This document shows positions 1-64,000 of a stretch of 64,000 nucleotides of DNA, piece by piece. Source of the stretch: Paracoccaceae bacterium. Its GTDB lineage: Bacteria; Pseudomonadota; Alphaproteobacteria; Rhodobacterales; Rhodobacteraceae. Position numbers and translations under genes: made by a program. Location: positions 1 through 64,000 of the forward strand of contig JAHDIS010000014.1 of the NCBI GenBank assembly GCA_020630695.1, written 5' to 3'. How positions within the stretch are numbered: the stretch's first letter is position 1; every line of letters begins with the position of its first letter. Under the pieces are notes generated by a model that worked only from the letters and a program-made list of their open reading frames with translations, had not been told where the DNA came from and searched no databases.

Positions 1-582
1 CAAAACGATTTTGACGTCTTCAATTGTCTTGCCAGACAAATGCAGCGCGTTGATCAGACCGGCAGCACAAATAACAGCGGTCCCGTGCTGGTCATCGTGG
101 AACACCGGAATATCCATCTGCTCCTTGAGCGTTTGCTCAATGATGAAACACTCTGGCGCCTTGATGTCTTCAAGGTTCACACCTCCAAAGGTGAGGCCCA
201 TCAAGCGAACAGCCTTGATGAACTCATCCGGGTCTTCGGTATCCAGTTCAATGTCGATGCTGTTCACGTCGGCGAAGCGTTTGAACAGAACCGACTTGCC
301 TTCCATGACCGGCTTCGAGCCCAGCGCGCCCAGATTGCCAAGACCCAGAACAGCCGTTCCATTTGAGATGACCGCAACAAGGTTGCCTTTGTTGGTATAG
401 TCATAGGCAAGCTCTGGGTTTTCAGCGATGTCCTCGCAGGGCACCGCAACACCTGGACTATACGCCAGCGAAAGATCGCGCTGGGTGGTCATCGGAACGG
501 TGGCCTGAACTTCCCACTTTCCAGGGGTAGGCTCGAGGTGAAAAGCCAGGGCTTCTTCGCGCGTATATTTGAGTTTGGACAT
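1..582 (-). CDS. maeB: NADP-dependent malic enzyme, N-terminal part (runs off the window start)
   Basis: Reading the minus strand from ATG at 582 gives 194 codons without a stop, beginning [18 protein letters not shown] and containing the family motifs [32 protein letters not shown] and [11 protein letters not shown]. These are the N-terminal malic domain and the start of the NAD(P)-binding domain of malic enzyme, which decarboxylates malate to pyruvate and makes NADPH in the cytoplasm. Alphaproteobacterial MaeB proteins usually also carry a C-terminal phosphotransacetylase-like domain, which would lie outside the window. The ribosome-binding site is AAGAA-like. The gene is divergent from mutS. 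NADP rather than NAD specificity is inferred from the family, not from visible residues. Confidence 0.93.
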
Positions 583-667
583 GTTCTTTCCGTACCGGCT
601 GTCTGTTTCGGGTTTTACCCGATTGTCAGCCGCCTTAATGTCACGGCAAATCGGTGGGGGGAAGGCC

Positions 668-3328
668 GTGAGCGCAAACAAGGCTAATAAAAATGCCGTA
701 ACGCCCATGATGGCGCAATATTTGGAAATCAAGGCGCAGTATCCAGATGCCTTGTTGTTCTACCGCATGGGCGATTTCTACGAGATGTTCTTTGATGACG
801 CCGTGGCCGCCGCCGAAGCGTTGGACATTGCGCTGACCAAACGCGGAAAGCACGACGGCGAAGACATCCCCATGTGTGGTGTCCCGGTCCACGCAGCTGA
901 AGGCTATCTGCTGACCCTCATTCGCAAAGGATTTCGTGTCGCAGTCGGCGAACAGTTGGAAAGTCCGGAAGAAGCGAAAAAGCGAGGTTACAAGGCCGTC
1001 GTAAAACGCGATGTTGTTCGTCTCGTTACCCCCGGAACCTTGACCGAAGAATCTCTTCTGGAGGCTCGTCGGCACAACTATCTGGCTGCTTTGTCGTGTG
1101 TTAGAGACGAATGGGCCCTGTCTTGGGCTGACATCTCCACAGGCGCTTTCCAAGTTATGTCGGTTGGCCAATCCCGGATTGGGGCCGAAATCGCTCGCCT
1201 TGCGCCATCAGAGCTTTTGACCACTGAAGCCGTCGATGAATCGATGCGGGAGGTGCTGTCCGATCTTGGCGTTTACCCCACAATCATCGGCGCGTCGTCA
1301 TTTGACAGCACCGCTGCGGACACAAGACTTTGCGATCTTTTTGGTGTCAAAAGCCTTGCTGGGTTCGGTTCCTTTTCGAGGGTTGAGCTATCCGCGATGG
1401 GTGCTGTTGTTGATTATCTGGACATCACACAAAAGGGACGGCTGCCACTGCTGCAGCCACCCAAGACGGAAACAGTTTCACGCTTGATGCAAATCGATTC
1501 TGCCACGCGTCGGAATTTGGAACTAACGCAAAGCATGAACGGAGGGCGTGCAGGGTCATTGTTGGCCGTGATCGACAAAACCGTGACCGCAGCCGGCGCC
1601 AGACTTCTGGAAAGACGTATTTCATCGCCGTCGCGTGAGCTGACACTGATCCATGCGAGGCAAGAGGCGGTTCAGTGGGGCCTCGAGACCAGTATCGCGG
1701 ACCAACTGCGTGATGCGCTGCGACGCGTGCCGGATTTGGATCGATCGCTTTCGCGTCTAGGTCTGGATCGTGGGGGGCCCAGAGATCTCGCCGCTGTTCG
1801 AAATGCACTAAGCCAAGCAGAAACGATTTGTGAAACACTGGATAACACACAACATCCAGAACTGATCACCGACGCAGTTGGTTCTTTGAGCGGTCATGAC
1901 ACCCTCTTGGAGTTACTGGACTCTGCGTTGGTGGCCGAGCCCCCGCTGATGTTACGCGATGGCGGTTTTGTCGCCCCCGGCTATGACCCCGCATTGGATG
2001 AAGCGCGCCGTTTAAGGGATGAAGGGCGTGCAGTTATCGCGCAGATGCAGGCCGACTATGCTGAGGCTTCGGGTGTTCAAAGCCTGAAGATCAAACACAA
2101 CAACGTACTTGGCTATTTTATCGAAACCACGGCAACCCACGCCGAAAAGATGATGTCGGCCCCTCTCTCTGAAACCTTCATCCACCGCCAAACAACGGCC
2201 AATCAAGTTCGCTTCACGACCGTTGAGCTATCAGAGCTTGAAACCCGGATATTGAATGCTGGCAATGAGGCGCTCGAGATAGAGAAACGTGTCTATGACA
2301 CCTTAAAATCGGCAATTTTGGCATCTGCACCGGCCTTGTCTCTTTGCGCGTTGGGCTTGGCGGAAATCGATCTTGCCCTTGGTCTGGGTCATTTGGCGCG
2401 ATCTCGTGACTGGTCGAAACCCAAAGTGGACACTTCGCGTGCATTTCGGATTGAACGAGGAAGACACCCGGTTGTCGAAGACGCGCTTTCACGTTCTGGC
2501 GAACCCTTTATCGCAAATGATTGTGATCTCACAGCAGCGGACAAAGGTGCTTCTGTAACGTTGCTGACTGGTCCAAACATGGCGGGTAAATCGACCTATC
2601 TCAGGCAAAACGCCTTGATCGTTTTGTTGGCCCAGATCGGGTCTTTTGTGCCCGCATCAGCGGCGCAAATCGGGTTAGTCAGCCAGATCTTTAGCCGTGT
2701 TGGTGCTTCGGATGATCTGGCGCGAGGGCGTTCAACATTCATGGTCGAAATGGTTGAAACCGCCGCCATCCTTAACCAAGCTGATGATCACGCCTTGGTC
2801 ATTCTGGATGAAATCGGGCGCGGCACAGCCACATACGATGGGCTTTCCATTGCCTGGGCAACCCTAGAGCATCTTCAGTCGGTGAACCGGGTGCGCGGAT
2901 TGTTTGCTACCCATTACCATGAATTGACCCAACTGGCAGGCACGTTGGACGGCGTAAAGAATGCCACTGTGTCTGTTAAGGAGTTCGACGGCGAAGTGAT
3001 TTTCCTGCACGAAGTTCGTGATGGTGCAGCCGATCGTTCTTACGGTGTACAAGTGGCGCAATTAGCCGGCTTGCCCAAAGCTGTAATATCGCGGGCGCGT
3101 TCGGTTTTGGACGCTTTGGAAAAGGGTGAACGTGACCGAACATCACCCAAAGCTCTTATTGACGATTTACCGCTGTTTTCGGCGGCATCTACGGCGCCGG
3201 AACCCGCAGTTCTTTCCGCAGCCGACTCTGAGCTACAAGACAAACTGGACGAATTGTTGCCAGATGAAATGACGCCGCGAGAGGCTCTTCAAGCGCTTTA
3301 CGAGCTCAAGGCGCTCCAAAAGAAATAG
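668..3328 (+). CDS. mutS: DNA mismatch repair ATPase MutS
   Basis: MutS recognises mismatches and recruits MutL in postreplicative repair. The mismatch-wedge motif [11 protein letters not shown] lies near residues 35-45. The Walker A segment [15 protein letters not shown] is near residue 634, followed by Walker [16 protein letters not shown] and the HYHELTQL switch region. The C-terminus ([21 protein letters not shown]) is typical of the tetramerisation tail. The frame stays open up to 569, but that would overlap the divergent malic enzyme start. I chose GTG at 668, preceded by a GGGGGGAAGG purine run, giving 886 residues; ATG at 638 is the alternative. The conserved part starts at [11 protein letters not shown]. 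Confidence 0.95.
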
Positions 3329-3347
3329 GGCGGGAAAATCCCGCCCC
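3328..3347. terminator. Hairpin between convergent mutS and grpE
   Basis: GGGCGGG (3328-3334), loop AAAAT, CCCGCCC (3340-3346) forms a perfect 7-bp GC stem right at the mutS stop codon, in a 41-base gap between two convergent genes. There is no clear T run on either side, so it may act as a bidirectional mRNA 3' end rather than a strong intrinsic terminator. Confidence 0.5.
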
Positions 3348-3369
3348 GTTCATGATCATTCGACACGGA

Positions 3370-3936
3370 TTAGCCCGTCATTGACGAAACGCCAACCTGT
3401 GCAGGGCGCAACAGTCGATCGTGAAGGATGAATCCCTCTGCGCTGACCTGAATGATATCGCCCGCTTTTGTTCCCGGAACCGGGGCTTCGAACATTGCTT
3501 CGTGGTTTTGTGGATCAAAACGATCCCCAACTTCGGGCGCAATGCGTTTCACGCCATGGCGATCGAAAACGGTTAGCAGTTCTTTGAGCGTCAGTTCCAC
3601 ACCCTCGACCAGTGCGACCGAGGCATTACCTTCGTCTTCTTTGGCGGCGGCCAACGCGCGCTGCAGGTTGTCGTAGACCGGTAGAAGATCCCGCGCGATC
3701 CGTGTTCCGCCATATGCGTTGGCTTCTCGGCGATCTTTGTCCGCCCGCTTTCTCGCATTCTCAGCTTCTGCCAAAGCGCGCATAAAGCGATCTTTGTATT
3801 CGTCCCGCTCAGCCGTTAACGCGTCGATCTGGTCAATCAACGAAAGCGTGTCTTCTTCGTCTGCAGTGAATTCCTGATCCTGCTCGACAGCTTCGGGATC
3901 GTCGAGGAATTCCTCATCTTTGTTTGCGTCTGCCAT
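3370..3936 (-). CDS. grpE: Nucleotide exchange factor GrpE (Hsp70 cofactor)
   Basis: The 188-residue protein has an acidic N-terminus, then a long charged coiled-coil (about residues 35-90, with RALAEAENARKRADKDRREA). A C-terminal beta domain with FDPQNHEAMFEAPVPG and a final LHDRLLRPAQVGVS matches the GrpE family signature. GrpE releases ADP from DnaK. It follows hrcA on the minus strand after a 12-base gap, the usual hrcA-grpE arrangement, so the two are probably co-transcribed and heat-responsive. Confidence 0.95.
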   Translation of the reverse strand: MADANKDEEFLDDPEAVEQDQEFTADEEDTLSLIDQIDALTAERDEYKDRFMRALAEAENARKRADKDRREANAYGGTRIARDLLPVYDNLQRALAAAKEDEGNASVALVEGVELTLKELLTVFDRHGVKRIAPEVGDRFDPQNHEAMFEAPVPGTKAGDIIQVSAEGFILHDRLLRPAQVGVSSMTG

Positions 3937-3948
3937 TCTTCACCTCTG

Positions 3949-5010
3949 TCACCGGTCTGTTATCAGCCGGCCAACCAATTGTGCCGTATAGTCCACGATG
4001 GGAACGATCCGGCCATAATTCAAACGCGTCGGCCCGATGACTCCCACGGCGCCGACTATCTTACGGTCAGCGTTCATATATGGAGAGACCACCAGAGAGG
4101 AACCCGAAAGTGAGAAAAGTTTGTTCTCTGAGCCAATAAAAATGCGAACACCTTCGCCAGCTTCGGTAAGTTCCAGAAATTCAGCGATGTCTCGCTTGCG
4201 CTCCAGGTCATCAAACAGCTCGCGGATGCGTTCAAGCTCATCTTCGGCCGTTTCTTCGCCCAAAAGATTCGCCCGTCCCCGTACGATCAGACGCGCGGAA
4301 TTATCTGTATCGCTGCTCCACGATGCGATGCCATTTTCAACCAGCTGTGCGGCCAGACTGTCCAGCTCTTGCCGGCGCCTTTTGATTTCATGGGTCATCA
4401 CAGTCTGCAGTTCGCTAAGAGTACGGCCTTCGGCAAACGCATTCAGAAAGTTCGCGGCTTCTCGCATTGAACTGGGGGTTTGTCCGGGTGGTGGCGTGAA
4501 CAAGCGGTTTTCCACGTGACCATCCGCAAACACAATAACAACCAGCGCTTTGTCTTGTGACAGGCTCACGAACTCAACGTGTTTTAGCGGCGCTTCATGT
4601 TTTGGAGTCAGTACAAGAGAGGCCCCATGCGTAACTCCGGACAAAGCGGATCCCACACGGTCCAACAGTCCACCAACATCCTGAGTGTTGCTGCCCATGG
4701 TGGCGTCGAGTTTTTCACGGTCGTTTTCATCCAGATCACGTACTTCCAACAAGCCATCCACAAACATCCGCAGACCAAGCTGCGTCGGAATACGGCCTGC
4801 GCTGACGTGCGGGCTATCAAGCAAACCAAGAAACTCCAGATCCTGCATGACATTTCGGATCGTGGCTGCAGACACCTGCTCGCTCAAAGTGCGTGTCAGT
4901 GAACGAGAGCCAACCGGTTCACCAGAATCAAGGTAGCCCTCGACCACACGCCGGAACACCTCGCGTGACCGATCGTTCATTTGTGAAAAAAGCTGATCGT
5001 GATCCGACAT
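3949..5010 (-). CDS. hrcA: Heat-inducible transcriptional repressor HrcA
   Basis: The 353-residue protein starts with a winged-helix region (REVFRRVVEGYLDSGEPVGSRS, then SAATIRNVMQDLEFLGLL), which is the HrcA DNA-binding domain. The C-terminal GAF-like domain contains SLVVSPYMNADRKIVGAVGV and ends with IGPTRLNYGRIVPIVDYTA, both hallmarks of HrcA. HrcA represses groESL-type operons by binding CIRCE elements. I looked for a CIRCE inverted repeat upstream of hrcA and found none, so its targets probably lie elsewhere. It is divergent from rph. Confidence 0.95.
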   Translation of the reverse strand: MSDHDQLFSQMNDRSREVFRRVVEGYLDSGEPVGSRSLTRTLSEQVSAATIRNVMQDLEFLGLLDSPHVSAGRIPTQLGLRMFVDGLLEVRDLDENDREKLDATMGSNTQDVGGLLDRVGSALSGVTHGASLVLTPKHEAPLKHVEFVSLSQDKALVVIVFADGHVENRLFTPPPGQTPSSMREAANFLNAFAEGRTLSELQTVMTHEIKRRRQELDSLAAQLVENGIASWSSDTDNSARLIVRGRANLLGEETAEDELERIRELFDDLERKRDIAEFLELTEAGEGVRIFIGSENKLFSLSGSSLVVSPYMNADRKIVGAVGVIGPTRLNYGRIVPIVDYTAQLVGRLITDR

Positions 5011-5143
5011 GACAGTCCTTTGGCAACGGGATCATTAAAGACGGCTGAGCGCGGGCGTCAATCCGTGCTGAATGCGTCGGAACAGGGTTGCGCCCAATGT
5101 GTCTGCATGGCTATCCCCTAAAACCAGACAATGGAGAAAAGAA

Positions 5144-5857
5144 ATGAGACCATCGGGACGAGATTTAAGCGAAATGCGCGAAGTTTCAATTGAAACGGGC
5201 GTTACAAAACATGCCGAAGGGTCCTGCTTGATCCGCATGGGTGATACTCATGTTCTTTGCACTGCATCATTGGAAGAGCGCGTTCCGCCTTTCATCAAGG
5301 GCTCTGGCCTCGGTTGGGTGACTGCGGAATACGGAATGCTCCCGCGTTCGACGTCTTCCAGAATGCGCCGCGAGGCTGCCGCCGGAAAACAGGGTGGCCG
5401 TACTGTTGAAATTCAACGGCTCATCGGTCGTGCTTTGCGGGCTGGTGTTGACCGTGTTGCATTGGGTGAACGCCAGATCACGATCGATTGTGATGTCATT
5501 CAGGCTGATGGCGGTACACGTTGCGCCGCCATTACAGGTGGCTGGGTGGCCCTGAGATTGGCGGTCAACAAGTTGATGAAGACCGGTGCCGTGGTATCAG
5601 ATCCCCTGATCTCAGAAGTGGCAGCGGTCAGCTGTGGTGTTTATGCCGGGCAATCTGTTCTGGACCTTGATTATCCAGAAGACAGTGATGCGGGCGTCGA
5701 CGGGAATTTCATTCTGCGTGGTGACGGTCGTCTGATCGAAATCCAGATGAGCGCAGAAGGATCGACCTTTTCGCGACAGCAAATGGGCGAGTTGATGGAT
5801 CTGGCGGAAAAGGGCGTAGGCGAGCTGGTTGCTCTTCAACGTTCAGCGGTCGCATGA
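5144..5857 (+). CDS. rph: Ribonuclease PH
   Basis: Phosphorolytic 3'-5' exoribonuclease that trims tRNA 3' ends. The start at ATG 5144 ([14 protein letters not shown]) follows GAGAAAAG and gives the family-typical 238 residues; the longer open frame from 5072 adds an unconserved leader. Visible family motifs are [14 protein letters not shown], the phosphate-binding [17 protein letters not shown], and [20 protein letters not shown]. It overlaps rdgB by four bases (ATGA), so rph, rdgB and hemW look like one operon. Confidence 0.96.
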
Positions 5858-6468
5858 CGCGCAAATTTGACGGTGATCGGCTTCTTGTTGCCACGCACAA
5901 TCAGGGCAAACTGGAAGAGATCACCGCCCTTTTGGCGCCGTTTGGTGTTGAAGTGGTCGGCGCAAAGGAAATGAACCTGCCAGAGCCTGAAGAAACCGGC
6001 ACAACGTTTGTAGAAAATGCCCGGATCAAGGCACATGCCGCGGCCAAGGCTACAGGTTTGCCAGCGCTGTCTGATGACAGCGGTATCGAGATCGATGCGC
6101 TGGACAAAGCACCAGGGGTTTATACTGCGGATTGGGCAGAAACAGAGTCTGGTCGGGACTTTGTCATGGCCATGAAAAAGTCATATGATTTGCTTGCCCA
6201 ATCAGGTGCGCCCAAGCCTTGGACGGCACGGTTTTGCTGCACACTTGTTTTGGCTTGGCCAGACGGTCACGACGAAGTTTTTCCAGGTGTGATGGAAGGC
6301 AGCGTCGTTTGGCCAATGCGTGGCGATCAAGGCCATGGATATGACCCTATTTTCCAACCAAAAGGCTATGCAATTACCTTTGGGGAAATGGATCGCTGGG
6401 AAAAAAATAAGATCAGCCACAGGGCAGATGCGTTTTCAAAGTTTGTGACGGGCTGTTTTGATCGCTGA
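5854..6468 (+). CDS. rdgB: Non-canonical purine NTP pyrophosphatase (RdgB/HAM1)
   Basis: Hydrolyses dITP, dXTP and ITP to monophosphates, cleaning the nucleotide pool. At 204 residues it is family length, with the N-terminal [12 protein letters not shown], the [16 protein letters not shown] substrate loop, the [13 protein letters not shown] metal site, [11 protein letters not shown], and the C-terminal [10 protein letters not shown]. It starts inside the rph stop (ATGA) and its end overlaps the hemW start, so translation is probably coupled. Confidence 0.95.
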
Positions 6469-7624
6469 CGACTGGAAAGCAGGCGGCTTTGCACTCTATG
6501 TGCACTGGCCTTTCTGCGAGTCCAAATGCCCCTATTGCGACTTTAACTCACATGTTTCCCAATTTGTGGATCAGCAGCGTTGGGCGCGTGCTTTGGTGTC
6601 AGAAATAGATCGGTATTCTGAGCTCACCAAAGGTCGGGTTTTGAGATCGATCTTTTTTGGCGGCGGTACCCCATCTTTGATGGCCGTGGAAACCGTTCAG
6701 TCCGTTCTGGAAGCATCCAAGAAGAACTGGCTTTGGGCGAACGATATCGAAATCACACTCGAGGCGAACCCTGGATCTGTCGAAACCGCAAAATTCCAGG
6801 GATTTTCGGAAGTTGGCGTGAACCGGGTTTCCCTCGGCATACAGGCTTTGAACGACACTGATCTAAAACGTCTTGGTCGTTTACATTCGGTAGCCGAGGC
6901 CAAAACTGCGTTTGATACCGCGCGCAAGTTCTTTGACAGGGTCAGCTTTGACCTAATCTATGCACGGCAGGACCAATCCTTGGCAGATTGGCGGAGTGAA
7001 TTGACCGAAGCGCTATCTATGGCAGGCGATCATCTGTCTTTGTATCAGCTAACAATCGAACCCGGCACCGCATTTTGGGATCGCGCCCAGCGCGGTGGTT
7101 TGAGGGGCCTGCCAGAAGATTCCTTGTCAGCGGATATGTATGATTTGACCCAGGAACTTTGTGATCAGGCTGGCTATTCGGCCTATGAAGTCTCTAATCA
7201 TGCACAAAATGGATCTGAATCTCGGCACAACTTGGTTTACTGGAACTACGGGGACTACATTGGTGTTGGGCCCGGCGCGCATGGTCGTGTCACAAAGAAC
7301 GGCCAGAAATATGCGACGGAGGCTATCTCTGCACCGGGTGCATGGATCAAAGCCGCAGAACTCGGAAACGCCGATGTTGTGAGTTCAGTGATCAACCCAC
7401 TAGATATGGCTGGTGAAGCCATCATGATGGGACTTCGCACTATTTACGGCCTAGATGTTGATCGAGTTCGCCAAATCCAGCCGGATGCTCTGCCTTCAGC
7501 AAAGCTGAGTGAGTTACAGGATCTCAAATTAATCGAACTGGACGGAGGCCGGATCAAGCCGACACGTCAAGGTACGCTGTTGCTGAACTCAGTGATTACT
7601 GAACTTCTGCCTGAACCTGTCTAG
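6458..7624 (+). CDS. hemW: Radical SAM haem chaperone HemW (formerly HemN-like)
   Basis: The radical SAM cluster motif CESKCPYCDFNSH (CX3CX2C) lies at about residues 20-32, followed by FFGGGTPSLM and NRVSLGIQALND. These match the HemW branch, which lacks coproporphyrinogen oxidase activity and inserts haem into target proteins. The most plausible start is TTG at 6458 ([20 protein letters not shown]), overlapping the rdgB stop; I see no ATG before the conserved region. 388 residues. True HemN function is less likely, given the family and the operon. Confidence 0.9.
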   Translation: MIADDWKAGGFALYVHWPFCESKCPYCDFNSHVSQFVDQQRWARALVSEIDRYSELTKGRVLRSIFFGGGTPSLMAVETVQSVLEASKKNWLWANDIEITLEANPGSVETAKFQGFSEVGVNRVSLGIQALNDTDLKRLGRLHSVAEAKTAFDTARKFFDRVSFDLIYARQDQSLADWRSELTEALSMAGDHLSLYQLTIEPGTAFWDRAQRGGLRGLPEDSLSADMYDLTQELCDQAGYSAYEVSNHAQNGSESRHNLVYWNYGDYIGVGPGAHGRVTKNGQKYATEAISAPGAWIKAAELGNADVVSSVINPLDMAGEAIMMGLRTIYGLDVDRVRQIQPDALPSAKLSELQDLKLIELDGGRIKPTRQGTLLLNSVITELLPEPV

Positions 7625-7628
7625 CCCG

Positions 7629-8531
7629 CTATTTAGCCGAACTCAGAACTCCACAAAGCAAATCTAAATCTTCCAGCGTGTCATAGTTGATCGAAATGCG
7701 CCCAGATTCCTGGCCCGCAGCGTGATCGATCGTGACTTTCATACCCAGAGCCGCGGAAAGATCGCCTTCCAATGCTTTGGTATCGGCATCTTTGGTTGAA
7801 GTTTGGCTTTTGGACGCCGGGTTTTTCTGTTTCCCACCGGGGGTGTCCCCTTTGGCCAGCTTTTCAGTCTCTCTTACGGACAAACCACGCTGGACAACCG
7901 CCTTGGCGAGGCCTTCAGGATCATCAGCGGTAACCATCGTTCTGGCATGGCCTGCAGAAAGCACGCCCTCTGAAACCATGTCCTGAACACTCGGCGGCAG
8001 ATTAAGCAAACGTAGCAAGTTCGCGATGTGACTGCGGCTCTTTCCAAGGGCTTCAGCCAATTTTTCCTGCGTGTGCCCAAACTTATCCATTAGCTGACGA
8101 TAACCGGCCGCTTCTTCGATTGCGTTCAGGTCAGCGCGCTGGATGTTCTCGATAATTGCGACTTCCAAAACCTCGGTATCATCAAAATCGCGTACGATAA
8201 CAGGCAGTTCATGAACTTGCGCGATTTGGGCAGCCCGCCAACGGCGTTCGCCTGCCACAATCTGGTATTGCCCCTCATTTTTAGGATCCGGGCGAACGAT
8301 TAAGGGCTGCAGCACGCCTTTTGCCCGTATCGAGTTGGACAGCTCCTCGAGCTGATCCTTGGAAAAGTGCCTCCGAGGCTGATCAGGGTTTGGCGCAATG
8401 TTCTCAATCGGGATCCGGCGATCAGGCTGTGCGCCAGCGGAATCACCTTCCGTCACGCGAGGTTCAACATCCGCCATAAGTGCAGACAAGCCCCGGCCCA
8501 AACCCCGTCTCTGGTCTTTACGATCTGCCAT
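7629..8531 (-). CDS. parB: Chromosome partition protein ParB
   Basis: The CTP-dependent DNA clamp loads at parS and spreads. The 300-residue protein shows the N-terminal GLGRGLSALMAD (ParA-stimulating region), the ParB/Srx CTPase box around IVAGERRWRAAQ, then ENIQRADLNAIEEAAGY and the helix-turn-helix TQEKLAEALGKSRSHIANLLRLL, plus a short C-terminal dimerisation domain. It lies 24 bases downstream of parA and about 1.4 and 3.3 kb from the two parS sites found here, as expected for a chromosomal parABS locus. Confidence 0.97.
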   Translation of the reverse strand: MADRKDQRRGLGRGLSALMADVEPRVTEGDSAGAQPDRRIPIENIAPNPDQPRRHFSKDQLEELSNSIRAKGVLQPLIVRPDPKNEGQYQIVAGERRWRAAQIAQVHELPVIVRDFDDTEVLEVAIIENIQRADLNAIEEAAGYRQLMDKFGHTQEKLAEALGKSRSHIANLLRLLNLPPSVQDMVSEGVLSAGHARTMVTADDPEGLAKAVVQRGLSVRETEKLAKGDTPGGKQKNPASKSQTSTKDADTKALEGDLSAALGMKVTIDHAAGQESGRISINYDTLEDLDLLCGVLSSAK

Positions 8532-8555
8532 CAGTTAAATCCCTTTTCGGTGCCG

Positions 8556-9365
8556 TCAGGCGGCATTTTTTCCGTTCTTTTCAACCAATTCCTTGGCCAA
8601 CGCGCGATACGCCAATGCACCCTTTGATGTAGAATCATAGGACAAAACCGGCAACGCATAGGAAGGTGCCTCGCTAACCCGAACATTTCTTGGGATTATT
8701 GTCGAAAAAACCAACTCTCCAAGATTGTCACGGGCATCCGCCTCAACCTGCTGCGAAAGGTTGTTGCGATTGTCATACATCGTCAGAACTACACCCTCGA
8801 TCCTCAGCTTTGGGTTTGCTGTTTGTCTGATCTCTCGGACCGTAAGCATAAGCTGTGAAAGCCCCTCAAGCGCAAAAAACTCGCTTTGCAGGGGGACCAG
8901 CACGGAATCAGCGGCGACCATGGCGTTCACTGTCAGCAGGTTCAACGAAGGTGGGCAGTCGATCAGGATATAATCGAACTGAAACCCGTCTATCTGCGGC
9001 TGCCGCAACGCGTCATGCAAAAGAAAACTACGCTTTTCGTTGGAGATCAGCTCCATATCCGCTGAGCTAAGATCAACCGTTGCCGGGATCAACGAAAGTC
9101 CATCCATCATTGTTGGCACGATAACCTCTTGCAGGTCCACGTCCTCCAGCAAGAGTTCATAAGTCGTAAATTCGCGATCTTCGGGCTCGATACCCAGCCC
9201 CGTCGAGGCATTTCCCTGAGGGTCAAGATCGACGATCAGCACCTCGGCCCCAGATTCGCTCAGCGCAGCACCAAGATTAATCGTGGTCGTGGTCTTGCCG
9301 ACACCGCCTTTTTGATTGGCTACAGCTATGATTTTCGGAGTTTTCGTTCGGAGAACGTCAAGCAT
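8556..9365 (-). CDS. parA: Chromosome partition ATPase ParA (Soj family)
   Basis: Deviant Walker A NQKGGVGKTTTTINLGA is near residue 18, Walker A' DLDPQGNAS follows, and the switch II segment DCPPSLNLLTVNA comes later. These define a ParA/Soj ATPase that forms the nucleoid gradient for origin segregation. 269 residues. The start overlaps the rsmG stop by eight bases and parB follows, giving the conserved order mnmE-mnmG-rsmG-parA-parB. Confidence 0.97.
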   Translation of the reverse strand: MLDVLRTKTPKIIAVANQKGGVGKTTTTINLGAALSESGAEVLIVDLDPQGNASTGLGIEPEDREFTTYELLLEDVDLQEVIVPTMMDGLSLIPATVDLSSADMELISNEKRSFLLHDALRQPQIDGFQFDYILIDCPPSLNLLTVNAMVAADSVLVPLQSEFFALEGLSQLMLTVREIRQTANPKLRIEGVVLTMYDNRNNLSQQVEADARDNLGELVFSTIIPRNVRVSEAPSYALPVLSYDSTSKGALAYRALAKELVEKNGKNAA

Positions 9366-9960
9366 TTGTTATGTTCCGGATTTTCATTACCACGGCATCT
9401 GCCTGGGTTTTACTTGTAGTGATTTCCCAATCGAAGCGCCACGTCTGTAACGCCTGGTCCAACTCTTTTTTCCAACTAGCCCCCTTGGGAAGCAACGCAA
9501 CGCCACCCTCGGCGATATGCGGGGCACAGTAACCCAAAAGATGATCCAACGGGGCTAAAGCACGCGCGCTTACCACTTCCGCGTTTTGTGGAGTTGCGGA
9601 TTCTATCCGCTCCGCCAGAACAGTGCCGACTGTGTCGGTTTCGCGGAGCACCGTACGAAGAAAAGTTGCTTTTCTCACATCGCTCTCAATCATTGTGACT
9701 GAGCTATTTGGGTAGAATTCTTGACTGAGGATTGCAACGACCAGCCCGGGAAATCCACCCCCCGACCCCAGATCAACCCAACCCGCGTAAGTGTCAGGCC
9801 GACAGTCAAAAACCTGTATCGAATCCTCGATATGCCGATCCCAAGCCTCATTGATCGTCGATTTTGCGACGAGATTGATTTTTGAGTTCCATTTTTTCAG
9901 GAGATTCAGGAAATGCCGGAGCTTTTCCTTTGTTTCACGTGAAACAACAGGGTGGCTCAT
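9358..9960 (-). CDS. rsmG: 16S rRNA (guanine-N7)-methyltransferase RsmG
   Basis: Methylates G527 of 16S rRNA. The SAM-binding motif [13 protein letters not shown] is near residue 66, preceded by [19 protein letters not shown], a family signature. 200 residues. It overlaps mnmG by ATGA. Codons 5-10 are written over a perfect parS palindrome, so the residues VSRET reflect the ParB-binding site as well as the enzyme. Confidence 0.95.
9931..9946. promoter_or_regulatory. parS site 1 (ParB-binding palindrome)
   Basis: TGTTTCACGTGAAACA is a perfect match to the consensus bacterial parS 16-mer and a perfect palindrome. It lies within codons 5-10 of rsmG, about 1.4 kb from parB. Confidence 0.97.
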
Positions 9961-11834
9961 GCCCGCTTCTTTCGCTCTGCCTGACGGATGAAGGCCAAGA
10001 TCAAAGTCAACGCGGCGGGAGTCATACCATCAACACGGCCAGCCTGCCCGATCGACTCCGGTCTAGACTTGATCAGCTTTGCCTTTAGTTCGTTGGAAAG
10101 CCCAGAGATCGATTCATAATCGAAATCGTTCGGGATCTGGATACCCTCATCCTTACGCAACATATCCACGTCGCGCTGCTGCCTTTGGATATAATTCGAA
10201 TAAAGCGCTTCTATGGAGAGCTGCCGGGCAATCATTGGTTCCAAGACCTTAAGCGATTGATCAAGCATACAAACGTGCTCAAAAGTAACGTCTTTGAACG
10301 ACAAGAGGTCAAACGCACTGCGCTTTGTACCATCGTGATTCACCGTCACACCAATCTTTTGAACTTCGCTAGGCGAGAAGGTTTTGGTGCACAGGGCTTT
10401 TTTACCTGATTCCAGCATTTCAGCCTTGTGTTCAAAGGCTTCACGACGTTCTTCGTTAACAATACCAAGATCGATCGCTTTAGGCGTTAAGCGTTGATCT
10501 GCGTTGTCAGCTCTCAGCGACAACCGGAACTCGGCTCTTGATGTGAACATTCTGTATGGCTCACTAACACCCCGTGTCGTGAGATCATCCAGCATCACAC
10601 CGATATAGCTTTCCATTCTGGAAAACGTGATCTCATCTTTACCCAGCGCAACAGCTGCAGCGTTAAGGCCGGCAACCAACCCCTGCGCGCCCGCCTCTTC
10701 ATAACCGGTTGTTCCGTTGATCTGACCGGCCAGAAAAAGACCCGCAACATCACGAACCGCCAAGGTCGACGAAAGCGCCCGGGGATCAACATAATCATAT
10801 TCGATCGCATAGCCTGGCTGCAAAATCTCAGCATTCTCCAAACCAAAAATCGAATGAACATAGGATTCTTGAACATCCGCCGGCAGTGAGGTCGATATTC
10901 CGTTGGGATAAACGGTATTCACTGACAGCCCTTCAGGCTCAAGAAAAACTTGATGGCTGGCTTTGTCAGAGAACCGAACAACTTTGTCTTCAATTGACGG
11001 GCAGTACCGCGGGCCAACACCCTCAATATGACCGCCATACATGGCAGAACGATCCAGATTCTTGCGAATTAGGTCGTGGGTTTGTTCATTCGTATGTGTG
11101 ATCCCACAAGAAACCTGCCTCGCAAATGGCTTATTGGAAAGAAACGAAAACAGAGTTGGATCTTCGTCCCCTGGCTGCTCTTCCAGTTTTTCCCAAGCGA
11201 TGGTTTTTCCATCAAGCCGCGGTGGAGTTCCAGTCTTCAAACGCCCCAAAGGCAGGGCAAACTGATCAATTCGCTCTGCAAGCTTCAACGACGGGTCATC
11301 TCCCATTCGGCCTCCGGGGTATGAAACATCCCCAATGTGGATGACGCCCCTTAGGAAAGTCCCGCTGGTTAAAACGACCGATCTGGCTTTGATCTCAGAT
11401 CCATCACGCAAAATGACGCCAGCAACATTTAGACCTGACATCAAAAAATCGACGGTCTCCCCCTCGATAAACTCAAGATTTTCGATCTTACCGATCGCTT
11501 CCTGCATCGCTGCTTGATAAAGCTGCCGGTCCGCCTGTGCTCTGGGGCCTTGTACCGCAGGGCCTTTGCGTCTGTTCAAAAGACGAAACTGGATTCCTGC
11601 CCGATCCGCGACACCAGCCATCAACCCGTCAAGCGCATCAATTTCCCGAACGAGATGACCTTTGCCCAAACCGCCAATGGCGGGATTGCATGACATCACT
11701 CCGATGTCCGCAAACTTGAGCGAAACCAAGGCTGTCTTGGCACCCATCCTCGCGGCAGCCGAAGCCGCTTCGGTACCTGCGTGCCCAGCACCAACAACCA
11801 CAACGTCGAAATCACTGTGTTTCACGTGAAACAA
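9957..11834 (-). CDS. mnmG: tRNA uridine-5-carboxymethylaminomethyl modification enzyme MnmG (GidA)
   Basis: With MnmE it installs the cmnm5 group on U34 of certain tRNAs. The FAD-binding [17 protein letters not shown] is near the N-terminus. [37 protein letters not shown] and [17 protein letters not shown] are family signatures. 625 residues. No ATG start is available before the conserved region: the open frame gives TTG at 11834, and GTG at 11825 has better spacing from a GAGG element. Both candidate starts fall inside the second parS site. mnmE lies three bases upstream. Confidence 0.96.
11818..11833. promoter_or_regulatory. parS site 2 (ParB-binding palindrome at the mnmG start)
   Basis: A second perfect TGTTTCACGTGAAACA palindrome encodes the first residues of MnmG (MFHVKH) and contains or abuts its possible start codons. 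It is 1.9 kb from the first parS and about 2.6 kb from the candidate oriC. Confidence 0.97.
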
Positions 11835-11837
11835 TCC

Positions 11838-13124
11838 TCATTTCCCAATGCAGAAGCTGGAGAAGATTTCATCCAGAACATGTTCTACATTAATGTGGCC
11901 CACCAAACTTTCCAAAGCACGGATACCAAAACGAACTTCTTCACTGACCAGTTCGTAAACGTCGGGACCGTCTACCAACATTCTGCGAGCCATATCCAGC
12001 TTTTCCTGACCTTGCTCTAAACAAACTCTATGGCGTTCACGATTGGCAAGCTCTGCACCAGAAACTTGATTTTCCAGCCGTGAGCCAATTTGCTCAAGCA
12101 GCCAAGAAATACCTGCACCTGTTTTCCCAGAAATCCCATCCGGGCCGGTCCCGCCATCTTCCTTGGATTTAACAACGATATCATCGCTACCAGGCTGCAT
12201 CGCAAGTTCTGAATCGGCATAAAGATGGATTCGGAGATCCGCGCCCTGCGCGCGGGCCAGCGCCCGTTCAACCCCGATCTTTTCAATTGTGTCGTCGGAT
12301 TCCCGTATTCCGGCCGTGTCCAGTAACGTGACAGGAAACCCAAGAATATCCATGCGTACTTCAATCACGTCCCGCGTCGTACCCGCGATTTCAGAAGTGA
12401 TCGCAGCCTCACGCCCCGCCAACTGGTTCAACAGTGTGGATTTGCCAACGTTGGGTTCCCCGACTATCGCAATTTCGAAACCGGTCCTTACCCGTTCAGC
12501 ACTATCCAAACCTCGCAACTGTAGAGAAATTTCGATCGAAACAAATTCAAGAAGCTCCGCTACTTCGTCGCTTACGTCCACCGGAACTTCTTCATCTGCA
12601 AAATCGATTACGGCCTCCAGTAGTGACACGGCCCGCACCAATTTGGATCGCCATACAGCGATCTTCTGAGACAGTTCCCCTGAAAGCAAAGCCAATGCCG
12701 ACTTACGCTGCGCTTCGGTTTCTGCCTCGATGAGATCCGCGAGCGCTTCGACTTGGGTCAAATCCATACGGCCGTTGGTCAAAGCCCGGCGTGTAAACTC
12801 GCCCGCTTCTGCTAGTCTTGTGTTTTCAAATTCAGACAACAGCCGCAGCAGTGATGACACCACAGCAACACTGCCATGGCAGTGAAACTCGACAATTGGC
12901 TCCCCGGTAAAGCTGGCACCCTCGCTGAAATAAAGCAAAACAACCTGGTCCAATACCACGCCATTTTTGTCTCTAAGCTCGCGCAATACTGCTTTTCTGG
13001 CCTCTGGAAGAGGACCACAAAGCGTCTCAGCAATAGCTGCTGCCCCTACCCCCGAGACACGAACAATCGACACGCCTGCTTTTCCAGGCGCCGTGGCCTG
13101 AGCAAAAATCGTATCCATGTTCAA
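11838..13124 (-). CDS. mnmE: tRNA modification GTPase MnmE (TrmE)
   Basis: Partner of MnmG. The N-terminal folate-binding domain begins MDTIFAQATAPGKAGVSIVRVSG. The Ras-like G domain has P-loop GEPNVGKSTLLNQL near residue 223, then AGTTRD and DTAGIRES. The protein ends in CIGK, the conserved C-terminal cysteine motif of MnmE. 428 residues. It sits between rho and mnmG on the minus strand. The usual third G motif (NKxD) looks degenerate here (VVKSKEDG), so check it by alignment. Confidence 0.95.
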   Translation of the reverse strand: MNMDTIFAQATAPGKAGVSIVRVSGVGAAAIAETLCGPLPEARKAVLRELRDKNGVVLDQVVLLYFSEGASFTGEPIVEFHCHGSVAVVSSLLRLLSEFENTRLAEAGEFTRRALTNGRMDLTQVEALADLIEAETEAQRKSALALLSGELSQKIAVWRSKLVRAVSLLEAVIDFADEEVPVDVSDEVAELLEFVSIEISLQLRGLDSAERVRTGFEIAIVGEPNVGKSTLLNQLAGREAAITSEIAGTTRDVIEVRMDILGFPVTLLDTAGIRESDDTIEKIGVERALARAQGADLRIHLYADSELAMQPGSDDIVVKSKEDGGTGPDGISGKTGAGISWLLEQIGSRLENQVSGAELANRERHRVCLEQGQEKLDMARRMLVDGPDVYELVSEEVRFGIRALESLVGHINVEHVLDEIFSSFCIGK

Positions 13125-13136
13125 CCTCGATTGAGA

Positions 13137-14408
13137 TTAGGTGTTCATTGAGTCGAAGAACTCAGAATTCGACTTGGTCTGCTTGAGCTTCGAAATCAGG
13201 AATTCGATGGCATCGGTCGTACCCATCGGGTTCAGGATACGGCGCAAGACAAACGTCTTCTGCAGATCGATCTTGTCCACCAGCAGATCCTCTTTCCGTG
13301 TTCCAGACTTAAGGATATCCAGCGCAGGGAAGACCCGCTTGTCCGCAACCTTGCGATCCAGAACGATTTCAGAGTTACCTGTGCCTTTGAATTCTTCAAA
13401 GATAACTTCGTCCATCCGGCTACCAGTATCGATCAGCGCAGTCGCAATAATCGTCAGCGAACCACCCTCTTCGATGTTCCGCGCCGCACCAAAGAAACGC
13501 TTGGGTCTCTGCAGCGCGTTCGCGTCCACACCACCTGTCAAAACTTTACCCGAAGACGGCACAACGGTGTTAAACGCTCTACCAAGTCTTGTGATCGAAT
13601 CGAGAAGAATCACAACATCTCGTTTGTGTTCCACGAGACGCTTGGCTTTCTCGATAACCATTTCAGACACCGCAACGTGGCGTGTTGCCGGCTCGTCAAA
13701 GGTAGAGGAAACCACTTCACCTTTAACCGAACGCTGCATGTCGGTCACTTCTTCTGGTCTTTCATCAATCAGCAGAACGATCAGGTAGCACTCAGGATGG
13801 TTCTTTTCGATTGAGGTAGCGATGTTTTGCAACAATACCGTCTTACCAGTCCGAGGCGGCGCCACGATGAGGCTACGCTGACCTTTACCAATCGGCGCTA
13901 CGAGATCGATAATCCGCGCAGACCGATCCTTGATCGTTGGATCCTCAATCTCCATCCGCAGACGTTCATCCGGATAAAGTGGTGTGAGGTTGTCAAACGC
14001 GATCTTATGGCGCGCCTTCTCAGGATCTTCAAAGTTGATCCGAGTCACACTGATCAACGCAAAATATCTCTCAGCTTCATCCGGTGCCTTAATCTCACCT
14101 TCGATGGTGTCCCCTGTTCTCAAGGAATATTTACGGATCATATCCGGAGACACGTAGATGTCGTCCGGGCCTGGAAGGTAGTTTGCTTCGGGTGAACGTA
14201 GAAAACCAAAACCGTCCTGAAGAACCTCCAAGACGCCGTCACCGAAGATATCCCAACCCTCATCCGCGCGTTCGCGCAGGATCTGGAACATCATTTCGCC
14301 TTTTCTCATCGTCGAGGCGTTTTCGATTTCCAGTTCTTCGGCCATGGCCAAGAGATCCTTGGGGCTCTGCGCCTTCAGGTCTGCTAGGTTCAGTCTTTCC
14401 TGGCTCAT
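13137..14408 (-). CDS. rho: Transcription termination factor Rho
   Basis: RNA-dependent helicase that ends transcription. The ATG at 14408 ([23 protein letters not shown]) gives 423 residues, normal for Rho. The open frame extends 32 codons further, but that leader is not Rho-like. Visible parts are the RNA-binding cold-shock domain ([15 protein letters not shown]), Walker [17 protein letters not shown] and Walker [18 protein letters not shown]. It borders the putative replication origin. A hairpin (CCTCC 14461-14465 / GGAGG 14472-14476) in its leader could serve autoregulation, an inference only. Confidence 0.97.
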
Positions 14409-14934
14409 ACGATATCCTTCAGGATCAAATATGCCCTGTATTTTCTTGTGTCGGGGAAACCCTCCAGAACAGGAGGTACAGCGTCGATAGAACCAAGACG
14501 GCAAAATGTCAATCAGACGCGGTTTTCACTGCTCTCTTCAAACCAAATATAAAAAAGAATTTAAGGTGGTAGTAGAACTTAGGCAGCGCACTCTTTGTGG
14601 ATTACTGACTTACCCAAGTTTCATCCACACCGCACTGATCTGTGGACATCTTACAGGATTGTTCCTGTACGCATCAGTAACCTTTCCTAAAACTCCGAGA
14701 TAAACAAAGCCAAAATTCTAGAACTCAACCAAAATTCAATTTTGTGCATAAGACTAGGGATCACCAGTGTTGAAGTTCGTTCATGCAAGGTGCCGGGTTA
14801 TCCCTTTCACAGTCTGCATGAACCACTGAAGATGACTGGAAAAGCGAGGAGTTATTCATGGGCTTGCAGATTGGTCTGATTATCCTCAAAACCATCAGAC
14901 CCTTTCCACAGAACTTGTCCACAAATCCATCCGC
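14409..14934. other. oriC: Candidate chromosomal replication origin (oriC)
   Basis: This 526-base gene-free interval lies between outward-reading rho and maf, near parAB and parS. Part is AT-rich (about 14,540-14,580 and 14,690-14,760). DnaA-box-like 9-mers compared with TTATCCACA: 14596-14604 (minus, TAATCCACA, one mismatch), 14621-14629 (TCATCCACA, one), 14880-14888 (TTATCCTCA, one), 14915-14923 (TTGTCCACA, one), 14641-14649 (minus, two) and 14902-14910 (CTTTCCACA, two). The neighbourhood maf-aroE-coaE-dnaQ on one side and rho-mnmE-mnmG-rsmG-parAB on the other is typical of alphaproteobacterial origins. No perfect DnaA box was seen, and I noticed no GANTC sites. GC skew was not computed. 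Confidence 0.7.
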
Positions 14935-15534
14935 ATGAATTTTGATCTTATCCTGGCTTCTGGCTCCGAAATCCGCGCTGATCTGCTGAGAAAAGCAGGT
15001 CTGAAGATCGCTGTCGAATCGCCTCGCGTCGATGAAGAGTCGATTAAAAACGCGCTTCTCGAAGAAGAAGCAAAACCAAGAGACATTGCCGACACTTTGG
15101 CTGAGGCAAAGGCGCGCAAAGTTTCGGCTAAGGTTCCGGGGGCATTGGTGCTTGGCTGTGATCAAGTTCTGGAGCATGAGTTCAAGCTTTTCAGCAAGCC
15201 CGAGACAATCGATGAAGCACGCGAACAACTTGTAACTTTGCGTGGTAAAACACACCGCCTACTGTCGGCCGCGGTTTTGTACGAAAACGGAGAACCAGTC
15301 TGGCGCCACATCTCCATGGCACGTCTGACCATGCGACCTTTCAGCGACGATTTCCTCGAAGCTTACCTCGAACGCAATTGGCCCTCTGTGCAAACCTCGG
15401 TTGGGGGCTATAAACTCGAAGAAGAAGGGGTACGCCTCTTTGCGCAAATCCAGGGTGATTATTTCACTATTCTTGGTTTGCCGCTGCTCGAACTGCTCAA
15501 CTATCTCGCGCTACGGGGAACGATCCAGGCATGA
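14935..15534 (+). CDS. Maf/YceF-like nucleotide pyrophosphatase
   Basis: The 199-residue protein opens with LILASGSEIRADLLRKAG, the Maf family motif (S/T-x-S-P-R-R replaced here by SGSEIR). It continues with a conserved VLGCDQVLEHE metal-binding segment and a central KTHRLLSAAV. Maf proteins hydrolyse modified or canonical nucleoside triphosphates, and some are linked to septum inhibition. It is the first gene on the plus side of the candidate origin and overlaps aroE by ATGA. The exact substrate subgroup cannot be assigned by eye. Confidence 0.88.
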   Translation: MNFDLILASGSEIRADLLRKAGLKIAVESPRVDEESIKNALLEEEAKPRDIADTLAEAKARKVSAKVPGALVLGCDQVLEHEFKLFSKPETIDEAREQLVTLRGKTHRLLSAAVLYENGEPVWRHISMARLTMRPFSDDFLEAYLERNWPSVQTSVGGYKLEEEGVRLFAQIQGDYFTILGLPLLELLNYLALRGTIQA

Positions 15535-16364
15535 CAAACCCGAAGATACCATTGGCAGGTGTAATCGGATCACCGGTTGCACATTCCCGTTCTCCGAGAT
15601 TGCACGGGCACTGGTTGCGAAAATACGGCATCGCCGGCCACTACATACCGATGGATATTGCGTCGGATGATCTGGAAGACGCGCTGCGCATGTTGCCAAA
15701 GCTCGGCTTCGTCGGCGTCAACATAACCATTCCGCACAAAGAACGCGTGATGGAGATCGCCGACCTTATCTCAGATCGCGCGACGTTGATCGGTGCAGCC
15801 AACACGCTGATCTTTCGAAAAGACGGTCTGATCCATGCGGACAACACAGATGGCTATGGTTTCATCGAAAACCTTCGCCAAAATGTCCCGCAGTGGAAAG
15901 CCTCGTCAGGCCCAGCCACAGTTCTTGGTGCTGGGGGCGCGGCGCGGGCCGTGATCGCATCGCTATTAGACGTTGGCGTTCCTGAGATCCGTTTGACCAA
16001 TCGCACTCGCCTGCGGGCAGACAAGCTGCGCGCTGATTTTGGCAATCGTGTTCACGTTTATGATTGGGTTCAGGCCGGAAATTTGTTCGAAGACGCAGTG
16101 ACGGTAGTCAACACGACCTCTTTGGGCATGACGGGAAAGCAAGAACTGCGTGTTCCGCTGGATGGGCTGCGCAAAGGGACGGTTGTGAACGATCTCGTCT
16201 ATACGCCGCTCAACACGAAATTGCTTAGAACCGCGGCTGAACAGGGCTGCACGACAGTGGATGGTTTGGGCATGCTGTTACATCAGGCTGTACCCGGATT
16301 TGAGCGCTGGTTCGAAGAACGGCCAACAGTCGACGAAGCGACGCGTGCCGCTGTACTGCGATGA
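15531..16364 (+). CDS. aroE: Shikimate dehydrogenase (NADP)
   Basis: Reduces 3-dehydroshikimate in aromatic amino acid synthesis. Substrate motif GVIGSPVAHSRSPRLHGHWL is at the N-terminus, then VNITIPHKE with the catalytic lysine, DNTDGYGFIE, the dinucleotide site VLGAGGAARAVIASL, and NTTSLGMTG. 277 residues. It is coupled by ATGA overlaps both to the Maf gene and to coaE. Confidence 0.96.
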   Translation: MTNPKIPLAGVIGSPVAHSRSPRLHGHWLRKYGIAGHYIPMDIASDDLEDALRMLPKLGFVGVNITIPHKERVMEIADLISDRATLIGAANTLIFRKDGLIHADNTDGYGFIENLRQNVPQWKASSGPATVLGAGGAARAVIASLLDVGVPEIRLTNRTRLRADKLRADFGNRVHVYDWVQAGNLFEDAVTVVNTTSLGMTGKQELRVPLDGLRKGTVVNDLVYTPLNTKLLRTAAEQGCTTVDGLGMLLHQAVPGFERWFEERPTVDEATRAAVLR

Positions 16365-16954
16365 CCTTTGTTCTCGGCCTGACCGGCTCAATCGGTATGG
16401 GCAAATCGACAACCTCCCAGATGTTTGCAGACCTCGGTATTCCGGTTTGGGATGCTGATGCAGTAGTTCACAAACTCTACGCACCCGATGGACCTGCACC
16501 CAAAGCGTTGGAGGCCCAGTTTCCGGGAACTATCCGACCTGATGGACATGTTGACCGTGATGCTTTGCGCGCTCTGATCGCCAAGGATTCAACCGTACTG
16601 GATCAAATCAACGCAATTGTTCACCCTATGGTCGCGCGCAATCGCGCCGAATTCCTAAAGGTGGCCCAAGGCGTGGTCGTTCTGGATGTGCCCCTTCTTT
16701 TTGAAACTGGTCTGGATGAGCAATGCGATAAAGTCGCCGTTGTGACAGTCGACGCTGAAACCCAAAAACGCAGGGTGCTTGAACGCGGAACTATGACTGA
16801 ACAAGACCTTGAAAACATTTTGTCACGGCAAATGCCGGATGCTGAAAAACAAGAACGGGCCGATTTCATAATCGTCACCGATACTCTCGAGCATGCAAAG
16901 GCTCAGGTTCAGGCTATACTGCGGGAAATACAAAAGGATTTGCCGGATGCGTGA
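16361..16954 (+). CDS. coaE: Dephospho-CoA kinase
   Basis: Last step of coenzyme A synthesis. The P-loop [17 protein letters not shown] is at the N-terminus, followed by the adenylate-kinase-like [11 protein letters not shown] and the [14 protein letters not shown] motif, all typical. 197 residues. It overlaps aroE (ATGA) and dnaQ by eight bases. Confidence 0.96.
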
Positions 16955-17639
16955 AATCGTCTTGGATACAGAAACCACAGGTTTTGATCCGGAAACGGGT
17001 GATCGCATCGTGGAAATTGGTGCCGTTGAACTGATGGGTCACGTGCCCACAGGTAAGGCGTATCATCAGTACATAAATCCTGAACGGTCGATGCCACAGG
17101 AAGCTTTTGAGGTGCATGGGCTTGGCGATGACTTCCTTCGGGATAAACCGGTCTTTGAAAAAATTGCCGACGATTTTCTCGCCTTCATTGGGGATTCAAA
17201 GCTGGTCATTCATAACGCGTCTTTCGACGTGAAATTTCTGAACGCTGAGCTGCGTTGGTGCAAACGTCCAGTCCTAGCACCTGACTGCGCTATCGATACC
17301 CTAGACATTGCGCGTCGCAGATTTCCCGGCTCGCCTGCGTCTCTTGATGCACTTTGCCGACGCTTCAACATCGACAATTCTGCCAGAACGCTACACGGCG
17401 CTTTGCTCGACAGTGAGATTCTGGCCGAAGTTTATCTAGAACTGATTGGTGGTAAACAGCCGGACTTTGGGCTCGCATCACCGGGCCAGCAGGTCGAGGT
17501 TGCAGGTGGTAGCGAGACAGCTTGGAGACCCACGCCCCGCCCTGCTCCGCTAGAGCCGCGTCTGTCAGAAAAAGAAAAGGCGGCTCACGCCGCCTTTGTC
17601 GAAAAACTTGGGTCTGAGGCACTTTGGTCCAAGACCTAG
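16947..17639 (+). CDS. dnaQ: DNA polymerase III epsilon subunit (3'-5' proofreading exonuclease)
   Basis: The DEDDh exonuclease motifs are visible: LDTETTGFD (exo I), [11 protein letters not shown] (exo II) and [15 protein letters not shown] (exo III with the catalytic His and Asp). The start at ATG 16947 ([12 protein letters not shown]) gives 230 residues; upstream codons in the open frame are the end of coaE. The C-terminal part after about residue 175 is proline-rich and would carry the alpha-subunit-binding region. It converges on secB with an 11-base gap. Confidence 0.95.
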
Positions 17640-17650
17640 ACGCCTTAGGA

Positions 17651-18145
17651 TCAGGCAGTACCCTGTGCGGTAGCAGCCTGACGACGCTGAATTTCGGCGC
17701 GGTAGAGCGCAAGAAAATCAATAGTCTCGAGATTCAGCGGTGGGAAACCACCGTCGCGGGTGACATCAGAAACGATGCGACGCACAAACGGGAAAATCAT
17801 CCGAGGACATTCGATCAGCAAGAACGGATGAACCTGTTCTTCAGGGACGTTTTCGATCTGGAAAACACCTGCGTAGTCGAGTTCAAGCAAGAACAGCTGC
17901 TCGCCGCCTGACTTGGATTTGCTATCGATCTTAAGTTTGATAACAACTTCGTACTGGTTCTCTGTGGCGCGCTTTTTTGCATCCAGATTTACCTGCACCT
18001 GAACATCAGGCTGCACTTCGCCATTGATGCCTTTTTGCGCAAGAATGTTCTCAAAAGACATGTCCCGCACAAACTGCGCCAATACGTTCATTTTTGGGGC
18101 TTGGGGCGCATCCGCCGCCGCTGCACCGTTTTCGTTCTCGGCCAT
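17651..18145 (-). CDS. secB: Protein-export chaperone SecB
   Basis: Keeps precursors unfolded for SecA. The 164-residue protein has the core FVRDMSFENILAQ, VQVQVNLDAKKRATENQYEV and the acidic LELDYAGVFQI..PFLLIECPRMIFPFVRRIVSDVTRDGGFPP segments of SecB, although the motifs are somewhat divergent from enteric SecB as in other alphaproteobacteria. It follows fxsA on the minus strand after 57 bases. Confidence 0.95.
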   Translation of the reverse strand: MAENENGAAAADAPQAPKMNVLAQFVRDMSFENILAQKGINGEVQPDVQVQVNLDAKKRATENQYEVVIKLKIDSKSKSGGEQLFLLELDYAGVFQIENVPEEQVHPFLLIECPRMIFPFVRRIVSDVTRDGGFPPLNLETIDFLALYRAEIQRRQAATAQGTA

Positions 18146-18202
18146 TTACCGCTCTCCGCTAAAATAGATCGCAGCAGGGCATAGCAGGCTGACGCGCCTT
18201 GC

Positions 18203-18715
18203 TCAATGCCGTGTCCAGCCAGAACCCGGATGATTGGCTTTCTTTTCCTCTGAAACCTCAGTGTAGTCGCCGTCAATCACGTCATCCTGCGACCTTTTTG
18301 TGGGGTTCTTGTGCTGATGGTGATCATCAAAACCAGATTGGGGTGGCCCGCCCATATCAAACCGCTGCACATTCACTCGCTTACGTGCCCACTGGAAAAC
18401 CGCCTTTCGAACGGGGGGTGCCAGCAAGGCAAAACCAACGGCATCGGTAAAAAAGCCGGGTGTAAGGAGCAAAGCGCCGGAAAACAGGATCATAGCCCCA
18501 TGTGCCAAAGGCTCGCTTGGATCATTCAGTTGGGAAAAACTGTTTCTGAGGTCATTCATGGCCAGCCTTCCCTGCGCACGCACCAGCCAAGTTCCCAAAA
18601 TCGCTGTCAGAACCACAATCAAGAGCGTCGGCCAAAGCCCGATCAGACCGCCAATCTGGATGAACAGGGCAATTTCGATCAGTGGAACAGATAGAAAGGC
18701 CAAAAACAGCCACAT
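18203..18715 (-). CDS. fxsA: FxsA-family membrane protein
   Basis: The 170-residue protein starts MWLFLAFLSVPLIEIALFIQ and has GTWLVRAQGRLAMNDLR and a second hydrophobic stretch with GALLLTPGFFTDAVGFALLAPPVR, the FxsA signature. It has 3-4 membrane segments in the first 120 residues and a hydrophilic histidine-rich cytoplasmic tail. In E. coli, FxsA sequesters phage T7 PifA; the housekeeping role in other bacteria is unclear. The start at 18715 was chosen because the longer frame upstream has no FxsA homology. Divergent from timA. Confidence 0.88.
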   Translation of the reverse strand: MWLFLAFLSVPLIEIALFIQIGGLIGLWPTLLIVVLTAILGTWLVRAQGRLAMNDLRNSFSQLNDPSEPLAHGAMILFSGALLLTPGFFTDAVGFALLAPPVRKAVFQWARKRVNVQRFDMGGPPQSGFDDHHQHKNPTKRSQDDVIDGDYTEVSEEKKANHPGSGWTRH

Positions 18716-18818
18716 AGCATCGCCTCCAATAGCTGGGCGTAGGTGGACTCGCCCGGGTGCAGCCCCTACATAGGAATTCGAACACTCCTTTTCCATCCAC
18801 ACCCTGAAAGAGGTGCCG

Positions 18819-19478
18819 ATGAATTCCGCTATCCTGCAGCTACTGGTTCTGGCCGGTATCGCCATTTTTCTCGTTTTGCGTTTGCGCAGCGTGCTGGGCA
18901 CGCGCGAGGGTTTTGAAAAGCCCCAAGCGCCTACAGCACCGGCTGGCCCCGACCAGCGCCGCGACTTCGAAGTTATCGATGGCGGCCCAGATCTGGATAT
19001 CACAGACCATGTTCTTGCAGGCAGTGACGCTGCCGAAGCCTTGGCCGCAATGAAGAAGGCCGAACCCGGTTTCGGTGTTTCCGATTTTCTGGGCGGCGCG
19101 CGCGGCGCCTATGAGATGATCCTCATGGGCTTTGAGCGTGGCGAGATCGAAGAGCTGAAGCCATTCCTCGCCGATGATGTCTATCAGACCTTTGCTGAAG
19201 TTGTGGCCGCACGCGAAGAACAAGGCCTCAAGATTGAGGCGGAGTTCATTGGCGTCCGGGAACTGTCCCTCGTGGATGCCAATTTTGACGAAGCGACTGC
19301 GACCGGCGAAATCACTGTGAAGTACATCGGTGAACTGTCGTCTGTGGTTAAGAACGCCGAAGGTGAAATCGTCGAAGGTTCTGACCGCGCAGTAAAGAAA
19401 CAAAAAGACGTTTGGACCTATGCACGGAAAATGGGAACAGGCGATCCAAACTGGCAGCTTATCGCCACGGACGAATGA
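18819..19478 (+). CDS. timA: Tim44/TimA family putative adaptor protein
   Basis: The 219-residue protein has one N-terminal membrane helix (ILQLLVLAGIAIFLVLRLRSVLG), a linker, and a C-terminal Tim44-like domain from about residue 80 with GAYEMILMGFERGEIEELKPFLADDVYQTF and WTYARKMGTGDPNWQLIATDE. Family members anchor soluble partners to the inner membrane. The ATG at 18819 has AGAGG at good spacing; a GTG at 18813 is also in frame. It is coupled to mltA by ATGA. Confidence 0.88.
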   Translation: MNSAILQLLVLAGIAIFLVLRLRSVLGTREGFEKPQAPTAPAGPDQRRDFEVIDGGPDLDITDHVLAGSDAAEALAAMKKAEPGFGVSDFLGGARGAYEMILMGFERGEIEELKPFLADDVYQTFAEVVAAREEQGLKIEAEFIGVRELSLVDANFDEATATGEITVKYIGELSSVVKNAEGEIVEGSDRAVKKQKDVWTYARKMGTGDPNWQLIATDE

Positions 19479-20515
19479 CCCGGTACCTCCTTGCTATTTC
19501 AATTGCGATATCCCTGATGGCTGGCCCGGTTTCTGCTGAAACAGAACCCAGCTATGCCATTCTCGGATTCGAGGATTTGAACGGCTGGGAAGACGATGAT
19601 CATGCCGCCGCGCTTGAGGTGTTCAAGAACACTTGCGGCGACATGAAAGATCCAGACTGGACTGCACTTTGCAATCTTGCGGCTGAGGCTGGCAACGCAA
19701 AGCAGTTCTTTGAACTTTTCTTTCGTCCGGTGATGATTACCGACGGAAACGACGGACTATTCACGGGCTACTTTGAACCCGAGCTGGATGGCTCTCCTGT
19801 ACGCACGCCGCGATACAAATATCCCATCTACGCGATGCCCCCCGAGGCCAAAAAAATTCGGCCCTGGCTGACCAGACGCGAAATTCTGACGACAGATGTG
19901 ATGCAGGGTCGTGGATTGGAAATTGCATGGGTTGATGACGCGGTTGAGCTGTTCTTTTTGCAGGTTCAGGGCTCTGGTCGCGTCAAGTATCCGGATGGTT
20001 CGTATATCCGCGTCGGGTATGGCGGTTTCAACGGTCATCCCTACCGCTCAATCGGCCAAGAGCTTGTACGCCGCGGCACATATCAACCGCATCAGGTCTC
20101 TGCTCAGGTCATAGCCAATTGGGTGCGCCGAAACCCTGAACAAGGCGAGGAATTGTTGTACCACAACGGATCCTACGTCTTCTTTCGAGAGGTCAGCGAA
20201 GTCCCGGCAGACAAAGGTCCGTTGGGTGCGATGAACCGATCCATTACGACAATGCGCTCAATCGCAGTTGATCCCGCATTTACCAAGCTGGGCGCGCCGG
20301 TCTGGATTGAGAAAGAGGGCAAGTCGCCGATACGCCAGCTGATGGTGGCGCAAGACACGGGATCCGCGATCAAGGGCGCCCAACGCGCGGATATTTTCTT
20401 TGGAACCGGGGATGAGGCTGGTCGCATGGCAGGCCGCATCAAGGACCCCGGCCGTCTGGTCGTTCTGATGCCAATTCAGCGCGCCTATGCTCTGCTGCCG
20501 GAAGCGGTGCAATGA
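19475..20515 (+). CDS. mltA: Membrane-bound lytic murein transglycosylase A (MltA)
   Basis: Cleaves peptidoglycan glycan strands in the periplasm. MltA core with GLFTGYFEPELDGS, VQGSGRVKYPDG and YRSIGQELVRRG, then the C-terminal 3D domain with QDTGSAIKGAQRADIFFGTGDEAGRMAG, which carries the catalytic aspartates. A Sec signal peptide is visible at residues 1-21 (ending GPVSA); no lipobox cysteine is seen, so it may not be a lipoprotein. The start at 19475 overlaps the timA stop by ATGA. 346 residues. Confidence 0.94.
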   Translation: MTRYLLAISIAISLMAGPVSAETEPSYAILGFEDLNGWEDDDHAAALEVFKNTCGDMKDPDWTALCNLAAEAGNAKQFFELFFRPVMITDGNDGLFTGYFEPELDGSPVRTPRYKYPIYAMPPEAKKIRPWLTRREILTTDVMQGRGLEIAWVDDAVELFFLQVQGSGRVKYPDGSYIRVGYGGFNGHPYRSIGQELVRRGTYQPHQVSAQVIANWVRRNPEQGEELLYHNGSYVFFREVSEVPADKGPLGAMNRSITTMRSIAVDPAFTKLGAPVWIEKEGKSPIRQLMVAQDTGSAIKGAQRADIFFGTGDEAGRMAGRIKDPGRLVVLMPIQRAYALLPEAVQ

Positions 20516-21102
20516 CGAAGCGGCACTTGCGGCCGGACGAATTGGAGCTTTGGCAACAGATCGCCCGTAGTACTGATCCGCTTCACAAGCATCGACCGCC
20601 GCAGCCAAAACCCAAACCACTGCCCAAAAAGGCTTCGATTGGCGAGAATAATCCCAAAGCCATTACGCCTTTCAAAGCAGGCCAATCCGCCCAATTCAGA
20701 AGCGATACGATCATCCCGCCGCCGACCACTGCCGACCGGTTGAAGCAGGATGGCGTTTCAATGGATGCAAAAGCGTTCGGGCGGATGAAACGCGGCAAGC
20801 TCGTCCCCGAAGGTCGACTTGATTTGCACGGAATGACGCTTGATCAGGCGCATGGCGCTTTGGTTCGGTACATTCTAACGGCTCAAAGCCGCGGGTTCAG
20901 ACTTGTGCTTGTGATTACTGGCAAAGGCGATCGCGAAGATCCTTATGATCCCATGCCGCGCCGGCGCGGTGTTTTGAAAACGCAGGTGCCCCTTTGGCTT
21001 CGCATGGCGCCTGTGGCGCAGGCCGTCTTGCAGGTTAGCGAAGCACACCAGAAACATGGCGGGGGCGGTGCCTATTACGTCTATCTGCGTAGGCGGCGCT
21101 AG
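20512..21102 (+). CDS. Smr domain-containing protein (small MutS-related)
   Basis: The 196-residue protein has a basic, proline-rich N-terminal half (about residues 1-95) and a C-terminal Smr domain with GRLDLHGMTLDQAHGAL and the nuclease-type motif VITGKGDRED. Smr domains nick nucleic acids in other proteins; the role in alphaproteobacteria is unknown. It overlaps mltA (ATGA) and converges with the following MFS gene with a four-base overlap. Confidence 0.9.
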   Translation: MTKRHLRPDELELWQQIARSTDPLHKHRPPQPKPKPLPKKASIGENNPKAITPFKAGQSAQFRSDTIIPPPTTADRLKQDGVSMDAKAFGRMKRGKLVPEGRLDLHGMTLDQAHGALVRYILTAQSRGFRLVLVITGKGDREDPYDPMPRRRGVLKTQVPLWLRMAPVAQAVLQVSEAHQKHGGGGAYYVYLRRRR

Positions 21103-22325
21103 GCCACTCTAGGCGGTAAATCTAGCGCTGAGCGACCGACACCTACGGCCATGCAAACCGTGGCGAGAACGAAAAAGGCTGCCACGCCGAGATATTGGCT
21201 TTCAAGACCGATACCAGCGTCAATCAACACACCGGTTATGCCCGGCCCAATGGCTGATCCAAGAACCATGATTGCTGCGGCCATTGCCTTTATCGAACCC
21301 AGATGGCGGGTGCCGTAGAACTCTGCCCAAAACGCATTGGGCAAGGTTGCATTTGCCCCTGTCGTCATAGCCAGAAACAGCATTCCGACAAAGGTAGACG
21401 TAATGCTTTGTCCCAGCGCAAAAGCGACGAACCCCAAGACCATGGGCAGCTGATACCAGGGGATCAAACGAGCAGAGCCAAACCGGTCCAACATCCAGCC
21501 AGACGCCACCATCACAGCCACTGCAGCCATTGTATAAACCGGAAACAGAGCAACGAGATCAATGTGAGCCCAGCCTTTGATTTCGGCGAAATGAACTTGT
21601 TGGAAAAAGAACGCGGTGTTGAACGCTGAGGGCCCCAACAAAGCTGGAACCATGAACCAAAACATTGGGTGCGCCATAACGTCTTTGCGGGACCAATGTT
21701 TGTTCAACATGCCATTGGCATGATCTTCTTCGGCATGGCTTTGCGGGGTTCGTTCCTGTTTTAGCAAAGTCAGCAGAATTGGAATGGATACCAGACTAAC
21801 CATCACGGCCCCAACCCACAGCCAGCGCCAGTCCATGATCAGCATGAGCGACACAAAGCTGATAGGCAAAAGCGCTTCGCCGATGGCAAACCCGAGCCCT
21901 GCAACAGATAGCGCCCGGCCCCGCGTTGTCACGAACCATCTGGACATCGATACGACCGCGATATGGCTAACCATTCCCTGTCCACTGAAACGCAGCGCAA
22001 AGATGACAAACGGAAGCAAAGCGGCCCAAGTGTTCAGCGCCATCAACAGACAGGCGCTCGCGAGCATGGCCAGAACAACGGCCCCCAACGTTCGGCTGCG
22101 AAAGCGATCCGTCAAGCCACCGGCCCAAAGCATCACGACAGCCGATGCACTGGTTCCCAATGTATAGATCCCGCCCCATTCCCCATGGCTGAGTTCAAAG
22201 GTTTCGCGGATTTCACCGGCAAAGATCGAAATGAAGAATGTCTGTCCAAAGCTGGAAAGAAATGTCAGAAGAACACCAGCAGAAAGCCAGCGTGCGTTAT
22301 CTCTGAGAAAATTGAACAGGCCCAT
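21099..22325 (-). CDS. Major facilitator superfamily transporter of unknown substrate
   Basis: The 408-residue protein has about 12 hydrophobic segments, the loop 2-3 motif GGLTDRFRSRTLG and a second-half equivalent SGWMLDRFGSARL. MFS carriers of this NTP/OPA-like or monocarboxylate-like kind are widespread, and the substrate cannot be read from sequence. It is the last gene before the photosynthesis cluster and is separated from bchO by 45 bases on the same strand, so it could receive read-through from it. It is not a recognised PGC component. Confidence 0.85.
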   Translation of the reverse strand: MGLFNFLRDNARWLSAGVLLTFLSSFGQTFFISIFAGEIRETFELSHGEWGGIYTLGTSASAVVMLWAGGLTDRFRSRTLGAVVLAMLASACLLMALNTWAALLPFVIFALRFSGQGMVSHIAVVSMSRWFVTTRGRALSVAGLGFAIGEALLPISFVSLMLIMDWRWLWVGAVMVSLVSIPILLTLLKQERTPQSHAEEDHANGMLNKHWSRKDVMAHPMFWFMVPALLGPSAFNTAFFFQQVHFAEIKGWAHIDLVALFPVYTMAAVAVMVASGWMLDRFGSARLIPWYQLPMVLGFVAFALGQSITSTFVGMLFLAMTTGANATLPNAFWAEFYGTRHLGSIKAMAAAIMVLGSAIGPGITGVLIDAGIGLESQYLGVAAFFVLATVCMAVGVGRSALDLPPRVA

Positions 22326-22370
22326 AAATTGCCTATGAACCTGCCAATCAAATCTCGCAAGCGTTTCCTG

Positions 22371-23231
22371 TTAAATGTCGTTGGCCGTCAACCAACGCTG
22401 GATGTAGTCGGCGACGACATCGGGCACTTCTTCGTGCACCAGATGGCCATAGCCATCGAGACTGATGACCTGTGCGTTGACCATGCGATCTGCGGCCTCA
22501 ACCGCACCGACCGGTGAAACCATTTTGTCGTTGCTTCCTGTTAGGAACAAACAAGGGTGTTCCAGTCGTCCCAGATCGCTGAGCAGACCATCAAGTTTCC
22601 ATTGGGCCATCATGAGCAATGTCCCATCCACATGTGATCTTTTACGGAAAAGCCGTGCGTACAAATCCTTGTTTGAGCTGGGTATATCCGACCCTGTTCC
22701 AGCCAAAAGTGATAGAACACGATCAGGCTGGGCCATGCTCTTTGTGAGGATATCGACCATACCGGGTGTCATTGCCATCATGCGTGCCGCCATTGGAAAC
22801 ATGAGTCCGGCCAACCCCTGAAATGGTTGCAGTGCTGGATTGATCCCAACGATTTTCGCGCCGTTGTCCAACAGACTTGCCAACCTAAGAGCAATCGCAA
22901 CGCCGGCCGAATGACCTACGATCGCTTTTGGTTGCCAACGCTGCGTTCTGATTAAACCTGCAATGTCTTGCGACACGCAGTCCATGGATGATCGCATCCG
23001 GCTTCCCAGACGGGTAAACCCATGCCCGGGCAAATCGAGCGCGATGACCCGATACGATTTTGACAGAATTGAAATGAGATCGCGCCAGCTGTGAGTCGAG
23101 GCGCCTGTGCCATGAAGCAGCAGCAGTTCTGGCCCAGACCCAACACATTGGACATGCCACTCGTGTGGCCGGTTTCTGATAAGTGTCGAATGATCTGCCC
23201 AAGGCCAATCCGGCGGCACAGAGCGATCCAC
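22371..23231 (-). CDS. bchO: Alpha/beta hydrolase BchO of the magnesium chelatase operon
   Basis: The 286-residue alpha/beta hydrolase has oxyanion region LLLHGTGASTHSWRD, nucleophile elbow VGHSAGVAIALR and a final GYGHLVHEEVPDVVADYI with the catalytic His. Position after bchI-bchD identifies it as BchO, a putative magnesium-chelatase accessory protein of unproven function. The start is GTG at 23231, with GGAGG six bases before it at the end of bchD, so the two are probably translationally coupled. Confidence 0.9.
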   Translation of the reverse strand: MDRSVPPDWPWADHSTLIRNRPHEWHVQCVGSGPELLLLHGTGASTHSWRDLISILSKSYRVIALDLPGHGFTRLGSRMRSSMDCVSQDIAGLIRTQRWQPKAIVGHSAGVAIALRLASLLDNGAKIVGINPALQPFQGLAGLMFPMAARMMAMTPGMVDILTKSMAQPDRVLSLLAGTGSDIPSSNKDLYARLFRKRSHVDGTLLMMAQWKLDGLLSDLGRLEHPCLFLTGSNDKMVSPVGAVEAADRMVNAQVISLDGYGHLVHEEVPDVVADYIQRWLTANDI

Positions 23232-23232
23232 C

Positions 23233-24918
23233 TTATACCTCCAAAGCAGCGCCGATGGCCTTGCTCAGACCGCGTGAATCCGCGCGTGGAAGGGGCACAT
23301 AAGTTGCGCCCAAAACACCGGCAAGAACATTCAAATCGCGCTGCGGTCGCACTGACGTATCAACCATAACAGAGGGTAAATTCATCAACCGCAGGACACC
23401 GGCCATCGTCTCGGCGTCTTCCTTTGCCGCGGCACGTCCAACCCGTCCGGGTAAGGGTACATTGGTGCGGCCGTCGGTCAGTATGGCCAACGACGGCGAC
23501 AAACCCTGGCTTTGCGCTTGTTGAGCAAGTTCGGACATGGCCTTAAGACCGGCGGCCAAAGGCGTTCCACCGCCCCCCGGCAATCCTGCCAACCTGCGTT
23601 TCGTCTGAACGAGAGAACGCGTAGGCGACAAGATCACCTCCGCGCCTTCACCACGAAAGGCGATCAAAGCCACATGGTCACGCCGCGAATACGCTTCGCC
23701 CAGCATCAATTCGACAGCGCCTTTGGCTTCGGACAATCGGGCAACGGCTGATGAGCCGGAGGCATCGACCCCGAAAATAATCAAACGATCGGACAGTTCC
23801 TGATATTGGCGGATGTGAATATCGCTGGATCGGATGAGAAGGCCACTAGCCTTTGGCTGTGCCTTTCGGCGCATCGGTTGCCACGGTGCCGCTGCGCGCA
23901 GTGTGGCGACGATGTCTATTCGGTTGTCTCCGGTTGGAGTGCCCAGCCGCGATGGCAGTGGCCGGCCGCGCCGGTTGCCTTTTCGTTTTTGCCCCGCGCC
24001 GCCAGAGCCTTTTGCCCCTTTGGCGCTGCCGGGCTTGTCCAATGCTGACAAGATCTCTGGGGGCAGCAAAGCCTTGACCGCTTCGATCAACATCTCGCTT
24101 GGTATGTCTTGCAGATTTTCATCCGCCTCATGGTTTTGTGGCTCTTCTGGCTCAGGGGCTTGATCGGGTTGATCAGGGCTGTCTTCGGCCTCTTGCGGGA
24201 TCATCGTTGCGCGGTGCGAATAGACCAGTTGCGCCGCGATTTGCAGGTCTTCACCGGTCACAGCTGTATGTCCAACCAAGGCCGCATGTGCGCGTGCGCA
24301 GGCCAGTGCCAAAAGCGGTGCGCGCAAACTGTCGATGCCAAATCGCGCCGCTGTCACGACCAACATCTCAAGCGCGTCTTCTGGAACGCCGATTTCACCG
24401 ACAGCTTTTCTTGCGCGCAGGACGTCGTGCTGATCCAAAACGATCTCGGCCAGTTCTGCCGCGCGCAAACCGTCCAGCTCCAGGGAAAACGCCAATCTTT
24501 CGCGCAACGCCATTGGCGCCACTTCGTCATCATCGGCGCCTTCGTCCATAAGGATCAGGCAATGGCCCATTTGCGTATCCAGTGCCTGCGCCAAACGCGC
24601 GGCCAATCCTGCCGTGCAGCGTTCGGCCATCGTCAGCAGCAGAAATTGAGGCTCGGCCAAAAGCCCCTTTGACTTGACCACGCGCCCTTGGGCCAAGGTG
24701 CCAGAGATGTCTATGCCACCGAATAGCTGCGCATCGGCAATGTTGGGCGTGATGCGCCGCAATGGGGCAAGGCTTGGAGGTCGGGAACCCAGAAAAATAT
24801 CACGAACCGGACTGGCGCGTGACCGCAGGTGCAGTCCGCCCAACCCGGCAGGATCAACGGCCAGCAGGGTCAGGGCCAATTGACCTGTGATCCAAGACTG
24901 GGCGGAATCCTCAATCAT
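23233..24918 (-). CDS. bchD: Magnesium chelatase subunit D
   Basis: With BchI and BchH it inserts Mg into protoporphyrin IX. The 561-residue protein has an N-terminal AAA-like domain lacking a good Walker A, an acidic proline-rich linker (about residues 250-280, PDQAPEPEEPQNHEADE), a basic GQKRKGNRRGRPLPSR stretch, and a C-terminal von Willebrand A domain with the MIDAS motif DASGSS near residue 383. It starts four bases inside the bchI end (ATGA). Confidence 0.96.
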   Translation of the reverse strand: MIEDSAQSWITGQLALTLLAVDPAGLGGLHLRSRASPVRDIFLGSRPPSLAPLRRITPNIADAQLFGGIDISGTLAQGRVVKSKGLLAEPQFLLLTMAERCTAGLAARLAQALDTQMGHCLILMDEGADDDEVAPMALRERLAFSLELDGLRAAELAEIVLDQHDVLRARKAVGEIGVPEDALEMLVVTAARFGIDSLRAPLLALACARAHAALVGHTAVTGEDLQIAAQLVYSHRATMIPQEAEDSPDQPDQAPEPEEPQNHEADENLQDIPSEMLIEAVKALLPPEILSALDKPGSAKGAKGSGGAGQKRKGNRRGRPLPSRLGTPTGDNRIDIVATLRAAAPWQPMRRKAQPKASGLLIRSSDIHIRQYQELSDRLIIFGVDASGSSAVARLSEAKGAVELMLGEAYSRRDHVALIAFRGEGAEVILSPTRSLVQTKRRLAGLPGGGGTPLAAGLKAMSELAQQAQSQGLSPSLAILTDGRTNVPLPGRVGRAAAKEDAETMAGVLRLMNLPSVMVDTSVRPQRDLNVLAGVLGATYVPLPRADSRGLSKAIGAALEV

Positions 24919-25928
24919 GCCAAAACGTCATCCACCGTGCGCTGGACTCGCGTTGCAGAACCGGCGTCGTCCAAAGGATCGCGGCGCAACCGGTGGGACA
25001 GCGCCATAGGCGCCACCGCTCGCAAATGATCGCGGGTGACAAGGCTGGCACCTTCGAATGCGGCCATCGCCTTGGCAGTGCGAAGCAAGGTCAGCTCGCC
25101 GCGAAGACCATCCGAGCCGAGCGTGACACAAAGCTGCGCGCAATCGCGCAATGTGTCGTCTGGTGTTTGAACATCAGCAAGAACACTGCGGGCGGACAGA
25201 ATCGCATCACGGATCTTGGCGTCCTCAGCACGCCACTTTTTGAGAAACTGGCTTTTGTCTGCTTCGAAACCCGCGCGGCGTCGTATGACCTCGATTCTTT
25301 CTTCGATGTCAGACGGGGAGCGAACCTCAACCGACAATCCGAAACGATCAAGCAATTGAGGGCGCAATTCGCCTTCTTCGGGATTCCCCGAGCCAACGAG
25401 CACGAACCGGGCGTCATGGCGAATAGAAAGCCCCTCGCGTTCGATGACGTTTTCACCGGACTGCGCAACATCAAGAAGAAGATCGACGATGTGGTCCTCC
25501 AACAGGTTCACTTCGTCGATGTAAAGATAACCGCGATTTGCACGTGCCAGAAGTCCGGGCTCGAACGCTTTCTCGCCACGGGTCAGAGCGCGCTCAATGT
25601 CCAACGCCCCGACAACACGATCTTCGGTCGCGCCAAGGGGCAAATCGATGACTGGGGTCGGAACTTCGGCGATTTCGTCCGACGTTGTTTCAGCCCATTC
25701 AGCTTCTTCATCGGGGCTTGCCGCATTGGTTGGGCTGCCCCGAACGACAGCAATCGGTGGCAGCAAACCGGCCAACGCACGGACCGCAGTCGACTTCCCG
25801 GTTCCGCGATCACCAAAAACCAGAACACCGCCGATACCCGGATCAACCGCTGTTAGGATCATGGCCTGCTTCATGGCCTCTTGTCCGACGATGGCAGAAA
25901 ACGGGAATGGTTGCTTAATGGGTCTCAT
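24915..25928 (-). CDS. bchI: Magnesium chelatase ATPase subunit I
   Basis: AAA+ motor of the chelatase. Walker A GDRGTGKSTAVRAL is near residues 38-51, Walker B GYLYIDEVNLLEDHIVDLLLD near 145, and sensor region VGSGNPEEGELRPQLLDRFG near 195. The start at ATG 25928 (MRPIKQPFPFSAIVGQE) follows GGAGGTCCAGAG and gives 338 residues; upstream codons belong to crtA. It overlaps crtA by ATGA, placing bchI-bchD-bchO under the crtA promoter. Confidence 0.97.
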   Translation of the reverse strand: MRPIKQPFPFSAIVGQEAMKQAMILTAVDPGIGGVLVFGDRGTGKSTAVRALAGLLPPIAVVRGSPTNAASPDEEAEWAETTSDEIAEVPTPVIDLPLGATEDRVVGALDIERALTRGEKAFEPGLLARANRGYLYIDEVNLLEDHIVDLLLDVAQSGENVIEREGLSIRHDARFVLVGSGNPEEGELRPQLLDRFGLSVEVRSPSDIEERIEVIRRRAGFEADKSQFLKKWRAEDAKIRDAILSARSVLADVQTPDDTLRDCAQLCVTLGSDGLRGELTLLRTAKAMAAFEGASLVTRDHLRAVAPMALSHRLRRDPLDDAGSATRVQRTVDDVLA

Positions 25929-26632
25929 CTCTGGACCTCCTTGAGAATTCTTGGGCTTTGACCGTCCCAGCTGCCGGTCTCGCCAGCGATACGGAACCGG
26001 GCGTAAAGCTCTTCGCGAAACCACTGTCCGTCGCGGACGGCAGCAATTGCCTTGGCGTGGGGGCCATCCTTGCGCGCAAAATTCGCCATGCTTGCGGTGT
26101 CAGGCCAAATGGAAAACGTGACCTGATGCAAAAGCGGAACTTCCCCGATGCCAATCTTGAAAATCACGTTTGGATCAGAGCCAATTACAGCGCTGATGTC
26201 CGGAACCTGCCCCCAGAACTTCATCGCGATCGATGGCTTCAGGGTGGCGCGGGTCAGGGCAGCGATGGGGCCGGCCCCCGAATCGTCCTGGGGAACGAAC
26301 GGTGTTTCGTTGGCCCATTCACCACGCGAGGAAATTGGATTCAGAAAGACAGTCCAATCTTCGGCAGCGCGCGCTCGATACCGGGCAAAGATGTTCTGAG
26401 TTTGAAGGGCCGTGCGCGCTGTGTGCAGGTCATCCCAAACGCACAAGATGGCGTAAACAGCGGTGTTTGGCACAGGCGTAAACCCTTCACCGGTGCCGGA
26501 GCCACACAGCTTCCAAAACGACAAACCATCAATTCTAGGAAGGGAAAGACGTGCCGCGCCCATCATGGCCAGCGCCCAAAGACGTGACGAGATTCCGTCG
26601 AAACGGAACAGGCTGAGACTAACGGTTTGCAT
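25925..26632 (-). CDS. crtA: Spheroidene monooxygenase CrtA
   Basis: Adds the keto group that turns spheroidene into spheroidenone under oxygen. The 235-residue protein contains LFRFDGISSRLWALAMMG, KLCGSGTGEGFTPVPNTAVYAIL and QVTFSIWPDTASMANFARKDGPHAKAI, matching the CrtA family of haem-containing oxygenases. The ATG at 26632 (MQTVSLSLFRF) is preferred to the longer frame, which would run over a PpsR site. Head of the crtA-bchI-bchD-bchO operon. Confidence 0.94.
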   Translation of the reverse strand: MQTVSLSLFRFDGISSRLWALAMMGAARLSLPRIDGLSFWKLCGSGTGEGFTPVPNTAVYAILCVWDDLHTARTALQTQNIFARYRARAAEDWTVFLNPISSRGEWANETPFVPQDDSGAGPIAALTRATLKPSIAMKFWGQVPDISAVIGSDPNVIFKIGIGEVPLLHQVTFSIWPDTASMANFARKDGPHAKAIAAVRDGQWFREELYARFRIAGETGSWDGQSPRILKEVQR

Positions 26633-26650
26633 CTTTGCATTTCCCATGCA

Positions 26651-26668
26651 TGTCAACTTAGTCTGACA
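26651..26668. promoter_or_regulatory. PpsR/CrtJ site, crtA side of the crtA-crtI promoter
   Basis: TGTCAACTTAGTCTGACA fits TGT-N12-ACA exactly. It lies 19 bases upstream of the crtA start. PpsR/CrtJ represses carotenoid and bacteriochlorophyll genes by binding paired sites of this form. Confidence 0.85.
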
Positions 26669-26726
26669 CATAGATCGTATAAAGAAAAGGAAAATGCCCT
26701 CTTGAAAACGGGATACAACGAAACAT

Positions 26727-26744
26727 TGTCAGCTTAAGTTGACA
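26727..26744. promoter_or_regulatory. PpsR/CrtJ site, crtI side of the crtA-crtI promoter
   Basis: TGTCAGCTTAAGTTGACA, a near-perfect palindrome fitting TGT-N12-ACA, lies 20 bases upstream of the crtI start and 76 bases (start to start) from the crtA-side site. The pair probably allows joint repression of both divergent operons. Confidence 0.88.
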
Positions 26745-26763
26745 GTGCTAGGCTCGATCCGAC

Positions 26764-28320
26764 ATGACTAAGATAGACACATCTATGACTCCGGCGCCCA
26801 ATGCGCATGCGATAGTCGTCGGGGCTGGGCTCGGTGGCCTTGCGTCGGCAATGCGACTCGGTGCGCGTGGCTACCGGGTAACTGTGATCGACAGACTTGA
26901 TGTGCCCGGCGGCCGTGGCTCTGCCATCTGGAAAGACGGGCATCGATTTGATCTGGGGCCCACCATCGTCACCGTACCTCAGGTGTTCAAGGAGCTGTGG
27001 GCGGCCTGCGGGCGTGACTTCCATTCAGAAGTGGATCTGCGTGCGCTGGACCCATTCTATGAAATTCGCTGGCCAGATGGGTCTGTTTTCACCGCCCGGC
27101 AGGATGGTGAAGCGATGCGTGAAGAAGTGCGTCGCCTGTCACCCGGTGATCTTGCCGGGTATGACAAGTTCATCAAGGACAGCGAAGCACGCTATTGGTT
27201 TGGTTTCGAGGATCTGGGCCGCCGGTCCATGCACAAGCTTTGGGATTTGATACAGGTGCTGCCCCGCTTTGCGATGCTGCGCGCTGACCGGTCCGTCTAC
27301 GCGCATGCTGCCAAACGGGTAAAAGATGAACGCTTGCGCATGGCGCTTTCCTTTCACCCCCTGTTTATCGGGGGCGATCCCTTCAACGTCACGTCGATGT
27401 ACATTCTGGTGTCGCATCTCGAAAAGGAATTCGGGGTTCACTATGCGATGGGCGGCGTTGCTGAAATGGCCCGTTGCATGGGCAATGTTATCAAGGATCA
27501 AGGCGGTGTCCTGCGGATGAAAACAGACGTGGATGAGATCGTCGTTCAGAACGGTCGCGCCACTGGTGTCCGTTTGGTGTCTGGCGAAACGATTGACGCG
27601 GATGTGGTGGTTTCAAACGCGGATGCCGGGTTCACCTACAATCACCTGTTGCGAAACCATAGTCGCAAACGCTGGACCGCCAAGAAGCTTCGAAAATCGC
27701 GTTGGTCGATGGGGCTGTATGTCTGGTACTTCGGAACAAAAGGTACAGCGAATATGTGGAAGGATGTGGGTCACCACACCATCCTGAACGGACCCAGATA
27801 CCGAGGTCTGGTGCGCGACATCTTTCTCAAAGGCAAACTGGCCGATGACATGTCTTTGTATGTGCACAGACCATCGGTGACTGATCCCACCGCCGCACCA
27901 GAGGGGGACGATACCTTTTACGTCCTGTCTCCTGTCCCGCATCTTGGTCACGATCAGGCAACGGACTGGTCGTTGGTTTCTGACAGCTACCGGGAGAAAA
28001 TGATCAAGGTTCTGGATGAACAGCTGATCCCCGGTTTCGCGGACCGCATCACAGCGCAAGAAACCTTTACCCCTGATACTTTTGAATCGCGGTATCGGTC
28101 TCCCTTTGGCACCGGGTTCTCGATCGAACCTCGAATCCTTCAAAGCGCCTGGTTCAGACCGCATAATGTTTCCGAAGAGGTCGATGGTCTTTACTTGACA
28201 GGTGCCGGAACACATCCGGGCGCTGGGCTACCAGGCGTCATTTCGTCAGCCGAAGTGCTGAGTCAGCTTGTTCCGGACCCGGAATATTTGGCTGTGCACC
28301 AAAAGGTCGCTGCCGAATGA
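26764..28320 (+). CDS. crtI: Phytoene desaturase CrtI
   Basis: FAD-dependent desaturase that converts phytoene to neurosporene or lycopene. The N-terminal dinucleotide motif VVGAGLGGLASAMRLGARGY lies near residues 20-38, and the C-terminal bacterial phytoene desaturase signature TGAGTHPGAGLPGVISSAE near 480-500. 518 residues, normal length. ATG at 26785 (MTPAPNAHAI) is an alternative start, since 26764 leaves little room for a promoter after the PpsR site. Coupled to crtB by ATGA. The number of desaturation steps (three for the spheroidene route) is inferred from the pathway. Confidence 0.96.
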   Translation: MTKIDTSMTPAPNAHAIVVGAGLGGLASAMRLGARGYRVTVIDRLDVPGGRGSAIWKDGHRFDLGPTIVTVPQVFKELWAACGRDFHSEVDLRALDPFYEIRWPDGSVFTARQDGEAMREEVRRLSPGDLAGYDKFIKDSEARYWFGFEDLGRRSMHKLWDLIQVLPRFAMLRADRSVYAHAAKRVKDERLRMALSFHPLFIGGDPFNVTSMYILVSHLEKEFGVHYAMGGVAEMARCMGNVIKDQGGVLRMKTDVDEIVVQNGRATGVRLVSGETIDADVVVSNADAGFTYNHLLRNHSRKRWTAKKLRKSRWSMGLYVWYFGTKGTANMWKDVGHHTILNGPRYRGLVRDIFLKGKLADDMSLYVHRPSVTDPTAAPEGDDTFYVLSPVPHLGHDQATDWSLVSDSYREKMIKVLDEQLIPGFADRITAQETFTPDTFESRYRSPFGTGFSIEPRILQSAWFRPHNVSEEVDGLYLTGAGTHPGAGLPGVISSAEVLSQLVPDPEYLAVHQKVAAE

Positions 28321-29357
28321 CGCAGGCAAATGCAGATATGGAAGCCTGCGCAGAAATGATCCGTCATGGATCCCTGTCGTTTCATGCCGCTTCCAAACTG
28401 TTACCGGCCGATGTGCGAAACCCTGCACTTGCACTCTATGCTTTTTGTCGGCTGGCCGATGACGCCGTCGACTTGCAGCAGGAAAAGGCTGCGGCGGTTC
28501 TTCAGCTTCAGGAGCGATTGACGCTGGTCTATGAAGGCCGCCCCAGAAACGAAGCGCCAGACCGTGCGTTCGCCGCGGTTGTCGAGTCTTTTCAGATGCC
28601 CCGCGCTTTGCCCGAGGCTTTGCTCGAAGGATTGGCCTGGGACGCCATGGGCCGACGATACGAGACGCTGTCAGATGTCTTTTCCTACTCTGCGCGCGTC
28701 GCGTCGGCTGTTGGTGCGATGATGTCTGTTCTTATGGGTGTCCGTGATCGTGACGCTTTGGCACGCGCATGCGATTTGGGCGTGGCGATGCAATTGACAA
28801 ATATTGCGCGCGATGTTGGCGAAGATGCGCTGGAGCATAGGCTGTATTTACCGACTGACTGGCTAAGCGACGCTGGGCTGGAACCCGAGGCGTTTTTCGC
28901 TAATCCGATGCCGACCAAGGCGATCCGCCAAATGACCCGTCGGCTCGTGATGCAAGCCAACCGACTGTACTATCGATCGGAACCTGGCATCGCAGCACTG
29001 CCCTTAAAATGCCGTCCCGGGATATACGCAGCGAGACTGATTTATGCCGGAATAGGGTCTGAAGTGGCAGAGGCTGGTTACGATTCCATCACGTCGCGTG
29101 CGCACACGTCCAAGGTTCAAAAAGTGGGATGGTTGATGCAGGCCGGACTGCGATCCGCATTGTCATGCGTCAGCCCACAGGCGGCAACACTTTATGCCGA
29201 ACCATTGCCAGAAGTGGCCTTTTTGGTTGATGCCGCGGCTGAGCAAAAACAGACCTGGAGCCGCGCAGACAGTCTAATGGATGCTTTGACGGCACTCGCG
29301 GCCAATGACCGCGCCCGCAAACAAGCCTTGCTAACGGATCGCGCGCGGCCTACCTGA
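28317..29357 (+). CDS. crtB: Phytoene synthase CrtB
   Basis: Condenses two geranylgeranyl-PP molecules. The two aspartate-rich regions are visible: FCRLADDAVDLQQ near residue 45 and NIARDVGEDA near residue 165, with GRLYLP-like HRLYLPTDWL following. 346 residues. It lies directly after crtI (ATGA) and six bases before tspO. Confidence 0.96.
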   Translation: MTQANADMEACAEMIRHGSLSFHAASKLLPADVRNPALALYAFCRLADDAVDLQQEKAAAVLQLQERLTLVYEGRPRNEAPDRAFAAVVESFQMPRALPEALLEGLAWDAMGRRYETLSDVFSYSARVASAVGAMMSVLMGVRDRDALARACDLGVAMQLTNIARDVGEDALEHRLYLPTDWLSDAGLEPEAFFANPMPTKAIRQMTRRLVMQANRLYYRSEPGIAALPLKCRPGIYAARLIYAGIGSEVAEAGYDSITSRAHTSKVQKVGWLMQAGLRSALSCVSPQAATLYAEPLPEVAFLVDAAAEQKQTWSRADSLMDALTALAANDRARKQALLTDRARPT

Positions 29358-29363
29358 CCTCTC

Positions 29364-29822
29364 ATGGTCTATGCATTGTTCTTGATTTTTTTAGCGGCCT
29401 GCTTTGCGGCAGGTTCCACTGGTGGTTTGTTCCCACCGGGCCCATGGTATCGCGAACTGTCAAAACCAAGCTGGACACCGCCGGATTGGGTTTTCCCGGT
29501 TACGTGGACGACGCTTTACATTTGTATGGCGAGCGCGGGCGCGCGTGTTGCCTTGGCCGATAATAACGCCTTTGCCATGGCGCTGTGGTCTTTGCAGATC
29601 GCTTTGAACGGATTGTGGACCCCGGTTTTCTTTGGATTGCAGAAGATCAAGCTGGGGCTGATTGTATTGATCGCTCTTTGGCTTTCCGTTGCAGCCACGA
29701 TGATTGCCCTTTGGATGGTTGACTGGATATCCGGTCTGCTCTTCGTACCCTATCTTGTTTGGGTGACGATCGCCGGTGCCCTGAATGCATCCGTTATGCA
29801 GCTGAACCCGGAAGAGCGCTAA
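29364..29822 (+). CDS. tspO: TspO/MBR family tryptophan-rich sensory protein
   Basis: The 152-residue integral membrane protein has about five helices and the family motifs PPGPWYRELSKPSWTPPDWVFPVTW and ALNGLWTPVFFG. In Rhodobacter, TspO binds porphyrins and dampens photosynthesis gene expression under oxygen. Here it closes the crtI-crtB operon, a standard PGC place. Its stop overlaps the crtC stop by four bases in convergent orientation. Confidence 0.95.
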   Translation: MVYALFLIFLAACFAAGSTGGLFPPGPWYRELSKPSWTPPDWVFPVTWTTLYICMASAGARVALADNNAFAMALWSLQIALNGLWTPVFFGLQKIKLGLIVLIALWLSVAATMIALWMVDWISGLLFVPYLVWVTIAGALNASVMQLNPEER

Positions 29823-30823
29823 ATTCCGAACGACCATCCCGCCCGTCGCGGGACACGCACGGCAAGCATTGGTTTGAGAAGCGGAGATCTGAAGCGGGTT
29901 AAATCGAGCGCTTCGTGAACACCGGTGCATGTCTCGCCGTCGATCGTCGTTCGCACAGATGATCTGGAATAGAACGGTGCATCGAGCATATTCATGATCT
30001 GCCGTGGCTTGGTTCCTTTGTCACCGCGCGTTTCGCGTTTGACCGCCCAAAGAGATCTACTGAAGCCAAGCTTTGGAGGCAGCGCGATTTCATGTGCATT
30101 GCCCTGCGCGTCAAAATGAAAACCGGAGGCCAACTCGGATCCATTCAATCGGGTCGCATCATAGAAACACGTCGCTCCGCCCTTGGCCGGGAAACGCCCC
30201 CATGTCCAATAGCTGAAATCCTGCTCCAGCGCTCGTGTACCAAAGTTAGCGTCAAAGTACCCGTGACCAGACCATTGCCATCCCTTGGCTTCGAGATCGC
30301 ATTCGATGCGGGAACAAGGGCCAAATGGACGCCAAATGTGGGCACCATCCGGTGTCAGCGGCAATTCGACTGTTGTAATCGCGCTGGGCGTGACGCGAAT
30401 TTGTCCACGCACGCGGGATACAATTGGGGGTCCGGAAACCTCATTGACGTCAATAACCAATGTGCCCCGATCCCATGTCATGGATGACGGCCCGACGGTG
30501 AATCGTCTTGGGCTCTGTCGCAGCGCACTACGACCTCTGTCTGTCATAGTGAACCGTCCGCCCGGCCCATAAGTCGCGACGTTGATGCAGACGTTGTTTT
30601 CGGGATCCTTTCTGCCTGACCAGGCGTACCAGGGCGAGAAGACAGATCCTATAAACCCGATGACGGATAGCGCGCGTGTCCCGCAATCTGAGATCCCGTC
30701 GACATACCACCAGGCATAGCCGTTTTCCTGGACGTTGAGGTGAAAGTTTGGCCCCCCAATATCGCCTCGGCCGCGTGCCTGCCGGAGAGCGCCGCCATCG
30801 GAACCCCTGCCCCCGGGTGACAC
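29819..30823 (-). CDS. crtC: Acyclic carotenoid 1,2-hydratase CrtC (hydroxyneurosporene synthase)
   Basis: Adds water across the terminal double bond of neurosporene or lycopene. The conserved start region GYAWWYVDGISD and IGFIGSVFSPWYAWSGRKDPENNVCINVA are CrtC hallmarks. The start is unclear: no ATG, GTG or TTG occurs between the conserved region and GTG at 30823. An ATT codon at 30758-30760 with GAGGCG just before it, or GTG at 30835, are alternatives. From 30823 it has 334 residues and overlaps crtD by 175 bases in another frame, with both frames looking conserved. See the separate finding. Confidence 0.9.
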   Translation of the reverse strand: MSPGGRGSDGGALRQARGRGDIGGPNFHLNVQENGYAWWYVDGISDCGTRALSVIGFIGSVFSPWYAWSGRKDPENNVCINVATYGPGGRFTMTDRGRSALRQSPRRFTVGPSSMTWDRGTLVIDVNEVSGPPIVSRVRGQIRVTPSAITTVELPLTPDGAHIWRPFGPCSRIECDLEAKGWQWSGHGYFDANFGTRALEQDFSYWTWGRFPAKGGATCFYDATRLNGSELASGFHFDAQGNAHEIALPPKLGFSRSLWAVKRETRGDKGTKPRQIMNMLDAPFYSRSSVRTTIDGETCTGVHEALDLTRFRSPLLKPMLAVRVPRRAGWSFGI

Positions 30824-32247
30824 CCGCCTCCGCACAGCGTCAGCCCCGGTATGGCCGTTCGGGCGCGCGGCCTGTTCAAGGCCGCTGTCATCCCATGCGG
30901 GCTCTGCCCGTAAAGGGACCCTGCGCTGCCCGGAAAGAGCGTGTCGAATTTTTGAGGCGTCGTCAGCGCAGGTTTTCCCGGAGCCGGTGAGAAGGTCAGG
31001 CCGAAGCGTTCCAGCGCCGTGAAGGTCCGTCTGTGACATGTTTCAAACTCCCGTTCATCCACACCGCGCCGAGAGGTTGGCGGCGCGTTCAGGATGATTT
31101 CAAAACGTTCCAATTTCGGAACTTGCTTGGATTGCCCACGATCCTCTGCGCAGACATACAAGGTTGTGTCGTCTGCAAGTGTGCCACGCTCCAGCGCGCT
31201 GAAATCCGTGCGAGGATCGGCGCAAAAGAAAACGTTGTGATGGGCCAACTCGGGCCCTTTCGCTTCGGCTGCAAACGCCCATACATGAGCAGACAAACTG
31301 CGCGCCGCCTTGGCTGTCTGCGGCGCAACGTCGGTCATCGCATCGCCGAGCTGGCCGAGCGCCAATGCCCGGGGATCGCCGTTGAACACAACTTGGGCAG
31401 CTGGCAAAATGCTTCCGTCTTGCAACGCGACTCCTGTCACGCCCTCACTGTCTGTCAAAATCCTTGTTACATGGGCGCCAAACCTGAACTGACCGCCCCG
31501 CGCTTGAATAAGATCGGCGATGGTGCAGGCCAGCCGATGCATCCCACCCTCGATCACCCAGACACCCGCTTCTTCGGCTTGCCAAATCAACGACAGCAGA
31601 GCCGGCGCTTTGTAAGGTGAGCCGCCCACGTAAGTTGCGTATCGCCCAAACAATTGCCGCAAGCGCGGGTCTGAAAAACTGCGCTTCAAAAGTGCTGCCA
31701 AGGTCGAAAGAGGCGCCATGGCGCCAAGCAGGGAAGGATTGGATGCAACCACCCTGAAAAGTTGGCTCAACTCAGGTTCTGGCGCCTCCATCATCGGCTG
31801 ACGGAAAGCGGCAAATAATGTCTCTGTTCTTGCGCAAAATGCCTCGAACTCACGCCGTGATGCACTCCCACAAAAGGCTTCGATAGCTTCTGCGCTGCGT
31901 GTTCGATCGGAAAATAGATCCAAAGGGCCGGAATCTGGCCACCAGTGACGGGCCAGCACATCCTGTTTGTGAAGCGATACGTGAGATTCCAGCTTTTCGC
32001 CGACGTGATCGAATAGGTGGTCGAACACATGGCGCATGGTCAGGACGGTGGGGCCGGCATCGACACCGCCAGCATCGCTGGGAATCTGACGCATTTTCCC
32101 GCCGGGTGCATCAAGCCGGTCAACGACAGTCACATCCAGCCCGGCATGGGCCAAGGGCAGCGCAGCGCACAGCCCACCAATGCCAGCACCCACCACGACC
32201 ACTGGTCCTTTGCGGGCTGTCCCGAAGGTATCTGTCGTTCTTTTCAT
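30649..32247 (-). CDS. crtD: 1-hydroxycarotenoid 3,4-desaturase CrtD
   Basis: CrtI-family FAD flavoprotein that introduces the 3,4 double bond after CrtC. N-terminal VVVGAGIGGLCAALPLAHAGLDV, then MRHVFDHLFDHVGEKLE, and the C-terminal signature LCGGGCHPGAGVPMAALSGRHAAEAIL. 532 residues: the last 40 or so (TSTSRKTAMPGGMSTGSQ region) are encoded over the crtC start in a shifted frame. The start at 32247 is followed by KRTTDTFGTARKGP; PpsR sites lie 30-71 bases upstream. Confidence 0.94.
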   Translation of the reverse strand: MKRTTDTFGTARKGPVVVVGAGIGGLCAALPLAHAGLDVTVVDRLDAPGGKMRQIPSDAGGVDAGPTVLTMRHVFDHLFDHVGEKLESHVSLHKQDVLARHWWPDSGPLDLFSDRTRSAEAIEAFCGSASRREFEAFCARTETLFAAFRQPMMEAPEPELSQLFRVVASNPSLLGAMAPLSTLAALLKRSFSDPRLRQLFGRYATYVGGSPYKAPALLSLIWQAEEAGVWVIEGGMHRLACTIADLIQARGGQFRFGAHVTRILTDSEGVTGVALQDGSILPAAQVVFNGDPRALALGQLGDAMTDVAPQTAKAARSLSAHVWAFAAEAKGPELAHHNVFFCADPRTDFSALERGTLADDTTLYVCAEDRGQSKQVPKLERFEIILNAPPTSRRGVDEREFETCHRRTFTALERFGLTFSPAPGKPALTTPQKFDTLFPGSAGSLYGQSPHGMTAALNRPRARTAIPGLTLCGGGCHPGAGVPMAALSGRHAAEAILGGQTFTSTSRKTAMPGGMSTGSQIAGHARYPSSGL

Positions 32248-32276
32248 AGACCAATAGTTGACTCGCGAACTTCAAC

Positions 32277-32318
32277 TGTCCAGTATGATTTACACATAGA
32301 TGTCTAAAAAGAATGACA
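32277..32318. promoter_or_regulatory. Paired PpsR/CrtJ sites in the crtD-crtE promoter
   Basis: Two TGT-N12-ACA palindromes lie six bases apart: TGTCCAGTATGATTTACA (32277-32294) and TGTCTAAAAAGAATGACA (32301-32318). The pair is central in the 108-base gap between divergent crtD and crtE and could repress both. Confidence 0.88.
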
Positions 32319-32355
32319 CACCGCGCAAAAGCGCACTTCTCCAAGGGAGTCCTGA

Positions 32356-33228
32356 ATGGGAATGCATGCTCGAATTGACGCAGCAATAGAAGCAGCCATC
32401 GCGACGGGGCAGGGCCGTACAGCACCCGCCAGATTGTCTTCCGCCCTACACTATGCCTGCACTCCTGGCGGCGCGCGCATCCGACCCACGATCTTGATGT
32501 CTGTTGCCATGGCGTGTGGCGACGATCAGCCCAAACTAAGCGACGCAGCCGCTGCAGCGTTGGAGCTGATCCACTGCGCCAGTCTGGTCCATGATGATTT
32601 GCCATGCTTTGACGACGCCGATCTTCGGCGCGGTAAACCGTCCGTTCATCGCGCCTTCTCGCAACCGCTGGCGGTACTGGCGGGCGACTCTCTCATTATT
32701 CAGAGTTTTGGAATTCTTGCTGCTGCGGCACCAGCCGCGCCTGATCGCGCCTTGGGCCTGATTGAAATTCTATCCCGTCAAACCGGAATGCCGCACGGAA
32801 TCTGCGCGGGGCAGGGGTGGGAAAGTGAAAGCGACATTGATTTGTCTGCCTATCACCTGTCCAAAACAGGCGCGCTGTTCATTGCCGCGACCCAGATGGG
32901 CGCGGTGGCCGCTGGGCAAGAAGCAGAACCATGGTTTGAGTTGGGCGCTCGCATCGGTGAAGCGTTTCAGGTCGCTGACGATCTGCGCGATGCTCTGTGT
33001 GACGAAGCGGAGCTGGGCAAGCCAGCGGGACAGGATGATTTGCACGGCAGACCAAACGCAGTTGCGCAGCTGGGTCTGAATGGGGCGGTCAGCCGATTGA
33101 ATGACATTCTTTCCGGTGCAATCGCTTCGATACCGGCCTGTCCGGGCGAGGCACAGCTGGCGCAAATGGTCCGGATGTATGCAGAAAAGCTCGTCCCGGC
33201 AGAAGTCTTGGCCAAGGCAAGAGCCTAA
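32356..33228 (+). CDS. crtE: Geranylgeranyl diphosphate synthase CrtE
   Basis: Makes GGPP for carotenoids and for the bacteriochlorophyll tail. The first aspartate-rich motif is in HDDLPCFDDADLRRGKPSVH (near residue 82) and the second in FQVADDLRDA (near 207). CTPGGARIRPTI is the usual substrate segment. 290 residues. ATG at 32356 and 32362 are both possible; AAGGGAG upstream favours the first. Three bases separate it from crtF. Confidence 0.95.
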   Translation: MGMHARIDAAIEAAIATGQGRTAPARLSSALHYACTPGGARIRPTILMSVAMACGDDQPKLSDAAAAALELIHCASLVHDDLPCFDDADLRRGKPSVHRAFSQPLAVLAGDSLIIQSFGILAAAAPAAPDRALGLIEILSRQTGMPHGICAGQGWESESDIDLSAYHLSKTGALFIAATQMGAVAAGQEAEPWFELGARIGEAFQVADDLRDALCDEAELGKPAGQDDLHGRPNAVAQLGLNGAVSRLNDILSGAIASIPACPGEAQLAQMVRMYAEKLVPAEVLAKARA

Positions 33229-33231
33229 ATC

Positions 33232-34368
33232 ATGACGATGACAGCAGACAATCCTTCGAAGGCCAAATCTCGTCGGGTTGGTCTGAGCACCCGAATTGCC
33301 CGGATCATTGCCAAGCCCGGCTTTCAACGGTGGGCGGCACATTTCCCACTGACCCGTGGTGTTGCCAGACGTGAAGGCGAAGCGCTGTTCGACCTTGTTC
33401 AGGGCTTCGTGTCTTCGCAGGTACTGTTCGCCATCGTTCGGTTGGAATTGATTCACCGATTGATGGAAGGGCCGATGACGGCGGGGCAGTTGGCGCAGGG
33501 ATCCGGCGTTCCGGTCGAACGGATGCAGCGCCTGGTTCAGGCTGGCGCTGCTCTGGGCCTGATGCGCAGACGAGGGGATCTGTTTTCGGTCACGCAAAAA
33601 GGGGCCGCTCTGATCGGAGTCCCGGGTCTGGAACAGATGATCCTTCATCATGATGTTCTGTACCGCGATCTCAGTGACCCCGTTGAGTTCCTGAAGGGCA
33701 ACAAAGAAACAGAGCTGGCCGGCTTTTGGCCCTATGTATTCGGCGCTGAAGGGGCCACGGATCCTGAAACGACCGCCGTTTATTCCGACCTGATGGCAAA
33801 GTCTCAGGGTTTGGTTGCCCAAGACACTTTGCGCGCAATCAAACTCGATGGCATCCAGATGATGCTGGACGTCGGCGGTGGCTCCGGTGCTTTTGCCGAA
33901 GCGGCCGCAACCGCCTATCCCGATCTAAAGGTAACTTTGTTTGATCTGCCCAAGGTCGTGGATGCCGCGAGTACGCGTCTGAGCAGTTCAGCGGTCAAAG
34001 ACCGAATCAAAGCCAGCGCAGGATCGTTTCGTGATGACCCGCTCCCGCAGGGCGCAGAAGCGATTTCACTGATCCGGGTTTTGTACGACCACGAGGACAC
34101 AACAGTTGTGGCCTTGTTGGAGGCCGCGTTTGCCACGCTTCCTAGCGGCGGCAGAATCATCATTTCAGAGCCAATGTCAGGCGGCCAGACCCCTGAAAAA
34201 TCCGGTGATGTCTACTTTGCCTTTTATTGCATGGCCATGCGCACCGGCACTGTACGCAGTCAGAACCGGATCGCGGAACTCTTGAAAACTACCGGGTTTA
34301 GCGACGTTCAGACACCCAAATCTGCAAGGCCTTTCGTGACTTCCGTGGTCACGGCGACCAAGCCGTAA
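33232..34368 (+). CDS. crtF: Demethylspheroidene O-methyltransferase CrtF
   Basis: SAM-dependent methyltransferase of the last spheroidene steps. The 378-residue protein has an N-terminal winged-helix dimerisation region (SSQVLFAIVRLELIHRLMEGPMTAGQLA) and the SAM motif MLDVGGGSGAFAEAAA near residue 210, then VTLFDLPKVVDAA and the SEPMSGG segment. This is the plant-COMT-like layout typical of CrtF. It follows crtE by three bases and precedes the bchC promoter. Confidence 0.93.
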   Translation: MTMTADNPSKAKSRRVGLSTRIARIIAKPGFQRWAAHFPLTRGVARREGEALFDLVQGFVSSQVLFAIVRLELIHRLMEGPMTAGQLAQGSGVPVERMQRLVQAGAALGLMRRRGDLFSVTQKGAALIGVPGLEQMILHHDVLYRDLSDPVEFLKGNKETELAGFWPYVFGAEGATDPETTAVYSDLMAKSQGLVAQDTLRAIKLDGIQMMLDVGGGSGAFAEAAATAYPDLKVTLFDLPKVVDAASTRLSSSAVKDRIKASAGSFRDDPLPQGAEAISLIRVLYDHEDTTVVALLEAAFATLPSGGRIIISEPMSGGQTPEKSGDVYFAFYCMAMRTGTVRSQNRIAELLKTTGFSDVQTPKSARPFVTSVVTATKP

Positions 34369-34385
34369 GGCCTGCAAATTCAGAC

Positions 34386-34429
34386 TGTCTATTTTAGTTG
34401 ACACTAAAAGATGTAACGGTAAACTTACA
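34386..34429. promoter_or_regulatory. Paired PpsR/CrtJ sites and promoter of bchCXYZ-puf
   Basis: TGTCTATTTTAGTTGACA (34386-34403) and TGTAACGGTAAACTTACA (34412-34429), eight bases apart, both fit TGT-N12-ACA. A TTGACA at 34398-34403 with TAAACT 16 bases later (34420-34425) makes a reasonable sigma-70 promoter lying between and under both sites, matching the known repressor arrangement at bchC. Confidence 0.9.
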
Positions 34430-34507
34430 ATAACGATGTAAACCTGTTTGCCGTTTTGGGGATTCGCTGAAGCGCAGCAAACAACTGAGAACAAGGGGGG
34501 TAACATC

Positions 34508-35485
34508 ATGAAGACCAACGCCGTCCTTCTGAATGGGCCCAAGGAACTCGCTGTGTCCGAACTCAGCCTCTCCCAGCCTGGACCCCGTGATCTTGTTGTC
34601 GACATCAAACATTCTGGAATTTCGACCGGCACCGAAAAATTGTTCTGGTCTGGCCAGATGCCACCCTTTCCCGGCATGGGTTACCCTTTGGTCCCGGGCT
34701 ACGAGGCGGCTGGTGAAGTTGTAGAAGCTGGCGCAGAGACTGGCTTTAAGGCTGGTGAACATGTGTTTGTGCCGGGAGCGAATTGCTACGACGGCGCCTT
34801 TGGTTTGTTCGGAGGAGCTGCATCGCGTGTCGTGACGGATGTGGATCGTGTGACCCGAATCGATCCGGGGCACGGTCCTCAGGGCGCCCTCCTCGCTCTG
34901 GCGGCCACCGCCCGGCATGCCATGGCTGGTTTGGACAAGGCACTGCCTGACCTCATCGTTGGGCATGGCGTCTTGGGCCGACTTTTGGCCCGTCTCACCG
35001 TTGCTGCGGGCGCGCCTGCGCCGACGGTCTGGGAAATTGATGTCGACCGCTCAAAGGGCGCAGCCGGCTATGAAGTCATTCATCCCGACAACGATGAACG
35101 GCGCGACTACAAATCGATCTACGACGCTTCGGGGCGCGGCGACCTGCTCAACGAATTGGTTGGCCGCATTGCGAAGGGCGGAGAAATTGTTCTGGCTGGT
35201 TTCTACACTCAGCCGCTCCAATTCGCGTTTCCGCCAGCCTTCATGAAAGAAGCGCGTTTCCGCGTCGCCGCGGAGTGGGAGCGCGACGACCTCTGTGCCA
35301 CGCGCGCTCTCGTCGAAAACGGTGCGCTGAGCCTTGACGGACTGATCACGCATCAATCCGACGCCACGCAAGCCCCCCAAGCATATGAAACGGCCTTCGA
35401 AGATCCGGCCTGTCTCAAAATGATCCTGAACTGGTCGCCCACGCGTTCAAACACGTCCGGGCCACAATCGGAGAATGCCGCATGA
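34508..35485 (+). CDS. bchC: Bacteriochlorophyllide a dehydrogenase BchC
   Basis: Oxidises the 3-hydroxyethyl group of the bacteriochlorophyllide to acetyl. The 325-residue medium-chain dehydrogenase-like protein has [13 protein letters not shown]-type [36 protein letters not shown] and a C-terminal Rossmann region. ATG at 34508 ([10 protein letters not shown]) is preferred over an upstream in-frame start at 34448. Coupled to bchX by ATGA; first gene of the bchCXYZ-puf superoperon. Confidence 0.95.
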
Positions 35486-36483
35486 AGGACGAAGTGCCGA
35501 ACCTGAAGGGGTACGACAAGCGCCTCAAAGACGAAGCGACCGAGGAACTGGATGAAATTCCGGTGACAGAACCAACGTCCAAGACACAGATCATCGCGAT
35601 CTATGGCAAAGGCGGAATTGGCAAAAGCTTCACGCTGGCTAATCTGAGCCACATGATGGCAGAGCAGGGCAAGCGCGTTCTGCTGATCGGTTGTGATCCA
35701 AAGTCGGACACCACGTCATTGCTATTTGGCGGAAAGGCTTGCCCAACGATCATCGAAACCTCGACCAAAAAGAAACTGGCCGGTGAAGAGGTGAAGATCG
35801 GGGACGTCTGTTTCAAGCGCGGCGGTGTTTTTGCGATGGAACTCGGCGGTCCAGAAGTCGGGCGCGGATGTGGTGGTCGCGGGATCATCCATGGCTTTGA
35901 ACTGCTGGAAAAGCTGGGCTTCCACGACTGGGACTTCGACTATGTCCTTTTGGACTTTCTCGGCGATGTGGTCTGTGGCGGCTTTGGCCTGCCGATCGCG
36001 CGTGACATGGCGCAGAAGGTCATTCTGGTTGGGTCCAACGATCTGCAATCGCTGTACGTCGCAAACAATGTTTGTTCCGCGGTTGAGTATTTCCGCAAAC
36101 TGGGCGGGAACGTCGGTGTTGCCGGGCTTGTTGTGAACAAAGACGATCATTCCGGCGAGGCGCAGGCCTTTGCTGAAGCGGCGGGCATTCCTGTGCTGGC
36201 TTCTATTCCTCAGGATGATGATCTGCGGAAAAAATCGGCCAACTACCAGATTGTCGGAACGCAAGAGAGCCAGTGGGGCGCATTGTTTGCAGCGCTGGGC
36301 GACAACGTTGCCAAGGCTCCGCCAGTCCGGCCCAAGCCGCTGAGCCAGGACGGATTGCTTGATTTGTTTGATGGCTCGGAAACTGGCGCGGGCATCGTGC
36401 TTGAGCCAGCGACTGACATGGACATGCGTGGCAGCAATGCAGCGCCAAAAGAATCCCTCGAGGTGATTTACGACGACGCCTGA
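35482..36483 (+). CDS. bchX: Chlorophyllide reductase iron protein BchX
   Basis: NifH-like ATPase that passes electrons to BchYZ. P-loop [19 protein letters not shown] is near residue 38 and [16 protein letters not shown] follows. The two cluster-ligand cysteines lie in [13 protein letters not shown] and [16 protein letters not shown]. 333 residues. The serine at the end of the P-loop GKS and the longer N-terminus distinguish it from BchL. Starts inside the bchC stop (ATGA). Confidence 0.97.
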
Positions 36484-36492
36484 CGGCAGGAC

Positions 36493-36509
36493 CCGGGGCT
36501 CTGCCCCGG
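36493..36509. repeat. Palindromic GC hairpin between bchX and bchY
   Basis: CCGGGGC, loop TCT, GCCCCGG is a 7-bp perfect stem 10 bases after the bchX stop, followed by a second CCCCGG. It resembles the short palindromes found in many intergenic gaps of Rhodobacterales, and could stabilise the bchX 3' end or attenuate transcription. No T run follows, so termination is unlikely. Confidence 0.6.
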
Positions 36510-36547
36510 ACCCCGGAGGTATTGGGACAGAGAAGAAGAGACATACC

Positions 36548-38113
36548 GTGAGCAACGAAAAGACATATGACGAAACGGCCGAAGTTGAGGTCATTCGAGG
36601 CGCGCCTCGGGATGAAGTCAGCGTGGAAGGCGTTCCGGCAGATGGGCTTGGTTGCCACTCGGGAGCCGAAATGGAAAAGGCCGCGCGCATGGCGGGCAAT
36701 TCCGAGATGCTGGATCAATACGCCAAGGATTACCCTGTCGGCCCGCATGATCAACCTCAGAGCATGTGCCCCGCATTCGGGAGTCTGCGTGTTGGTCTGA
36801 GAATGAAACGGGTTGCCACCGTGCTTTCGGGCTCGGCCTGCTGTGTTTATGGCCTGACCTTCGTTTCCCATTTTTACGGCGCCCGTCGTTCTGTCGGCTA
36901 TGTGCCTTTCAATTCCGAAACATTGGTTACCGGCAAGCTGTTCGAGGACATTCGCGACAGTGTTCACGAAATGGCCGACCCGGATCGTTTTGATGCAATT
37001 GTGGTGACCAATCTTTGCGTTCCCACCGCGTCCGGGGTGCCGCTGAGATTGCTTCCGGACGAGATAAACGGCGTCCGCATCGTGGGCATTGATGTTCCGG
37101 GTTTCGGGGTGCCGACGCATGCCGAAGCAAAAGACATTCTGGCTGGCGCCATGCTCAACTATGCGCGTCAGGAAATCGAGGCTGGGCCTGTTGCTGCGCC
37201 GGAAGGCGGCAAGTCTGACCGTCCCACGGTTGCCTTGCTGGGCGAAATGTTTCCTGCCGATCCGATGATGATCGGCGCGATGCTGGCCCCAATGGGAATG
37301 GCCGCCGGGCCGGTTGTACCCTGCCGGGAGTGGCGCGAATTGTATGCGGCGTTGGACAGCTCTGTGGTTGCTGCTGTTCACCCTTTCTATACGGCTGCCG
37401 TGCGTGAGTTTCAGGCGGCCGGACGTCCGATCGTCGGCAGCGCCCCGGTTGGGCATGATGGTACTGCGGAATGGCTGCGGGCCATCGGAGAAGCACACGG
37501 TGTTCCGGCTGCGCAGATCGCGGCTGCGCAAAACGCCTTTTTGCCGGCTATTAAAGGTGCACTTGCCGGTGCACCAATAAAGGGAACGGTTACCCTGAGC
37601 GGGTACGAAGGCAGCGAGCTTTTGGTCGCGCGTCTGCTTGTCGAGAGTGGCGCGGATCTGCGGTACGTCGGCACGGCTTGCCCAAAGACACCTTGGTCCG
37701 ACCCGGATCGCGAATGGCTCGAAGCCAAAGGTATCAAGGTCAAATTCCGCGCATCGCTCGAGGACGATTGCGCAGCGATGGAAGCTGTCCAGCCGGATCT
37801 GGCCATTGGCACGACACCGGTTGTTCAGAAGGCCAAAGAGCTTGGCATTCCGGGTCTCTACTACACCAATCTGATATCCGCGCGTCCGCTGATGGGACCA
37901 GCTGGAGCCGGCAGCCTCGCTGAAGTGGTCAACGCCGCCATCGCTGGCAAAGCGCGCATGGATTACATGAAGGACTTCTTTGAAGGTGTCGGGAGTGGCG
38001 ACACCGCTGGCGTCTGGGAGGGCTCGCCCAATTTACGGCCCGACTTCCGAGCTCAGCACCAGAAGAAACTCGACAAACTGGCCCGTGCTGCCAAAGCGCA
38101 GGAGATGATCTGA
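36548..38113 (+). CDS. bchY: Chlorophyllide reductase subunit BchY
   Basis: NifD-like subunit of the enzyme that reduces the B ring of chlorophyllide. Cluster-ligand cysteines are in [13 protein letters not shown] (near residue 37), SMCPAFGSL and [13 protein letters not shown]. The 521-residue protein starts at GTG 36548 with a GAGAAGAAGAG purine run upstream. It overlaps bchZ by one base (TGATG). Confidence 0.96.
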
Positions 38114-39585
38114 TGCTGATTCAAGATCATGACAGAGCGGGTGGATACTGGGGCGCAGTCTATGCCTTTTGCGCCGTCAAAGGGCTGCAGGTCGTTATCG
38201 ATGGTCCAGTTGGATGCGAAAACCTGCCTGTCACATCGGTTCTGCACTACACGGACGCATTGCCCCCTCATGAGCTCCCTATCGTGGTGACTGGCCTCGG
38301 TGAGGAGGAGCTGGGTCGGGAGGGGACCGAGGGTGCCATGAAGCGCGCCTGGGGTGTGCTCGACCCGGCTCTACCAGCTGTTGTTGTGACCGGTTCAATC
38401 GCCGAAATGATCGGGGGTGGAGTCACGCCGCAAGGCACCAACATCCAGCGTTTCCTGCCCAGAACGATCGATGAAGATCAGTGGGAGAGCGCGGACCGCG
38501 CCATGACATGGATATTTACCGAATTCGGTATGACCAAAGGCCGGATGCCGCCTGAAAAGAAACGCGAAGAGGGCGCCAAGCCCAGGGTGAACATCCTTGG
38601 GCCCATGTACGGCACTTTCAATATGCCATCGGATTTGCATGAAATCCGGCGTCTCGTGGAGGGGCTCGGCGCTGAGGTCAACATGGTGATGCCGTTGGGC
38701 GCTCATCTGGCTGAAATGCGCAATCTGGTCAACGCCGACGCCAATATTTGCATGTACCGTGAATTCGGGCGTGGTTTGGCCGAAGTGTTGGGCAAGCCTT
38801 ATCTTCAGGCCCCGATCGGTGTTGAGAGCACAACCAAGTTCCTGCGCACGCTGGGCGAAATGCTGGATCTCGATCCTGAGCCGTTTATCGAACAGGAAAA
38901 GCATTCGACCCTGAAACCTGTCTGGGATCTGTGGCGTTCAGTGACACAGGATTTCTTTGCCACCGCGAGTTTTGGGATCGTGGCAAACGAAACCTACGCA
39001 CGCGGTGTACGAAACTACCTTGAAAACGATCTGGGTCTGCCGTGCTCCTTTGCCGTGGCACGCTGTGCCGGGTCAAAAACAAACAATGAAGAAGTTCGCA
39101 GTCTGGTGCACAACAAGCGTCCGCTTGTTCTGATGGGCTCGATCAACGAGAAAATGTATCTGGCCGAAACCAAGGCTGGACATGGGCCGCAACCGGTCTT
39201 TATGCCTGCCAGTTTCCCGGGCGCCGCGATCCGGCGGCATACCGGAACACCCTTTATGGGATACGCAGGCGCAACTTACATTCTGCAAGAAGTCTGCAAC
39301 GGGCTGTTCGATGCCCTGTTCCATATCCTGCCTTTGGCAACCGATATGGATCAGACCGATGCAACACTGACTCCGCTGCGGCGCGACTTCCCCTGGGATG
39401 CCGACGCTCAGACGGAACTGGATCGAATTGTTTCGGAGCATCCGGTTCTTACCCGAATTTCCGCAGCAAAGAATCTGCGCGACGCCGCTGAGGCCGAAGC
39501 GCTGAAACAGGGGGCTGAACGTGTCGTTCTTGAAACGGTGCAGGCCCTCGCTCCACGCGTTCAACAAAAGGAGGTCGGGCCATGA
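38113..39585 (+). CDS. bchZ: Chlorophyllide reductase subunit BchZ
   Basis: NifK-like partner of Bch[21 protein letters not shown] holds the cluster cysteine near residue 35, followed by [15 protein letters not shown] and, later, a C-terminal extension of about 60 residues ([33 protein letters not shown]) resembling the protochlorophyllide-reductase C-terminal domain. 490 residues. Coupled to pufQ by ATGA. Confidence 0.96.
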
Positions 39586-39806
39586 CCGATTTCACTTCGA
39601 GCGAACCGCGCCACAAAGGGCATACCGCCAGACGTGGAACGGAATTTCTTTTCTACTTCAGTCTCATCTTCGTGTTGGCGATCCCATTCGCCCTCGTTGG
39701 GTGGGTGCTGGAGGTGTTCCAAAAGCAGACGCTTATGCTGCACGGCCCGTTGGCCCGTGCCTGGGCCGAAGCTGACCGGATCACGCCCCTGATCTTCTCT
39801 GCGTGA
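39582..39806 (+). CDS. pufQ: PufQ, bacteriochlorophyll biosynthesis/assembly regulator
   Basis: The 74-residue protein has one membrane helix ([22 protein letters not shown], residues 22-43) and a short C-terminal tail, as in PufQ. PufQ affects flux into bacteriochlorophyll, possibly as a pigment carrier, and lies just before pufB in Rhodobacter-like operons. It starts in the bchZ stop (ATGA). Confidence 0.9.
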
Positions 39807-39814
39807 TCCCGAAA

Positions 39815-39928
39815 GCCGCGCGAGGGGCGCGGCGTGATCATGTGGGGAGCAAGAGCTGACCGTTTCCGAAAGGGACGGACAGATGCCTGTGGATTCTCCA
39901 TGGGAAACCCGGCCGCAGGGTGTGCGGC
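39815..39928 (+). promoter_or_regulatory. pufQ-pufB intercistronic hairpins
   Basis: Two perfect 6-bp GC stems lie in the 151-base leader of pufB: GCCGCG (39815-39820)/CGCGGC (39828-39833) and GCCGCA (39912-39917)/TGCGGC (39923-39928). A third weaker stem with a GAAA loop is near 39868-39886. Such structures 5' of pufB shield the abundant light-harvesting mRNA after cleavage from pufQ; this role is inferred from Rhodobacter. Confidence 0.6.
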
Positions 39929-39957
39929 GTCAGTCCTAACATTCCGGAGGAAAGTTC

Positions 39958-40107
39958 ATGGCTGATAATTCCGACCTGTCCTTCACAGGTCTCACCGACG
40001 AGCAGGCGCAGGAACTGCATTCCGTCTACATGAGCGGCCTTTGGCTGTTCTCGGCGGTTGCGGTGGTCGCACACCTCGCGACCTTCATCTGGCGTCCGTG
40101 GTTCTGA
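39958..40107 (+). CDS. pufB: Light-harvesting complex 1 beta subunit PufB
   Basis: The 49-residue antenna polypeptide starts [20 protein letters not shown]. Its single helix contains the bacteriochlorophyll-ligand histidine H39 in VVAHLATF, and the family C-terminus is IWRPWF. A strong ribosome-binding site GGAGGAAAG precedes ATG 39958. Fourteen bases separate it from pufA. Confidence 0.97.
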
Positions 40108-40121
40108 GGAAGGCATAGCAA

Positions 40122-40277
40122 ATGGCAAAGTTCTATAAGATCTGGCTCGTTTTCGATCCCCGCCGCGTGTTCGTGGCGCAGGGCGTCTTCCTGTTTCTGC
40201 TGGCTGCGATGATCCACATGGTGGTGCTGTCCAACGGCATCAACTGGTTCGACACCGCAGCAGCGGCAGGCATGTAA
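40122..40277 (+). CDS. pufA: Light-harvesting complex 1 alpha subunit PufA
   Basis: The 51-residue polypeptide begins [20 protein letters not shown], the LH1 alpha signature. Its single helix has ligand histidine H32 in AAMIHMVVL, followed by NGINWFD with the tryptophan that hydrogen-bonds the pigment. It pairs with PufB to form the ring around the reaction centre. Confidence 0.97.
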
Positions 40278-40329
40278 ACACGCCGGCCATCTAGGCCCAG
40301 CGTGGGACATGAGAGCCCAACCAAAAGAA

Positions 40330-40365
40330 GCCGGCGGGCGGGGCGGACCCCGCGTCGCCCGCGGC
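40330..40365 (+). promoter_or_regulatory. pufA-pufL intercistronic hairpin
   Basis: GCCG-G-CGGGCG (40330-40340) pairs with CGCCCG-CGGC (40356-40365), a 10-bp stem with one bulged G and a GC-rich loop. It sits in the 155-base gap between pufA and pufL. In Rhodobacter the equivalent structure protects the pufBA mRNA 3' end and so sets the excess of LH1 over reaction centre. Confidence 0.8.
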
Positions 40366-40432
40366 AAGCAAATGATAACCATGACGGCCCCCTCGAACTC
40401 GAGGTCGCGCCGCCAAACGCGGAGAATTGAAG

Positions 40433-41272
40433 ATGGCGCTGCTCAGCTTCGAGAAAAAGTATCGCGTCCGCGGAGGGACGCTGATCGGCGGCGATCTGTT
40501 CGACTTTTGGGTAGGCCCTTTTTACGTGGGCTTCTTCGGGGTCACGACCGCCTTTTTTGCCATGCTCGGTACGATCCTCATCCTTTGGGGCGCCGCGCAT
40601 CAAGGCACATTCAACCCTTGGCTCATCAACATTGCGCCACCTGACCTCAGCTACGGTCTTGGTATGGCGCCGCTCATGGAGGGCGGCCTTTGGCAGATCA
40701 TCACGATTTGCGCGACGGCAGCTTTCGTCAGCTGGGCGCTTCGAGAGGTCGAGATTTGTCGTAAATTGGGTATGGGCTATCACGTGCCCTTTGCTTTCAG
40801 TTTTGCGATCCTGGCGTATGTGACACTGGTCATCTTCCGTCCTTTGCTGATGGGTGCCTGGGGGCACGGATTTCCCTACGGGATTTTCAGCCACCTCGAC
40901 TGGGTCAGCAACACGGGCTACGCGTACCTGCATTTCCACTACAATCCGGCTCACATGCTGGCGGTGACCTTGTTCTTCACCACCACGCTGGCGCTGGCGC
41001 TGCACGGCGGCTTGATCCTGTCGGCGGCCAACCCTGAAAAGGGCGAGGAAATGCGCACCCCCGATCACGAAGACACGTTCTTTCGCGATTTCATTGGCTA
41101 TTCGGTCGGCACACTCGGCATTCACCGGGTCGGATTCCTGCTGGCCATCAATGCCGTTTTCTTCAGCGCTGTCTGTATCATCATCTCCGGGCCCGTTTGG
41201 ACCAAAGGCTGGCCGGAATGGTGGAACTGGTGGCTTGAGCTCCCCATCTGGGGCTCCAACGTGGGGCTATGA
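40433..41272 (+). CDS. pufL: Photosynthetic reaction centre L subunit
   Basis: The 279-residue five-helix protein begins [36 protein letters not shown]. Ligand histidines for the special pair and iron fall in [19 protein letters not shown] and in [17 protein letters not shown] at 40433 follows GGAGAATTGAAG; a TTG two codons upstream is in frame but less likely. Confidence 0.98.
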
Positions 41273-41275
41273 CCA

Positions 41276-42265
41276 ATGATATATCCTGAGTATCAAAACA
41301 TCTTCACGCAGGTGCAGGTTCAGGGGCCCCCGGAAATGGGCACCGAGACCGAAGCTGCAGCAACGGAACGCGGCACCAGTGCTTCGTTCTCGACCCTGGT
41401 GGGTTGGCTTGGAAATGCACAGTTGGGCCCGGTTTATCTTGGCTGGACGGGCATGGTGTCGGTCGCTGCGGGTTTGCTTGCATTCAACATCATTGGCATC
41501 AACATGCTGGCGCAGGTGGACTGGTCCATTCCGGAATTCATCCGCCAACTGTTCTGGTTGGCGCTTGAGCCGCCAAGCCCAGAATATGGCCTGAGCTTTC
41601 CGCCTTTGAACGATGGTGGTTGGTATATCATTGCCAGCTTCTTCCTTCTGGTTTCGGTGATGAGTTGGTGGGCAAGGACCTATCTCTTGGCCATGGAACA
41701 CAAGATGGGCAAACACGTCTTCTGGGCGTTTGGCGCTGCGATCTGGTTGTTCCTTGTGCTGGGTCTCTTCCGCCCGATCCTGATGGGATCGTGGTCAGAA
41801 GCGGTTCCCTACGGGATCTTCCCTCACCTTGATTGGACCACGGCGTTCTCAATCCGCTACGGCAATCTTTACTATAACCCCTTCCACGCTCTCTCGATCG
41901 TCTTCCTCTATGGCTCCGTTCTTCTGTTCGCCATGCATGGCGCGACGATCCTTGCGGTGACGCGTTATGGTGGCGACCGCGAATTGGAACAGATCGTCGA
42001 CCGCGGCACAGCCTCGGAACGCGCGGCTTTGTTCTGGCGCTGGACCATGGGCTTCAACGCCACGATGGAAGGCATTCACCGCTGGGCATGGTGGTTTGCG
42101 GTACTGACCCCGATTACGGGCGGCATCGGCATTCTTCTGACCGGCACGGTTGTGGACAACTGGTTCATCTGGGCTCAGGAGCATCACTTCGCTCCGATGT
42201 ATGACGGCAGCTACGGCTACGAAGCATACGGCTCTTATGACGCCTTCATCGGCAAGGAGAACTGA
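41276..42265 (+). CDS. pufM: Photosynthetic reaction centre M subunit
   Basis: The 329-residue partner of PufL starts [20 protein letters not shown] and shows the five helices with [17 protein letters not shown] and [18 protein letters not shown], which hold pigment and iron ligands. It starts three bases after pufL, as usual. No pufX follows; a cytochrome subunit gene does. Confidence 0.98.
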
Positions 42266-42267
42266 TC

Positions 42268-43383
42268 ATGCTACCCAAGTGGTTCAATGACTGGAACAGG
42301 GAGCGCCCGACCGACATCTACGGTCCGGCAATCCTGGTGGGTGGTCTGGGCGCCGCGGTGATCGTGGCAGTCGCACTCGTGAACTTTGGCCAACCCTTCA
42401 AGACTGAAAGCATGCAGACTGGCCCACGCGGTACGGGCATGTCGGTTCCAGAGTTCGTTGTCGAGGTCAAAAAGGCCGATCCGACACTTGAGGAATACTA
42501 CACAGAAGAAGTGTATGTTCCTGAAGGCGGCGAAGCTCTTGCCAAGGACGTGTACCAGAACGTGCAGGTGCTTGGTGATCTGACCGAGGACAACTTCAAC
42601 CGGGTGATGAACGCGATTACCAGCTGGGTCGCACCGGAAGAAGGCTGCGCCTATTGCCACGGCGATGTGGACATCGAGGAGTATGGTAAGGACGACCTCT
42701 ATACCAAGGTTGTCGCCCGAAGCATGATCCAGATGACTCAAAGCATCAACGAGGGCTGGGATGGTCACGTGAATGCCAATGGTGAGGTCGGTGTGAATTG
42801 CTACACGTGCCACCGTGGACAGAACGTTCCGTCTGACATCTGGTTCAAGGTTGGCAACGTGACAGAGGCAACGGCGGGCTGGGCTGCGGTTCAGAACCGG
42901 GCAACGTCACTGTCGCAGTACACATCACTGCCTTCTGATGCGCTCGAAAAGTACTTCCTCGATTACGAACAGATTTCTGTTCATGATCTGGAAGCACATG
43001 TGGCCGAATCCCCTGCCGAAGATGGTGTTCGCACCTGGCAAGACGCGGAACGGACGTTCAGCTTGATGAACTACGTGTCCAACAGCCTCGGTGTGAACTG
43101 CAACTTCTGTCACAACAGCCGGGCCTTCTATGACCCGGAACAGGTGACACCGCAGTGGAGCACGGAACAGTTGGGTATTTCCATGGTTCAGGAAATCAAT
43201 GCTGATTGGTTGGTTCCCCTTGAGGATGTCTATCCCGAAAACAGGCTTGGCCCAGTTTTCGCGGATGCACCCAAAGCGGCCTGCAAGACTTGCCACAAGG
43301 GTTATCAGCAACCGTTGCAAGGTATGAACATGATCGCTGATTGGCCAGAACTGGCCACAACCGGCGCTCCTGTCTACGAGTAA
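42268..43383 (+). CDS. pufC: Reaction centre tetrahaem cytochrome c subunit PufC
   Basis: Four CxxCH haem motifs are visible: CAYCH (127-131), CYTCH (178-182), CNFCH (278-282) and CKTCH (339-343), with methionine ligands upstream. The 371-residue protein re-reduces the special pair in the periplasm. It has an N-terminal hydrophobic helix at about residues 19-39 and no cysteine before 127, so it is probably anchored by that helix and not by a lipid. Last gene of the puf operon. Confidence 0.97.
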   Translation: MLPKWFNDWNRERPTDIYGPAILVGGLGAAVIVAVALVNFGQPFKTESMQTGPRGTGMSVPEFVVEVKKADPTLEEYYTEEVYVPEGGEALAKDVYQNVQVLGDLTEDNFNRVMNAITSWVAPEEGCAYCHGDVDIEEYGKDDLYTKVVARSMIQMTQSINEGWDGHVNANGEVGVNCYTCHRGQNVPSDIWFKVGNVTEATAGWAAVQNRATSLSQYTSLPSDALEKYFLDYEQISVHDLEAHVAESPAEDGVRTWQDAERTFSLMNYVSNSLGVNCNFCHNSRAFYDPEQVTPQWSTEQLGISMVQEINADWLVPLEDVYPENRLGPVFADAPKAACKTCHKGYQQPLQGMNMIADWPELATTGAPVYE

Positions 43384-43512
43384 CCGACAGGGGCGGGCAC
43401 ATCTGGTGTCCGCCCTCGTTGGCGCCAGATCCGGCCTCCTGCATTTCCCATCTGGAGCTCGGATGTCGGGGCCTCAACACCCCGGTTCCCTTCCTGTTGG
43501 CTACAGGAAACT

Positions 43513-43558
43513 GGCGTCACGTTCATCGGCACCCCCCGTGTGATCGTGACGCCTTTTT
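43513..43558 (+). terminator. Intrinsic terminator of the puf operon
   Basis: GGCGTCACG (43513-43521) pairs perfectly with CGTGACGCC (43545-43553), followed directly by TTTTT (43554-43558). The 9-bp stem and T run lie 130 bases after pufC and 33 before dxs, so dxs probably has limited read-through from puf. A smaller hairpin, CGGGG/CCCCG at 43467-43484, precedes it. Confidence 0.85.
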
Positions 43559-43590
43559 AATTTCCCTCTCTTCCCCTGGAGGACGCTGCC

Positions 43591-45513
43591 ATGACTCGCC
43601 CTGATACCCCAACACTGGATCGCATCGCTGGCCCCGCAGATCTGAGGCAGCTCGATGATCGCTCTTTGTCGCGATTGGCTGACGAAGTAAGATCAGAGGT
43701 GGTCTCGGCGGTTTCGGAAACGGGCGGGCATCTTGGTTCGTCGCTGGGCGTGGTTGAATTGGCAGTCGCCATTCATGCTGTTTTCAATACGCCGATGGAC
43801 AAACTGGTCTGGGACGTGGGCCATCAATGCTATCCACACAAGATCCTGACGGGCCGCAGGGATCGCATTCGGACACTGCGCCAGAAAGATGGCCTTTCCG
43901 GTTTCACCAAACGCTCTGAAAGCGAATACGATCCATTCGGTGCGGCGCATAGTTCAACATCGATTTCGGCCGCGCTGGGCTTTGCTGTTGGTCGTGACAT
44001 GGGGCGCCCGACGGGGGATTCCATTGCGGTTATCGGCGATGGTTCCATCAGTGCTGGCATGGCCTATGAGGCGATGAACAACGCCGGTCACGAAGGGCGC
44101 CGTATGTTCGTGATCCTGAATGACAACGAGATGAGCATCGCACCGCCCGTTGGCGCGATGTCGTCCTACCTGTCCCGCCTTTACGCAAATGAGCCGCTGG
44201 CCAAGATGCGTAGCCTTGCCGAAGGGTTCGAAGCTGCCTTGCCGCCGCCAATGCGGGACGGTGCCAAGCGCGCGCGTCAATTGGTGACCGGTGCGGTCCA
44301 AGGTTCGGGAACTTTGTTCGAAGAGCTTGGGTTCGAGTACGTGGGCCCGATCAACGGACACGACATGGACCAACTTTTGCCAGTTCTGCGTGCGGCTCGT
44401 GCCCGCGCAACAGGCCCGGTTCTGATTCATGTCTGTACTGTCAAAGGCAAGGGTTTTGCCCCTGCCGAAGGCAGCGCAGATCGCGGTCACGGCGTCAGCA
44501 AATTCGACCCTGTTACAGGGCAACAAGCCAAATCAAAGCCAAACGCCCCCAGCTATACATCCGTCTTTGGCAAGGCGCTGACAGATGAAGCGGCCCGCGA
44601 TCCAAATGTCGTTGCGGTCACCGCCGCGATGCCTTCTGGTACGGGCGTTGACATCATGGCCGACCGGTTCCCGGCGCGGGTTTTTGACGTAGGCATCGCA
44701 GAGCAACACGGTGTTACATTCGCCGCAGCTATGGCCGCCAGTGGCTTGAAACCATTCTGCGCGATCTATTCGACCTTTTTGCAGCGTGGTTACGACCAGG
44801 TGGTGCATGACGTCGCCTTGCAAGGACTGCCCGTACGCTTTGCTATCGATCGCGCTGGGTTGGTTGGCGCCGATGGCGCGACACATGCCGGGGCTTTCGA
44901 TGTGGCCTATCTTGCCAATTTGCCGGGGATGACGGTTATGGCGGCCGCGGACGAGGCCGAATTGATGCACATGGTAGCCACCGCAGCTGCACACGACAGT
45001 GGACCCATCGCATTCCGTTATCCGCGCGGCTCTGGGACTGGCGTTGAAATGCCGGAACGCGGCCAACTACTGGAAATCGGGAAAGGCCGTGTTGTGAAAG
45101 AAGGCAGCGATGTCGCCTTCCTGAGCTTTGGTGCACATCTGTCCGAAGTGGAGGCGGCGGCCAGGTTGCTTGAAGCTGACGGTGTCACCAGCACGATCGC
45201 AGACGCACGTTTCGCCAAGCCGCTCGATATGGATCTGATCCGTCAGCTTGCGCGTCACCACAAAGCTTTGATCACGATCGAACAGGGATCCGTGGGTGGT
45301 TTTGGGGCCATGGTATTGCATGCTTTGGCGGCAGAAGGCGCATTTGATCAGGGCCTTGCCATTCGTACTATGACCTTGCCAGATCGGTTCATAGATCAGG
45401 CGAGCCCGGATGACATGTACGCAGATGCGGGTCTAACACGGCACGATATTGCGAAAACCGCAAAACAAGCCATGGGCATGGAAAGCAATGTGGTCACGCT
45501 AAGCCGCGCGTGA
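43591..45513 (+). CDS. dxs: 1-deoxy-D-xylulose-5-phosphate synthase
   Basis: First step of the MEP isoprenoid pathway, a thiamine-PP transketolase-like enzyme. The TPP site [19 protein letters not shown]...LNDNEMSI is near residues 150-180; the pyrimidine domain has [18 protein letters not shown] and [22 protein letters not shown]. 640 residues, family length. CTGGAGGA precedes the ATG. A dxs copy inside the PGC boosts precursor supply; another housekeeping copy may exist elsewhere. Confidence 0.97.
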
Positions 45514-45569
45514 TCAACAGGCTTTTTGAGCCAGCGCGCTCTTGTCTCAATGCGTTTTGCTTAGGGTAA

Positions 45570-45599
45570 AAGCGTCTGCCTCTGGTCAGGCGGGCGCTT
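45570..45599. terminator. Possible bidirectional terminator between dxs and idi
   Basis: AAGCGTCTGCC (from 45570) pairs with GGCGGGCGCTT (to 45599), an 11-bp stem with two G-T pairs and an 8-base loop. It overlaps the idi stop codon in the 72-base gap between convergent genes. No strong T run was seen on either strand. Confidence 0.4.
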
Positions 45600-46122
45600 G
45601 CATCTGATCGCCAAAAATACGTTCGGCATATGTGTCCAGATAGATGCGCAGCCAGGGTGTGAAATCCGACGGCTTTTTCGTCACCCGGTGTAACAGGTCA
45701 CCATAAGTGAGCCACTCGGTGTCCATTACTTCGTCGGGGTTTGGATTCAGGGGCATTTCGTCATCTGCTTCTGCAACGAAGATATCGACCACCTCGTGTT
45801 CGATCAAACCGCCACCCACATCTGCCCGATACTCAACACGGTCGCGATAGTCCGGAGCCAGACCGGTTATACCCAGTTCTTCCTCGAGACGGCGATTTGC
45901 GCAGGTTAGGCTGTCTTCGTCCCAATCAGGGTGAGTGCAGCAGGTGTTCGCCCAAAGCCCGGGCGTGTGATATTTGCCCAGCGCGCGCCTTTGTATCAAA
46001 ACCATTTCCCCACGCGTGACGAACACTGAAACAGCCTTGTGCTTGAGCCCACGTTTGTGTGCGTCCAGCTTTTCGACCGGTGTGAGTGTTCCATCGACCC
46101 ACGCAGGAATATGGATTGTCAT
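45586..46122 (-). CDS. idi: Isopentenyl-diphosphate delta-isomerase, type I
   Basis: Nudix-fold isomerase converting IPP to DMAPP. ANTCCTHPDWDEDSL contains the catalytic cysteine near residue 67, followed by the Nudix-like RRLEEELGI and the late MDTEWLTYGDL. 178 residues. It overlaps bchP by ATGA and ends the bchG-pucC-bchP-idi operon, linking isoprene isomerisation to tail synthesis. Confidence 0.95.
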   Translation of the reverse strand: MTIHIPAWVDGTLTPVEKLDAHKRGLKHKAVSVFVTRGEMVLIQRRALGKYHTPGLWANTCCTHPDWDEDSLTCANRRLEEELGITGLAPDYRDRVEYRADVGGGLIEHEVVDIFVAEADDEMPLNPNPDEVMDTEWLTYGDLLHRVTKKPSDFTPWLRIYLDTYAERIFGDQMQAPA

Positions 46123-47300
46123 ACGTGTGTCTCCCGCACGAGGCCAGCAAGGTGGCTGAGGTTCTTCAAACCGATTTTGAGATGCGCCATCGGACGCGCC
46201 TTGACCAGCCTTTTGTTCATATAAGCTTCGAATGTCAGCTTTTGCACGTCTTCATCATGACACAGACTCACAAACCGTTCGCGGCGGCTGTCAGAGCGAT
46301 AATAGGCATTCTGCATCGCACCAAGAACCTTGAAGACGCTCTTATGCTCTTTCATGAAAAGCTTACGGGCCAGAGACAGGTCTGTGATCCGACCGGAGGC
46401 CAGTGTTGCACTTGCTGCTGTTGCTGCAACGCGGCCGCCCAGCATTGCGTAGAAAATGCCTTCACCGGAACTAGGGGCAACGACGCCTGCTGCATCCCCG
46501 GCCACAACCACATCGCGGGCATTGTCCCAGAACTTGAGTGGTTTCAGCGGAATGGGCGCGCCTTCGCGCCGGATCGTTTCACAATCAGCCAAACCGGAGG
46601 CCTCGCGCAGCGCGGCCGTGGCCTGCTTTAGATCCACAGAGGTGATGTAGGTGCCCATACCCACAGAAGCGGTGTTCCCGTGTGGGAAAACCCATCCGTA
46701 AAAATCGGGTGATATGGCCCCGTCATAGATCACATCGCAGCGCATAGGATCGTATACATCTGTGGCTTCGCGTGGAGCGGCGATGATTTCGTGGTATGCG
46801 AAAACCAAGGGTGTCTTAGTACCGCCGGGAATTTCCTGTGCGGCGACCCGTGATTTAGCGCCATCCGCACCGATGATAAGCCGAGTTTGCAGGCTGCGCT
46901 CCTCGCCGCTTTGCTTGTCTCGGTAAATGACGTGCTTTTCCTTGCCGTCCCGTTCGATCCGAAGGTACGTCCCGGTATAGCGTTCGGCACCCGCGTGTTC
47001 GGCACGGTCGCGCAGGAAAGGATCAAAATCCTTGCGGTCGACCATGCCGACAAAGCCGTTATCGATCGGTATATCCACATGCCGCCCAGTGGGCGAAATC
47101 ATGCGTGCGGTTGTGACTTTGGCGATCAGTTGTTCGTCGGGAATTTGGAAGTCCTGGATCAGGCGCGGTGGAATCGCGCCGCCGCACGGCTTGATACGAC
47201 CTTCGCGATCAATCATTGCGACCTTGTGGCCGGACCGGGCAAGATCTTCGGCTGCGGTTGCACCGGACGGGCCACCACCCACAACAACGACATCATACAT
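46119..47300 (-). CDS. bchP: Geranylgeranyl diphosphate/bacteriochlorophyll reductase BchP
   Basis: Reduces the geranylgeranyl tail to phytyl. The FAD motif VVVGGGPSGATAAEDLARSGHKV is at the N-terminus, followed by KPCGGAIPPRLIQDF and, mid-protein, VVAGDAAGVVAPSSGEGIFYAM. 393 residues. It lies three bases after the PucC-like gene and overlaps idi. Confidence 0.96.
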   Translation of the reverse strand: MYDVVVVGGGPSGATAAEDLARSGHKVAMIDREGRIKPCGGAIPPRLIQDFQIPDEQLIAKVTTARMISPTGRHVDIPIDNGFVGMVDRKDFDPFLRDRAEHAGAERYTGTYLRIERDGKEKHVIYRDKQSGEERSLQTRLIIGADGAKSRVAAQEIPGGTKTPLVFAYHEIIAAPREATDVYDPMRCDVIYDGAISPDFYGWVFPHGNTASVGMGTYITSVDLKQATAALREASGLADCETIRREGAPIPLKPLKFWDNARDVVVAGDAAGVVAPSSGEGIFYAMLGGRVAATAASATLASGRITDLSLARKLFMKEHKSVFKVLGAMQNAYYRSDSRRERFVSLCHDEDVQKLTFEAYMNKRLVKARPMAHLKIGLKNLSHLAGLVRETHV

Positions 47301-47303
47301 TTT

Positions 47304-48566
47304 CTATTCTCCCGGTTGCAGCAGTGAATTGTGATGGTTGGGCGCTGTTCGAAGCAAACGTGACGCGACAACAGCGGCAGCAAGAAACAGAACGGCTTCG
47401 ATGACGAAGACTGTTCCATAGGCGGCCTGATCCGGCAAAACCGTTCGCGCAATGTCGAGAATTCCCGTCGCGATCAAACCGGCCAGACCTGCCGCAATGG
47501 CCTGCGCCGCGCCAAAGACACCCATGCGGGTTCCGGTGGCACCGGGCGCTTCTGCGGCAAGGCGCATCATTGAACCGATTGCGCCCACAACGAACAAACC
47601 ATTGCCAAGCCCCAGCACGACTGTTGAGGGGATCAGGGGCAAGCCAAACCCAAGCCCGATCAAACCAAGCGCGGACAGGATGCAGCCGATCACTGCCCAA
47701 CCCCTCAGTGTGCCGATGTTCAATGTGGACAAGACGCCAGCGCCGATCATACCCAGCAATGCCGCCCCGTCTTTCCCTCCGGACAGTTTGGTGGATTCAT
47801 CTGGTGAAAGGCCGTGTACATGGCCAGCAAATGGTTCGAGCACCAGCTCCGACAGATAGAATGCGAGGATTGATAGAAAGACGAACCCGGTGAAGGCCCG
47901 CGCAGATGGATCATCCATCGTGGCCCGCAAGGCGGCGCGCAAATTCGGAGAAGCGGGTGGCGGGACGTGATCCAGTTTTCGCTCTACGCCCAGCGTCGAG
48001 ATAACGCACAGCACAAAGGCGATCGCACAGACCGCGCTGACCACTGAAATCAGCCGTTCCGGAGAATAGGGATCAAGTGCAATGCCCGTCCCGATCGACG
48101 CGGCAATCGCGCCCGCGATCAGCATCAACCAAGCAAGTGTTGCGGCTGCGCCTTTGCGTGTGTCTGGCGCTGCGGTTGCCAAAAGGGCCAGAAAGGACGT
48201 GCCAGCTGCACCGATACCTATACCGATTGCGGCATAGGCGGCAATCCAGACAATCAGAGTCATTCCGGGCGAATTAGAGCCTATTTTGATGCCCCAAGCC
48301 GTCGCGATGATCCCCGCGGCGACCAATGCAATACCAAAAAGGATAAACGGCGTTCGCCCGCCTTTGGCGTCAGAGCGGTGCCCCCAGACCGGACGAGTCA
48401 GCTGAACACCGTAGTGCAAAGCAACCAACAAACCGGGCAAGAGCGCTGGAAGCGCCAGCTCGACGGTCATCAAACGATTGAACAGGTTGACCGGAAGAGC
48501 GGCCAGACCGCCAATTGCAGCGTTCGTCAAACACAAACGCGCGATTCCACCCCAACCCAAAGTCAT
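47304..48566 (-). CDS. PucC-like BCD-family MFS transporter (bch2/orf428 type)
   Basis: The 420-residue 12-helix protein starts MTLGWGGIARLCLTNAAIGGL, with NRLMTVELALPALLPGLLVALHY and VWGHRSDAKGGRTPFILFG, the BCD-family signatures shared with LhaA and PucC. It probably delivers bacteriochlorophyll to assembling antenna. The start at 48566 was chosen because codons upstream belong to bchG (ATGA overlap). Being between bchG and bchP, it corresponds to Rhodobacter orf428. Confidence 0.9.
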   Translation of the reverse strand: MTLGWGGIARLCLTNAAIGGLAALPVNLFNRLMTVELALPALLPGLLVALHYGVQLTRPVWGHRSDAKGGRTPFILFGIALVAAGIIATAWGIKIGSNSPGMTLIVWIAAYAAIGIGIGAAGTSFLALLATAAPDTRKGAAATLAWLMLIAGAIAASIGTGIALDPYSPERLISVVSAVCAIAFVLCVISTLGVERKLDHVPPPASPNLRAALRATMDDPSARAFTGFVFLSILAFYLSELVLEPFAGHVHGLSPDESTKLSGGKDGAALLGMIGAGVLSTLNIGTLRGWAVIGCILSALGLIGLGFGLPLIPSTVVLGLGNGLFVVGAIGSMMRLAAEAPGATGTRMGVFGAAQAIAAGLAGLIATGILDIARTVLPDQAAYGTVFVIEAVLFLAAAVVASRLLRTAPNHHNSLLQPGE

Positions 48567-49468
48567 GCTGCCAACCCTCTGAGTGCAAAAGCGGCGACCA
48601 TCATACCAATGATATACATCAGGACACCTGTTCCGTTGTACCATGGCGCCTTGGCCTTGGGGTCACGCATCATCACGGTCATGGCCCAAATCTGACCCAG
48701 ACCAAGCGCCATGACCAACGTGGCATGCACAGGCCGGTCCCAGCTGGAAAGAAGCAGAACAACGATGGCTTGTGGAACGATCATGACAAAGCAGGCAACT
48801 TTCGCAGCCATTTCCGGGCCTAGTGTTACAGGCAGAGAATTCACACCCATCTGCCGATCGCCTTCGAGAGCTTTGAAATCGTTCAGTGTCATTATGCCAT
48901 GCGCGCCGACCCCATAGAGAAGCGCAATCGTGATGATTTCAGGCCTTGGGAGAGACTGTGCGAGAACTGCCGCACCGGTGAACCACGGCAGGGATTCATA
49001 ACTGAGACCAACCAGCCCGGGCCCCCACCAGCCAGACCGTTTCATGCGAATGGGCTCAACCGAATAGGCCCATGCCGCCAAAACGCCGACGCAAGTGGCC
49101 ACAAAACCCCACAGACCAAGCAGTGAACCGACCAGCAGGGAAAGCACGGACATTGCAAGCGCAATCCAAAGGCCCCAGCGTCCGGGAATGCGGCCCGACG
49201 GGATCGGCCGATCTGGTTCATTGATTGCGTCAACGTGGCGGTCGCACCAATCGTTGGCCGCCTGGCTCATGCCGCAGACAATTGGGCCGGCGAGGATCAC
49301 CCCAAGCAAGGCAAGCGCCCAGTGTTCTGAAAAACTGGCCCCGGTTGAAACCAAGCCGCACAGATAGGCCCACATCGGCGGGAACCACGTTACCGGCTTT
49401 ATCAGCTGGAGCATCGCGGCGGGTTCTGGCGTTTTGCGCTCTTCGTGTAAACTAACGCTGACAGTCAT
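48563..49468 (-). CDS. bchG: Bacteriochlorophyll synthase BchG
   Basis: UbiA-family prenyltransferase that esterifies bacteriochlorophyllide. The two aspartate-rich loops are NDWCDRHVDAINEPDRPIPS and NDFKALEGDRQMGVNSLP. 301 residues with about eight membrane helices. Two PpsR sites overlie its start and the 20 bases upstream. Confidence 0.95.
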   Translation of the reverse strand: MTVSVSLHEERKTPEPAAMLQLIKPVTWFPPMWAYLCGLVSTGASFSEHWALALLGVILAGPIVCGMSQAANDWCDRHVDAINEPDRPIPSGRIPGRWGLWIALAMSVLSLLVGSLLGLWGFVATCVGVLAAWAYSVEPIRMKRSGWWGPGLVGLSYESLPWFTGAAVLAQSLPRPEIITIALLYGVGAHGIMTLNDFKALEGDRQMGVNSLPVTLGPEMAAKVACFVMIVPQAIVVLLLSSWDRPVHATLVMALGLGQIWAMTVMMRDPKAKAPWYNGTGVLMYIIGMMVAAFALRGLAA

Positions 49469-49487
49469 GTGTCAACTAAACACAACA
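49446..49487. promoter_or_regulatory. Paired PpsR/CrtJ sites at the bchG start
   Basis: TGTAAACTAACGCTGACA (49446-49463) lies inside the first codons of bchG, and TGTCAACTAAACACAACA (49470-49487) just upstream; both fit TGT-N12-ACA with six bases between them. Both lie in the gap after ppsR on the same strand. Binding would block initiation of the bchG operon. Confidence 0.82.
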
Positions 49488-49552
49488 TAACGAGTCGGCG
49501 CAAGTTAAACGAAGCTTACAGGTGGCAGGTACATGGCCCAATTGGACGAAGT

Positions 49553-50974
49553 TTATTCGTCGTCCGTCTCTTTGTTCAAAAGCCCATATTTGCGGAGCTT
49601 CACATAGAGCGATTGGCGGGACAGCCCGAGCATTTCAGCCGCGGCCACGCGGTTGTTGCGGGTCAGATTAACCGCAGTTTCGATGCACATTTTTTCGACG
49701 ACATCTGTCGTTTCCGAAACGATTTCCTTGAGCGTGGCAGATCCCACCAGCTCCATCACATTGCGGCTGCTTTCCTCCGAGGTTTGCATCGGAGATTTGC
49801 GGATCGCATCAACGCGACTGGCATCCCGGATCACGAAACCCAGTTCCGGATCAGAACGGTCATTGAGATAGGTTACCGACATCTCAACGGCAGTTTTAGA
49901 TCCATATTCGTTCATGATCTTGGTGGAATACATCCGCATCTGTCCGGTGCGGCGCGCGTTCTCGATGAGAACAGACATATCGATCTGACCGCGACCAAGA
50001 TAGTCAGCCAGACTACGGCCCTTCACATCCACCAAGTGCGCCGCATCGACCAGATCGAGGAATGCGTCGTTACAGGTTTGGATCGTGCCCGTAATCGACG
50101 TGAACGCGATTGCGTCTGATCCCTTTTCGTAAAGAACGCTGAGGTTCAGACCCAGTTCGTCCAAATGCCCAGAACCGGTGCTTTCTGTATCCAGACGACA
50201 AATCAAAACACGTTCGCCCGCAGCGCGGAAGACATTCGGTGTAATGATGACGCGCTGACGATTACGCTTGGTCTGGACGTTAAAATCGGACGTATTTTCG
50301 GAAATGGCGGTATTAACCAGACTTTCCACAAACTCGTCCTTGCGGCGATCGCGGAATTCGGCAGCAAATGACGAGCCGACCAGATCTTCGCGCGTGGAGC
50401 CCAAAAGCGCCGCGGCCGGTTCATTCAAATCCTTGATCCGACCTTCATTGACCGAAACGAAAACAACGGGGTCCCGCACTGTGCGGAGCAGCAAGCGGTA
50501 GCGGGCGTCAAATTCGCGGCGGGCTTCATAGCCCTGCTCAAGCGACATCTGGGCCTGGACAAGTTGCTGTTGGGTTTCGGCTACGGGTCGCAAATCCCGA
50601 CCCAACATGATTAGCGCGTCACCGTTGGCAAAGGCATGGAAGGAATACCGAACAGGAAATTCCCACGCCGTGTGATCGGTGTGGTTCAATTCCATCGCAC
50701 GCGATGAAATCTCACCGTTGTTGAAGCTATCAAGAATGGTTTGGAATTTGGGAACGCATTCTGTCGTCAGGAAATCCGTGACAGGAGAGCCTTCCCAATG
50801 AGCCAGATTGCCAAATGACGATTCAGTCGGATTGATCAGAACGGAAAGGATGATCCCTTCCTTTGACACGACGAGCGAAAGGTCCGAGGCAACCGATATC
50901 AAACTGGAAAGCGATTCCGGTTCAATCACGGGCGCAGAGCCACTTCTCCAAAAACTGGACCCATTGCTGTTCAT
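49553..50974 (-). CDS. ppsR: Transcriptional regulator PpsR/CrtJ
   Basis: Redox-responsive repressor of photosynthesis genes. The 473-residue protein has an N-terminal region, two or three PAS domains (about 20-130, 155-250 and 275-385) and a C-terminal Fis-type helix-turn-helix (NRVAAAEMLGLSRQSLYVKL, 441-460). Cysteines at 259 and 430 lie near the places of the redox cysteines of Rhodobacter CrtJ/PpsR (inter-PAS and next to the HTH); an alignment is needed. It abuts aerR, directly after its stop codon. Confidence 0.96.
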   Translation of the reverse strand: MNSNGSSFWRSGSAPVIEPESLSSLISVASDLSLVVSKEGIILSVLINPTESSFGNLAHWEGSPVTDFLTTECVPKFQTILDSFNNGEISSRAMELNHTDHTAWEFPVRYSFHAFANGDALIMLGRDLRPVAETQQQLVQAQMSLEQGYEARREFDARYRLLLRTVRDPVVFVSVNEGRIKDLNEPAAALLGSTREDLVGSSFAAEFRDRRKDEFVESLVNTAISENTSDFNVQTKRNRQRVIITPNVFRAAGERVLICRLDTESTGSGHLDELGLNLSVLYEKGSDAIAFTSITGTIQTCNDAFLDLVDAAHLVDVKGRSLADYLGRGQIDMSVLIENARRTGQMRMYSTKIMNEYGSKTAVEMSVTYLNDRSDPELGFVIRDASRVDAIRKSPMQTSEESSRNVMELVGSATLKEIVSETTDVVEKMCIETAVNLTRNNRVAAAEMLGLSRQSLYVKLRKYGLLNKETDDE

Positions 50975-51763
50975 TTATCGCGCCACAGACCTTTGCTTTA
51001 GTCTCTTCTTATCGCAGAGCTTAAATGCCACTTTCACATCGGCCGTTACCAAGTCTACGCCGGTTTTTTCTTTAATGCGATCCGTGAGCTCAAGAACCAA
51101 TCCGCCTAGAGCAATCGGGGGGCTTTTTTCCCTTTCCGCTCTAATCCGTTTAACCATCTTGGCGATTGTTGCAAGAGCATCTGTCCGAGAGCAGGAGAAC
51201 ATGACCAAATCGTAGTGTTCATCTTCCAACACTCTGGCCAAAGTTCCCTCATCCGGCCCAAAAAGAAGCCGAACTGACGCGCCTAAGCGTCTGAGCTGCG
51301 CTGTCGCGACATGTGGACCCAACGTGTGGCTGTCGTTGGCTTGCAAAACGAGAAGGGTGTTGACCGCCTCATTCGAGACAGCCGGTTTAGCCGACCACGG
51401 TGGCGCAAGCAGGGTCAAAAGCCCCTGCAACCGAGCGGTCGCGATCGTTACCTTTGCGAACCCAATCATGTCATCACACCACATCACACCAAGCTCGCGC
51501 GCGGCGGCAGGGATGTAGATATCCACGATTTGATCGGGAGCGAGCCGATTGTCTTCCAGGTCGTTCAGAAGCATCTCGGCGTTAAAGGCGCCATCGCGTA
51601 GGGTCGACTTGACGAGTTTGCGCACGACCGAGCCGCGCAGTGACTGCGCTGCACTATCAGGCTTGTCGTTCAAGACAGAGATAACCGCCGTTGCTAACGC
51701 CGACACATCGGGACGCGTTTCGTCGTCCAGACCACGATCATCCGTGTTGTTGTCTGTCGTCAT
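50975..51763 (-). CDS. ppaA: AerR/PpaA, B12-binding antirepressor of PpsR
   Basis: Cobalamin-binding-like regulator that tempers PpsR/CrtJ. From ATG 51763 it has 262 residues: an N-terminal helical region, VKSTLRDGAFNAEMLLNDLE, YIPAAARELGVMWCDDMIGF, and a C-terminal B12-like Rossmann domain. The stretch NDSHTLGPH (about residues 144-151) contains histidines in the place of the AerR cobalamin ligand. A longer start at 51793 (MPDKAREGIE) is possible. It is adjacent to ppsR with no gap, in the order aerR-ppsR. Confidence 0.9.
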   Translation of the reverse strand: MTTDNNTDDRGLDDETRPDVSALATAVISVLNDKPDSAAQSLRGSVVRKLVKSTLRDGAFNAEMLLNDLEDNRLAPDQIVDIYIPAAARELGVMWCDDMIGFAKVTIATARLQGLLTLLAPPWSAKPAVSNEAVNTLLVLQANDSHTLGPHVATAQLRRLGASVRLLFGPDEGTLARVLEDEHYDLVMFSCSRTDALATIAKMVKRIRAEREKSPPIALGGLVLELTDRIKEKTGVDLVTADVKVAFKLCDKKRLKQRSVAR

Positions 51764-51851
51764 TTCTATACCCTCGCGCGCCTTATCTGGCACATAGGCG
51801 CGGCCAGTGCACAGATAAAAGCACCTTCATTGTCCAAGACGGCGTGCTGAA

Positions 51852-51869
51852 TGTCAAAAGAAATTGACA
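51852..51869. promoter_or_regulatory. PpsR/CrtJ site upstream of ppaA
   Basis: TGTCAAAAGAAATTGACA, a good palindrome fitting TGT-N12-ACA, lies 88 bases upstream of the chosen ppaA start (58 from the longer one). It may give PpsR feedback over its antirepressor and over itself. Confidence 0.8.
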
Positions 51870-51998
51870 CTGGCCATGCTAAGCCACGGGGTTTCAGGCG
51901 GAAAAGTTCGTTTAAGTGCCAATAAAAACGTGAATTTTTCCTTATTTCCCACTGTTTTTGGCGAATCGCTGTAGCTGTCTAAGTGTCAACCAAACGAG

Positions 51999-52016
51999 TG
52001 TAAGTTTTAATTGACA
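51999..52016. promoter_or_regulatory. PpsR/CrtJ site and promoter element of the bchF operon
   Basis: TGTAAGTTTTAATTGACA fits TGT-N12-ACA. Its right half is TTGACA (52011-52016), followed 17 bases later by ATATCC (52034-52039), a plausible sigma-70 promoter for bchF. A TGTCAA half-site lies 15 bases before it, at 51984-51989. Confidence 0.82.
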
Positions 52017-52055
52017 CTTTTAGCAGCGCGACGATATCCTCGTTTTAAGGAAGCA

Positions 52056-55393
<3,338 letters not shown>

Positions 55394-55404
<11 letters not shown>

Positions 55405-58400
55405 TTTCGACACCCCCATGGCGTACAACATCGCCATTATCACACTGGACAGCCATGCGGCTGGGCCCGTGGCTCGGGCTGGTGTGAAATTGGTGCAGGA
55501 CTTTCCGGGTTTGAACATTACGGTCCACGCCGCGGCCGAATGGGCGGAAAATCCCGAAGCACTGATCGAAACCAAACGTGCCATTTCCGAAGCCCATATG
55601 GTTGTCGCCAACCTCCTGTTTCTGGAAGAACACATTAAGCCAATCATCGACGATTTGCGCGCCGTGCGGGATCGGGTTGATGGTATGATTGGCGTAATTG
55701 CTGATGGTGAAATCATCAAGCTGACGAAGCTGGGCAAATTGGACATGTCCAAGCCCACGTCGGGTCTGATGAAGCTTTTGAAAAAGCTCAAGCCCAAGTC
55801 CGAAGACAATGACGTGGACAAGGGCGAGAAGCGTATGAAGCAGCTGCGCCGCCTGCCCAAGATCCTAAAGCTGATCCCCGGCAAAGCGCAGGATTTGCGC
55901 TCATGGTTCCTTGTCATGCAGTACTGGCTTGGCGGTTCTGACGACAACGTCGAACAGATGGTCCGCTATCTGCTGGGCAAATACGCCACGTCTCGTGATG
56001 AATGGCTTGGTGCCGAAGGCGCGGCACCAATCGATTATCCCGATGTGGCTCTGTATCACCCTGATCTGCCGCAACGCATCACCGAGAACCCCGCAGACAT
56101 TCCCGGCCCGGCACAGCCAGTGGCCACGGTTGGGTTGCTGATGATGCGATCCTACGTTCTGGCCAATGATACCGCGCATTACGACGCGGTTATTCGCAAG
56201 TTCGAGGCCAAAGGGTTGCGTGTCCTTCCCGCCTTTGCCGGGGGGCTGGATGGCCGCCCTGCGATCAGCGCCTATTTCCGTGATGAACACGGCGTCAAAA
56301 TCGACGCGATGGTTTCGCTCACCGGGTTCAGCCTGATTGGCGGGCCAGCCTATAACGACAGTGACGCCGCGGTTGAGGTGCTCAAGGGGCTGGATGTCCC
56401 CTATCTGGCGGCACATCCGCTAGAGTTCCAAACACTGGGCCAGTGGTCTGCATCGGATCAGGGACTTGGTCCTATCGAAACGACGATGTTGATCGCTTTG
56501 CCCGAATTGGATGGTGCGACCAGCCCAACGGTGTTCGGTGGACGGCATGGGCCCGAAGGTTGTCAGGGATGCCAGTATGCCTGTGCCAACCAATCCGATC
56601 ACAAGTCCATGGCGCCGTGTAATGAACGGATCGATTCACTTGCTGAGAAGACGCTGCGCGCCGCGCGGTTGCGCCGCTCAAAGAACGCCGGCAAGAAAGT
56701 GGCCATTGTGCTCTTTGGCTTCCCACCAAATGCCGGGGCTGTCGGAACCGCCGCATATCTAAGCGTCTTTGAAAGTCTCTATAACACCCTAAAAGCGATG
56801 AAAGCCGAAGGCTACACGCTGGAGGTCCCCGATAGTGTTGAGGCATTGCGTGCAGCCGTTCTGGAAGGCAACGCCAAGCAATACGGCCAAGAGGCCAATG
56901 TTGCCGCCCATGTGAGCGCTGATGACATTGTCCGTGACACGCCCCCGTTGAAGGTCATCGAATCCGTTTGGGGCCCTGCGCCCGGAAAGATCCAGAGCGA
57001 TGGGCGCGGCGTCTTCATTCTTGGCAAGGACCTGGGGAACGTCTTTGTCGGTGTTCAGCCGACCTTCGGTTACGAAGGCGATCCGATGCGGCTGCTCTTT
57101 GAAAAGGGCTTTGCGCCGACCCACGCCTTTGTGCAGTTCTATCTTTGGCTGCGTAACAGGTACGATGCGGATGTCGTGCTGCACTTCGGGATGCATGGCG
57201 CGCTCGAATTCATGCCGGGCAAACAGGCCGGATTGGGTGCTCGTGACTGGCCGGATCGTCTGATCGGCGAAATGCCAAATGTCTATTTGTATGCGTCTAA
57301 CAATCCGTCAGAGGCCTCATTGGCCAAGCGTCGATCAGGTGCGGTCACTATCACCCATCTGACGCCGCCTTTGGCGCAGTCTGGGCTCTACAAAGGCTTG
57401 CAAGAGCTGAAGGACAGCCTGACCCGGTGGCGCGCGATGGAGGGCGATGACCCCAACCGCGCAGAGTTGGAAGCCTTGATCGCGGAACAGGCGGATAGCG
57501 TAGATATGGGTGGAACAGAGCCTGAAAAGCTGTGGCTCAAGCTGCTTGAGACCGAAGACGCACTGATCCCGGATGGACTGCATGTGCTGGGCAAGGGTTT
57601 TAGCGATGATGCCCGCGCCGAGTATCTGAGCCTGATCGAAGACGCAGACGACGACACGCGCGCCAAAGTGGATGCGCTGCTACAAGAGCAAACCGAAATT
57701 CCGGCCCTGATGCGTGCCCTGAACGGCCAGTACATCGAACCGGTCCCGGGTGGTGATCTGATCCGGTCGACCGAGGTGCTGCCAACCGGGCGCAACATAC
57801 ATGCATTTGATCCGTTCCGTATGCCCACGGAATTTGCCTGCCGGGATGGAGCCAAGCAGGCCGATCTGCTGTTGCAAACTCATGAAACACTGCCGCGCAC
57901 CGTGGCACTGGTTCTTTGGGGCAGCGACAACATCAAAAGTGATGGTGCGCCCTTGGCCCAAGCGATGGCTCTTATCGGAGCCAAACCACGGTTTGACAGC
58001 TTTGGCAGAATCTCCGGGGCCGATCTGATCCCGCTGGAAGAGCTGGGTCGTTCGCGGATTGATGTGGTCATGACCCTGTCGGGAATTTTCCGCGATCTGC
58101 TGCCACTGCAGACCCGGATGCTGGCCGAAGCATCGCTGCGCGCGGCCGAGGCTGATGAACCACTAGAGATGAATTTCATTCGCGCGCATGCACTGGCCTA
58201 CATGGAAGAGCATGGCTGCGATCTGGAAACGGCTGCGTTGCGTGTCTTTTCCAATGCTGAGGGTGCTTATGGATCCAACGTCAATGCGCTCGTGGACAGC
58301 AGCGCGTTTGGCGAAGAGGATGAATTGGCCGATGCCTATGAGGCGCGCAAATCCTTTGCCTATGGCGTGAATGGCAAGGCAAGCGCCAATGCTGGACTTT

Positions 58401-58959
58401 TGCAGAGCCAGTTGAAAACGGTCGAGGTGGCCTATCAAAACCTTGAGTCGGTTGAACTGGGTGTCACCACTGTGGATCATTATTTTGACACGCTGGGTGG
58501 CATTGCCCGCGCCGTTAAACGCGCCCGCGGCGGCGAGGATGCGGCGATCTATATTTCCGACACCACGCGCGGCGCAGGCAAGATGCGCACGCTGTCTGAT
58601 CAGGTCGCGTTGGAGACCCGGTCGCGCAGCCTGAACCCCAAGTGGTTTGAAGGCATGCTGAAGCATGGCGCCGAAGGTGTGCGCCAGATCGAAGCACAGG
58701 TCACCAACACGTTGGGATGGTCTGCGACCACAGGTGAAGTCGAGCCTTGGGTTTATCAGCGGCTTTCTGAAACGTTCGTTCTGGACGACGAAATGCGCGC
58801 GCGATTGGCCGAGTTGAATCCGACTGCTTCAAGCCGGATGGCAAATCGTCTTCTCGAAGCGCACGACCGTAACTACTGGCAACCGGATGCCGAAACATTG
58901 GCCGCCCTGCAAGACGCGGCTGATGCGCTGGAAGACCGGTTGGAAGGGATCGCTGCGGA

Positions 58960-58963
<4 letters not shown>
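55394..58963 (+). CDS. bchH: Magnesium chelatase subunit H
   Basis: Large porphyrin-binding subunit of the Mg chelatase and the substrate-carrying partner of BchM. 1,189 residues, as usual, with [21 protein letters not shown]-type [40 protein letters not shown] and [20 protein letters not shown]. The ATG at 55394 ([12 protein letters not shown]) lies within the end of bchB. Its stop codon is part of ATGA for a 40-codon ORF (58,960-59,082). Confidence 0.97.
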
Positions 58964-60043
<1,080 letters not shown>

Positions 60044-60044
<1 letters not shown>

Positions 60045-60763
60045 TGCCGAAAGACAGCACATCCGAAATCGGGACGGTGGCCGCGGAAACGCGCAGCTAT
60101 GCGGACACCCGTGCCCGGGTGGAGGACTACTTTGACCGAACGGCAACGCGGGTTTGGGAGCGTCTGACATCAGATGCGCCCGTATCGCGAATCCGCGAAA
60201 CGGTGCGCCGGGGCCGTGACGATATGCGGTCCAAGATGCTGTCTGCGCTTCCGGCGGATTTGACAGGCTTGCGAATTCTGGACGCGGGTTGCGGAGCAGG
60301 ACCGACCACGATCGAAATGGCACAGCGCGGCGCAGAGGTGGTGGCCGTCGATATATCGCCGTCTTTGGTTGAGATTGCTCAAAAGCGTTTGCCAAAAGCG
60401 CTCCAGAACCGTGTGACTTTTGCGAGCGGAGACATGTTGTCGGCACATCTGGGCCGCTTCGACCACGTCATCGCGATGGACAGCCTGATTTACTACACGG
60501 GCATGGACATTCGCGCTGCTCTGGAAAACCTCGGGGCACGTACTTCTGGATCGGTTGTGTTCACAGTTGCCCCGCGCACACCGCTTTTGATGGGTATGTG
60601 GTACGCCGGTAAGGCGTTCCCAAGATCCGATCGCTCGCCGACCATGATCCCGCACGCGCCAGCGAAACTGCGCAAAACCGTGGCCGACATCGGCACTCTG
60701 CGTGATTTGGGTCGCGTCAACAGCGGGTTTTACATCTCGCAGGCGCTGGAGTTCCGCGCATGA
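60044..60763 (+). CDS. bchM: Magnesium protoporphyrin IX O-methyltransferase BchM
   Basis: SAM-dependent enzyme that methylates Mg-protoporphyrin before the cyclase. SAM motif RILDAGCGAGPTTIEMAQRG lies near residues 75-93, with VVAVDISPSLVEIAQKR after it. 239 residues from ATG 60044; a TTG one codon earlier is in frame. Coupled to bchL and lhaA. Confidence 0.95.
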
Positions 60764-62196
60764 TCATAACCCGCAAACAGATGGCCAATGTCAGCGCGCG
60801 GTTGCTTCCGTTTTCGGATGCTGCCAGCGATGCGCTGCCGATGGGCCAGCTGTTGCGGCTATCCTTGTTCCAGATCTCTGTAGGCATGGCCGGTGTCATG
60901 CTGCTGGGCACACTGAACCGGGTCATGATCGTTGAGTTGGGTGTAGCGGCTACGTTGGTCGCCATGATGGTTGCCTTGCCGGTGCTGATTGCGCCGTTTC
61001 GTGCTTTGCTGGGCCACAAGTCGGACAATTACCGCAGTGCCATCGGTTGGAAGCGCATTCCCTATTTGTGGTTCGGATCGCTGTGGCAGATGGGCGGGCT
61101 TGCTGTCATGCCAAGCTGCCTGTTGGTTCTGGGTGGTGATGTTACCCACGATGTGCCGTTCGCAGGCGAAGTGCTGGCGGCCCTCGCATTTTTGATGACT
61201 GGCCTTGGGATGCATATGACCCAAACCGCCGGTCTGGCTTTGGCTGCCGATCGCGCCACGGAAGAGACGCGACCGCGCGTCGTGGCTCTGCTCTATGTGA
61301 TGTACCTGATCGGTATGGGCGTTTCGGCCGTGATAATCGGCTGGTTGCTGCGTGACTTCAGCGGCATCCGGTTGATTCAGGTTATTCAGGCCACGGCCGT
61401 TGTCACGATCGTGCTGAACGTAGTTGCACTTTGGAGACAGGAACGGGTTAAGCCCATGACCCGTGAAGAACGGGAAGCGCCTTCTCCAAGTTTCCGTCAG
61501 GCATGGGATGACTTGCTTAAGGGCGGAACGGCCGGCAGGCTTTTGGCGGTCGTCTTCCTGGGCACCATGGCTTTCAACATGCAGGACGTGCTGTTGGAAC
61601 CATACGGTGGTGAAATTCTTGGATTGTCGGTTTCGACGACCACGTTGTTGACCGCTGGCTGGGCTGCTGGGGCGCTTGTTGGTTTTGCATTAGCCGCAAA
61701 ATGGCTGGGACGGGGGCTTAGCCCTTATCGGATGGCCGGGCGTGGCGTTCTGGCCGGGCTTGTCGCCTTTAGCGCAGTTATTTTTGCCAGCCCGATGGAT
61801 TCGACATCACTGTTCTTTGCCGGTGCGACGATGATTGGTTTCGGCGGCGGGCTCTTCGCCGTTTCGACCCTGACCGCCGCCATGACCATGCCTGCGCACA
61901 ATGCAGCTGGGCGCGGTCTGGCCCTCGGCGCTTGGGGCGCTGCGCAGGCAACCGCTGCTGGCTTTAGTACATTGATTGGTGGCGCGCTGCGTGATGGCGT
62001 CAATCAAATCGCGCTTTCGGGGGCTTGGGGCGAAGCCCTGAATGACCCTGCCACCGGCTATTCTGTCGTTTATCACCTGGAGATCGGTTTGTTGTTTGTC
62101 ACGCTCGTGGCACTCGGCCCGCTGCTTTCCCGCTCTCGTAAATCCCAATTCGAAGAGAAACCGTCAGGGCTGGGCCTTGCCGATTTCCCAACGTGA
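60760..62196 (+). CDS. lhaA: LhaA, light-harvesting 1 assembly BCD-family transporter
   Basis: The 478-residue 12-helix MFS-type protein has LLRLSLFQISVGMAGVMLLGTLNRVMIVELG and ALLGHKSDNYRSAIGWKRIPYLWFG (quoted in parts here), with LDADRATEETRPR-type LAADRATEETRPRVVALLY. The position between bchM and puhA identifies LhaA, which aids LH1 assembly. Starts in the bchM stop (ATGA). A paralogue lies at 47,304-48,566. Confidence 0.94.
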   Translation: MIITRKQMANVSARLLPFSDAASDALPMGQLLRLSLFQISVGMAGVMLLGTLNRVMIVELGVAATLVAMMVALPVLIAPFRALLGHKSDNYRSAIGWKRIPYLWFGSLWQMGGLAVMPSCLLVLGGDVTHDVPFAGEVLAALAFLMTGLGMHMTQTAGLALAADRATEETRPRVVALLYVMYLIGMGVSAVIIGWLLRDFSGIRLIQVIQATAVVTIVLNVVALWRQERVKPMTREEREAPSPSFRQAWDDLLKGGTAGRLLAVVFLGTMAFNMQDVLLEPYGGEILGLSVSTTTLLTAGWAAGALVGFALAAKWLGRGLSPYRMAGRGVLAGLVAFSAVIFASPMDSTSLFFAGATMIGFGGGLFAVSTLTAAMTMPAHNAAGRGLALGAWGAAQATAAGFSTLIGGALRDGVNQIALSGAWGEALNDPATGYSVVYHLEIGLLFVTLVALGPLLSRSRKSQFEEKPSGLGLADFPT

Positions 62197-62223
62197 CCAA
62201 GGCCCATCAAGGAGGACCATCCT

Positions 62224-63003
62224 ATGACTGAAGACTATATTCTTGGGAACCTAGACCTCGCCAGCATCGCGCTCTGGCTGTTTTTCGCGTTTTTCGTGGG
62301 TCTGGTTATCTGGATCCAGCGCGAAAATCAGCGTGAAGGCTATCCGCTGATGGATGAAGACGGAACACAGGCAGATGCCGGTGGCGTTTTCCCGCTTCCT
62401 GAAGACAAGACCTTTATCTTGCCGCATGGCCGGGGCGAATACACCGTTCCATCCCAGCAGCCACCCGAACGCGAAGGCATTGATGCTTTGCTGACGCGTG
62501 ACTTTGACAGTGGCGGCTTTCCCTTTGACCCGGCAGGCAATCCGCTGGCTGATGGCGTAGGACCGGCTGCTTGGGCCAACCGTCGCGATGAGCCTGAGCT
62601 GGATGCAAAGGGGCATCCCAAGATCGTTCCAATGGCTGGCCTGGACGCATTCCGCGTGGCCGCCGGACGCGACCCAAGAGGTCTGCCAGTGGTTGCTGGA
62701 GACGGCAAGATCGTCGGCAAGATTTCGGACATGTGGATCGACGAACCTGAGCAGTTGGTACGTTATCTCGAGATCGATCTTGATGGCGAATTTGGTGGTG
62801 GATCACGACTGGTTCCGCTGACTTTGGCTCGGATTCTGCGCAATCAGGTCAAGGTTCATTCCATCTACGGTGAGCACTTTGCCGGTGTGCCAACGATTAA
62901 GGCGACCGGTCAGGTGACCAAGCTCGAGGAAGAAAAGATCTGCGCCTACTACGGCGGCGGCAAGCTGTATGCCGACGCAAAGCGGCAAGAGCCTCAGATC
63001 TGA
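62224..63003 (+). CDS. puhA: Photosynthetic reaction centre H subunit
   Basis: The 259-residue protein has one N-terminal helix (LASIALWLFFAFFVGLVIWI, residues 12-31) and a large cytoplasmic domain with PRC-barrel motif VGKISDMWIDEPEQLVRYLE. It caps the L/M core and shapes proton transfer to QB. Ribosome-binding site AAGGAGGA precedes the ATG. A puhA promoter may lie inside lhaA, as in Rhodobacter, but none was identified. Confidence 0.97.
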   Translation: MTEDYILGNLDLASIALWLFFAFFVGLVIWIQRENQREGYPLMDEDGTQADAGGVFPLPEDKTFILPHGRGEYTVPSQQPPEREGIDALLTRDFDSGGFPFDPAGNPLADGVGPAAWANRRDEPELDAKGHPKIVPMAGLDAFRVAAGRDPRGLPVVAGDGKIVGKISDMWIDEPEQLVRYLEIDLDGEFGGGSRLVPLTLARILRNQVKVHSIYGEHFAGVPTIKATGQVTKLEEEKICAYYGGGKLYADAKRQEPQI

Positions 63004-63072
63004 TAACCACTGGCGGGCCGCTTTGGCGGCGGCCCGTCCCAGTCCATTACGGCCAATCGGGGGGTATCCGCT

Positions 63073-63708
63073 ATGAGCCACGATGATTTTGCAACCGAGC
63101 CTGTTGAAGGTCTGCCAGAACTGCCGCCCGAGGGTGAACGGATTCTGTGGCAGGGTCGTCCCGCATGGTGGCAGCTGACTTGGGAAAGCCTCAGCGTGCC
63201 GTGGATTGCCGGATATTTTGTATTTCTCGCCCTTTGGCGATTTGGCGCAGTATTCGATCTGATGCCGTTCGGGCAAGCGGTCGGTGCCTCTGTACCCTTC
63301 CTGATCCTTGGTGCGCTGGTCATCGCTGGTCTGATGATCGTCGGCTTCGTGCAGGCGCGTTCGACCATGTACACCGTGACCAACAAGCGGATCGCAATGC
63401 GCATCGGCGCGGCGCTGACAGTGACGCTCAATCTGCCTTACACGCAGGTCAAAAATGCGTCTCTATCCCTGCGGAAAAATGGCACCGGGACGATCGCGAT
63501 TGAACCCTCGTCAGAGATGCCACTGGGATACGCAATGTGCTGGCCGCATGTGCGCCCCTGGTACATTCGTAACACCCAGCCTGCGCTGCGGTGCATTCCT
63601 GAAGCGGAAAAAGTAGCCCGCATGATCGCAGACTCTGCCGAGGCACGTGTTTCCATGCCGCAGGTCAAACGAAATGACGTGGGTGCTGCCCCCGTCGCCG
63701 CGGAATAG
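63073..63708 (+). CDS. puhB: PuhB, photosynthetic complex assembly protein
   Basis: The 211-residue PH-domain membrane protein begins near EGLPELPPEGERILWQGRPAWW. Two or three hydrophobic segments follow (about 35-57 and 70-95), then a PH-like (bPH) region with ARSTMYTVTNKRIAMRIG. PuhB assists reaction centre and LH1 assembly. It is 69 bases after puhA, in the normal order puhABC. Confidence 0.94.
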   Translation: MSHDDFATEPVEGLPELPPEGERILWQGRPAWWQLTWESLSVPWIAGYFVFLALWRFGAVFDLMPFGQAVGASVPFLILGALVIAGLMIVGFVQARSTMYTVTNKRIAMRIGAALTVTLNLPYTQVKNASLSLRKNGTGTIAIEPSSEMPLGYAMCWPHVRPWYIRNTQPALRCIPEAEKVARMIADSAEARVSMPQVKRNDVGAAPVAAE

Positions 63709-63717
63709 GGGGGCGCT

Positions 63718-64000
63718 ATGGCAGAATCCACACGCATTCACGCGCCAGACAAAGAGCTTGTCCCACGCGCAATGGTTCGGCTGATGTTTGGCCTTGTCAT
63801 GCTGTGCCTGTTGATGGTTTCGGCACATGTCTGGACCGGCCAACCTGTTGTTTCGGCACCACCAGACAGCGCAATCAAGGTTGAAAAGACTCTGTTTCTT
63901 CAGGGTGAGATGTCTGGCGCCGCCCGAGTTCTTGATGCCAATGGCAGCGTCATCGCGGATCTTTCACCTGAACAGGGCGGGTTCCTTTCCGGGGTTTGGC
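63718..64000 (+). CDS. puhC: PuhC, photosynthetic complex assembly protein (N-terminal part)
   Basis: ATG at 63718 opens a frame that runs off the window after 94 codons. It has a short basic N-terminus, one helix (MVRLMFGLVMLCLLMVSAHV, about residues 19-38) and the start of a periplasmic domain with VEKTLFLQGEMSG. This and the place after puhB identify PuhC, which aids RC-LH1 organisation. AGGGGGGCG precedes the start, 9 bases after puhB. Confidence 0.92.
   Translation, partial: MAESTRIHAPDKELVPRAMVRLMFGLVMLCLLMVSAHVWTGQPVVSAPPDSAIKVEKTLFLQGEMSGAARVLDANGSVIADLSPEQGGFLSGVW

Follow-up and report, generated by a model that had tools for sequence, protein, structure and literature searches.

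The rho–maf intergenic region as the very likely chromosomal replication origin of a Rhodobacteraceae bacterium

The rho–maf gap and its neighbourhood

The window, a 64-kb stretch of a 65.7-kb contig (C6), contains an intergenic region of 526 bp (positions 14409–14934, GC 0.44) within which the putative oriC lies. This gap is bordered on the left by the gene of transcription termination factor rho (13137–14408, minus strand; TIGR00767, 689 bits) and on the right by a gene for a Maf-like nucleotide pyrophosphatase (14935–15534, plus strand; NF002690 and TIGR00172, each below its curated cut-off). The left part of the gap (14409–14537) probably represents the rho leader side and, judging from the gap lengths and hemJ positions of relatives, corresponds to the place that hemJ occupies in most of those measured. 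Farther out lie mnmE, mnmG, rsmG, parA and parB on the left, and aroE, coaE, dnaQ and secB on the right. The Maf proteins closest to that of the window (57–70% identity) come from named Rhodobacteraceae loci, from which we infer that the host belongs to this family.

The partitioning genes are parB (7629–8531, minus strand; TIGR00180, above cut-off) and a gene for a parA-type ATPase (8556–9365, minus strand), whose best models fall below their cut-offs and whose assignment also draws on its place beside parB. Two perfect parS sites, both with the sequence TGTTTCACGTGAAACA, are located at 9931–9946 and 11818–11833, that is 2.6–4.5 kb left of the gap, and two perfect parS sites were likewise found in all seven relatives inspected. 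Both the divergent flanking genes and the nearby parABS system (parAB at 7629–9365) described in the first-pass annotation were thus recovered. A second hemW-parB-parA-rsmG-mnmG set, named by similarity to the genes of the window and accompanied by three perfect parS sites, occurs on the 5.1-kb contig C74 (L125:1–5119), three aligned pieces of which are 66–68% identical to window positions 6749–11873; this contig probably derives from a contaminating relative (assembly contamination 1.87%).

Another candidate for a gene-free gap of more than 300 bases in the window (39586–40426) separates a chlorophyllide-reductase-like gene from a reaction-centre gene, and may contain small puf genes. Photosynthesis genes (chlorophyllide-reductase-like, two reaction-centre subunits and bchF-like) occupy positions 38113–42265 and 52011–52577, 23–38 kb from the rho–maf gap.

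DnaA boxes and a core conserved among relatives

Compared with the reference DnaA box pattern TTATCCACA, the gap contains no perfect box, five boxes with one mismatch and seven with at most two. The one-mismatch boxes are TAATCCACA (14596–14604, minus strand) and TCATCCACA (14621–14629, plus strand), which form the left and right halves of a conserved divergent pair spaced 25 bp start to start, followed by TTATGCACA (14743–14751, minus strand), TTATCCTCA (14880–14888, plus strand) and TTGTCCACA (14915–14923, plus strand). Two weaker boxes, each with two mismatches, are ATGTCCACA (14641–14649, minus strand) and CTTTCCACA (14902–14910, plus strand). Dinucleotide shuffles of the gap yielded on average 0.16 one-mismatch boxes, with none of 1000 shuffles reaching the observed five, and 1.9 boxes with at most two mismatches, with three of 1000 reaching the observed seven. 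The gap is the densest 526-bp stretch for such boxes in the window, and in 109.6 kb sampled elsewhere in this genome the maximum is three one-mismatch boxes per 526 bp.

The 25-mer of lowest GC content in the window (3 of 25 positions G or C) begins at 14540, inside the gap. It opens a tract that is A-rich on the plus strand (14540–14566) and that, given its low GC and its recurrence at the same place in relatives, is presumed to be the DNA unwinding element. The tract overlaps a conserved core (14546–14629, plus strand; match to profile R1, described below), which comprises the A-rich sequence, a trinucleotide step and the divergent box pair. Strict consensus scans of the gap retrieved no GANTC, no TTAA-N7-TTAA (CtrA type) and no IHF site. 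Perfect DnaA boxes are absent from the entire 65.7-kb contig and number 22 in the whole genome, against 12 occurrences of TTATCCACA read backwards. The first-pass annotation had listed at least six weak boxes with one or two mismatches, AT-rich patches, and the absence of a perfect DnaA box and of GANTC, and our counts agree with it on all of these points. A RAMA-domain protein is encoded on contig C52 (17826–18125), and among the control genomes this domain matches only Caulobacter; CcrM may therefore be present in the genome although the gap is devoid of GANTC.

A search for Maf in named genomes provided 38 loci, among which a region of approximately 360–420 bp in length, upstream of maf, can be aligned across relatives and shows the A-rich tract, trinucleotide steps and divergent DnaA-box pair. 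Box statistics were obtained from 56 regions of 440 bp, including that of the window and leaving out L021, which was mis-cut (4855 instead of 440 bases). These regions contain a mean of 2.73 one-mismatch boxes, compared with 0.12 by resampling, and three of them have none. The divergent pair was found in 48 of the 56 regions, compared with 1.4 by resampling; of the 31 regions outside the training set of the profile, some of them closely related to training members, 26 have it. Of the 56 regions, 20 contain a perfect box and 36 do not, and GANTC is absent from 14; its overall frequency is at chance level (1.67 versus 1.85 expected; 57 regions, L021 included). The window stands at the upper end for box number, with five one-mismatch boxes, and is ordinary for box quality, while the absence of a perfect box or of GANTC is common in the family and not unusual.

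The sequence-only profile R1 was built from 24 relatives with the window left out. In the 3.84-Mb genome of the host, its sole match at E ≤ 1, obtained with a fast first pass in which 42 of 199 candidates were scored, is C6:14546–14629, inside the gap. With a score of 15.9 bits (E 0.03 genome-wide and 0.0005 for the window alone), this match is weak and sits between the two marks applied to the family, in which 76 of 100 genomes (the host included) matched at E ≤ 0.001 and 91 of 100 at E ≤ 1, a level at which each genome should yield roughly one match by chance. The genomes with a match include at least six that either belong to the training set or carry the same sequence (G003, G009, G018, G034, G110 and G123). 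Among the 30 best loci, maf adjoins the match in all 30 and rho in 29, the remaining locus being cut by the contig start. Two genomes outside the training set, G013 and G035, have their matches 297 and 270 bp upstream of maf, respectively, and in G117 the match is located between rho and maf. A DNA-level search with the gap against 60 relatives returned no match.

The core resembles the DnaA-box/DnaA-trio basal unwinding system (PMC8287927) in that a box adjoins an A-rich tract showing trinucleotide-like steps. The trio rule given there calls for a DnaA box with at least three NAN trinucleotides no farther than 16 bp away, GAT being the commonest. The two differ in that no such arrangement accompanies the window's conserved boxes, and per box it is no commoner in relatives than expected by chance. 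The window has a single run of three NAN trinucleotides, which contains no GAT and lies away from the conserved pair. In relatives, 9 of 348 boxes have a GAT-containing run, compared with 15.1 when flanks were resampled, and a looser rule was satisfied at 18 of 108 boxes, against 20.5 expected, and at neither of the two window boxes tested (L021 included in both counts). Counted per region, a run with GAT is present in 7 of 57 regions compared with 2.6 in resampled regions, which have fewer boxes too. The reading of the GATGATG/GTAG steps as DnaA-trios was rejected, two versions of the published pattern being at or below chance per box. Trinucleotide runs as such are present in 40 of 57 regions by plain motif count (L021 included); the steps are real, yet do not fit the published trio rule. 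A more far-reaching proposal is that a ~90-bp module comprising the A-rich tract, the GATGATG/GTAGGG-like step and the divergent weak-box pair defines the Rhodobacteraceae origin, carries an opening code other than the canonical trio and is the only part under selection, all border genes being losable; we regard this as speculative and rather unlikely.

Gene order around the gap and its border genes

The first-pass annotation had correctly observed that neither hemE nor the DUF299 gene stands between the gap and maf, and had concluded that the flank was rearranged. Located in the rest of the genome, as had been proposed there, hemE was found on contig C59, beside an open reading frame that we take to be hemC-like, while the DUF299 family had no match in the host assembly (98.5% complete). 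The only UPF0093 (HemJ-type) protein of the genome is encoded at C110:64804–65214 (L083) and shares 23% identity with the HemJ protein linked to oriC in L002; this organism may have replaced its protoporphyrinogen oxidase step.

In 22 Rhodobacteraceae loci carrying both genes, the rho–maf interval measures either 538–552 bp or, with a HemJ-type (UPF0093) gene inside, 962–1014 bp; the family of this gene was confirmed on L034. Across the 26 family loci measured, 20 have the order rho-hemJ-gap-maf and six lack hemJ, like the window. DUF299 is kept in six of 100 family genomes: G004 and G078 show the order hemJ-hemE-gap-DUF299-maf, which rho adjoins in G078, and G001, G015, G081 and G098 show rho-hemJ-gap-DUF299-maf. 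Profile R1 matches the gap beside DUF299 in the latter four genomes and weakly in G078, and has no match in G004. Of nine loci from Alphaproteobacteria outside the family, three (L028, L036 and L038) have an R1 match between hemE and DUF299 and six have none, among them Caulobacter sp. L031, where rho, hemJ, hemE, DUF299, maf and aroE stand in line.

The observed arrangements form a series, from rho-hemJ-hemE-gap-DUF299-maf through rho-hemJ-gap-DUF299-maf and rho-hemJ-gap-maf to rho-gap-maf, the last being that of the window. The best reading of these gene orders is that hemE, DUF299 and hemJ would have been lost or have departed, while oriC kept its place, with the rho side to its left and the maf side to its right; this succession is deduced from the observed orders and not from a tree. 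The odd flank of the gap is accordingly attributed to loss of border genes, and the orders found in relatives speak for loss or departure instead of the rearrangement initially suggested.

The origin of Caulobacter and Rickettsia is described in PMC1914354 as lying between hemE and COG1806, i.e. DUF299. By gene order, the Caulobacter crescentus Cori and the Rickettsia hemE-COG1806 origin correspond to the same locus as the gap. The homology is one of position: the flank no longer includes hemE, DUF299 or hemJ, and the gap differs from the Caulobacter-type origin in lacking TTAA-N7-TTAA (CtrA type), strict IHF and GANTC sites, just as R1 remains unmatched in L031.

Assignment of the origin and competing readings

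On the contig itself, only 14.4 kb extend to the left of the gap. Third-position skew in this short left arm is +0.121 for outward genes and +0.025 for inward genes, and in the right arm it is approximately zero in outward and inward genes alike; the cumulative skew minimum in the window falls near 26 kb, compared with 14–15 kb for the gap. The GC-skew check put forward in the first-pass annotation was made on five relatives, with 20 stretches of 20 kb per genome and points denser near the site in four of the five genomes. At this coarse sampling, the best trial origin lies within 12–99 kb of the site in four of them (99 kb in G003, 12 kb in G013, 18 kb in G079 and 62 kb in G117), with 0 to 5% of 200 trial origins equalling or beating the site, and 323 kb off in G034, where 14.5% do so. 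With evenly spread points only, trial origins as good as the site amount to 8% (G013), 7.5% (G079), 9% (G117) and 25% (G034). Finer sampling revealed a change from minus to plus skew in 20-kb stretches around the site in both G003 and G013, and the skew of G003 is slightly negative again at 0–380 kb. On contig 1 of G034, the sign of the skew changes many times among the sampled stretches, as after several inversions.

Because of the box cluster, the conserved profile, the adjacent parS sites and the GC skew of relatives, we consider that the gap is almost certainly an ordinary chromosomal oriC of its class in its ancestral place, the same locus as the hemE/COG1806 origin with the border genes gone. 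These four lines of evidence support the chromosomal oriC between rho and maf claimed in the first-pass annotation.

In bacterial origins, DnaA binds its boxes, oligomerises and opens an AT-rich tract. The DnaA protein of this genome, encoded on contig C5, matches the Pfam N-terminal, ATPase and DNA-binding domains. By analogy with this known mechanism, it would bind the cluster of sub-consensus boxes, with the divergent pair 14596/14621 as a conserved anchor within it, and would oligomerise towards the adjacent A-rich tract (~14540–14566), opening it; helicases would then be loaded for two forks, the origin would fire, and ParB on the two parS sites would segregate the new origins.

An assignment of this kind places the likely origin of the genome at the rho–maf gap and suggests a simple rule for the family, in which the origin is sought between rho or hemJ on one side and maf or DUF299 on the other, usable in drafts without GC skew. 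It also indicates that border genes used for locating alphaproteobacterial origins can vanish while the origin stays, and the conserved core enables a test of DnaA-driven opening in a group in which counts under the published trio rule do not rise above chance. Origins of Rhodobacteraceae have been predicted for 101 strains by Ori-Finder from skew, DnaA boxes and nearness to parAB (PMC6699656); the available part of that paper names neither the border genes nor a conserved module, whereas we report the rho/maf borders together with a profile. In open-access literature, supplements aside, we found no description of rho/maf borders or of hemE/DUF299/hemJ loss at the Rhodobacteraceae origin, and the gene-loss series may be a part that specialists have not seen written down.

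Two other readings were weighed. The gap could be only a divergent promoter for rho and maf, with DnaA boxes that regulate those genes and an origin elsewhere; the two genes do diverge and need promoters there, and boxes also lie near the start of maf. Yet the box-and-AT module persists with either DUF299 or maf on its right and with hemE, hemJ or rho on its left, parS adjoins the gap, and the skew of four of five relatives fits a nearby origin, which leaves the promoter explanation highly improbable. Slightly less probable still is that the chromosome fires mainly elsewhere, from the dnaA region (C5) or from a plasmid-type Rep3/parA module (C38): of the 22 perfect boxes in the genome, the two in the latter module, located between parA-type and Rep3 initiator genes, are the only ones within 300 bp of one another, yet C38 holds at most three and the C5 stretches one one-mismatch box per 526 bp against five in the gap (173.6 kb of 3.84 Mb scanned, window included), and neither C38 nor C5 matches R1.

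The C38 module (L126:6195–9028) consists of divergent parA-type and Rep3 initiator genes, whose intervening region carries two perfect DnaA boxes at a distance of 219 bp, and is a plasmid-type origin; it adjoins biotin/lipoate-ligase, DUF6505 and Mrp-like genes.
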